Shown here: positions 1-29,314 of the stretch, one piece after another
Position numbering within the stretch: position 1 is the first letter of the stretch
Layout: every line of letters begins with the position of its first letter
Source of the DNA: a bacterium
GTDB taxonomy: Bacteria > UBP15 > UBA6099
Length of the DNA stretch: 29,314 nt
Assembly: GCA_029564595.1 (NCBI GenBank)
Contig: JAKQPS010000129.1
Span: 1-29,314 of the forward strand
Direction of reading: 5' to 3'
Position numbers and translations under genes: made by a program
The notes under the pieces: generated by a model
What the model saw: only the letters and a program-made list of their open reading frames with translations
Told to the model about the DNA's origin: nothing
Databases searched by the model: none

Positions 1-1
1 G

Positions 2-1984
2 AAAGGCGACTGCGAATCCAACACCTGCTACTGGGATGGATATGATAATAACTGCTTCATCTCGCCTATCTATTGCGATGGCATTTACGACACAGCCGCC
101 TGCGGCGACACCACGAACTGCGAATGGAACTACACGTCGGAAGGATGCGTGGAACTAGGGACTGCGCATTGCGGAGCAAACGAGAACAAGAGCGGGTGCG
201 AGGGCGACGCGGTGAACACCTGCTACTGGGACGGATACAATTCCAACTGCATGGACGCCCCGGTCTATTGCGATGGCATTTACGACACAGCCGCGTGCGG
301 CGACACCACGAACTGCGAATGGAACTACACGACGGACCAATGCGTGACAGACGGCACGGCGCAGTGCGGAGCAAACGAGAACAAGAGCGGGTGCGAGGGC
401 GACGCGGTGAACACCTGCTACTGGGACGGATACAATTCCAACTGCATGGACGCCCCGGTCTATTGCGATGGGATTTACGACACATACGCGTGCGGCGACA
501 CCACGAACTGCGAATGGAACTATGCTGATGACTATTGCGTGACAGATGGCACGGCGGGATGCGGAGCGTGGGAGTTCAAGGGCGACTGCGAATCCAACAG
601 TTGCTACTGGGACGGATATTTCAATTATTGTGTAAACTTACAGGTTCCCTGTTATTCGATGTTTGAAACATCAACATGTTTCGACACCACGAACTGCGAA
701 TGGAACTACACGACGGACGCATGCGTGGATGAAGGAACGGCGGGATGCGGAGTTTGGGAATACAAAGAAGATTGCGAGACGGGCAGTTGCTGGTGGGACG
801 GCAGTAGTTACACCTGCGAAGATTCGCCGATGAACTGTTCCGAAGTGGTAGACAGCTACGAATGCGGAGAGACGACGGATTGCGAATGGAATTACAACAC
901 GTATTACTGCGTCGAAGAGGGCACGGCGGGATGCGGAGCATGGAATGAAAAGGAGGCTTGCGAACTGGACAATTGCTTCTGGGATGGATACGCAAGCTGC
1001 GATAGTTTCGGCGTGGAATGCGACCTTGTTTATGATGGATATTACTGTTCGGAAACAACAGGATGCGAATGGAACTACACTACTAACACATGCGTGGAAG
1101 ACGGGACGGCTCTCTGCGGCGCATGGGATTATAAAGAAGATTGCGAAACGAACAGTTGCTGGTGGGACGGATATAATTACACCTGCGAAAACTCGCCGGC
1201 GGACTGTTCCTTCTCGTTCGACGGCTACACATGCGGCGAGACTACGGGATGCGAATGGAACTACACTACGACTTTATGCGTCGAGTTAGGAACGGCTCTC
1301 TGCGGCGCGCACGAATACATGTCGGAATGCAACATGAATCCATTGTGCGCATGGATGGCAGGCGCTTGCCACGAGATTACTTCGTCCACGGACTGTGAAT
1401 TCTTCAATGACGATATGTCCTGCAACATCCACATAGCTTACTGCGAATGGTTCTACGGCGAGGGATACTGCGCTGAGTTCGGAACCGCCGGTTGCGCGAA
1501 ATTCAACGAACAGATGGCATGCGAGGACGATCCGACCTGTTTGTGGGACGGCTACTTCTGCATGGAGGACATGACGCCTCCGGCTTGTGAAACATACCTA
1601 AACGATGGTGATTGCGGCATGGTTCCGGGGTGTACATGGGCGACAGGGGCTTGCGGCATTATGGGCGGGGCATGGTGCGACACGCAATATCCCACGACTG
1701 GCGAAAATTGCTTGTCTTACGGCTCTAATGCATCAGCTTGCGCTGGGGCGGGCTGCTACTTCGACGTCGCCGGCGAACAGTGCGGGTATGAGTTCGCATA
1801 CGATTGCAACATGGACATGAGTTGCGCATGGGATGAATTCGGGAATTCCTGCGTAGAGGAAATTGGAAGCGGATGCCAGATGTATTACACTGAATCTAGT
1901 TGCACGCAGGAGATGACCTGCGGTTGGACGCCCTCTGCCGGACAGTGTGTGGGCGAGGCGATGGGCGGCCTCCAAGTGCATTAA
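2..1984 (+). CDS. Cysteine-rich tandem-repeat protein, 5'-truncated by window edge
   Basis: The frame is open from base 2 with no credible start, so the gene begins outside the window. The visible part is about 660 residues. It is built from roughly nineteen modules of the form C-x8-C-x5-7-C-x-W-x4-6-C. Modules pair into units of about 62-65 residues that begin with GTA-x-C and carry eight cysteines, for example CYWDGYNSNC in the first half and CEWNYTTDQC in the second. Units become divergent toward the C-terminus, where modules continue (CAWDEFGNSC, CGWTPSAGQC) up to the stop. No membrane anchor, sorting motif or catalytic domain is visible. The C-x-W-x6-C spacing resembles small disulfide modules of PSI type, but this is a resemblance only. 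Regular even cysteine spacing suggests an exported, disulfide-linked surface or secreted protein. The signal peptide would lie upstream. Function unknown. Confidence 0.85.
   Translation, partial: KGDCESNTCYWDGYDNNCFISPIYCDGIYDTAACGDTTNCEWNYTSEGCVELGTAHCGANENKSGCEGDAVNTCYWDGYNSNCMDAPVYCDGIYDTAACGDTTNCEWNYTTDQCVTDGTAQCGANENKSGCEGDAVNTCYWDGYNSNCMDAPVYCDGIYDTYACGDTTNCEWNYADDYCVTDGTAGCGAWEFKGDCESNSCYWDGYFNYCVNLQVPCYSMFETSTCFDTTNCEWNYTTDACVDEGTAGCGVWEYKEDCETGSCWWDGSSYTCEDSPMNCSEVVDSYECGETTDCEWNYNTYYCVEEGTAGCGAWNEKEACELDNCFWDGYASCDSFGVECDLVYDGYYCSETTGCEWNYTTNTCVEDGTALCGAWDYKEDCETNSCWWDGYNYTCENSPADCSFSFDGYTCGETTGCEWNYTTTLCVELGTALCGAHEYMSECNMNPLCAWMAGACHEITSSTDCEFFNDDMSCNIHIAYCEWFYGEGYCAEFGTAGCAKFNEQMACEDDPTCLWDGYFCMEDMTPPACETYLNDGDCGMVPGCTWATGACGIMGGAWCDTQYPTTGENCLSYGSNASACAGAGCYFDVAGEQCGYEFAYDCNMDMSCAWDEFGNSCVEEIGSGCQMYYTESSCTQEMTCGWTPSAGQCVGEAMGGLQVH
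170..471 (+). repeat. Recent 195-bp in-frame tandem duplication inside the Cys-rich gene
   Basis: Bases 170-276 and 365-471 are identical over 107 bp at an offset of exactly 195 bp (65 codons). Identity then continues with few changes to about 325/520. The other units in the gene share the protein motif but not the DNA. This pair is therefore a recent duplication or gene-conversion event, while the remaining units are old. Confidence 0.9.
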
Positions 1985-2022
1985 GTCGGATTCATCAGGG
2001 TTTTAGGCCTAGACTGGATTTC

Positions 2023-2060
2023 AGCGGGGGCGGAATCAAACCGCCCCCGCTTTTATTTTA
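2023..2060 (+). terminator. Intrinsic terminator of the Cys-rich gene
   Basis: A perfect 11-bp stem, AGCGGGGGCGG (2023-2033) with CCGCCCCCGCT (2041-2051), encloses a 7-nt loop and is followed by TTTATTTTA. It lies 39 bp after the stop at 1984. This is a textbook rho-independent terminator. Confidence 0.92.
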
Positions 2061-2066
2061 AATGAT

Positions 2067-2167
2067 TTAAGGGAAAACTTTTGAAAAAGTTTTCCCTTAA
2101 AATCCCTTTCAAAACGTTTTAATGCGCGCGGCGAAGCGGGCGCGTTCGCGCCTTCGCTCCGCCGCGC
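2067..2167 (+). repeat. Two-hairpin intergenic element, copy 1
   Basis: Hairpin 1 is a perfect 16-bp inverted repeat (2067-2082 with 2085-2100) separated by GA. The linker is AATCCCTTTCAAAACGTTTT followed by AATG. Hairpin 2 (2126-2167) has 8 bp, a 1x1 mismatch, 4 bp, a 2-nt bulge and about 5 bp with a GTTC loop. The same architecture and linker recur at 2452-2545 (minus) and 4658-4754 (plus). This copy is 82 bp downstream of the Cys-rich gene's stop, in the same sense, just past the terminator. It contains no ORF. Function unknown. Confidence 0.8.
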
Positions 2168-2254
2168 TCATGGGAAATGATGTTGAAAAGAACATTTCAA
2201 GAAAAGACCTTTCAAGAGATTGTCTTTGTACTGCTGACAAGCAGAAGTTATTTT

Positions 2255-2278
2255 GTAGGGGCAATTCATGAATTGCCC
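2255..2278. repeat. GTAGGGGC-headed palindromic repeat, copy A
   Basis: GTAG is followed by a perfect 20-bp palindrome centred on AATTCATGAATT (2259-2278). A second element with the same GTAGGGGC head but a different core lies at 2328-2352. Short palindromes with this head are, from memory, dispersed in several environmental bacterial genomes. Confidence 0.7.
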
Positions 2279-2327
2279 TCTGATTAGACCAGACGCTCCG
2301 TTCTGATATACGGATGAAATAGGATTC

Positions 2328-2352
2328 GTAGGGGCGACCCGTCGGGTCGCCC
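2328..2352. repeat. GTAGGGGC-headed palindromic repeat, copy B
   Basis: GTAG precedes a 21-bp inverted repeat with arms GGGCGACCCG and CGGGTCGCCC and a single central T (2332-2352). It starts 73 bp after the head of copy A and has the same orientation. The cores differ completely while both stay self-complementary, as expected of a structure-preserving REP-like family. Confidence 0.7.
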
Positions 2353-2451
2353 GGACAGGATGATAAGCGGCGGGGAAAGGGTGATTCAGCGAATCGTCCA
2401 TACGATAAAAGCAGACTGTTGTTATCTATTCATAAATGATTTTACATGGGG

Positions 2452-2545
2452 CGGCGGGAGGGAAGCGCGGCAGCGATTCGCTCCCGACGACTATTGAAAC
2501 GTTTTGAAGAGATTAAAAAAGAAACTTTCAAAAGTGTCTCTTTGG
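2452..2545 (-). repeat. Two-hairpin intergenic element, copy 2 (inverted)
   Basis: Read on the minus strand from 2545, it begins CCAAAGAGACAC. Hairpin 1 has 12 of 13 positions paired (one C-T mismatch, one G-T) and runs into TTTTTT. The linker is AATCTCTTCAAAACGTTTC followed by AATAG. Hairpin 2 pairs 2481-2489 with 2452-2460, and an inner CGC/GCG is closed by a TGCC loop. It starts 42 bp after the stop of the metallophosphoesterase gene and in that gene's sense. A purine-rich leader, shared with copy 3, lies between the stop and the element. Confidence 0.75.
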
Positions 2546-2587
2546 TTTTTACTCCTTCATCCTTCTCTTCGTTTCGTCGCTCGCGGT

Positions 2588-3454
2588 TTACTCTTCGAGT
2601 TTCACGATTCGGAAAGACGATTCGCCGCCTTTGACGTCCACCATGATGAAGTGGTGAAAGGGGCCTGCGGAAGGCGACCACAGGTCTTGCGGGGAGTAGT
2701 CCGAGTCCAGTCCGCCACCGCCACCGCCTGTTACGATGTAGGTGGTCGGCCCGGCGATATAGCTGTCGTGAACGTGGATATGTCCGCCGAAGAAATAGCG
2801 GGTTTCGCGTTCGTTGAATAAGCGCATGGCGTCCTGAGCGCCGGACACCCAGATGCCTTCAGCCCATTTGTCGATGATGGCGGGGGGATAGTGCGCGAAC
2901 ACCGCCGCCCGGCCGCCCGAACCTGTCAGCGCGCGGTCAAGTTTCTTCAACTGCGAAGGCGACAGCAGGTCGTAAGCGACGACGTCCAGAAAGACGAAGC
3001 GCCAGCCGCAATGCTCGAACGCGAAGTCCGCCGAGCCGAATATTTTCTCGAACCGTTTTTTGCCGTCGTGAGACGTGCGCCCGGCAGGCGTGCGGTACTC
3101 ATGGTTGCCCGGAACGGAGAACCACGGGACTCCCGCGCCCGATATTGCCTCGACATAGCGGGAGTATTCTTCAGCCAGCCCGTTATTTGTGAAGTCGCCG
3201 ACTGTCACCGCGAAAGCGGGTTTGGCGTCAGCGATCATGCGGACGAAATGTGGAAACACGCTCTCGCTCTGGTGAGTGTCCGCCATGACGGCGAATGAGA
3301 ATCCCGTCGAGCAGTCGGAAGCGTCCAGCTTGAGGGCTTCGTCGCTGTTGAAGTGTTTCAGGGCGTCCGCAGCGCCTGTTTCCGCCGCCGCGCGAACGGA
3401 TGCGAATGTGAGAAAAGACAGCGCGACCGCCAACATCTTATTTAATGATTTCAT
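2588..3454 (-). CDS. Secreted calcineurin-like metallophosphoesterase
   Basis: This 288-residue protein carries the full dimetal phosphoesterase motif set: D59-x-H61 (ADTH), G86-D87 (GDFTNNG), G-N-H-E at 116-119, H188 in AHYPP and G-H225-I-H227. Such enzymes hydrolyse phosphomono- or diesters using Fe, Mn or Zn. The substrate cannot be read from the sequence. The N-terminus has a signal peptide: MKSLNK, a hydrophobic run, then a likely cleavage site after SVRA or RAAA. The ATG at 3454 is preferred because GGAG lies 8 bases upstream and it puts the signal peptide at the N-terminus. A longer frame to 3526 would prepend 24 polar residues. A glycine run (GGGGGG, 243-248) follows the last motif. 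The gene diverges from the MBL-fold gene and is followed by two-hairpin element copy 2. Location is probably periplasmic or extracellular. Confidence 0.88.
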   Translation of the reverse strand: MKSLNKMLAVALSFLTFASVRAAAETGAADALKHFNSDEALKLDASDCSTGFSFAVMADTHQSESVFPHFVRMIADAKPAFAVTVGDFTNNGLAEEYSRYVEAISGAGVPWFSVPGNHEYRTPAGRTSHDGKKRFEKIFGSADFAFEHCGWRFVFLDVVAYDLLSPSQLKKLDRALTGSGGRAAVFAHYPPAIIDKWAEGIWVSGAQDAMRLFNERETRYFFGGHIHVHDSYIAGPTTYIVTGGGGGGLDSDYSPQDLWSPSAGPFHHFIMVDVKGGESSFRIVKLEE

Positions 3455-3509
3455 AGCGTCTCCGTTCGGCAGGGCCGCCGCGTTGAATAACGAAGCATCG
3501 CAGGGCCGC

Positions 3510-3526
3510 ATGGTTATTATAACCAT
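3510..3526. promoter_or_regulatory. 17-bp palindrome overlapping a minus-strand -10 box
   Basis: ATGGTTAT-T-ATAACCAT is a perfect inverted repeat around a central T. On the minus strand it contains TATAAT (3521-3516), 61 bp upstream of the metallophosphoesterase start. No good -35 is present at 16-18 bp. The site may be an operator placed on an activator-dependent promoter. The rest of the 3455-3778 intergenic region holds the MBL-gene leader described separately. Confidence 0.4.
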
Positions 3527-3676
3527 AAAGAAAGATAATCGAGAGCGGGTTTATGCAGATCGCGCAGGAGCGTCGCCGGGACGCGGCATGATAGAGCGCG
3601 CCCCAGATATGAAGAGTCGGTAAAATAGAAGAATGAGGCGGGATGCGCTAAAATAAAAATATGAGGAAATATTGAT

Positions 3677-3770
3677 GGCGGGCGGGGCGGATGAGAGAGC
3701 CTGAGTTAACGCCCGCCGCGAGCGTAACGTCCCGGCGAGGGCATGTCGCCGGGGAGCGCGCCGAGGAGGT
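3677..3770 (+). promoter_or_regulatory. Two-hairpin leader and strong RBS before the MBL-fold gene
   Basis: Before the start codon at 3779 there is an 8-bp stem, GGCGGGCG (3677-3684) with CGCCCGCC (3710-3717). A second perfect 8-bp stem follows, CCCGGCGA (3731-3738) with TCGCCGGG (3746-3753), with a 7-nt loop. AGGAGGT comes next at 3764-3770. No riboswitch class is recognised. This may be a structured 5' leader, or G+C-rich sequence that pairs by chance. Confidence 0.35.
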
Positions 3771-3778
3771 TTGCAGAC

Positions 3779-4582
3779 ATGGAATACCCGACTTTGAAGC
3801 CGTACAAGGTATGCGAAAACGTGTATGCCGTGGGAGGAGTCCGCAGGAGTCATCCGAGGGACAGCGCGGTGTACGTCGTCATCGGGCCGGAAGGCGCGGT
3901 TCTGATAGACTGCGGCTCCCCATACGGCTTTGAGCGCAGGGAGAAAAACCTGCGCGGTCTCGGCGTGGAGATTACGGATATCGAGTTGATGATAGGGACG
4001 CATTGCCATTATGACCATGTGGGAGGCGGGGCGGAGTTGAAGCGCAGGAACCCGGCAGTGAAGATCGCCGTCCACGAGCTTGACGCCCCGGCGTGCGAGA
4101 GCGGAGATGCCGACCTGACATGCGCCGGCTGGATGTTCCGCGACGAGTTTCCCGCGTTCGAGGTTGACATCCTGCTTGGGGACGGAGAGATTATTGAAGC
4201 GGCGGGGCTGGAGTTCGAGATAATTCACGCGCCCGGCCACACAGAAGGAAGCGTCGCGGTCTCGACTGTCGTGAGAGGCAAAAAAATCATCTTCACCGGC
4301 GATTGCTATGTGCCAAGCTGCGAGCGAGCGGGATACGACTATGATAAATTGATTGAAACTGTCGAGAAGTTGCTCGGACTCGGAGCTGACATCGTGTGCC
4401 CCGGACACCTCGGCCATCTTGTGACGTTTCCGGTGACACAGGCGATGAAGGGGAAAATCCCCCCTGAAATCGCGCGAGCGGTGTGCCGATTCGAGCCTCC
4501 GGCGAAGATTGTTTCCGGCATTGCCTCATTCTTCTACGAATTCAATGTGATAGAGCAGGCGCTCATTCATCGCGCTCGCTGA
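3779..4582 (+). CDS. Metallo-beta-lactamase-fold hydrolase
   Basis: A 267-residue protein with complete MBL metal ligands: H75-x-H77-x-D79-H80 (HCHYDHVGG), H154 (APGHTEGS), D175 (FTGDC) and H210 (CPGHLGH). This is the glyoxalase II-like hydrolase pattern with two metal sites. There is no C-terminal partner domain and no signal peptide, so it is probably cytoplasmic. The substrate is unknown. The ATG at 3779 is chosen because AGGAGGT ends 8 bases before it. An upstream ATG at 3743 in the same frame lies in the loop of a hairpin and has no ribosome site. It is the only plus-strand gene between the Cys-rich gene and the right edge. Its stop codon is part of a perfect hairpin, and two-hairpin element copy 3 follows 75 bp later. 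Confidence 0.88.
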   Translation: MEYPTLKPYKVCENVYAVGGVRRSHPRDSAVYVVIGPEGAVLIDCGSPYGFERREKNLRGLGVEITDIELMIGTHCHYDHVGGGAELKRRNPAVKIAVHELDAPACESGDADLTCAGWMFRDEFPAFEVDILLGDGEIIEAAGLEFEIIHAPGHTEGSVAVSTVVRGKKIIFTGDCYVPSCERAGYDYDKLIETVEKLLGLGADIVCPGHLGHLVTFPVTQAMKGKIPPEIARAVCRFEPPAKIVSGIASFFYEFNVIEQALIHRAR

Positions 4583-4602
4583 CGCGCGTCGCGCGTCAGC
4601 GA
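4576..4602 (+). other. Perfect 12-bp hairpin overlapping the MBL stop codon
   Basis: TCGCTGACGCGC (4576-4587) pairs fully with GCGCGTCAGCGA (4591-4602) across GTC. The TGA stop at 4580-4582 is inside the 5' arm. No T-tract follows (AAAGACGG), so it is not a standard intrinsic terminator. It could protect the 3' end or slow the ribosome at the stop. Confidence 0.6.
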
Positions 4603-4754
4603 AAGACGGAAACAAAGAAAAATGGGAAGGAAAAAAATAGAAGAAAGAAAGAAAAGCCAAAGAGAAACTTTTGAAAAAGTTTCTCTTTGAATCTCTTCAA
4701 AACGTTTCAATGGTCGTCGGGAAGAGAACCGCTGTCGCGTTTCTTTTCCCGACG
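4601..4754 (+). repeat. Two-hairpin intergenic element, copy 3, with purine-rich leader
   Basis: A strongly purine-biased stretch (about 4601-4657) leads into hairpin 1, a perfect 15-bp inverted repeat (4658-4672 with 4675-4689) separated by GA, as in copy 1. The linker is AATCTCTTCAAAACGTTTC followed by AATGG. Hairpin 2 pairs 4715-4728 with 4741-4754 (14 bp including one G-T), then a C-T mismatch, CGC/GCG and a TGTC loop. It lies downstream of the MBL-fold gene in the same sense. The remaining 4755-4883, up to the convergent stop at 4884, is A+T-rich and shows no gene or clear terminator. Confidence 0.8.
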
Positions 4755-4883
4755 CCCCTGTAAATCCGTTTATTAATAGATATCAATAAGAGACGAATCC
4801 GGGTTCAACAAGGGTTTTTCCCAATCGACGAAAGCGAAAACCTTTTCTATTGGTTTTTGGGTTTCATGCTGATTTTCGGCGAT

Positions 4884-5861
4884 TTATTTGTAGAGGGAGA
4901 GGGCGGCGGAAGCGGCTGAGGCGACGAGGGTTTTGAGTTCGGGAGGGGAGACGACCCGAGCTTCGGGGCCTAGGCTGAGTATCATGCCGACGATGTTTTC
5001 GAGGCGGTCGGCGCGGAACTCGACGGAGACGGAGCCGTCGTTGTCGGAGCGCGCGCGTTCGGGCCATCGTCCGCAGGCCCATCCCGACGCGCCGCCGCTG
5101 AACCTTAACCTGACGGGAATTGTTCTTTCAATGTGTTTGAACATCTCGTCGCGTCTGAATGTTTCGAGGTCGAATCCGGGAGGCCGCTTGAATTTTTCGC
5201 CTGTGGCGCGCGCGGATTTCACGCGGTCCGCTCTGAACACCCGCGTTTCGCCTCTCATTTCGCACCATCCGACGATTAGCCAGCGGTCGACATTGTAGAT
5301 AAGGCCATACGGACGCACTACGCGCGAGGTCACTTTTCCGCGCGAAGGCGTGAAGTATTCCATTTCCAGTTTCACCGAATCGGCGGAGGAGGAGGAGATT
5401 GTGTCTAGCAGAGGGTCTAGGCCGCCCGTTTCAGGGGCGATGTCGAGGGATTTTGCCGCGCGGTCGGCCGCGTCTAATTTTGCGGGGTTCATGGCGGCGC
5501 GGATTTTTTCGAGCGCAGAAGATAGGGCGGGGGTGCGCGCGCCCGCCGCAGCTCTGCCCGCCAGAAGCAAAGCGAGGCCCTCCGCTCCGCTCAACTGCAC
5601 CGGCCTTTCCAGCAATCCGACCGGGCTTCGCGCGTGTATCCTGTTGTTCTCGTCAATGTAAACATCGAAAAGCGCGTCGGGAGTGTATGGAGGCAGGCCG
5701 CACATGGAAAGCGTTTCAGCCAGCCGGATAAGTTCTTTTTCGGTCACGCCGAGCCTGCGCGCCACATCGGGCAGTTCCTCGCCGCTGAGCGCGGGCAGCT
5801 TGCCCGCAAGTTCGAGGGCTTTTTTCGTCTTGTCCGCGGATGTGGTTTTCTTTTTTCTCAT
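4884..5861 (-). CDS. PafC-like WYL-domain transcriptional regulator
   Basis: A 325-residue protein. The N-terminal HTH-like part reads LPDVARRLGVTEKEL, then SMCGLPPYTPDALFDVYID, which closely matches the PafC consensus. The middle carries the WYL core with RPYGLIYNVDRWLIVGWC and a following R-x-DR (FRADRV). The C-terminal WCX extension follows. PafB and PafC form a heteromeric activator of DNA-damage genes in actinobacteria; the role here is inferred. The ATG at 5861 lies 8 bases after the TGA of the PafB-like gene, so the two are translationally coupled. A longer frame up to 6134 would overlap the upstream gene entirely and adds Arg-rich non-domain sequence, so it is rejected. No strong RBS is seen, consistent with coupling. 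WYL domains usually sense nucleic-acid or nucleotide ligands. Confidence 0.85.
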   Translation of the reverse strand: MRKKKTTSADKTKKALELAGKLPALSGEELPDVARRLGVTEKELIRLAETLSMCGLPPYTPDALFDVYIDENNRIHARSPVGLLERPVQLSGAEGLALLLAGRAAAGARTPALSSALEKIRAAMNPAKLDAADRAAKSLDIAPETGGLDPLLDTISSSSADSVKLEMEYFTPSRGKVTSRVVRPYGLIYNVDRWLIVGWCEMRGETRVFRADRVKSARATGEKFKRPPGFDLETFRRDEMFKHIERTIPVRLRFSGGASGWACGRWPERARSDNDGSVSVEFRADRLENIVGMILSLGPEARVVSPPELKTLVASAASAALSLYK

Positions 5862-5869
5862 GAGCGGCT

Positions 5870-6895
5870 TCAACCCGCGTTCTCGATGATTTTTTTCAGG
5901 ACGGCGGCGAACCGTTCTCTGGCAGGGCGAGGAGAGAGCAGTTCCGCGCCAGCGGCGAATCCGAGCAGCCAGCCGAAGAGGGCTTGTTCGTTGACGCTTC
6001 TGAGGCGCATGGTTCGCGAATTCTCGTCGAAAGACACCGAGTCGAGGTCGCCCCAAGCGTTGCGCGCCTGCCAGAAGAAGTCGGGGTGGAATCGGATAGA
6101 GACGTCCGCCGGGCGCTCGTCGCCGAACTCCCACGGCGCGCGGCGTTTAACGTATTCTTCCAGAGAGAAATTGGCGGGGATGTCGAAGTGGCGGGCCGCC
6201 GAGAGCGCTCCGCCCTCTATTTCGAGCCTGTCGAGGCGGAACATCCTAGCGCCGCCCCTGAGGTGGCATTTGCCCACTACGTACCACTGGCCGCGCCGAA
6301 GGAAAAGCCCGTAGGGGTCCACTCCGCGCGAAGAGCCTTTTTGCGTTCCGGGGGCGCGGTATTTTATCTCCAGCCCGCGCCGTTCGGAGATGGCGGTTTG
6401 GACGGCCTCGACTTTTGCCGAGTCCTCGCCCGGCTCGAAGTTGAGCAGAACGGTTTCGACGAAAGAGCCCGCCGCGGATCTCCTGCCGCCGGAGGATATA
6501 GCTTTGGCGACCGCCCATTCAAGCTCCCGCAGCGGGGCTGCTCCCGTTTTTCCAAGCCTTGCCCCCAGACGCGACAGAGCCTCCACTTCCGCGTCGCTGA
6601 ACGTCACCCGCTCCATGTAGAAATCCGCCGGGTCTATCCTGTAGCCCTCCGTCTCCGCGCCAGTCGCAGGGTCCGTCGTCTTCTCCATTAGCGTCTCGAT
6701 GTCGAGGCCGCGCAGCGTCTCCCTGTCCCGTATGAACATTCTCCGGTTGGAGTCGTGGTCTTTCGACGGGTCGTAGCCTTCGACCTCCGAGAATATTTCC
6801 CGGAGCGAGGCGGGCCTTTTTCTTTCGAGAAGGTATACGCTGAGGTTGAGCAGGCGTTCAGGGGCGGGGATTTTAGATTCAGGTTTGTCAGACAT
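5870..6895 (-). CDS. PafB-like WYL-domain transcriptional regulator
   Basis: A 341-residue protein. The N-terminal winged helix (RLLNLSVYLLERKRPASLREI, then NRRMFIRDRETLR and GYRIDPADFYMERV) follows the PafB pattern. The central WYL domain has DPYGLFLRRGQWYVVGKC and FRLDRLE. A WCX C-terminal region ends at the stop. The ATG at 6895 (MSDKPE) is preferred over an in-frame TTG nine bases earlier; neither has a strong RBS. The gene is followed directly by the PafC-like gene and preceded by the YhaM-like gene with a 52-bp gap. The pair probably acts as a heterodimer on DNA. Their target genes are not evident in the window. Confidence 0.85.
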   Translation of the reverse strand: MSDKPESKIPAPERLLNLSVYLLERKRPASLREIFSEVEGYDPSKDHDSNRRMFIRDRETLRGLDIETLMEKTTDPATGAETEGYRIDPADFYMERVTFSDAEVEALSRLGARLGKTGAAPLRELEWAVAKAISSGGRRSAAGSFVETVLLNFEPGEDSAKVEAVQTAISERRGLEIKYRAPGTQKGSSRGVDPYGLFLRRGQWYVVGKCHLRGGARMFRLDRLEIEGGALSAARHFDIPANFSLEEYVKRRAPWEFGDERPADVSIRFHPDFFWQARNAWGDLDSVSFDENSRTMRLRSVNEQALFGWLLGFAAGAELLSPRPARERFAAVLKKIIENAG

Positions 6896-6947
6896 GAGCT
6901 TCAAATGAGCGAGATTCCGTCCCGCGCGGCGGGCGGAGGCGTTCCGG

Positions 6948-7919
6948 TCATTGGTCTTCGTCCACCGGTTTGCGGTAGATGTATCTTTCCAGCATCCGGT
7001 TGTAGGCGGTCCACTTTGCTTCGCGGGCGCCGGGGCCGCTTTCCTCGACGATTTGCAGGAAGCGTTTGGTCTGGGCGTCGAGGTTTTCGAGGAAGTGCAG
7101 GGCGCAGGCCTCGGCCATCTTGGGTCGTTTCGGCGAGCCGGTGGCGTTTTCTCCGTGGTGGCTGATTATAAGGTGCAGCAACTCGTCCTTCTTTGAGTCA
7201 GGGAACCCTTCTATCTGTCGTATCTTGTCCAGAACCATGGTGTAGCCTATCACGATGTGGCCGAGAAGGCGGCCTTGGTCTGTGTAGTCCACGCTGTGTT
7301 CGCAGCTAAGCTCGACCGTTTTGCCGGAGTCGTGCAGGAGCACGCCCGCATAGAGCAGGTCGCGGTCAAGCTGGGGATAGACATCGCACAGGGTCTCTGC
7401 GAGGCGCAGGCAGTTGGCGGTGTGTTCGGCCAGCCCGCCGAGGTATGAATGGTGGATGGACTTCGCGGCGGGGGAGCGGCGGAACTTGTCCGCAAACTCC
7501 GGGTCTTCGTAAAACAATTCCAGCAGTTGGCGGATGTGCCTGTTTTTGATTTTTCCAATCGTCTCGGAGATGTAGGCGCAGAGGGCTTCCACGTCTAGTG
7601 TAGTTTTGACCAGAAAGTCGTCCGGGTCGAACGAGCCTTCCGGCTTGTCGATTATCGCGTCCACGACGATTTGAATGCTGCCCCTGTACGACTCGACCCT
7701 TCCCTCGACGAACACCACTTGTCCGTCGCCGAAAGACGAAAAATATTCCTCGCCCCTGTCCCAGCAGACGCCTTTCACTGAGCCTGACCTGTCTTTGAAA
7801 GTGAACACGGCGTATTTGCCGGGTTTCTTCTGAAAGTTGAAGACGCTCGCCTCGTCGATTTGAAGGAAGGTCGCGATGTGATCGCCCGCCTTCAAATCCG
7901 CCGCCATCTGTTTAGCCAA
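6948..7919 (-). CDS. yhaM: YhaM-like 3'-5' exoribonuclease (OB fold plus HD domain)
   Basis: A 323-residue protein with an OB-fold nucleic-acid-binding domain (about 10-92: YAVFTFKDRSGSVKGVCWD, then VVFVEGRVESYRG) and an HD hydrolase domain (about 150-290). The HD metal ligands are visible as SIHHSY (156-157), GLAEHT (H166), LLHDSGK (H196-D197) and ISHHGE. The order and length match the YhaM/Cbf1 family, which trims RNA and single-stranded DNA 3' ends. The TTG start at 7919 is chosen because AGGAAG in the preceding gene's end lies about 8 bases upstream. The next ATG, at 7907, would be too far from it. It begins 5 bases after the stop of the homing-repeat gene, so the two are coupled. Confidence 0.88.
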   Translation of the reverse strand: MAKQMAADLKAGDHIATFLQIDEASVFNFQKKPGKYAVFTFKDRSGSVKGVCWDRGEEYFSSFGDGQVVFVEGRVESYRGSIQIVVDAIIDKPEGSFDPDDFLVKTTLDVEALCAYISETIGKIKNRHIRQLLELFYEDPEFADKFRRSPAAKSIHHSYLGGLAEHTANCLRLAETLCDVYPQLDRDLLYAGVLLHDSGKTVELSCEHSVDYTDQGRLLGHIVIGYTMVLDKIRQIEGFPDSKKDELLHLIISHHGENATGSPKRPKMAEACALHFLENLDAQTKRFLQIVEESGPGAREAKWTAYNRMLERYIYRKPVDEDQ

Positions 7920-7924
7920 CTGTT

Positions 7925-8533
7925 TTACTTCCTTTCCTTTCGCCGTTTCTTCAGCGCCGACACAGCTGAGCGCCAGCTTCCGAAATGTTTGCTCAGCAAC
8001 TTGTGAAAAGCCGGGGCTTTCTGAGAAACATCGCGCTCGTCCGGGGATTCCCCGAACTTATCCAGCCGTTCGAGCAGCAAATCCCCGCGCCAGATTTTGT
8101 TCAACTCCTGCCTGTGCAGCTTGCCTTTTTCCTGAACTTCCTTGTAGTCGAATCCGGCGGCTTCGACGGCTTTCTTCCAGCTTGTGACGTATTTGCCCGC
8201 CGCCGCCACGAGAGCCGGATGTTTTTCTTTCATATAAGCATAGCTCAAATCCTTTTCCGCGTCGGCTTTCTGTCGTATTTCTTCCAGCACTTTTTCGGAA
8301 GTCCATTTTTTGATTTTTTCGTTGCGGCGGCGCTGAGACGCTTTTTTCACCTCCGCGCTGTCCAGTCCGGCGGCCTCTAGGGCCGCGCTCCAGTTGCCGA
8401 AATACGCCGTCGCCGCTCCCACAAGCGCGCCGTCTATCCTTTTTACGTTGCTATTGGACAAGTCCTCGCCCAGCTTGTGGAGCGACAGTATCCGCTTGAC
8501 TATCTTTTCCTTGGTCCATTTTACTCGCGCCAT
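7925..8533 (-). CDS. Protein of three homing-endonuclease-associated (HNH_repeat-like) repeats
   Basis: A 202-residue basic protein made of three divergent copies of a roughly 50-residue repeat starting at W6, W77 and W148. Each ends in a signature such as YFGNWSAALEAAG (44-56), YVTSWKKAVEAAG (115-127) and HFGSWRSAVSALK (173-185). This is the W-x2-A-x2-A-A-G helix pattern of the homing-endonuclease-associated repeat family, usually found beside HNH or LAGLIDADG nucleases as a DNA-binding module. No nuclease motif is present, so it may be a stand-alone DNA-binding protein. Its start overlaps the end of the receiver gene by 13 bases, and the YhaM-like gene follows after 5 bases. This strongly suggests one operon. 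Its biological role is unknown. Confidence 0.75.
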   Translation of the reverse strand: MARVKWTKEKIVKRILSLHKLGEDLSNSNVKRIDGALVGAATAYFGNWSAALEAAGLDSAEVKKASQRRRNEKIKKWTSEKVLEEIRQKADAEKDLSYAYMKEKHPALVAAAGKYVTSWKKAVEAAGFDYKEVQEKGKLHRQELNKIWRGDLLLERLDKFGESPDERDVSQKAPAFHKLLSKHFGSWRSAVSALKKRRKERK

Positions 8534-8913
8534 TTTTTCCTCAGCAGCTTTCTTATCGCTTTAAACAATTCTTCGTACTCGAAGGGTTTTTCGAGAATGT
8601 AGTCGACGCCGAGCCGCCGCGCTTTCACCGCGACATCATTGTCGAGATAGGCCGACATCAGAATCACAGGCATGTTCGGATTCTTGTGTTTTATCATGTC
8701 CAACAGGTACAGGCCGTGCATTCCGGGCATCTTGTAGTCCGTCAGGACTATGTCGATTTCGTTGTTGTCCGCAATTTCAAGGGCTTCGTTGTAGCTGGAG
8801 GCCTTGTGAACCACGGCTCCGTCCATCTCCAACAGCGCGCCGAACAGCTCCATTATGTCGGGCAAATCCTCGACCACCAGAATCCGCACCGCCGAAGCAG
8901 GCTCGTTATTCAT
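8521..8913 (-). CDS. Single-domain response regulator (receiver)
   Basis: A 130-residue stand-alone CheY-like receiver. Acidic pocket E15-D16 (VVEDLPD), phosphoacceptor D59 (LTDYKMPG), switch S87 (LMSAY) and K109 (LEKPF) are all present. There is no output domain, so it must act through protein contacts. The GGGGTG ribosome site is 5 bases before the ATG at 8913. The gene leads the operon with the homing-repeat protein, YhaM-like nuclease and WYL pair. No cognate kinase is adjacent. The hybrid kinase at 10178-12994 is two transcription units away and has its own receiver, so pairing is uncertain. Confidence 0.88.
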   Translation of the reverse strand: MNNEPASAVRILVVEDLPDIMELFGALLEMDGAVVHKASSYNEALEIADNNEIDIVLTDYKMPGMHGLYLLDMIKHKNPNMPVILMSAYLDNDVAVKARRLGVDYILEKPFEYEELFKAIRKLLRKKWRE

Positions 8914-8954
8914 GTTTCACCCCGGAGCGGAATGTCCGCCGCCCGCCGATATTT

Positions 8955-8960
8955 ATTATA
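8955..8960 (-). promoter_or_regulatory. Probable -10 box for the receiver-led operon
   Basis: On the minus strand, TATAAT is followed by A+T-rich sequence 41 bp upstream of the receiver start. The -35 region 17 bp further up is weak (TTTTCC). It is the only promoter-like site in the 106-bp gap after the lactate dehydrogenase stop. Confidence 0.45.
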
Positions 8961-9019
8961 CCCGCGCCGCCGCACATGGAAAAGGCATGCGCGATAAATA
9001 ACCGTTCCGCAACGCGCCG

Positions 9020-9940
9020 CTATCCGATATCCCGCCGTATGCCTCTCAGCGTTGAGGCCGTATTGTGAAGCCATCCCTGTTCCCGTTCGTCAAGTTCTGG
9101 CAGCAGGACGCGGGAGACGCCGCCTGCTCCCAGCGCGGCCGGAACGCTGAAACAGACGTCCGACTCTCCATAATAATCGTCTATCTTCACCGAAAGAGGA
9201 TAGACTTCGTTTTTGTCTTTCAGGATGGAAGAGCAAAGCTGGGCTATTACCAGTCCGATGGCGTAGTAAGTGGCGCCCTTTCGGGAGATAATCTCGTACG
9301 CGGCGTCCCGGACGCGGGCGAAAATCCGCTCCATCTCCGGTTTCGAGTAGTCCGGCAGCCTGTCGAGGGGGACTCCGCCGATATCAGCTCCGCACCATAC
9401 CGGGAACTCGGAGTCGCCATGCTCGCCGATGATGTGGGCGTGAACGCTTGTCGGGCTGACATCGAAATGTTTGCCCAGCATGTATCTGAACCGGGCGGTG
9501 TCTAGCGACGTGCCGGAGCCTACGACGCGCGAGGCCGGGAATCCGGAGCGCTCGATCGCTATCATGGTCATGATGTCCACCGGGTTAGTGACGATCAGCA
9601 GGACGGCGTCCGGCGCGGCGGCGGCGATTTTCGGAATCATATCGGCGAACAGGTTTGCGTTGCCCCGCGCGAGGTCGAGCCGGGTCTCTCCGGGTTTCTG
9701 AGCCGCGCCGGCGGTCACCACCACCACGTCCGCTTTCCCGCACTCCTCCACGCTTTTGCAGAAGTCGATGCGGGAACCGGTGGCAAACTGCAGCCCGTGG
9801 CCGAGGTCCATCGCTTCGCCCTCCGCCTTCTCTCCGTGAGAGTCGATAAGCGTTATCTCCGTCGCCACGCCCCTCAGTAGCAGCGCATACGCGGCTGTCG
9901 AACCGACGAAACCAGCTCCGACTATCGCTACTTTGCCCAA
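9020..9940 (-). CDS. ldh: L-lactate dehydrogenase (NAD-dependent)
   Basis: A 306-residue LDH/MDH-family enzyme. The Rossmann motif is GAGFVGST (8-15), and D33 after strand 2 indicates NAD preference. The specificity loop reads AAQKPGETRLDL: Q81 occupies the position that is Gln in lactate and Arg in malate dehydrogenases. R87 and the catalytic D147/R150 (SLDTAR) and H174 (GEHGDSEFP) are present. It would interconvert pyruvate and L-lactate, regenerating NAD in fermentation. The first codon is TTG at 9940, supported by GAGG 8 bases upstream; no ATG lies near it. It is monocistronic, with its own probable promoter. The TTG start could lower translation. Confidence 0.9.
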   Translation of the reverse strand: MGKVAIVGAGFVGSTAAYALLLRGVATEITLIDSHGEKAEGEAMDLGHGLQFATGSRIDFCKSVEECGKADVVVVTAGAAQKPGETRLDLARGNANLFADMIPKIAAAAPDAVLLIVTNPVDIMTMIAIERSGFPASRVVGSGTSLDTARFRYMLGKHFDVSPTSVHAHIIGEHGDSEFPVWCGADIGGVPLDRLPDYSKPEMERIFARVRDAAYEIISRKGATYYAIGLVIAQLCSSILKDKNEVYPLSVKIDDYYGESDVCFSVPAALGAGGVSRVLLPELDEREQGWLHNTASTLRGIRRDIG

Positions 9941-9961
9941 TTATTCAACCTCGAATTTCTA

Positions 9962-9991
9962 TATATAAGTACCCGTTTTCAGGATATTCAA
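9962..9991 (-). promoter_or_regulatory. Candidate ldh promoter
   Basis: On the minus strand, TTGAAT (9991-9986) and TATATA (9967-9962) are separated by 18 bp, ending 21 bp before the TTG start. Each hexamer matches consensus at four of six positions. The rest of 9992-10177 is A+T-rich, has no gene and contains only a weak GCGCA/TGCGC inverted repeat (10084-10100). Confidence 0.4.
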
Positions 9992-10177
9992 ACAAAATAA
10001 ATAAAAAAAAGTTCCAGACGGCTAATAAGGGTTTCCTGCCGCTGAGAATAGCTTTTCGGTTTATGAAAAAATGCTTTATCTAGGCGCATATATTGTGCGC
10101 GAGCGGCGGAATATTGGTGTAATTCGGAAATCACTCGGTTTTATGGCTGTCGCCCGCGCGCGTTGCTCGTTTGCGGG

Positions 10178-12994
10178 TTATTCAGCCCTGCGCATAAGCT
10201 TCGAAAGAACACTTATGATTTCTTTGATGATAAAAGGTTTTTGGACAAAAACATCCGCTCCGGAATTCAAAAGGTCTGACGCTTTGCCCTCTTCGCTGAA
10301 GCCTGAGCAAAGAGCGATTTTCGCTGAAGGATTTATTTTTTTGAGAGCGGCGAAAGTTTCCGCTCCGTCCATCTCCGGCATCATGATGTCAAGCAAAACG
10401 GCGTCAACGGAGTTTTTCAACTCGTCGTATCTTTTGACGGCCTCCCGCCCTGAATAGGAGAAGAACACGCTGAAGCCTTCGCTTTCTAGGACGTCGCGCA
10501 TAGTCTGAACGAAATCCCTGTCATCGTCGATTACAAACACGGAACCTTTGGCGACGCCGCGCGTTTCCTCCCGCGATTCCTCGTCCGTTTCCGCTTCTTC
10601 CACTTCGCAGGCGGGAATGAATATCCTGAAGACGGAGCCTTTTCCCAGTTGGCTTTCGACTCTTATGAACCCGTTGTGTTTCTCGATTATCCCGTGACTT
10701 ATCGAAAGGCCGAGGCCTGAGCCTTTACCCATGTCTTTGGTTGTGAAAAACGGCTCGAACATTTTTTCTTTCACCTGCGGATCGATGCCGGCGCCGGTGT
10801 CCGCGATGGATATCGCGCAGTAAAGGCCGGGGACGCCGGAGGAAGCGCCCGGCGAGGCGTTGCAGATTTCATTCATCGCTGTCTCTATTGTCAGTTCCCC
10901 GCCGTCCGGCATGGCGTCGCAGGCGTTTATGCAAATGTTCAGAACTGCCTGCGAAATCTGATTCGTGTCGACGCATATCTTTTTCAAATCATCTGCGAGT
11001 TGCGTTTTTATAACGATTTTCTTCGATATGCTTCCCTTGAGCATGTCGATGACATCGAGAACCAAGCTGTTGGCGTATGCCGCGCGGACGCTCAATTTCT
11101 CTTTTCTGGCGAAGGTGAGAAGTTTCATGGAAAGGTCTCTGGCTTTGCGGGTGGACCTTTTTATTCTGGCAAGTTGGGACAGGTGGGGCGAATCCGAAGG
11201 CATTTTACCCATCAGGAACTCAGTCGTGCCGCTGATAATCGCCAAGATGTTGTTGAAATCGTGCGCCATTCCTCCTGCGAGCGCTCCTATCGCCTCCATC
11301 TTCTGCGAATGAAGCAACTGTTGCTGCAGACGGCTGTTCTCTATCTCCGAATTCTTCCTTTCCGTAATATCTCTGCCTATGGCCTCGACAGCGGCAAGCT
11401 TGCCTTGTTCGTCCCATACCGGTTTGCATAGCAAGTCGAACCAGAGAATTTCTCCTGACTTGTCGAACACCCTGCACTCGCATCTGGCAGGGTCCGCTTT
11501 TTTTGTTCCGACATCAAGAAATGTCTTGGCTATGGTGTTTCTGTCATCCGGGTGCGTTCTCGACATCAGAAACCCGAATTTGCCGAGGACTTCCTCTTTC
11601 TTCATTCCGACATGCTTCTCGATAGCCGGGTTGACGTAGTCGATGCCGTAGTTCGGGACCCAGCGCATAATTATGTCGGGAAAGTTCTCTGAGAGCCGCC
11701 TGAACCTTTCCAAGCTTGCGCGGAGCGCCTGTTCGGCGGTCCACAGTTCTGTTATGTCCCGCACTATTCCTATAGCGCCGACTATCTCGCCTTTAGAGTT
11801 GATATAAGGGTGATAGATTCCGGAAGTCCTGCTTGTTATGCCTGTGATGGGAGAGGTGTATAGCATGTGAGAAGCAGTTACGGTCTCTCCTTCTAGCGTT
11901 CGCCTAATCATGGCGTCCACGCCTTGTTCCTTCAAATGAGGGAAAAGGTCGAAGGCGCATTTGCCGATGACGTCTGCGGGGGCATACCCGGTGAGTTTCT
12001 CCATATACGGGTTCCAGTAGGTGTACCTGAAATCCCTGTCGTAGATGATGACTCCTTCGCCGACGCTCTGGAACAGCATGCGGAAACTTTCCTCGCTGTC
12101 CCTGAGGGCGTCGCCCAGTTTTTTTCTTTCAGAGATATCCCGGCACAGGGAAAGAATCCTTTTTCCCTCCGGCATATCGATGACGTTTGCGTTTATATCG
12201 ATCGGAACTATCCTTCCTGAAGCGTCGACATAATCTATCTCAAGGTTTCTGACGCTTCCTACCGCCATGCATTTCTCAACCTCGGCGACATTTCTTTCCC
12301 TGTCATGCCCGGCTGTCCATTCCTCAACGCTCTTGCCGACTATCTCTTTTAATTCCTTTTTGCCAATCAGGCTCAGGTAGGCTTGATTGGCGTCCAAGAC
12401 GGCTCCGCGTTCGTCCAGAATCAAATATCCTGTGTTGGTGGCCTCGATGAGGGCCCGGTATTTCTCTTCGCTTTTTCTTAATTCCTCCTCCGTGCGGATT
12501 CTGCCTATCAGGTCGCCTATGAGATGACCCATCGCCTCCAATTCCTGCCTGTTCACATCTGATATTTCCGCCTCGTTTTTCGAGCCTACGTTCAGGCAGC
12601 CTATAACCCGGCCCTTGTCGCGGAAAGGCATCACTGCAAGAGACGTGTAGAACGCGTCGTTGTTCACTATGGATTGAGAGAAGGGGATGTCGCCGACGCC
12701 GAAATAAATGGGTTTTCCTTGCAGGATGTAGCCCACCCTCGGAGAGTCTTTGTCGAAATGCTTCACCGCCGCCACCACTTCTTCGGACAAGCCCCTGTGG
12801 GCCGGCATGTCAAGCCCGCCGTTGCGATTGATTAGATAGACGCCGCCGAAATCCATCCCTGTAGCTTCTAGAGCTGCGTCAATGCAAAATTCCAGAGCTT
12901 CCGACAGGGAAGAAGTCCTGCCCAACTCGAAGGCGAGCCGGTTCTGAATCTTAAGAAACTTGTACGCCTGCGCGGCGTTTCCATGTTCGCTCAT
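10178..12994 (-). CDS. Cytoplasmic hybrid sensor histidine kinase (GAF, three PAS, HisKA, HATPase, receiver)
   Basis: A 938-residue protein with no transmembrane segment. Order: GAF (about 13-160), PAS1 (170-290), PAS2 (300-420), PAS3 (425-545; its PAC-like end is RDITERK), HisKA with H578 in [11 protein letters not shown], HATPase with N-box [11 protein letters not shown]1 DTGAGID and G2 GSGLGLS, then an acidic linker and a C-terminal receiver with D869 ([11 protein letters not shown]) and K919. The H-box type is typical of NtrB-like and hybrid kinases. It should autophosphorylate on H578 and pass phosphate to D869. No HPt or DNA-binding output is encoded nearby, so the final target is unknown. 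PAS/GAF domains suggest sensing of a small cytoplasmic ligand or redox state, but no heme- or flavin-binding signature was identified. Confidence 0.92.
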
Positions 12995-13031
12995 TGCGAG
13001 AACAACCCCATAGGCTCGCTAACAAACATTG

Positions 13032-13060
13032 AATATATATACTCCGCGCGATAAGGTCAA
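13032..13060 (-). promoter_or_regulatory. Promoter of the hybrid kinase gene
   Basis: On the minus strand, TTGACC (13060-13055) and TATATT (13037-13032) are separated by 17 bp, each matching the sigma-70-type consensus at five of six positions. The predicted start site near 13025 leaves a leader of about 30 nt before the ATG at 12994. This separates the kinase from relA upstream. Confidence 0.7.
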
Positions 13061-13107
13061 GAAACGGCTTTTATAACGGAAGGAAGATTGCTCCGGGCGG
13101 GTTGCGA

Positions 13108-15270
13108 CTACAGTTTTCTGCGGGCGGAGATGACGTCGATTATGGAGGAAATGCGTGGCAGGATGCGGGAGACGTCTTCGATGTCGCCGACTTCTAGGCG
13201 GATGGTGGTCAGCGCGGTGGTGTCTTTCATTATTTTGGAGGTCATTTCGACGACGTTGAGTTTGGCTTCGCTTATGACGGCGAGGATTTCCTGAAGCACG
13301 CCGACTCTGTCTATGGAGTTAATCTCGATTTCGGCGATGTAGAGGTTGCCGGAGGTTTCGCCCCAACTGACGGGGACGATGCGGTCGCCGGACTCGACGA
13401 AGGAGCGGACATTCGGGCACTGGGAGCGATGAATGGCGAGGCCGCGTCCGCGAGTGACGAAACCGACGATGGGGTCTCCGGGAGCGGGGAAACAGCATTT
13501 GGGGAAGGATACCATGACGTCGGGCAGTCCCTCGACGATTACGTCCTGTTTTCTGCTTTTGCGGATTGTGGTTCTGGCGCGAGCCGCGCCGCGGGAGGCG
13601 GGTTCCTCGACAGCCAGCAGTTCGCGGTAAGCGCGTCTGTATCTTTCCATCACCGCGCCGAGGGAGATGTCTCCGCAGCCGAGCGCGGCGTGGAAGTCGT
13701 CTTCCGACTTGAAGCTGAATGATTCGAGGAGGTCGTCGATGTCGATTTTTTCCAGCAGGTCTTCGCGTTTGAGGCCCGCGCGTTGAAGCTCCCGATGGAG
13801 CATCATTCTTCCCTGAACGATATTTTCGTCGCGGTCCTGTTTTTTGAACCAAGCGCGGATTTTGTTTCTGGCCTGAGGGCTGACGGCGAAGCGGAGCCAG
13901 TCGCGGCTGGGCGAGCCTGTTTTGGATGTGAGGATTTCGACGACGTCGCCGTTGCGGAGCTTCTGGTCTAGGGTGGAGATGCGCCCGTTGATTTTTGCGC
14001 CACGGCAGGTGTGCCCGACCTGCGTGTGGATGTCGTACGCGAAGTCGACGGGGGTGGCTCCGGCGGGCAGCGAGATCACTTTTCCCAGCGGGGTGACGGT
14101 GTAGACGGTGGTCCCGGCGTCGACGGAGATGTCTTCGGAGCGGCTGTGGGCGGTCTGCGCGGTCTCCGACACGGCTGCCATTTTTCGCACCCATCCGACA
14201 GTGTCCTCGTCCGCCTCTCTTTTTCCCTGAGCTTTTTCCTTGTACTGGAAGTGGGCGGCGACGCCGTACTCGGCCAGCATGTGCATCTCCCACGTGCGGA
14301 TCTGCACTTCGACCGGCTGGTTGTTCGGCGCTATCACCACGGTGTGAATGCTTTTGTATCCGTTCGGCTTCGGCTCTGCGATGTAGTTGTCGAACTCGTC
14401 GGGGATAGGCGTCCACAGCATGTGCAGCAGGGCGAGGACTCGGTAGCAGTCTTCGACGGAGTTGGCGATGATGCGGACGGCGGCCAGATCGAACAGTTGG
14501 TCGAAGTCCTTGTTTTGCCGGAGCATCTTCAGGTATGTGCTGTAGAGTCTTTTGGTGCGGCCGGTGATGTGGACTTTGAGGTCGTGCTCTTTGAATATGC
14601 CGCGCAGGAGGGAGACGACGCGGTTGATGGCCTCTTCGCGCTGGGCGGCGGACTCGTCGGCCTGCCGCTTCAGCCTGTTGAACTCCGCCGGGAACAGGAA
14701 CTCGAAACAGAGGTCTTCCAGTTCGGATTTGAGCTGAGACATGCCGAGCCTGTGGGCGAGAGGAGTGTAAATGTCGATAGATTCCTGAGCGAAGTTGTCG
14801 CGGCCCTCTGCGGGAGCGTTTTTGAGATGCCGCATCAGGTCGAGCCGGGAGGCGAGTTTGATCAGAAGGAGCCTGACGTCCTGAGACATGGCGACCATAA
14901 GCTCGCTGAGTTGTGTCGCGCGGGCGCGTTCCTCGGCGGAAAAATGCAGCGAGCGCATCTGGGCGAGACCGCGCGCGAGCGCGGCGGCTTCCGGGCCGAC
15001 TGCCGACTGGACGCGGGCGGCTGCTTTTTCGCCCCCGATGTCCGCAGTTCCCATGAGTATCGCCGCAGCGAGCGTGTTCGCGTCCATTGAAAGAGACGTG
15101 AGCGTGAGAGCCGCTTCTAGGCAGTGTTCGAGCAGGGGGCGTCCGTCGGGGGTCGCGCGGGACGCGTAGATATCTGCCGCCGTCTCAAAGGCGCGCTCGA
15201 GCAGGGCTGTGTCCGCCGAGGGGTCGTATCCGGCGAGGTTCCGTTTGATTTTGTCCAGAAGCGTTTTCAT
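13108..15270 (-). CDS. relA: RelA-type (p)ppGpp synthetase with degenerate hydrolase domain
   Basis: A 720-residue long RSH protein with HD-like region, synthetase, TGS, zinc-finger/helical region and C-terminal ACT domain. Synthetase motifs are intact: GRTKRLYSTYLKM, FDLAAVRII, KPNGYKSIHTVV and EVQIRTWEMHMLAEYG. The hydrolase region keeps H49 but has M73-G74 where the HD pair is expected, and SRLDLMRHL where DRLHNMRTL is usual. At the position of the bifunctional RxKD motif it has E292-F-D-N295, the acidic form typical of monofunctional RelA. It should make but not degrade (p)ppGpp, using ATP and GTP/GDP, probably on stalled ribosomes. The ATG at 15270 has no clear RBS. A TATAAT (15293-15288) lies just upstream, so it may have a promoter of its own in addition to readthrough from apt. 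Confidence 0.9.
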   Translation of the reverse strand: MKTLLDKIKRNLAGYDPSADTALLERAFETAADIYASRATPDGRPLLEHCLEAALTLTSLSMDANTLAAAILMGTADIGGEKAAARVQSAVGPEAAALARGLAQMRSLHFSAEERARATQLSELMVAMSQDVRLLLIKLASRLDLMRHLKNAPAEGRDNFAQESIDIYTPLAHRLGMSQLKSELEDLCFEFLFPAEFNRLKRQADESAAQREEAINRVVSLLRGIFKEHDLKVHITGRTKRLYSTYLKMLRQNKDFDQLFDLAAVRIIANSVEDCYRVLALLHMLWTPIPDEFDNYIAEPKPNGYKSIHTVVIAPNNQPVEVQIRTWEMHMLAEYGVAAHFQYKEKAQGKREADEDTVGWVRKMAAVSETAQTAHSRSEDISVDAGTTVYTVTPLGKVISLPAGATPVDFAYDIHTQVGHTCRGAKINGRISTLDQKLRNGDVVEILTSKTGSPSRDWLRFAVSPQARNKIRAWFKKQDRDENIVQGRMMLHRELQRAGLKREDLLEKIDIDDLLESFSFKSEDDFHAALGCGDISLGAVMERYRRAYRELLAVEEPASRGAARARTTIRKSRKQDVIVEGLPDVMVSFPKCCFPAPGDPIVGFVTRGRGLAIHRSQCPNVRSFVESGDRIVPVSWGETSGNLYIAEIEINSIDRVGVLQEILAVISEAKLNVVEMTSKIMKDTTALTTIRLEVGDIEDVSRILPRISSIIDVISARRKL

Positions 15271-15347
15271 AGGTTTATTTAATAGACATTATAAAGCCTT
15301 TGGCGTTCCCGCGTCCGTAATGAGAATAATTTCGGGCGCTGCGCGGA

Positions 15348-15860
15348 TCAGAAGCAGAGCAGGGAGAACGCGTCGCAGTCGCCAAGGGCGGCGCGGCCGT
15401 TGAGTGATTCAAGCTCAATGACGAAGGCGCAAGATGCTACGGTCGCTCCCAGTTCGCGGACGAGAGCAATGGCGGCTGCGGCCGTGCCGCCGGTGGCCAA
15501 CAGGTCGTCCACTATCAGAACCCGGTCTTCCGGCCCCAGCGCGTCCTTGTGAATCTCTATGCTGTCCGTCCCGTATTCTAGAGCATATTCCTTTTTTGCG
15601 GTTTCTGCGGGCAGTTTGCCGGGTTTGCGGGCGGGAACGAACCCAGCTCCGAGGGCGAGCGCCACCGGCGCTCCGAAGATGAATCCCCGCGATTCTATGC
15701 CGACGACTTTGGTGATTTTTTCATTCTTAAATTCGTCGGATAAGAGATTGACGCATTCGGCGAACGCGGCGGGGTCTTTCAGCATCGTCGTGATGTCTCT
15801 GAACATAATCCCCGGTTTCGGGAAGTCCGGGATGGCTCGGATGACTTCGGAAAGATTCAT
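15348..15860 (-). CDS. apt: Adenine phosphoribosyltransferase
   Basis: A 170-residue type I phosphoribosyltransferase. The PRPP-binding loop [13 protein letters not shown] is at 114-126, the adenine-recognition segment [10 protein letters not shown] is at about 54-63, and the N-terminal [14 protein letters not shown] signature of Apt is present. It salvages adenine with PRPP to AMP in the cytoplasm. AAAGGAG lies 7 bases before the ATG at 15860. The gene sits 22 bp after recJ and 77 bp before relA. The recJ-apt-rel order is conserved in many bacteria, for example near secDF in Bacillus. Confidence 0.95.
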
Positions 15861-15882
15861 GTTGCGCTCCTTTCGGCGGATT

Positions 15883-17634
15883 CTATTTTCTTATGTCTTT
15901 AAGATGCAGTTTCGGTCTGGGCCTGCCCCCGAACGCGTCTTCTTTCAGGACGTAGGCGATGTCTATATTCTCGCCCATAAGCTGGTCGGGGGACCAGTTG
16001 TTGCAGAACCTGAACCCGATGCAATCCTGAACGGAGTTGCCTTTGCCGACGCGGATTTGCAGATGGCTGTTGTCTGCGCCGACGGCGCGGCACATCAGGA
16101 CTGAGACGCCGATGGAGGCGAAGACAGGTTCCGGGTTGCCGACGCCGAAGGGTTTGAGTCTGCGGCACTGGCGGATGAGTTCGAGGTTGGCCGAATTGAG
16201 GGAGAGTTCGGCGTCGATGCGAAGGTCTGACGCGGCGGAGCGGCCTTCTGCGCTCTGCGCGGCCATGCGGTTCATTTCGGCTTTGAACGCGGAGATGTTT
16301 TTCTCGTAGATTTTCATGCCCGCCGCGAGGGCGTGCCCGCCGAAAGTTATCAGCAGTTCGGAGCAGGCGGACAGGGCCTGAAACACGTCGAATCCGGGGA
16401 CGCTGCGCATTGTTGCTTGGCATACTCGACCCAACTCCGGGTGGGGCGATTTCATGTCTTGCGGGTTTTTCGACAGGGTGGCCAGAGCGACGGGCCGGCG
16501 TCGGGTCTCCATCAGTTTTGAGGCCACCACTCCCATGATGCCGATTTGCCACGAAGGGTCGAACATGACGATGAACGAGCCGCCGCCGTCGTCGTCGGAC
16601 GACTTTATGGCCGCCGCCGCGCTTTCGAAGACGCGGTTTTCCTGAACCATGCGGCGTTTGTTCTGGTCGTCGAGTTTGCGGGCGAGCAACCGTGCGCGCT
16701 CCGGGGATTTCGCCAGCAGAAGCTCGACACCCGCGCGCGGCCTCCACACGCGGCCCGCCGCGTTTATCCGGGGAGCCAGCCCGAAACTGATGTGGTCCGT
16801 CTCCATCTCCGTCCGCTCGCCTATGCCCGCCACTTCCAGCAGACTGTATATGCCGAGATGTCGGCTCTTGGGCATCTTTGCCAGCCCGTAGTTTGCGAAA
16901 AACCTGTTCTCATCGACAAGCGGAACCATGTCCGCAACAGTGCCGAGCGCCACGAACTCGCCATATCTTTCCAGCATGGTTTCCATCGGGACGCCACGGG
17001 CCTCGCCGACGGCGGCGGCCAGTTTGAACGCCACCCCAACCCCCGCAAGCTCCCTGAAGGGGTACTGCGAGTCCGCCCGTTTAGGATTTATCACCGCCAC
17101 TGCGTCCGGCAGTTGCTCCGGCGGCTCGTGGTGGTCGGTGACTATCACGTCCACACCAAGCTCTCTGGCGAGTTGGATTTCCTTAAATGCGGTGACTCCG
17201 GTGTCAACGGTGATGACAAGGCCGTAGCCCGCTGTGCCTGTCTTTCTGACCACGTCGGAACTGATGCCGTAGCCCTCAATGTCGCGTTCTGGGATGTAGT
17301 AGCGGACATGGCCGCCGAGGGATTCGAGAAAGGAGACGAGCAGGGCGGTCGAAGTGATGCCGTCCACATCGTAGTCGCCGAAAATGAGTATGCGCTCGTG
17401 GTTGTCGAGCGCGCGCAGGACACGCTCCACCGCCGGGGCCATATCATGAAAAAGGGCGGGGCTGTGCATGTCGTCCGCCGATGGGTTCATGAAAGAGAGC
17501 GCCTCATCGACGGAAGAGACGCCCCGGTTGGCGAGCGCGCGCGCCGCCGGTTCGGGCATCTCGAGCTTATTGCTCAAGTTTTTCGCGACGGCTGTGTCGG
17601 GGTCGCGAAACTGCCAGTTATATAAAGATTTCAT
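15883..17634 (-). CDS. recJ: Single-stranded-DNA-specific exonuclease RecJ
   Basis: A 583-residue DHH-family nuclease of usual RecJ length. Motifs: D87-Y-D89-V-D91-G (GDYDVDG), VDTGVTA, T-D167-H168-H169, a [10 protein letters not shown] segment, and the DHHA1 motif GGHALAAG followed by a C-terminal OB-type region ending LHLKDIRK. It degrades 5' ends of single-stranded DNA in recombination and mismatch repair, using Mn or Mg. The ATG at 17634 has no strong RBS. A 229-bp gap separates it from secF, so transcription could restart there, but no convincing promoter was found. The gap contains a GC-rich hairpin close to the secF stop. Confidence 0.94.
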
Positions 17635-17832
17635 TCTGCTGCGGCTGCGCCGGGCGCGCGGCTTGGAGGCGGAGATTCTGACTGCGGCTTTCGGGTTTCA
17701 ATGGCGGAGTCGCTCATCGATGTTTAGATGCCTTGAGCGTCGGGGGCAAAGACTTTATCGAGAGTCGGAATTCGTCCCGGCGATGGTCGTCCTTTCGATT
17801 TATATAAAAACGAATTGTAAACTTATTCGGAA

Positions 17833-17852
17833 GGCGCGCCCCGGAGCGCGCC
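17833..17852 (-). other. GC-rich hairpin after secF
   Basis: GGCGCGC (17833-17839) pairs with GCGCGCC (17846-17852) around a 6-nt loop, 11 bp downstream of the secF stop. On the minus strand the hairpin is followed by TTCCGAATAAGTTT. The T-tract is poor, so it is at best a weak terminator between secF and recJ. Confidence 0.35.
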
Positions 17853-17863
17853 CGCGCCCGGCG

Positions 17864-19213
17864 TCACCGCCTGCGCTGTTTGCCGTGCTTCTTGTTGTCT
17901 TTCTTCTTTTTGTCGTCTTCCACAGAGTCCTGAGAAGCGGTCTGGGGCGCGCGAGGCGCGGAGGACGCCGCAGGAGCGGCTTTCTCCCGCCTTGTTTCTC
18001 TTTCCTGAACCGGGGCCGGAGCGGAGGCTTTCTTCGACTTGCTTCCGGCCGTTTGCGGCGCGCTTGCCGCGCCCTTCTTCGACTCGAACGTCTTGAACAG
18101 GTACACCATCGGAGCTGCGAGGAATATCGACGAGTATCCGCCCGCGAACACGCCCACGCACATGCCGAGCGCGAAGTCTTTTATGCTCTGTCCGCCGAGC
18201 AACAGGATGGCCACTATCGCCATTTGCGTCGTCAACATGGTGTTTATCGAACGCGCCATGGTTTCCCAAAGGCTCGTGTTCACCACGGCGTCGAGCGACA
18301 TCTTTTTGTTTTTCCTTATGTTTTCCCGCATCCGGTCAAAAATGATTATCGTATCGTTTATAGAGTAACCGAAGACTGTAAGGATTATCGCCACGAACGC
18401 GCTGTTCACTTCAAGCTGGAAAATCGAGTAGAAGCCGATGGTGATGATACAGTCGTGGAGCAGGGCGATGATGCCCGCGACGGCGTACCAGAACTCGAAC
18501 CTGATAGAAATATAGATAAGCATGCACACGATAGCGATGATAAGGGCGGTCGCGGCATTGTTGCGAAGCTCGATTCCGAACACCGGATCCACTTTGTCCT
18601 CGCGGGTGAACTGGCGGAATCCGCCAAGCCCGTCGTAGAGGGCGGTCGCGAGTTTCTTCTGGTCCTCTTTTTTATCTATTCCGTTAAACCTGAAAGACAT
18701 GTTGTAGCGAAGGACATCGCCTTCTTCAACCGGCGGGACTTCTTCCATGTCGACGAGTGTGACGGCGTCTTCAGGGAACCCGGCTTTTTTCAGGACGTCT
18801 TTGAGTTTGGAGGCTTTTATCTGGTCCTGCATCCGTAGGAGTTTGAAGGAGGCCGGGTCGATCTCGTGGAACTCGACGTTGAAAGCGATGAGCAGGGAAC
18901 GGATTTTTTCGCCGAATGCGATGGCTTTTTGGGGGTCGGCGAACTCTTCCGTCTTGACGGTGAACTCGTAGCCGCCCGCCATTATCTGCACGGGGTTGTG
19001 TTTGATATCGAAGGGAGCCATGACTTTTTCGACATCGGCTGTTTTCACCGGAACGCCTGTCTGGAACCAAAGTATGCGTCCGCCGGTGAAGTCGATGCCG
19101 TAGTTGAGCTTGCGAATCCCTAAAGACGCCAGCCCGGTCGCCATGAATATCAGCGCGATGGCGAACCACACGTAGCGGGTTTTTATGAAGTCTAATCTGA
19201 TTCTGGTCTGCAC
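17864..19213 (-). CDS. secF: Protein translocase subunit SecF with basic C-terminal tail
   Basis: A 449-residue inner-membrane protein: first transmembrane helix at about 14-32, NYGIDFTGG motif, a periplasmic domain, then the RND-type five-helix block (LIIAIVCMLIYISIRFEFWY, GYSINDTIIIFDRMREN, MALT-like TTQMAIVAILLLGG). With SecD it uses the proton gradient to assist late steps of Sec export. Residues 377-449 form a low-complexity Ala/Pro/Lys/Arg tail ending KKKKDNKKHGKQRRR, which is longer than in most SecF proteins. The GTG start at 19213 has AGGAGG 9 bases upstream. secD ends 31 bp before it. Confidence 0.93.
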   Translation of the reverse strand: MQTRIRLDFIKTRYVWFAIALIFMATGLASLGIRKLNYGIDFTGGRILWFQTGVPVKTADVEKVMAPFDIKHNPVQIMAGGYEFTVKTEEFADPQKAIAFGEKIRSLLIAFNVEFHEIDPASFKLLRMQDQIKASKLKDVLKKAGFPEDAVTLVDMEEVPPVEEGDVLRYNMSFRFNGIDKKEDQKKLATALYDGLGGFRQFTREDKVDPVFGIELRNNAATALIIAIVCMLIYISIRFEFWYAVAGIIALLHDCIITIGFYSIFQLEVNSAFVAIILTVFGYSINDTIIIFDRMRENIRKNKKMSLDAVVNTSLWETMARSINTMLTTQMAIVAILLLGGQSIKDFALGMCVGVFAGGYSSIFLAAPMVYLFKTFESKKGAASAPQTAGSKSKKASAPAPVQERETRREKAAPAASSAPRAPQTASQDSVEDDKKKKDNKKHGKQRRR

Positions 19214-19244
19214 TTTTTAAAGCCTCCTGTCAATCTTCGGAATA

Positions 19245-20600
19245 TCAATGAGCCGCAGCCGACCGCTGATCCTGCTTTGAGGGGCGGACGCCGTATAGCG
19301 AGAGCGACTGCAACCCTTTTGAGTTCGATGCCAGCATGAGAAGGACGCGGGTTACTATCAGCGCCGAGAACATGCCGACCACTATGCCTAAGCTGATGGT
19401 GACGGCGAAGCCCCGGATCGGGCCTGTGCCGAACGCGTACAGGACCGCCGTGGCGATGAGCGTTGTGACGTTGCCGTCGAGAATGGCGGTAAACGCGCGG
19501 GAGAACCCGGCGTCTAGGGCCGCCTTTAGTGTTTTGCCGATACGCAACTCTTCCTTGAGCCGCTCAAATATGATTATGTTCGCGTCCACCGCCATGCCGA
19601 TGGAAAGTATGAGGCCGGCTATGCCGGGCAGGGTGAGCGTGGCGTTCACCAGCGATAGCATCCCGAACACCACGATGATGTAAAAAGCCATCGCCACGTC
19701 GGCTAGAGCGCCGGGCAGTTTGTAGTAAAGGAGCATAAACGCGAAAACCAAGACGACGCCGAGGATGAGGGCGTAAGAACTCTGGCGTATGGACGCCGCG
19801 CCGAGGGTCGGCCCGACCACCCGCTTCTCAAGCACTTCCACCATCACCGGCAGCCGCCCCGCGTTCAACTGGTTGACCAGCTCGCGGACCTGTTTCTCGG
19901 TGAAGTTGCCTTCGATGATGCCGGTTCCGCCGAAGATGGCGGTCTGTATCACCGGGCAGGAAATCATCACGCCGTCGAGCGCGATGCAGAGATATTTGTC
20001 GATGTTGCGGGCGGTGAACTTGCCGAACTCGTCAGCCGCCGCCTTTTTGAACTCAAACTCGACCACGGGGCGTCCGTATTTGAAGCCGACGCGCGCCGAC
20101 GCGAGGTCGTCTCCTGAAAACACCACTTTCGCGTTTTCTGGCTTCTCGGTTCCGGCTTCCCAGAACTGGCCGCGGCTGTCCAAGAACTCCAGCCAAGCCA
20201 TACTGACCAGATGCCGTTCAACCTGATCGGCGTCCTGTTCGCCCGATATCTCGACCAGAACCCGGTTCGTGCCCTGCTTCTGGATGGTGATTTCGCGGAC
20301 GCCGTCCGGGTCGAGCCTGTTTCGCAGGACTTCGATAAGCCCCTGAACCTTTTCGTCCGTCAGAAGCTCGTTTTTCGGCGGCAGGGCCTGCACCAAGAAG
20401 TGCACTCCGCCCTGCAGGTCCAGTCCGAGGTTCACAGGGAACTTCTTGGACTTGACCGTCCTTTCCACCATCTCGTCCCCGACCTTGACCTTCTCGACTT
20501 TCGTCTCGATGTCCGTCAGGAAGCGGACTGTGAGCAGTCCCGCGAAAAGAAGCGCGACCGCCGCAATCAGGATAACCTGCGGTAAAAGTTTTTTCTGCAT
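19245..20600 (-). CDS. secD: Protein translocase subunit SecD
   Basis: A 451-residue membrane protein: N-terminal helix (PQVILIAAVALLFAGLL), LGLDLQGGVHFLVQ signature, periplasmic P1 base and head regions (VLRNRLDPDGV, then GDDLASARVGF), GPTLGAASIRQS, and five further helices including LSIGMAVDANIIIFERLKEE. It works with SecF, encoded next. The ATG at 20600 (MQKKLL) is selected because GGGAG is 8 bases upstream. The frame extends to 20639, but those 13 residues (MRGGGFRRPGVEG) precede the RBS and lack support. It is first in the secD-secF-recJ-apt-relA series. Confidence 0.93.
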   Translation of the reverse strand: MQKKLLPQVILIAAVALLFAGLLTVRFLTDIETKVEKVKVGDEMVERTVKSKKFPVNLGLDLQGGVHFLVQALPPKNELLTDEKVQGLIEVLRNRLDPDGVREITIQKQGTNRVLVEISGEQDADQVERHLVSMAWLEFLDSRGQFWEAGTEKPENAKVVFSGDDLASARVGFKYGRPVVEFEFKKAAADEFGKFTARNIDKYLCIALDGVMISCPVIQTAIFGGTGIIEGNFTEKQVRELVNQLNAGRLPVMVEVLEKRVVGPTLGAASIRQSSYALILGVVLVFAFMLLYYKLPGALADVAMAFYIIVVFGMLSLVNATLTLPGIAGLILSIGMAVDANIIIFERLKEELRIGKTLKAALDAGFSRAFTAILDGNVTTLIATAVLYAFGTGPIRGFAVTISLGIVVGMFSALIVTRVLLMLASNSKGLQSLSLYGVRPSKQDQRSAAAH

Positions 20601-20659
20601 GCCTTCCACTCCCGGGCGGCGAAAGCCGCCGCCGCGCAATTTTTAACCCACATTCAAGC

Positions 20660-20683
20660 CGGAACCGGCTCTCCCCGGTTCCG
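20660..20683 (-). promoter_or_regulatory. Hairpin in the secD 5' leader
   Basis: CGGAACCGG (20660-20668) pairs perfectly over 9 bp with CCGGTTCCG (20675-20683), loop 6 nt. It begins about 6 nt after the predicted secD transcription start and ends about 60 nt before the ATG. No T-tract follows on either strand, so it is more likely a leader structure or protein site than a terminator of the glycyl radical operon. Confidence 0.4.
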
Positions 20684-20695
20684 TAACATCAAAGT

Positions 20696-20724
20696 ATTCT
20701 ATTTGAATTCCATCCCTATATCAA
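20696..20724 (-). promoter_or_regulatory. secD operon promoter
   Basis: On the minus strand, TTGATA (20724-20719) and TAGAAT (20701-20696) are separated by 17 bp, each five of six to consensus. The leader to the ATG at 20600 would be about 90 nt. It lies in the 186-bp gap after the glycyl radical enzyme gene. No clear terminator for that operon was seen, so readthrough into secD is possible. Confidence 0.72.
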
Positions 20725-20786
20725 CAGGAGATTTAAATTTTGCGCATAGCAAAAAAAGCGGTTTTCAATATTGTTAATGCATTCAA

Positions 20787-23288
20787 CTATATATCTCCGA
20801 AAGAAACCCGGTTGATGATATCGTCCTGAAGGGGGCGGCCGAGGTCGGTAAAATAGGCGCTGTAGCCGCTGACGCGCACAAGGAGTCCTTTGAAAGCCGC
20901 CGGGTCGCGTTGGGCGGCTCGCAGAGTTTCGTCGTCCACCACGTTGAATTGAACATGCGTTCCGCCCAGCGAAAAGTATCCCCGCAGCATGGCCTCGAAC
21001 TTCCGCCTGTTCTCTTCATTTTTAAATATGCCGGGCATCAACTTCATGTTTAGGGAACTGCCGTTTGTGATTTTAGAGTGTTCTAAAGAAGCGACGGAGC
21101 GCATGACGGCCGTGGGGCCGAGAGATTCCGAGCCGTTCACGGGCGACAGGCTGTTCGAGACGGGTTGTCCGGCGAGGCGTCCGTCTGGAGTCGCGCCCAG
21201 AAGGGAGCCGTCCAGCACGTGCATTCCGTAAGAGAAAAACCCCGGCCTGAACACCCCGCCTTTGCGGATGGATTTGTGTTTCGCAACTTCTTCGCAGAAC
21301 ATGGCCGCTATCCGGCGCGCCATGGCGTCCGCTTCGGGGTTGTCCGAGCCGTAGCGCGGTGTTCGGCTCGACAGAAACGCTCTCATTTTCTCGCGGCCTC
21401 TGAAATTTGTTTTCAGCGCGGCGGAGAGTTCCTTCATTGTGTGTTTTTTCTCGTCGAAAACGAATTTTTTGATGGCCGTCAGCGAATCGGCGACGGTTCC
21501 AAGGCCGCGCGCGCTGATGGAGGCGTAGTTGTATTTCGCCCCGCCTTGAGTCATGTCTTCGGCGTTCCTTATGCAGCCTTCGAGGGTGGCGGATATGAAT
21601 GGATTGTGGAACCCGGCGGCGTAAACTTCGTCTTTGGCGTTTACGCAGCGGGCGATGTGCGCGACGGTGAAGCTCAACTGCCGACGGAAAGCGTCTAAGA
21701 ACTGCTCGAAGGTGTTGAATGTGGAGGGGTCTCCCGTTCGCGGGCCTGCGCGGCGGCCAACCATCCTTATTCTTCCTTGCGTGAAAACCATCTCAAGAAC
21801 GCCCGCCAGCGAGATGTCGTTGCCGGAGGTGCAGCCGAAAGTGTTTCCCTGCGATGTCGGCTCCACGCACCCGATTATCGTGTAGTCTCTCGCGTCTTCA
21901 GCGGAACAGCCTAGCTTTTCCAGCATCGGGATTATGACATCGTCGTTGAACAGAGCGAGTCCCGACGTGGCCGCGTGGACTTCCGAAATCTTCGCGAGGA
22001 ATTCCGGTGGCGTCTTAGAACTGATCCGGACTGAATACGAGTTGCTCATGCCTTCAATATTTTTCACCGCGTCGAGGAATATGATGGAGAGGTCGTTTGA
22101 GGCGTCTTGACCGTCGGGGCCGACGCCGCCGAAGGTGGGAGCCATGCTGTCCGCGCCCATTTCCGACCCGGAATTTTTTCCAAATGAGGGCAGGGGAATG
22201 AGATTGACGCTCAATTTGATGAGGAGTTCCTCGACGAGTTCGAGGGCGCGGGCTTCGGACAGCGCGCCGGATTCAACATCTTTTTTGTAGAAGGGAAATA
22301 GTATTTGGTCTAGCCGTCCGACGGCGCAGATGCCTGCCAGACCGTAGCTGATTCCGCACATGACTTGCGTGAGCCATAAGGAATGGACGGCTTCGTGGAA
22401 AGATTCTGGCGGGAGCCACGGAGCGCGCGATGTGTGCCGGGCGATAAGGAGGAGTTCTTCTTTCCTCGCGGGGTCTGGATGGTTCTCCGCCATCCGCGCG
22501 GCCAAATCGGAATATCTTTTCGCAAACATTCGCGCCGCTTCGCAACAGATTATCGTCGCTTCGAGGAATCGCTTTCCGTCTTCTGTCGCGGGCTGTTCGA
22601 GTCTGCGCGCCGCCATATCCCGCAGCCCCCGAAACCCGTGGCGGACAACATTGTTGTGCCCGATCACAAGATGTCCCTGCGTGTCGAACACGTTGTTCAC
22701 CATGTTGGGGTTGTTCACGGGAAGCTCCGCCGCCGAGCGGGGCAGAGCGCGCCAGCGTCCTTTGGCGAACACTGACAGGCTTTCCGCCAGCCGGGCCGCT
22801 CCGAAGCTTCTGACGAGATCGAACAGCGCGAACGGCGTGAAACCCGGCTTGATGATAAGGCCGTCGCGCTCGAAGAGGCGGCGCTTGCCGTCCCGGACGG
22901 TCTTCCCTCTCCAATAAGGCAATATGTCGTTAAGCAACTCTTTTCTGTCGTCGGGGTCTATGCGGTACGGCCTGTCCGGTCGGTTCAGCAGGTTCTCGAT
23001 GTCCATTTCGAGAACGAGATTCATCTCCCCGCGTTCCACGGGAAGCAGCGTTCCGACGAGCGCGCTGTTGTGGTTGCCGGCTATAAGCTCCTCGTCGAGT
23101 ATGAAAACGGTTTTCTTCCGGAGCGCATTCTCAAACGCTTTCGCCGCGCGGATGGACGGATGCTCTCCTTCCGTCTGCCGGTAGGACTCGGTCACATATC
23201 TCGCCCGCTCAACGCAGATAGTGTACTGTTCGTCGAGAATATTCTTCCTGAGGCGCTGAGTCCGCGATTTCTTTTCGGCAACCGTCAT
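20787..23288 (-). CDS. Glycyl radical enzyme of the dehydratase/lyase type, substrate unknown
   Basis: An 833-residue PFL-like protein with the usual N-terminal PFL domain and C-terminal Gly-radical domain. The thiyl cysteine is C474 in GCVEP (C474-V-E476-P), the pattern of glycerol and propanediol dehydratases, choline TMA-lyase and hydroxyproline dehydratase. The radical glycine is G808 in RVSGYSAYFTDL. H206 in TQGHLVIG aligns, from memory, with the substrate-binding His of glycerol dehydratase. The segment before GRLDQ reads GISYGLAGICAV and lacks the E-S-x-G-x-x-x-S pattern remembered for polyol dehydratases. The substrate pocket therefore probably differs. It is oxygen-sensitive and needs a radical-SAM activase, which is not encoded in this window. 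There is no microcompartment-type N-terminal extension. GGGGAG lies 7 bases before the ATG, and the FGGY kinase gene ends 16 bp upstream. Last gene of the operon. Confidence 0.9.
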   Translation of the reverse strand: MTVAEKKSRTQRLRKNILDEQYTICVERARYVTESYRQTEGEHPSIRAAKAFENALRKKTVFILDEELIAGNHNSALVGTLLPVERGEMNLVLEMDIENLLNRPDRPYRIDPDDRKELLNDILPYWRGKTVRDGKRRLFERDGLIIKPGFTPFALFDLVRSFGAARLAESLSVFAKGRWRALPRSAAELPVNNPNMVNNVFDTQGHLVIGHNNVVRHGFRGLRDMAARRLEQPATEDGKRFLEATIICCEAARMFAKRYSDLAARMAENHPDPARKEELLLIARHTSRAPWLPPESFHEAVHSLWLTQVMCGISYGLAGICAVGRLDQILFPFYKKDVESGALSEARALELVEELLIKLSVNLIPLPSFGKNSGSEMGADSMAPTFGGVGPDGQDASNDLSIIFLDAVKNIEGMSNSYSVRISSKTPPEFLAKISEVHAATSGLALFNDDVIIPMLEKLGCSAEDARDYTIIGCVEPTSQGNTFGCTSGNDISLAGVLEMVFTQGRIRMVGRRAGPRTGDPSTFNTFEQFLDAFRRQLSFTVAHIARCVNAKDEVYAAGFHNPFISATLEGCIRNAEDMTQGGAKYNYASISARGLGTVADSLTAIKKFVFDEKKHTMKELSAALKTNFRGREKMRAFLSSRTPRYGSDNPEADAMARRIAAMFCEEVAKHKSIRKGGVFRPGFFSYGMHVLDGSLLGATPDGRLAGQPVSNSLSPVNGSESLGPTAVMRSVASLEHSKITNGSSLNMKLMPGIFKNEENRRKFEAMLRGYFSLGGTHVQFNVVDDETLRAAQRDPAAFKGLLVRVSGYSAYFTDLGRPLQDDIINRVSFGDI

Positions 23289-23304
23289 GTCGATGCTCCC
23301 CTCG

Positions 23305-24885
23305 TCAGCATCCCTTTTCGGGGTATCCGGTTATCTGTTGCATCTCTTTGAAAATGGGAAGCAGTTGTTTGTAGATTTTAGTGTAAACCCGGTCATAGAG
23401 GGCGGAGTATAGGGCGACGTTTTTCGGGATAGGTTCAAAAATGTCGCCGGGGCGGGTCATGGCGGCGACGGCGTCGTCGAAGCCGTTGAAAAAACCGAGA
23501 CCTACCGCGGCGACGATGGCGGCTCCGAGAGCTGAAGCCTCGTGAGTGTGAGGTCTCTGCGCGGGCATCCCGAACACGTCAGCGCATATCTGCATGGCCG
23601 AAGAGCTTTGAGAGCCTCCGCCGGACACGCGCAACCCAGTTATTGGAATCTTATTCCTTTTCTCAGTCAGTTGCGCGCCTTCTTTCAGGGCGAAAACCAG
23701 TCCTTCAAGTATGGCTCGGTAAAGGTGGGCGCGTTTGTGGAAGTCGCAGAAACCGATGACCGAGCCGCGCGCGCATCGGGCCTTTTCCGGAGCCGGAGTC
23801 CAGTACGGCTGGAGCGTCAGCCCCATCGACCCCGGCGGGATGTCCTTTATCAGAGCGTCGAGAAGTTGCTCGGGGGATACCCCTTTTTCGCCGGCTTCGA
23901 GGCGCTCCTGAAGCCCAAACTCCTCTTTGAACCATGTTATCATCCACGCGCCGCGCAACACGGCCACTTCGGTATAGTAGCGTCCCGGGACAGCCGAGGG
24001 ATACGGCGGCCAGAAAGGTTTTAATTCCACATATTTATCGTTCATCGTGTTAATTGTCGAAATGGTTCCGAAACTGATGCAGGCGTTTTCGGGGGAAACG
24101 CAACCCGCTCCGAGGATTTCGCAAGCTTTGTCGTTAGCCGCGGCGATGACTGGAAGTCCGGCGGGGATTCCGGTTTCTTCAGAAGCTTTGAGGGTCACAT
24201 TGCCCAGCAGTCCGGTCGGCGAAACCAGATCAGGCAGTTTTTCAAGCTCGATCGGGAACAATCTGTTCTTCGGATCGAACCGTCCCGCCCACCTTCCTTT
24301 TTTGATGCTGAACGGCACATAGCCGACTATGCTGCCGCTTGAATCCACGAACTCGCCTGTCAGCTTTAGCGCGAACCATCCGGACAGATAAATGTGTTTA
24401 TGGACGCGTTTCCAGATTTCCGGCTGATTCTGGCGAATCCAGTTTGATTCGCAATCGCGGATCGCGCCCTCAATGAGTTCTTCGTATTTAACCGCTTTCA
24501 GCAACGGGCGGAAGACCGAAGGGATGATGTTGCCGGAGTCGGCTTTGCGCTCGTCCAGCCAGACGATTGCCGGACGTAGCGGCGCTCCGCTTTTATCCAC
24601 GTCGATAAGCGTGTTCCGTTGAGTGGCGACCGCGACGCCCTTGATCGCGTCTTTTGATTTGCTGTTCCTTTCTAGAAGCTTTCGGCAAGAGCGGCAAAGC
24701 ATTTCCCAGAAATATTCCGGCCGCTGTTCGGCCCATCCCGGTTGCGGAGAGTAACAAAGCTCAATGGGCGTCTTCACCATATCGCGGATGTTGCCCTCGA
24801 AGTCGATCAGCGCGGCCCGTATCGATTGCGTTCCCGCGTCGATTGCGAGCGCCAGTTCCGCTTTTCCAATCCCTTTTCCAGCCAT
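23305..24885 (-). CDS. FGGY-family polyol/sugar kinase
   Basis: A 526-residue two-domain ASKHA kinase. The phosphate-binding loop is DAGTQS (from D16), then WAEQRPEYFW, AIVWLDER (W109), AANDKACE with the catalytic-type D252, an ISFGTIS loop, and adenosine motif SGGGSQSSS. Phosphorylation of a sugar or polyol by ATP is expected. Compared with GlpK (from memory), the RE pair that binds glycerol is R90-N91 here and GDQQ is replaced by NDKA. It is thus unlikely to be a plain glycerol kinase and may act on another polyol. The ATG at 24885 is chosen because AAGG is 7 bases upstream; an in-frame GTG lies 6 bases earlier. It sits 32 bp after the FAD oxidase gene. Confidence 0.87.
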   Translation of the reverse strand: MAGKGIGKAELALAIDAGTQSIRAALIDFEGNIRDMVKTPIELCYSPQPGWAEQRPEYFWEMLCRSCRKLLERNSKSKDAIKGVAVATQRNTLIDVDKSGAPLRPAIVWLDERKADSGNIIPSVFRPLLKAVKYEELIEGAIRDCESNWIRQNQPEIWKRVHKHIYLSGWFALKLTGEFVDSSGSIVGYVPFSIKKGRWAGRFDPKNRLFPIELEKLPDLVSPTGLLGNVTLKASEETGIPAGLPVIAAANDKACEILGAGCVSPENACISFGTISTINTMNDKYVELKPFWPPYPSAVPGRYYTEVAVLRGAWMITWFKEEFGLQERLEAGEKGVSPEQLLDALIKDIPPGSMGLTLQPYWTPAPEKARCARGSVIGFCDFHKRAHLYRAILEGLVFALKEGAQLTEKRNKIPITGLRVSGGGSQSSSAMQICADVFGMPAQRPHTHEASALGAAIVAAVGLGFFNGFDDAVAAMTRPGDIFEPIPKNVALYSALYDRVYTKIYKQLLPIFKEMQQITGYPEKGC

Positions 24886-24923
24886 GTCCACGCCTTTTAG
24901 GAATGACCGCGCATTCTGCCGGG

Positions 24924-26627
24924 TCAGGTTCCGCTCTCGCTGTTTAGCGCGAGTTGCCCGCCGGGGTTCATTATGTTGTTCGGATCAAAATGCGTTTTCA
25001 GAGCGCGGAGCGCGTCCATCTGCGTTTTTCCCAGATGCGTTTCCATCCAAGGAGACAGCAGTTTTCCGACTCCGTGGTGGTGGCTCAACGAGCCTCCGTT
25101 TTCAACTATTGCGCTCACGATTCTGCTGTGAACTTCGTTGTATTCTTCCGGTCTTTCCGGTTTCAGCACGAAAATGAAATACAGGTTGGTTCCATTCGGA
25201 TAGAAATGGGACGCGTGGGTCATGCAGATTGAGCCGGGCCTGCTTTTCACGACAGCCCGAACCTCTTTGTGAAGCCGCAGCAGGTTGTCCCATGTAACGG
25301 CCGATTCCAGCGTGTCCGTCACTATGCCGAAGTCGAGAAAATCCTCCCGCATCAGCGGCTCCTTGTAGCGGGTTTTCTCCCACGCCTTCACAACCACCGC
25401 CGGAAGCTTCATCGCTCCGTTCGCGCGGCACACTTTTCCAATGCTTTTCTTCACATGTTTCGCGTATCCCTTCTCTCCCTCGACCGTTCCCATGCACACG
25501 CATCTGCTCATCGGCTTCATTACCCGAGCCGACATGAACTTTTCAAAATATGCGTTGTCGAACCCGTACAATTTCAGGCCCCTGTCCGTTTCCTCAGGGT
25601 CGGAAATTCTGTAAACCGCGGGCAACCCGAACTCGGACTGCATGATTTCTCTCGACGCGTTGACGGCGGCCTCCCACGAAGGGAACATGAAAGCGAAATA
25701 CTGCCTGTTTTCCGGCATGAAGCGGAATATTTTCATCGTGATTTCCACAAGCGCTCCGAAAGCGCCCTCGCTGCCTTTCATGATGTCGTTCAGTTTCGGG
25801 CCTGTGGCGGTCGCGGGATATTCCAGCGTTTTGAAAGTCCCCGCCGGGGTGACGTATTCCTGCGAGATCGCGAGGTGGTAAGCGTCTCCATAATACGTGG
25901 AAGCCTGCCCGGATCCGAGCGCGGCTATCCAGCCGCCGACGGACGACATCTCGAACGATTGAGGAAAATGCCCGCATGTGTATCTTCGGGCGGTCTTGAA
26001 CATCTGAGGCGCGTTGTTCAGCGCCGCCTCGAAATCAGGCCCCATCATGCCCGGTTGAACCGTCGCCGTCTGGTTCGCCTCGTTGATGCTCAGCAGCTTA
26101 TTCATGTGGGTCTTCATCACAAGCGTCACGCCGCCCTTTTCCGGCGCGATTCCCATCACGACGGAAGACCCGCCTCCATAAACGCAAACTGGTATTCTAT
26201 GCTTGTCGCAGTATTCTACTATGCGGCGGACGTCGTTCTTGTCCCTCGGATGCGCCACGGCATCGGTCACATTCCGGGGTTTGTTCATGCGCAGGCCCAT
26301 CACTTCTTTCATTGTTTGACCGTGGCTGTATTTCACGCGGTCATAGTCGTTCGTCGACACATTTTCAGAGCCGACAATTTCCTTCAGCGCGTTTATATGC
26401 TCATCGCTTAAACCCGGTTTGCCGTTCAACGAGACCTTCTCGTTTCCTTCATTCTGTTTATGAGAAAAATACTCTTCCGTGACGCCGAATTCGGACATCA
26501 TCATCTCCACCAGTTCGGCGCGAGGATGCTTGAACTCGTTCGGCTCGCCGAACTTGAAAATGGAACGGTACGATCCCGGCTCGGGAGCTTTCTCCGTCCA
26601 GTCCGGCGTGAATTTTTTTCCAGACAT
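24924..26627 (-). CDS. FAD-binding oxidase resembling alkylglycerone-phosphate synthase
   Basis: A 567-residue VAO/PCMH-family flavoprotein. The N-terminal segment (KFGEPNEFKHPRAELVEMM) is of AGPS type. The FAD domain has HPRDKNDVRRIVEYC and GGGSS (151-155), then FPQSFEMSSVGGWIAALGSG (221-240) and STYYGD. The C-terminal cap carries SHHHGVGK (515-522) and DPNNIMNPG. The triple His and its context match the active-site histidines of AGPS, which exchanges an acyl for an alkyl group on dihydroxyacetone phosphate. Bacterial relatives often act instead as oxidases or dehydrogenases of unknown specificity, and the genes around it are catabolic. A phosphorylated three-carbon-like substrate is therefore likely, but ether-lipid synthesis is unproven. 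AAAGGAGG lies just before the ATG. The GlpD-like gene ends 61 bp upstream. Confidence 0.85.
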   Translation of the reverse strand: MSGKKFTPDWTEKAPEPGSYRSIFKFGEPNEFKHPRAELVEMMMSEFGVTEEYFSHKQNEGNEKVSLNGKPGLSDEHINALKEIVGSENVSTNDYDRVKYSHGQTMKEVMGLRMNKPRNVTDAVAHPRDKNDVRRIVEYCDKHRIPVCVYGGGSSVVMGIAPEKGGVTLVMKTHMNKLLSINEANQTATVQPGMMGPDFEAALNNAPQMFKTARRYTCGHFPQSFEMSSVGGWIAALGSGQASTYYGDAYHLAISQEYVTPAGTFKTLEYPATATGPKLNDIMKGSEGAFGALVEITMKIFRFMPENRQYFAFMFPSWEAAVNASREIMQSEFGLPAVYRISDPEETDRGLKLYGFDNAYFEKFMSARVMKPMSRCVCMGTVEGEKGYAKHVKKSIGKVCRANGAMKLPAVVVKAWEKTRYKEPLMREDFLDFGIVTDTLESAVTWDNLLRLHKEVRAVVKSRPGSICMTHASHFYPNGTNLYFIFVLKPERPEEYNEVHSRIVSAIVENGGSLSHHHGVGKLLSPWMETHLGKTQMDALRALKTHFDPNNIMNPGGQLALNSESGT

Positions 26628-26688
26628 ATTGCCCTCCTTTTTTCTTGCGCGTTTTATGTTTTGTGTCCGCCGCCATCAACCCGCGGAG

Positions 26689-28335
26689 TTAACGCGGGAT
26701 CTCGAACATTTTTTTCGCTTCCGCGACTTCCTTTGATTTGCGCGAATCGTCCCAGCCTAGTTCTTCCGCCGCCACATCCGCCACGGCGTCGACCACCGCG
26801 TCGCCCGGATCGCCAATCGTGCCAAGTCCAGTCCGGCGAAATAGGATATCCTTCAGCGTAAGCGCCATTTCCTCCCTGATAGCGTAAACAGCCTGCGCGG
26901 CGATTTCACCGTCCGCGTTCAATGGCGCCGCCAGAGCTTTGTCCTGACGCGCTATCTCCAGAACTCCGTCAATTTCCCTTCCATAATATTTTCCCAAACG
27001 CCAAATCGTTTCATTGTTGAAATCATTGTTGGCCGTTTTCTTCTCATCAAGAAAAGCGTTCATATCTTCAATTTCGCATCCGGCTAGATGCTGTTTGTCC
27101 GTGACGCATTTCGGTTCCCTCAAATTTAATTTTCGCGAGACCATTTTCATCACATTATGCGCGAGGTTGCGGCTTGTCGTATATTTGCCGCCTTCGACGG
27201 TGATCAACCCGGACAGGCCGTCTTTTTCGTTGTCGTATATCTCGTACCGCCGGGACGACTCCCGAACGGATTTCTTTTTATCTTCAAGCAGAGGACGCAG
27301 ACCGCCGTAAGCGTGTTCCACATCCTCGTAGCCGATCCGCTCCTCTCCGCGCATCGCGTCGTTCACCATTCCGATCAGTTCCATTATCGCTTCGCGCGTC
27401 ACCCTGTAGTCGTCTGGGTTTCCCTCGTAATCCTTGTCGGTGGGGCCAATCAGCGTTCGTCCTCTCCACGGGGTCATCACGAATCCGCCGCCGGAGGAGG
27501 TTACCATCGCCAGCATGCCGTTAAGCGCGGGTTTCTTCGTTATTATATGAATTCCTTCCGATCTCCTGATGCGCCGCGATCCGCTTTCGCCTCGCGCCGC
27601 GTCCAGTATCAAGTCCGCCCAAGGCCCGCCGCAGTTGATCGTCAACTTGCTCCTCAATTCCACGCTTCTTCCTGATATAAGGTCTTTTACATTCACTCCC
27701 GCGATCCGCTTTCCAGAGCCGTCTGCGGAATAAACAAACCCTTCGACTTTGCTGTAATTGGAAACGCGCGCCCCGCTTTTAACCGCCGACTTCACGAACG
27801 CCAAGGTCAACCGCTCAGGAAAAATGCTCGCGCAGTCGTAATATGAAAAAGCTTTTTTGAAACCTTTGCGCGGGATAGACGGCTCCATCTCAAGAGCTTT
27901 CATCGCCGGAACCGCCTTGTGGAATCCAATGCTTTTGCTCTTGTCCCAGGTGCGCCCTTTATCAAAAGAAAGAGAATCGTAAAGCATCATCCCAAGCCTG
28001 ACTGCCCACGTATGTTTTGTTATTCCCTGCTTATAGCAAGGGACTATCACCCGCATCGGATAGACTAGGTTCGGCGCGATATTCTCCAGCGTCCGGCGCT
28101 CTTTCAAAGATTCTCTCACTATGCCGAACTCAAGGTTGGCAAGATATCTGAATCCGCCGTGGATCAGCTTGGAAGTGGCTGCGGAAGTGGCGCATCCGAA
28201 ATCGTTTTTTTCCACCAGAGCCACCGAAAGCCCTCTTGATGCCGCGTCATAAGCCACCGCCGCTCCGGTGATTCCTCCGCCTATCACCACAACGTCGAAC
28301 TCGGTCGTGTTCAGGTCTTCAATGAACCTTTTCAT
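26689..28335 (-). CDS. glpD: GlpD/GlpA-like FAD-dependent glycerol-3-phosphate dehydrogenase
   Basis: A 548-residue flavoprotein. The Rossmann motif FDVVVIGGGITGAAVAYDAA is at 13-32, then ATSAATSKLIHGGFRYL, the GlpD signature including HGGxRYL, and a substrate region TPWRGRTLIGPTD. A C-terminal GlpO/DAO_C domain (about 400-520) is present. It should oxidise sn-glycerol 3-phosphate or a close analogue to the keto form, passing electrons to quinone at the membrane or to a partner. The length fits GlpD rather than GlpA with its extra Fe-S domain; no BFD-type Cys cluster is visible. The RBS GAGG lies 8 bases before the ATG at 28335. It is 21 bp downstream of the regulator gene. Physiological substrate may differ, given the unusual kinase in the operon. 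Confidence 0.88.
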   Translation of the reverse strand: MKRFIEDLNTTEFDVVVIGGGITGAAVAYDAASRGLSVALVEKNDFGCATSAATSKLIHGGFRYLANLEFGIVRESLKERRTLENIAPNLVYPMRVIVPCYKQGITKHTWAVRLGMMLYDSLSFDKGRTWDKSKSIGFHKAVPAMKALEMEPSIPRKGFKKAFSYYDCASIFPERLTLAFVKSAVKSGARVSNYSKVEGFVYSADGSGKRIAGVNVKDLISGRSVELRSKLTINCGGPWADLILDAARGESGSRRIRRSEGIHIITKKPALNGMLAMVTSSGGGFVMTPWRGRTLIGPTDKDYEGNPDDYRVTREAIMELIGMVNDAMRGEERIGYEDVEHAYGGLRPLLEDKKKSVRESSRRYEIYDNEKDGLSGLITVEGGKYTTSRNLAHNVMKMVSRKLNLREPKCVTDKQHLAGCEIEDMNAFLDEKKTANNDFNNETIWRLGKYYGREIDGVLEIARQDKALAAPLNADGEIAAQAVYAIREEMALTLKDILFRRTGLGTIGDPGDAVVDAVADVAAEELGWDDSRKSKEVAEAKKMFEIPR

Positions 28336-28356
28336 GCGTTCCGCCTCAATCCGCGA

Positions 28357-29085
28357 TTATTCCGCTTGGATTTTCGCGATTGTTTTGAACAGTTCCTGTT
28401 CGGCGCGTATGTACATGGCCAGCGCTTTCTTTCGGGCTTGTTCGGAGTCCTTTTTCTTTATCGCGTCGCACATGTCGCGGTGATAGACTTCCGTGTTCCG
28501 CGCGTTCTTCTCGACGTCGTAGTACAGATATGCGTAATCTTTCAATAGTCCGGTGAACGCGTTGAGCAGTATAACGAAAAAAGCGTTTCCGCCGGCTCTC
28601 GCGATGATGTTGTGAAATCGCCAATCCTTTTCCGCCATAGGCATTTCGCCGCTTTCGAAGACTATTTTTTCGAGGGCTAGAATGTCTTTCTCTGATCTGT
28701 TCCTCGCGGCGAGGCTTGCCATTTCAGGCATAAGGATTATTCTCAGTTCGGAGAGATTCCTTAATATGCCGACATCCGGTGTTCCGTCCCTGATCAACAA
28801 CTGTTTCGCCAGCTCCAAGCTTCCGCTTTCGAGATAATCCCGGACGTAAACGCCGTCTCCATGCCTGATTTCCACAAGTTCCATGCTTTCTAATTTGTTA
28901 AGAGCCTCGCGAACTGTGGAGCGGTTCACGTTCATTGTGTCCGCAAGCTCGCGCTCTGGCGGCAGCTTGGCTCCGGCAGGAATCTGTCTGGAAATAATCT
29001 TGTTCTTGAGTTGTTCGGCGATACCTTCGTGAAGCCTGACGCGTTGAGGAGGAACGAAGTGGGAGGAGTTATTAACGCGATTCAT
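28357..29085 (-). CDS. GntR-family transcriptional regulator, FadR/FCD type
   Basis: A 242-residue protein with an N-terminal winged helix (about 16-85: AGAKLPPERELADTMNVNRS, then EIRHGDGVYVR) and an all-helical FCD ligand domain (about 100-235). FCD metal-site His residues can be seen in WRFHNII and EVYHRDM. The last one usually found before the C-terminus appears to be Tyr in ALAMYIRAE. FadR-subfamily members such as PdhR and LldR repress carbon-use genes and are released by an organic acid or sugar acid. The gene is first in the five-gene operon, and a PdhR/LldR-like palindrome overlaps the predicted start site. Autoregulation with ligand induction is likely. The ATG at 29085 has a modest GGGGATG upstream. 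Confidence 0.9.
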   Translation of the reverse strand: MNRVNNSSHFVPPQRVRLHEGIAEQLKNKIISRQIPAGAKLPPERELADTMNVNRSTVREALNKLESMELVEIRHGDGVYVRDYLESGSLELAKQLLIRDGTPDVGILRNLSELRIILMPEMASLAARNRSEKDILALEKIVFESGEMPMAEKDWRFHNIIARAGGNAFFVILLNAFTGLLKDYAYLYYDVEKNARNTEVYHRDMCDAIKKKDSEQARKKALAMYIRAEQELFKTIAKIQAE

Positions 29086-29111
29086 GATGAGACATCCCCG
29101 GCGGGCGTTTT

Positions 29112-29134
29112 ATTGGTTCGGTGGCCCGACCAAT
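29112..29134 (-). promoter_or_regulatory. Probable operator of the FadR-type regulator
   Basis: ATTGGT (29112-29117) and ACCAAT (29129-29134) form perfect inverted arms separated by 11 bp. The inner GTGGCCCGACCAATT also resembles the LldR/PdhR consensus TTGG-N5-CCAA. The site begins 2 bp downstream of the -10 box and covers the predicted +1 near 29130, a classic repression position 27 bp before the start codon. Confidence 0.65.
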
Positions 29135-29136
29135 TT

Positions 29137-29165
29137 ATTGTGCGCTTTTTCTGCGGCCTTGTCAA
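29137..29165 (-). promoter_or_regulatory. Promoter of the glycyl-radical/GlpD operon
   Basis: On the minus strand, a perfect TTGACA (29165-29160) is followed after exactly 17 bp by CACAAT (29142-29137, four of six). The operator-like palindrome starts almost immediately downstream. Confidence 0.72.
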
Positions 29166-29176
29166 CTTATTTCAAC

Positions 29177-29293
29177 CCGGATTCGTCGATAGAGCCGACG
29201 AACCGGGGCGATTTTCATAGCGGCGAACTGCTTTGTTGCCGACGCATTTTTTTGTTCATGAACCATAAGTTCTATTCACTGCAAAAATGCGTC
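29177..29293. repeat. Two inverted repeats upstream of the operon promoter
   Basis: CCGGATTCGTCG (29177-29188) pairs with CGACGAACCGG (29196-29206) with one bulged base. Further out, GACGCATTTTTTTG (29241-29254) and CAAAAATGCGTC (29282-29293) form 12-bp arms enclosing a perfect 10-bp palindrome GTTCATGAAC (29254-29263). No gene is visible from 29086 to the window end. These may be terminators or regulatory sites of an upstream gene outside the window. Confidence 0.45.
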
Positions 29294-29314
29294 TTGCGCC
29301 TCGCATTTCATCCG

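What the first reader, a model, noticed from the sequence alone, without database searches (positions are those of the whole stretch)
20787..29085. Five-gene operon joining a glycyl radical enzyme with a FGGY kinase, AGPS-like FAD oxidase and GlpD: candidate new catabolic pathway
Seen: five codirectional genes with gaps of 16-61 bp under one regulated promoter. Known: GlpD and FGGY kinases handle phosphorylated polyols; GCVEP-type glycyl radical enzymes dehydrate or cleave diols and amino-alcohols; AGPS-like oxidases bind phosphorylated C3 compounds. Inference: the operon breaks down a glycerol-like or alkyl-glycerol-like substrate. Neither a classical glycerol regulon (no GlpF or GlpK type) nor a propanediol or choline cluster (no microcompartment, activase or aldehyde dehydrogenase) fits.
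Basis: partly seen in the sequence, partly recalled or inferred. Interest (0 to 1): 0.78.

Follow-up and report, generated by a model that had tools for sequence, protein, structure and literature searches.

The report
Known enzyme trio beside unrelated radical enzyme
The five adjacent genes are real, but they do not form a conserved pathway: three of them (a kinase and two flavin enzymes) are a gene set already described in other bacteria, and the glycyl radical enzyme next to them, from an uncharacterised but widespread branch, is found beside them only in this one genus.

Summary
In detail: five codirectional genes (GntR/FCD, GlpD-like, AGPS-like FAD enzyme, FGGY kinase, glycyl radical enzyme), gaps 21, 61, 32 and 16 bp, conserved in order in one sister species and under purifying selection. 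The five-gene pathway is not supported. The GlpD/AGPS/FGGY trio matches by family composition the published Pseudomonas aeruginosa operon PA3026-PA3024 and recurs elsewhere, whole or in part, without a glycyl radical enzyme. The glycyl radical enzyme lies outside the characterised clades placed in my tree, in a strongly supported uncharacterised clade found in Asgard archaea, Planctomycetota, Myxococcota, desulfobacteria and others; none of the 19 well-flanked loci outside the genus has the kinase or flavoenzymes nearby. In a third species of the genus the regulator, GlpD, AGPS and one kinase are missing, apparently by recombination between tandem kinase paralogues, while the radical enzyme persists. 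Its pocket keeps the catalytic Cys, Glu and His but lacks the glycerol/diol dehydratase contacts. Most likely this is a GntR-controlled phospho-polyol/glycerolipid redox module that became joined to a stand-alone radical eliminase. The radical-enzyme clade is the part worth pursuing. No biochemical function is shown here.

The parts
28357..29085 (-). GntR/FCD transcriptional regulator (242 aa)
   Evidence: PF00392 2.7e-22, PF07729 8.7e-16; best NCBIfam NanR-type well below cut-off
29137..29165 (-). promoter-like TTGACA-N17-CACAAT before the first gene
   Evidence: consensus scan only (region total 6 found against 4.3 expected); lies in a block conserved in the sister species, which keeps TTGACA but has a changed -10 (alignment)
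29112..29134 (.). candidate operator, inverted arms ATTGGT/ACCAAT
   Evidence: block conserved in the sister species with one arm base changed; function inferred
26689..28335 (-). GlpD-like FAD dehydrogenase (548 aa)
   Evidence: PF01266 + PF16901; 3da1 243 bits, E. coli GlpD 182 bits; 316 bits against a cut-off of 360 for NCBIfam GlpD
24924..26627 (-). AGPS-like FAD enzyme (567 aa), HHH at 516-518, Y483, R340, R427, H220
   Evidence: 2uuu 242 bits; alignment to Dictyostelium and guinea-pig AGPS; motif survey
23305..24891 (-). FGGY kinase (528 aa), XylB/GlpK-intermediate
   Evidence: PF00370 + PF02782; all NCBIfam equivalogs below cut-off; alignment to GlpK
20787..23288 (-). glycyl radical enzyme (833 aa): C474, E476, H206, G808 radical-loop glycine
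   Evidence: PF02901 + PF01228; tree; active-site table; model pLDDT 89.7 with top PDB match glycerol dehydratase Z 47.5, tied with choline TMA-lyase

Best explanation
The region joins two separate functional units. Unit 1 is a GntR/FCD-controlled GlpD/AGPS-like/FGGY module of a known kind: the kinase phosphorylates a glycerol-like polyol, the GlpD-like flavoenzyme oxidises the sn-2 hydroxyl to a dihydroxyacetone-phosphate type product, and the AGPS-like flavoenzyme works on that product (acyl/alkyl-DHAP exchange or a related flavin step). Unit 2 is a stand-alone glycyl radical enzyme of an uncharacterised eliminase-type clade, activated in trans by one of the genome's three radical-SAM activases, abstracting H through C474 with E476 as general base, on a substrate that is probably not glycerol or propanediol. 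They sit together because the kinase gene next to the GRE was duplicated or inserted with the module in this genus, not because of a conserved pathway. Shown: gene content, homology, conservation, non-co-occurrence, the hybrid kinase in one relative. Inferred: all substrates, reaction directions, activation in trans, the order of events.
For: Trio precedent: P. aeruginosa PA3026 (FAD oxidoreductase)-PA3025 (GlpD homologue)-PA3024 (FGGY kinase), induced together by GliR and proposed to act from glycerol to alkylglycerone phosphate (PMC8151288). The same trio is adjacent in G030 (L082); GlpD lies beside AGPS in 11 of 30 AGPS loci read, two of them from this genus, and a 63% identical kinase lies beside a 62% identical AGPS in G191; AGPS with GlpD and a YegS lipid kinase in L179 and Streptomyces. 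GRE: clade of 29 rows (96/92) separated from glycerol and propanediol dehydratase, PflD, YbiW, CutC, HypD and the 6lon enzyme at a 100/99 branch. 41 GRE loci, 21 with at least 3 kb on both sides; the 19 outside the genus have no GlpD, AGPS or FGGY. Genomes with near AGPS orthologues (G191, G177) lack this GRE clade by score, 434-450 bits. In G003 the kinase next to the GRE matches the upstream paralogue (96-100% in most blocks) until near its 3' end and then the downstream one (92-97%), with GntR, GlpD and AGPS gone.
Against: In the two species with the full set, order and short gaps are kept and all five genes are under purifying selection, so coupling within this genus is possible. FGGY-GRE adjacency with a 16 bp gap is kept in all three species where it can be read. 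Orthologue searches depend on MAGs of 67-97% completeness. G003's missing genes could be an assembly error, though the longest exact match between the paralogues is only 49-100 bp. The neighbour scan used blastp with the window's own proteins, so diverged neighbours could be missed. The HHH/Tyr motif is shared by AGPS-like proteins in polyol operons, so it does not prove AGPS chemistry.
Confidence: 0.68

Rival explanations
1. A true lineage-specific five-gene pathway: kinase, two flavoenzymes and GRE act in sequence on a glycerol-like or alkylglycerol-like substrate, assembled recently in this genus.
For: Order, short gaps and purifying selection in two species; a single candidate promoter and operator before the first gene.
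Against: Two of four genus members lack identifiable orthologues of GlpD and AGPS but keep the GRE; no co-occurrence outside the genus; the GRE pocket lacks the glycerol contacts.
Confidence: 0.13
2. The kinase and the GRE form the functional pair: the FGGY kinase makes a phosphorylated polyol or anhydro-polyol that the GRE then eliminates, as PflD and YbiW have been crystallised with anhydro-hexitol 6-phosphates.
For: FGGY-GRE adjacency with a 16 bp gap is kept in G000, G002 and, after the deletion, G003; PDB entries 8id0 and 8id7 show GREs with phosphorylated ligands.
Against: The GRE does not group with PflD or YbiW; no kinase beside any well-flanked GRE orthologue outside the genus; deletion between tandem kinases would keep this adjacency without selection.
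Confidence: 0.1
3. The AGPS-like/FGGY part is a pentitol or sugar catabolic module rather than a glycerolipid one, like the Alphaproteobacterial operons with sugar ABC transporter, LacI regulator, 'xylulokinase' and glycerol dehydrogenase. This is a rival only about the substrate of unit 1, not about the two-unit reading.
For: AGPS-like gene directly followed by an annotated xylulokinase and ugpC-type sugar transporter genes on Paracoccus, Shinella and Roseibium plasmids; the window kinase scores highest against the XylB model.
Against: Those AGPS-like proteins are only about 30% identical and have T at the R515 position where the window has R; here a GlpD-like gene, not a transporter, is the neighbour.
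Confidence: 0.2

Closest known systems
Pseudomonas aeruginosa GliR operon PA3026-PA3025-PA3024 (PMC8151288)
   Same: same three families in one operon: FAD oxidoreductase proposed to act at acyl/alkylglycerone phosphate, GlpD homologue, FGGY kinase
   Different: AraC-type activator and a downstream YegS lipid kinase there; GntR/FCD regulator and a GRE here; gene order differs; sequences were not compared directly; the deletion there had no phenotype in the tests made
B12-independent glycerol dehydratase (1r8w) and propanediol dehydratase (5i2a)
   Same: fold (Z 47.5 and about 46.6, rmsd 1.6-1.7), catalytic Cys, Glu and His, best PDB sequence match
   Different: D447 to S, Y640 to F, H281 and S282 replaced; separate clade; no adjacent activase, aldehyde dehydrogenase or alcohol dehydrogenase
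Choline TMA-lyase CutC
   Same: fold (Z 47.3, tied with glycerol dehydratase) and the T-S dipeptide after the GCVEP loop
   Different: D at the H206 position in CutC; separate clade; 457 bits against a cut-off of 1050; no microcompartment genes nearby
Eukaryotic alkyl-DHAP synthase (2uuu, 4bby)
   Same: FAD_binding_4 plus FAD-oxidase_C, HHHGVG, Tyr and two Arg aligned with the enzyme's catalytic residues
   Different: bacterial operon with kinase and GlpD; activity unknown

Membership tests
Glycyl radical enzyme superfamily | PFL-like domain, C-terminal glycine radical domain with RVSGYS loop, thiyl Cys | tested here: met
   PF02901 1.6e-158 and PF01228 5.9e-28; C474 and G808 invariant in 22 sequences; fold Z 47.5
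B12-independent glycerol/propanediol dehydratase | substrate contacts H164, H281, S282, E435, D447, Y640 (1r8w numbering, roles from general knowledge) | tested here: not met
   H164 and E435 kept; H281 and S282 replaced in either alignment, D447 to S488, Y640 to F685
B12-independent glycerol/propanediol dehydratase | groups with characterised dehydratases in a tree | tested here: not met
   separate clade, split 100/99; TIGR01774 592 against a cut-off of 678
Choline TMA-lyase | curated model score and the Asp at the H206 position | tested here: not met
   457 against a cut-off of 1050; H206 where CutC has D
AGPS (alkyl-DHAP synthase) | two FAD domains with HHH, Tyr and two Arg of the active site | tested here: met
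   largely met also by AGPS-like proteins of unknown activity
AGPS (alkyl-DHAP synthase) | alkyl-DHAP synthase activity or ether lipids in the organism | not testable with these tools
   needs enzyme assay or lipid analysis
GliR-type AGPS/GlpD/FGGY operon | three families adjacent and codirectional | tested here: met
   precedent; also L082
GliR-type AGPS/GlpD/FGGY operon | AraC-type GliR regulator | tested here: not met
   regulator is GntR/FCD
GlpK glycerol kinase | glycerol contacts R83, E84, W103, Y135, D245, Q246 (E. coli numbering, general knowledge) and curated score | tested here: not met
   TIGR01311 144 against a cut-off of 590; R, W and D kept, E84 to N, Q246 to K, Y135 changed by my reading of the alignment
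GlpD glycerol-3-phosphate dehydrogenase | DAO + DAO_C domains and curated equivalog score | tested here: inconclusive
   both domains present; GLRPL and GGK motifs aligned; 316 against a cut-off of 360

The most novel reading that the evidence does not exclude
The GRE clade (signature GCVEP followed by CTSGND, and RPGFFSYGMHV), shared by Asgard archaea and many anaerobic bacteria, catalyses a reaction not known for any characterised glycyl radical enzyme, and in this genus it has been recruited beside a kinase/flavoenzyme module to break down a glycerol-ether or phospho-polyol substrate anaerobically.
Probability: 0.1. Interest if true: 0.75.

Novelty: new variant of a known kind. Interest (0 to 1): 0.36.

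Why it matters
It shows how a tidy-looking operon can be a composite, and argues against assaying the five genes as one pathway. What remains of value is a phylogenetically broad, uncharacterised glycyl radical enzyme clade, crossing bacteria and Asgard archaea, with a sequence signature and a pocket unlike diol dehydratases; it is a defined target for substrate screening. The recurring AGPS/GlpD/FGGY set without a proven substrate is an open question that the same assays would address.

Tried and rejected
A viral-contig scan for the GRE found no relatives. A first GRE tree contained misread frames (stops in five rows) and was rebuilt. NCBIfam equivalogs for five of the genome's other GREs gave no assignment. 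Conserved partners of the GRE in other genomes: members of the sister subclade often have an adjacent activase and in some cases thiolase or aldehyde dehydrogenase, but the window's own subclade has no conserved neighbour, so no substrate could be read from context. Rfam: no hits. The idea that the window's end joins contig C111 by overlap alone was rejected because the 141 bp overlap is a dispersed repeat with an identical copy in C150; synteny with G002 supports the join instead. Literature searches for a GRE with alkylglycerol found nothing, and for FAD oxidoreductase with xylulokinase and polyol nothing.

Full report
Observation. The five ORFs are at the stated coordinates on the - strand, with gaps of 21, 61, 32 and 16 bp, and Pfam gives GntR/FCD, DAO/DAO_C (GlpD), FAD_binding_4/FAD-oxidase_C, FGGY and PFL-like/Gly_radical. 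No NCBIfam equivalog cut-off is reached by any of the five. secD, secF, recJ, apt and relA follow in the same direction, the first after 147 bp. A TTGACA-N17-CACAAT match and an ATTGGT/ACCAAT arm pair precede the first gene and lie in a block that is conserved in the sister species, with a changed base in one arm and a changed -10 there. This is a consensus match, not evidence of regulation.

Relatives. The window is a whole contig of a MAG; by matching contig lengths its genus includes bacterium ADurb.Bin236 (G003) and UBP15 UBA6099 (G002). In G002 all five genes keep their order (L022), and all five evolve under purifying selection (dN/dS 0.08-0.13). In G002 a second FGGY gene, 84% identical to the window kinase, lies upstream of the regulator; in the window's genome the orthologous gene lies on C111, whose first 141 bp are identical to the window's last 141 bp. 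That overlap is a dispersed repeat with 42 matches in the genome, so the join rests on synteny with G002.

A deletion in one relative. In G003 only one kinase lies before the GRE, and GntR, GlpD and AGPS are absent there; its best GlpD and AGPS matches anywhere in the genome are 40% and 50% paralogues. Its kinase DNA matches the upstream paralogue of the window's genome at 96-100% in most blocks (90-97% in a few) and then, from near the 3' end onward, the downstream paralogue at 92-97%, where the upstream one falls to 78% and below. The simplest reading is recombination between the tandem kinases that removed the cassette. Core-gene identity puts G003 nearest the window (96.8%, against 95.0% for G002 and 93.5% for G001), which fits a loss in G003; an assembly error is not excluded, although the longest exact match between the paralogues is only 49 bp in G000 and 100 bp in G002. 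G001 also lacks the GlpD and AGPS orthologues in its 88% complete assembly.

The trio. P. aeruginosa PA3026-PA3024 encodes an FAD oxidoreductase proposed to act at acylglycerone phosphate, a GlpD homologue and an FGGY kinase; the authors propose glycerol to alkylglycerone phosphate and found no phenotype on deletion in the conditions tested (PMC8151288). I did not compare those sequences directly. The same trio is adjacent in G030 (L082). Among 30 AGPS-family loci (1.5 kb flanks), 11 have GlpD beside it (two are this genus), 4 have a clear FGGY neighbour (two are this genus), and several have a YegS lipid kinase or an iron-sulphur-type protein. In G191 a 62% identical AGPS is followed by a 63% identical kinase, without GlpD or GRE. 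Alphaproteobacterial plasmids carry an AGPS-like gene followed by 'xylulokinase' and sugar transporter genes. The window AGPS keeps the residues aligned with guinea-pig H300, R419, R515, Y578 and H615-617 (roles from general knowledge), but nearly all AGPS-family members surveyed keep most of these, so they do not fix the substrate.

The glycyl radical enzyme. Best PDB sequence match is glycerol dehydratase 1r8w at 448 bits, while the orthologues from the genus to G041 score 965-1824 bits. An IQ-TREE of 51 rows puts it in a clade of 29 (support 96/92), separated at 100/99 from a group holding glycerol and propanediol dehydratase, PflD, YbiW, CutC, HypD and the 6lon enzyme. Arylacetate decarboxylases, X-succinate synthases, isethionate lyase and classical PFL were not in the tree; they score lower than glycerol dehydratase in sequence. 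The clade spans UBP15, Planctomycetota, Myxococcota, Desulfatibacillum, Syntrophomonadaceae, Hydrogenedentota and Asgard archaea (Helarchaeota, Freyarchaeota, Jordarchaeia). C474, E476 and H206 are invariant; the glycerol contacts D447, Y640, H281 and S282 are replaced. The model (pLDDT 89.7) matches glycerol dehydratase (Z 47.5, rmsd 1.6), CutC (47.3) and propanediol dehydratase (47.2) equally, and decarboxylases and PFL less well, so an eliminase-type fold is supported but a substrate is not.

Co-occurrence. Of 41 GRE loci, 21 have at least 3 kb on both sides; apart from the two from this genus none has GlpD, AGPS or FGGY. Genomes with near AGPS orthologues (G191, G177) have only distant GREs, best full matches 37-40% and at most 450 bits. 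G026 has an AGPS (62%) and a GRE of the sister subclade (40%) on different contigs. The genome has three activases over the cut-off, two beside other GREs and one without an adjacent GRE.

Verdict. Confirmed as an observation; partly supported as an interpretation. The most likely account is a GntR-controlled module of a known kind next to a stand-alone radical enzyme of an uncharacterised clade. Whether kinase and radical enzyme cooperate in this genus cannot be settled by sequence.

Noticed in passing
window 29174-29314: The contig ends in one copy of a dispersed element of about 185-190 bp with inverted-repeat-like ends and strong predicted folding (z -4.0); 42 matches in the genome, 88-95% identical among copies read in full; no Y1 transposase found in the genome.
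   Followed up: partly
G000 contigs C40, C143, C131, C15: The genome encodes at least five further glycyl radical enzymes, none assigned by a curated equivalog model, and one activase gene (C143:52263) without a neighbouring GRE.
   Followed up: partly
L127 8190-9880: In a Helarchaeota contig the GRE orthologue follows a B12-binding corrinoid protein and a URO-D-type protein, suggesting a methyl-transfer context there.
   Followed up: no
L105 6807-13645 and L117 8502-13503: In the sister GRE subclade, thiolase and, in L105, an aldehyde dehydrogenase lie upstream of the GRE and an activase downstream.
   Followed up: no
L134, L136, L137: Alphaproteobacterial plasmids share an operon of LacI, AGPS-like oxidoreductase, annotated xylulokinase, sugar ABC transporter and a glycerol-dehydrogenase-type gene; its substrate is not stated in the records.
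   Followed up: no
L022 10468-12054 and 16426-18006: Tandem FGGY paralogues are about 74% identical in the N-terminal half and 93% in the C-terminal half, consistent with gene conversion.
   Followed up: partly
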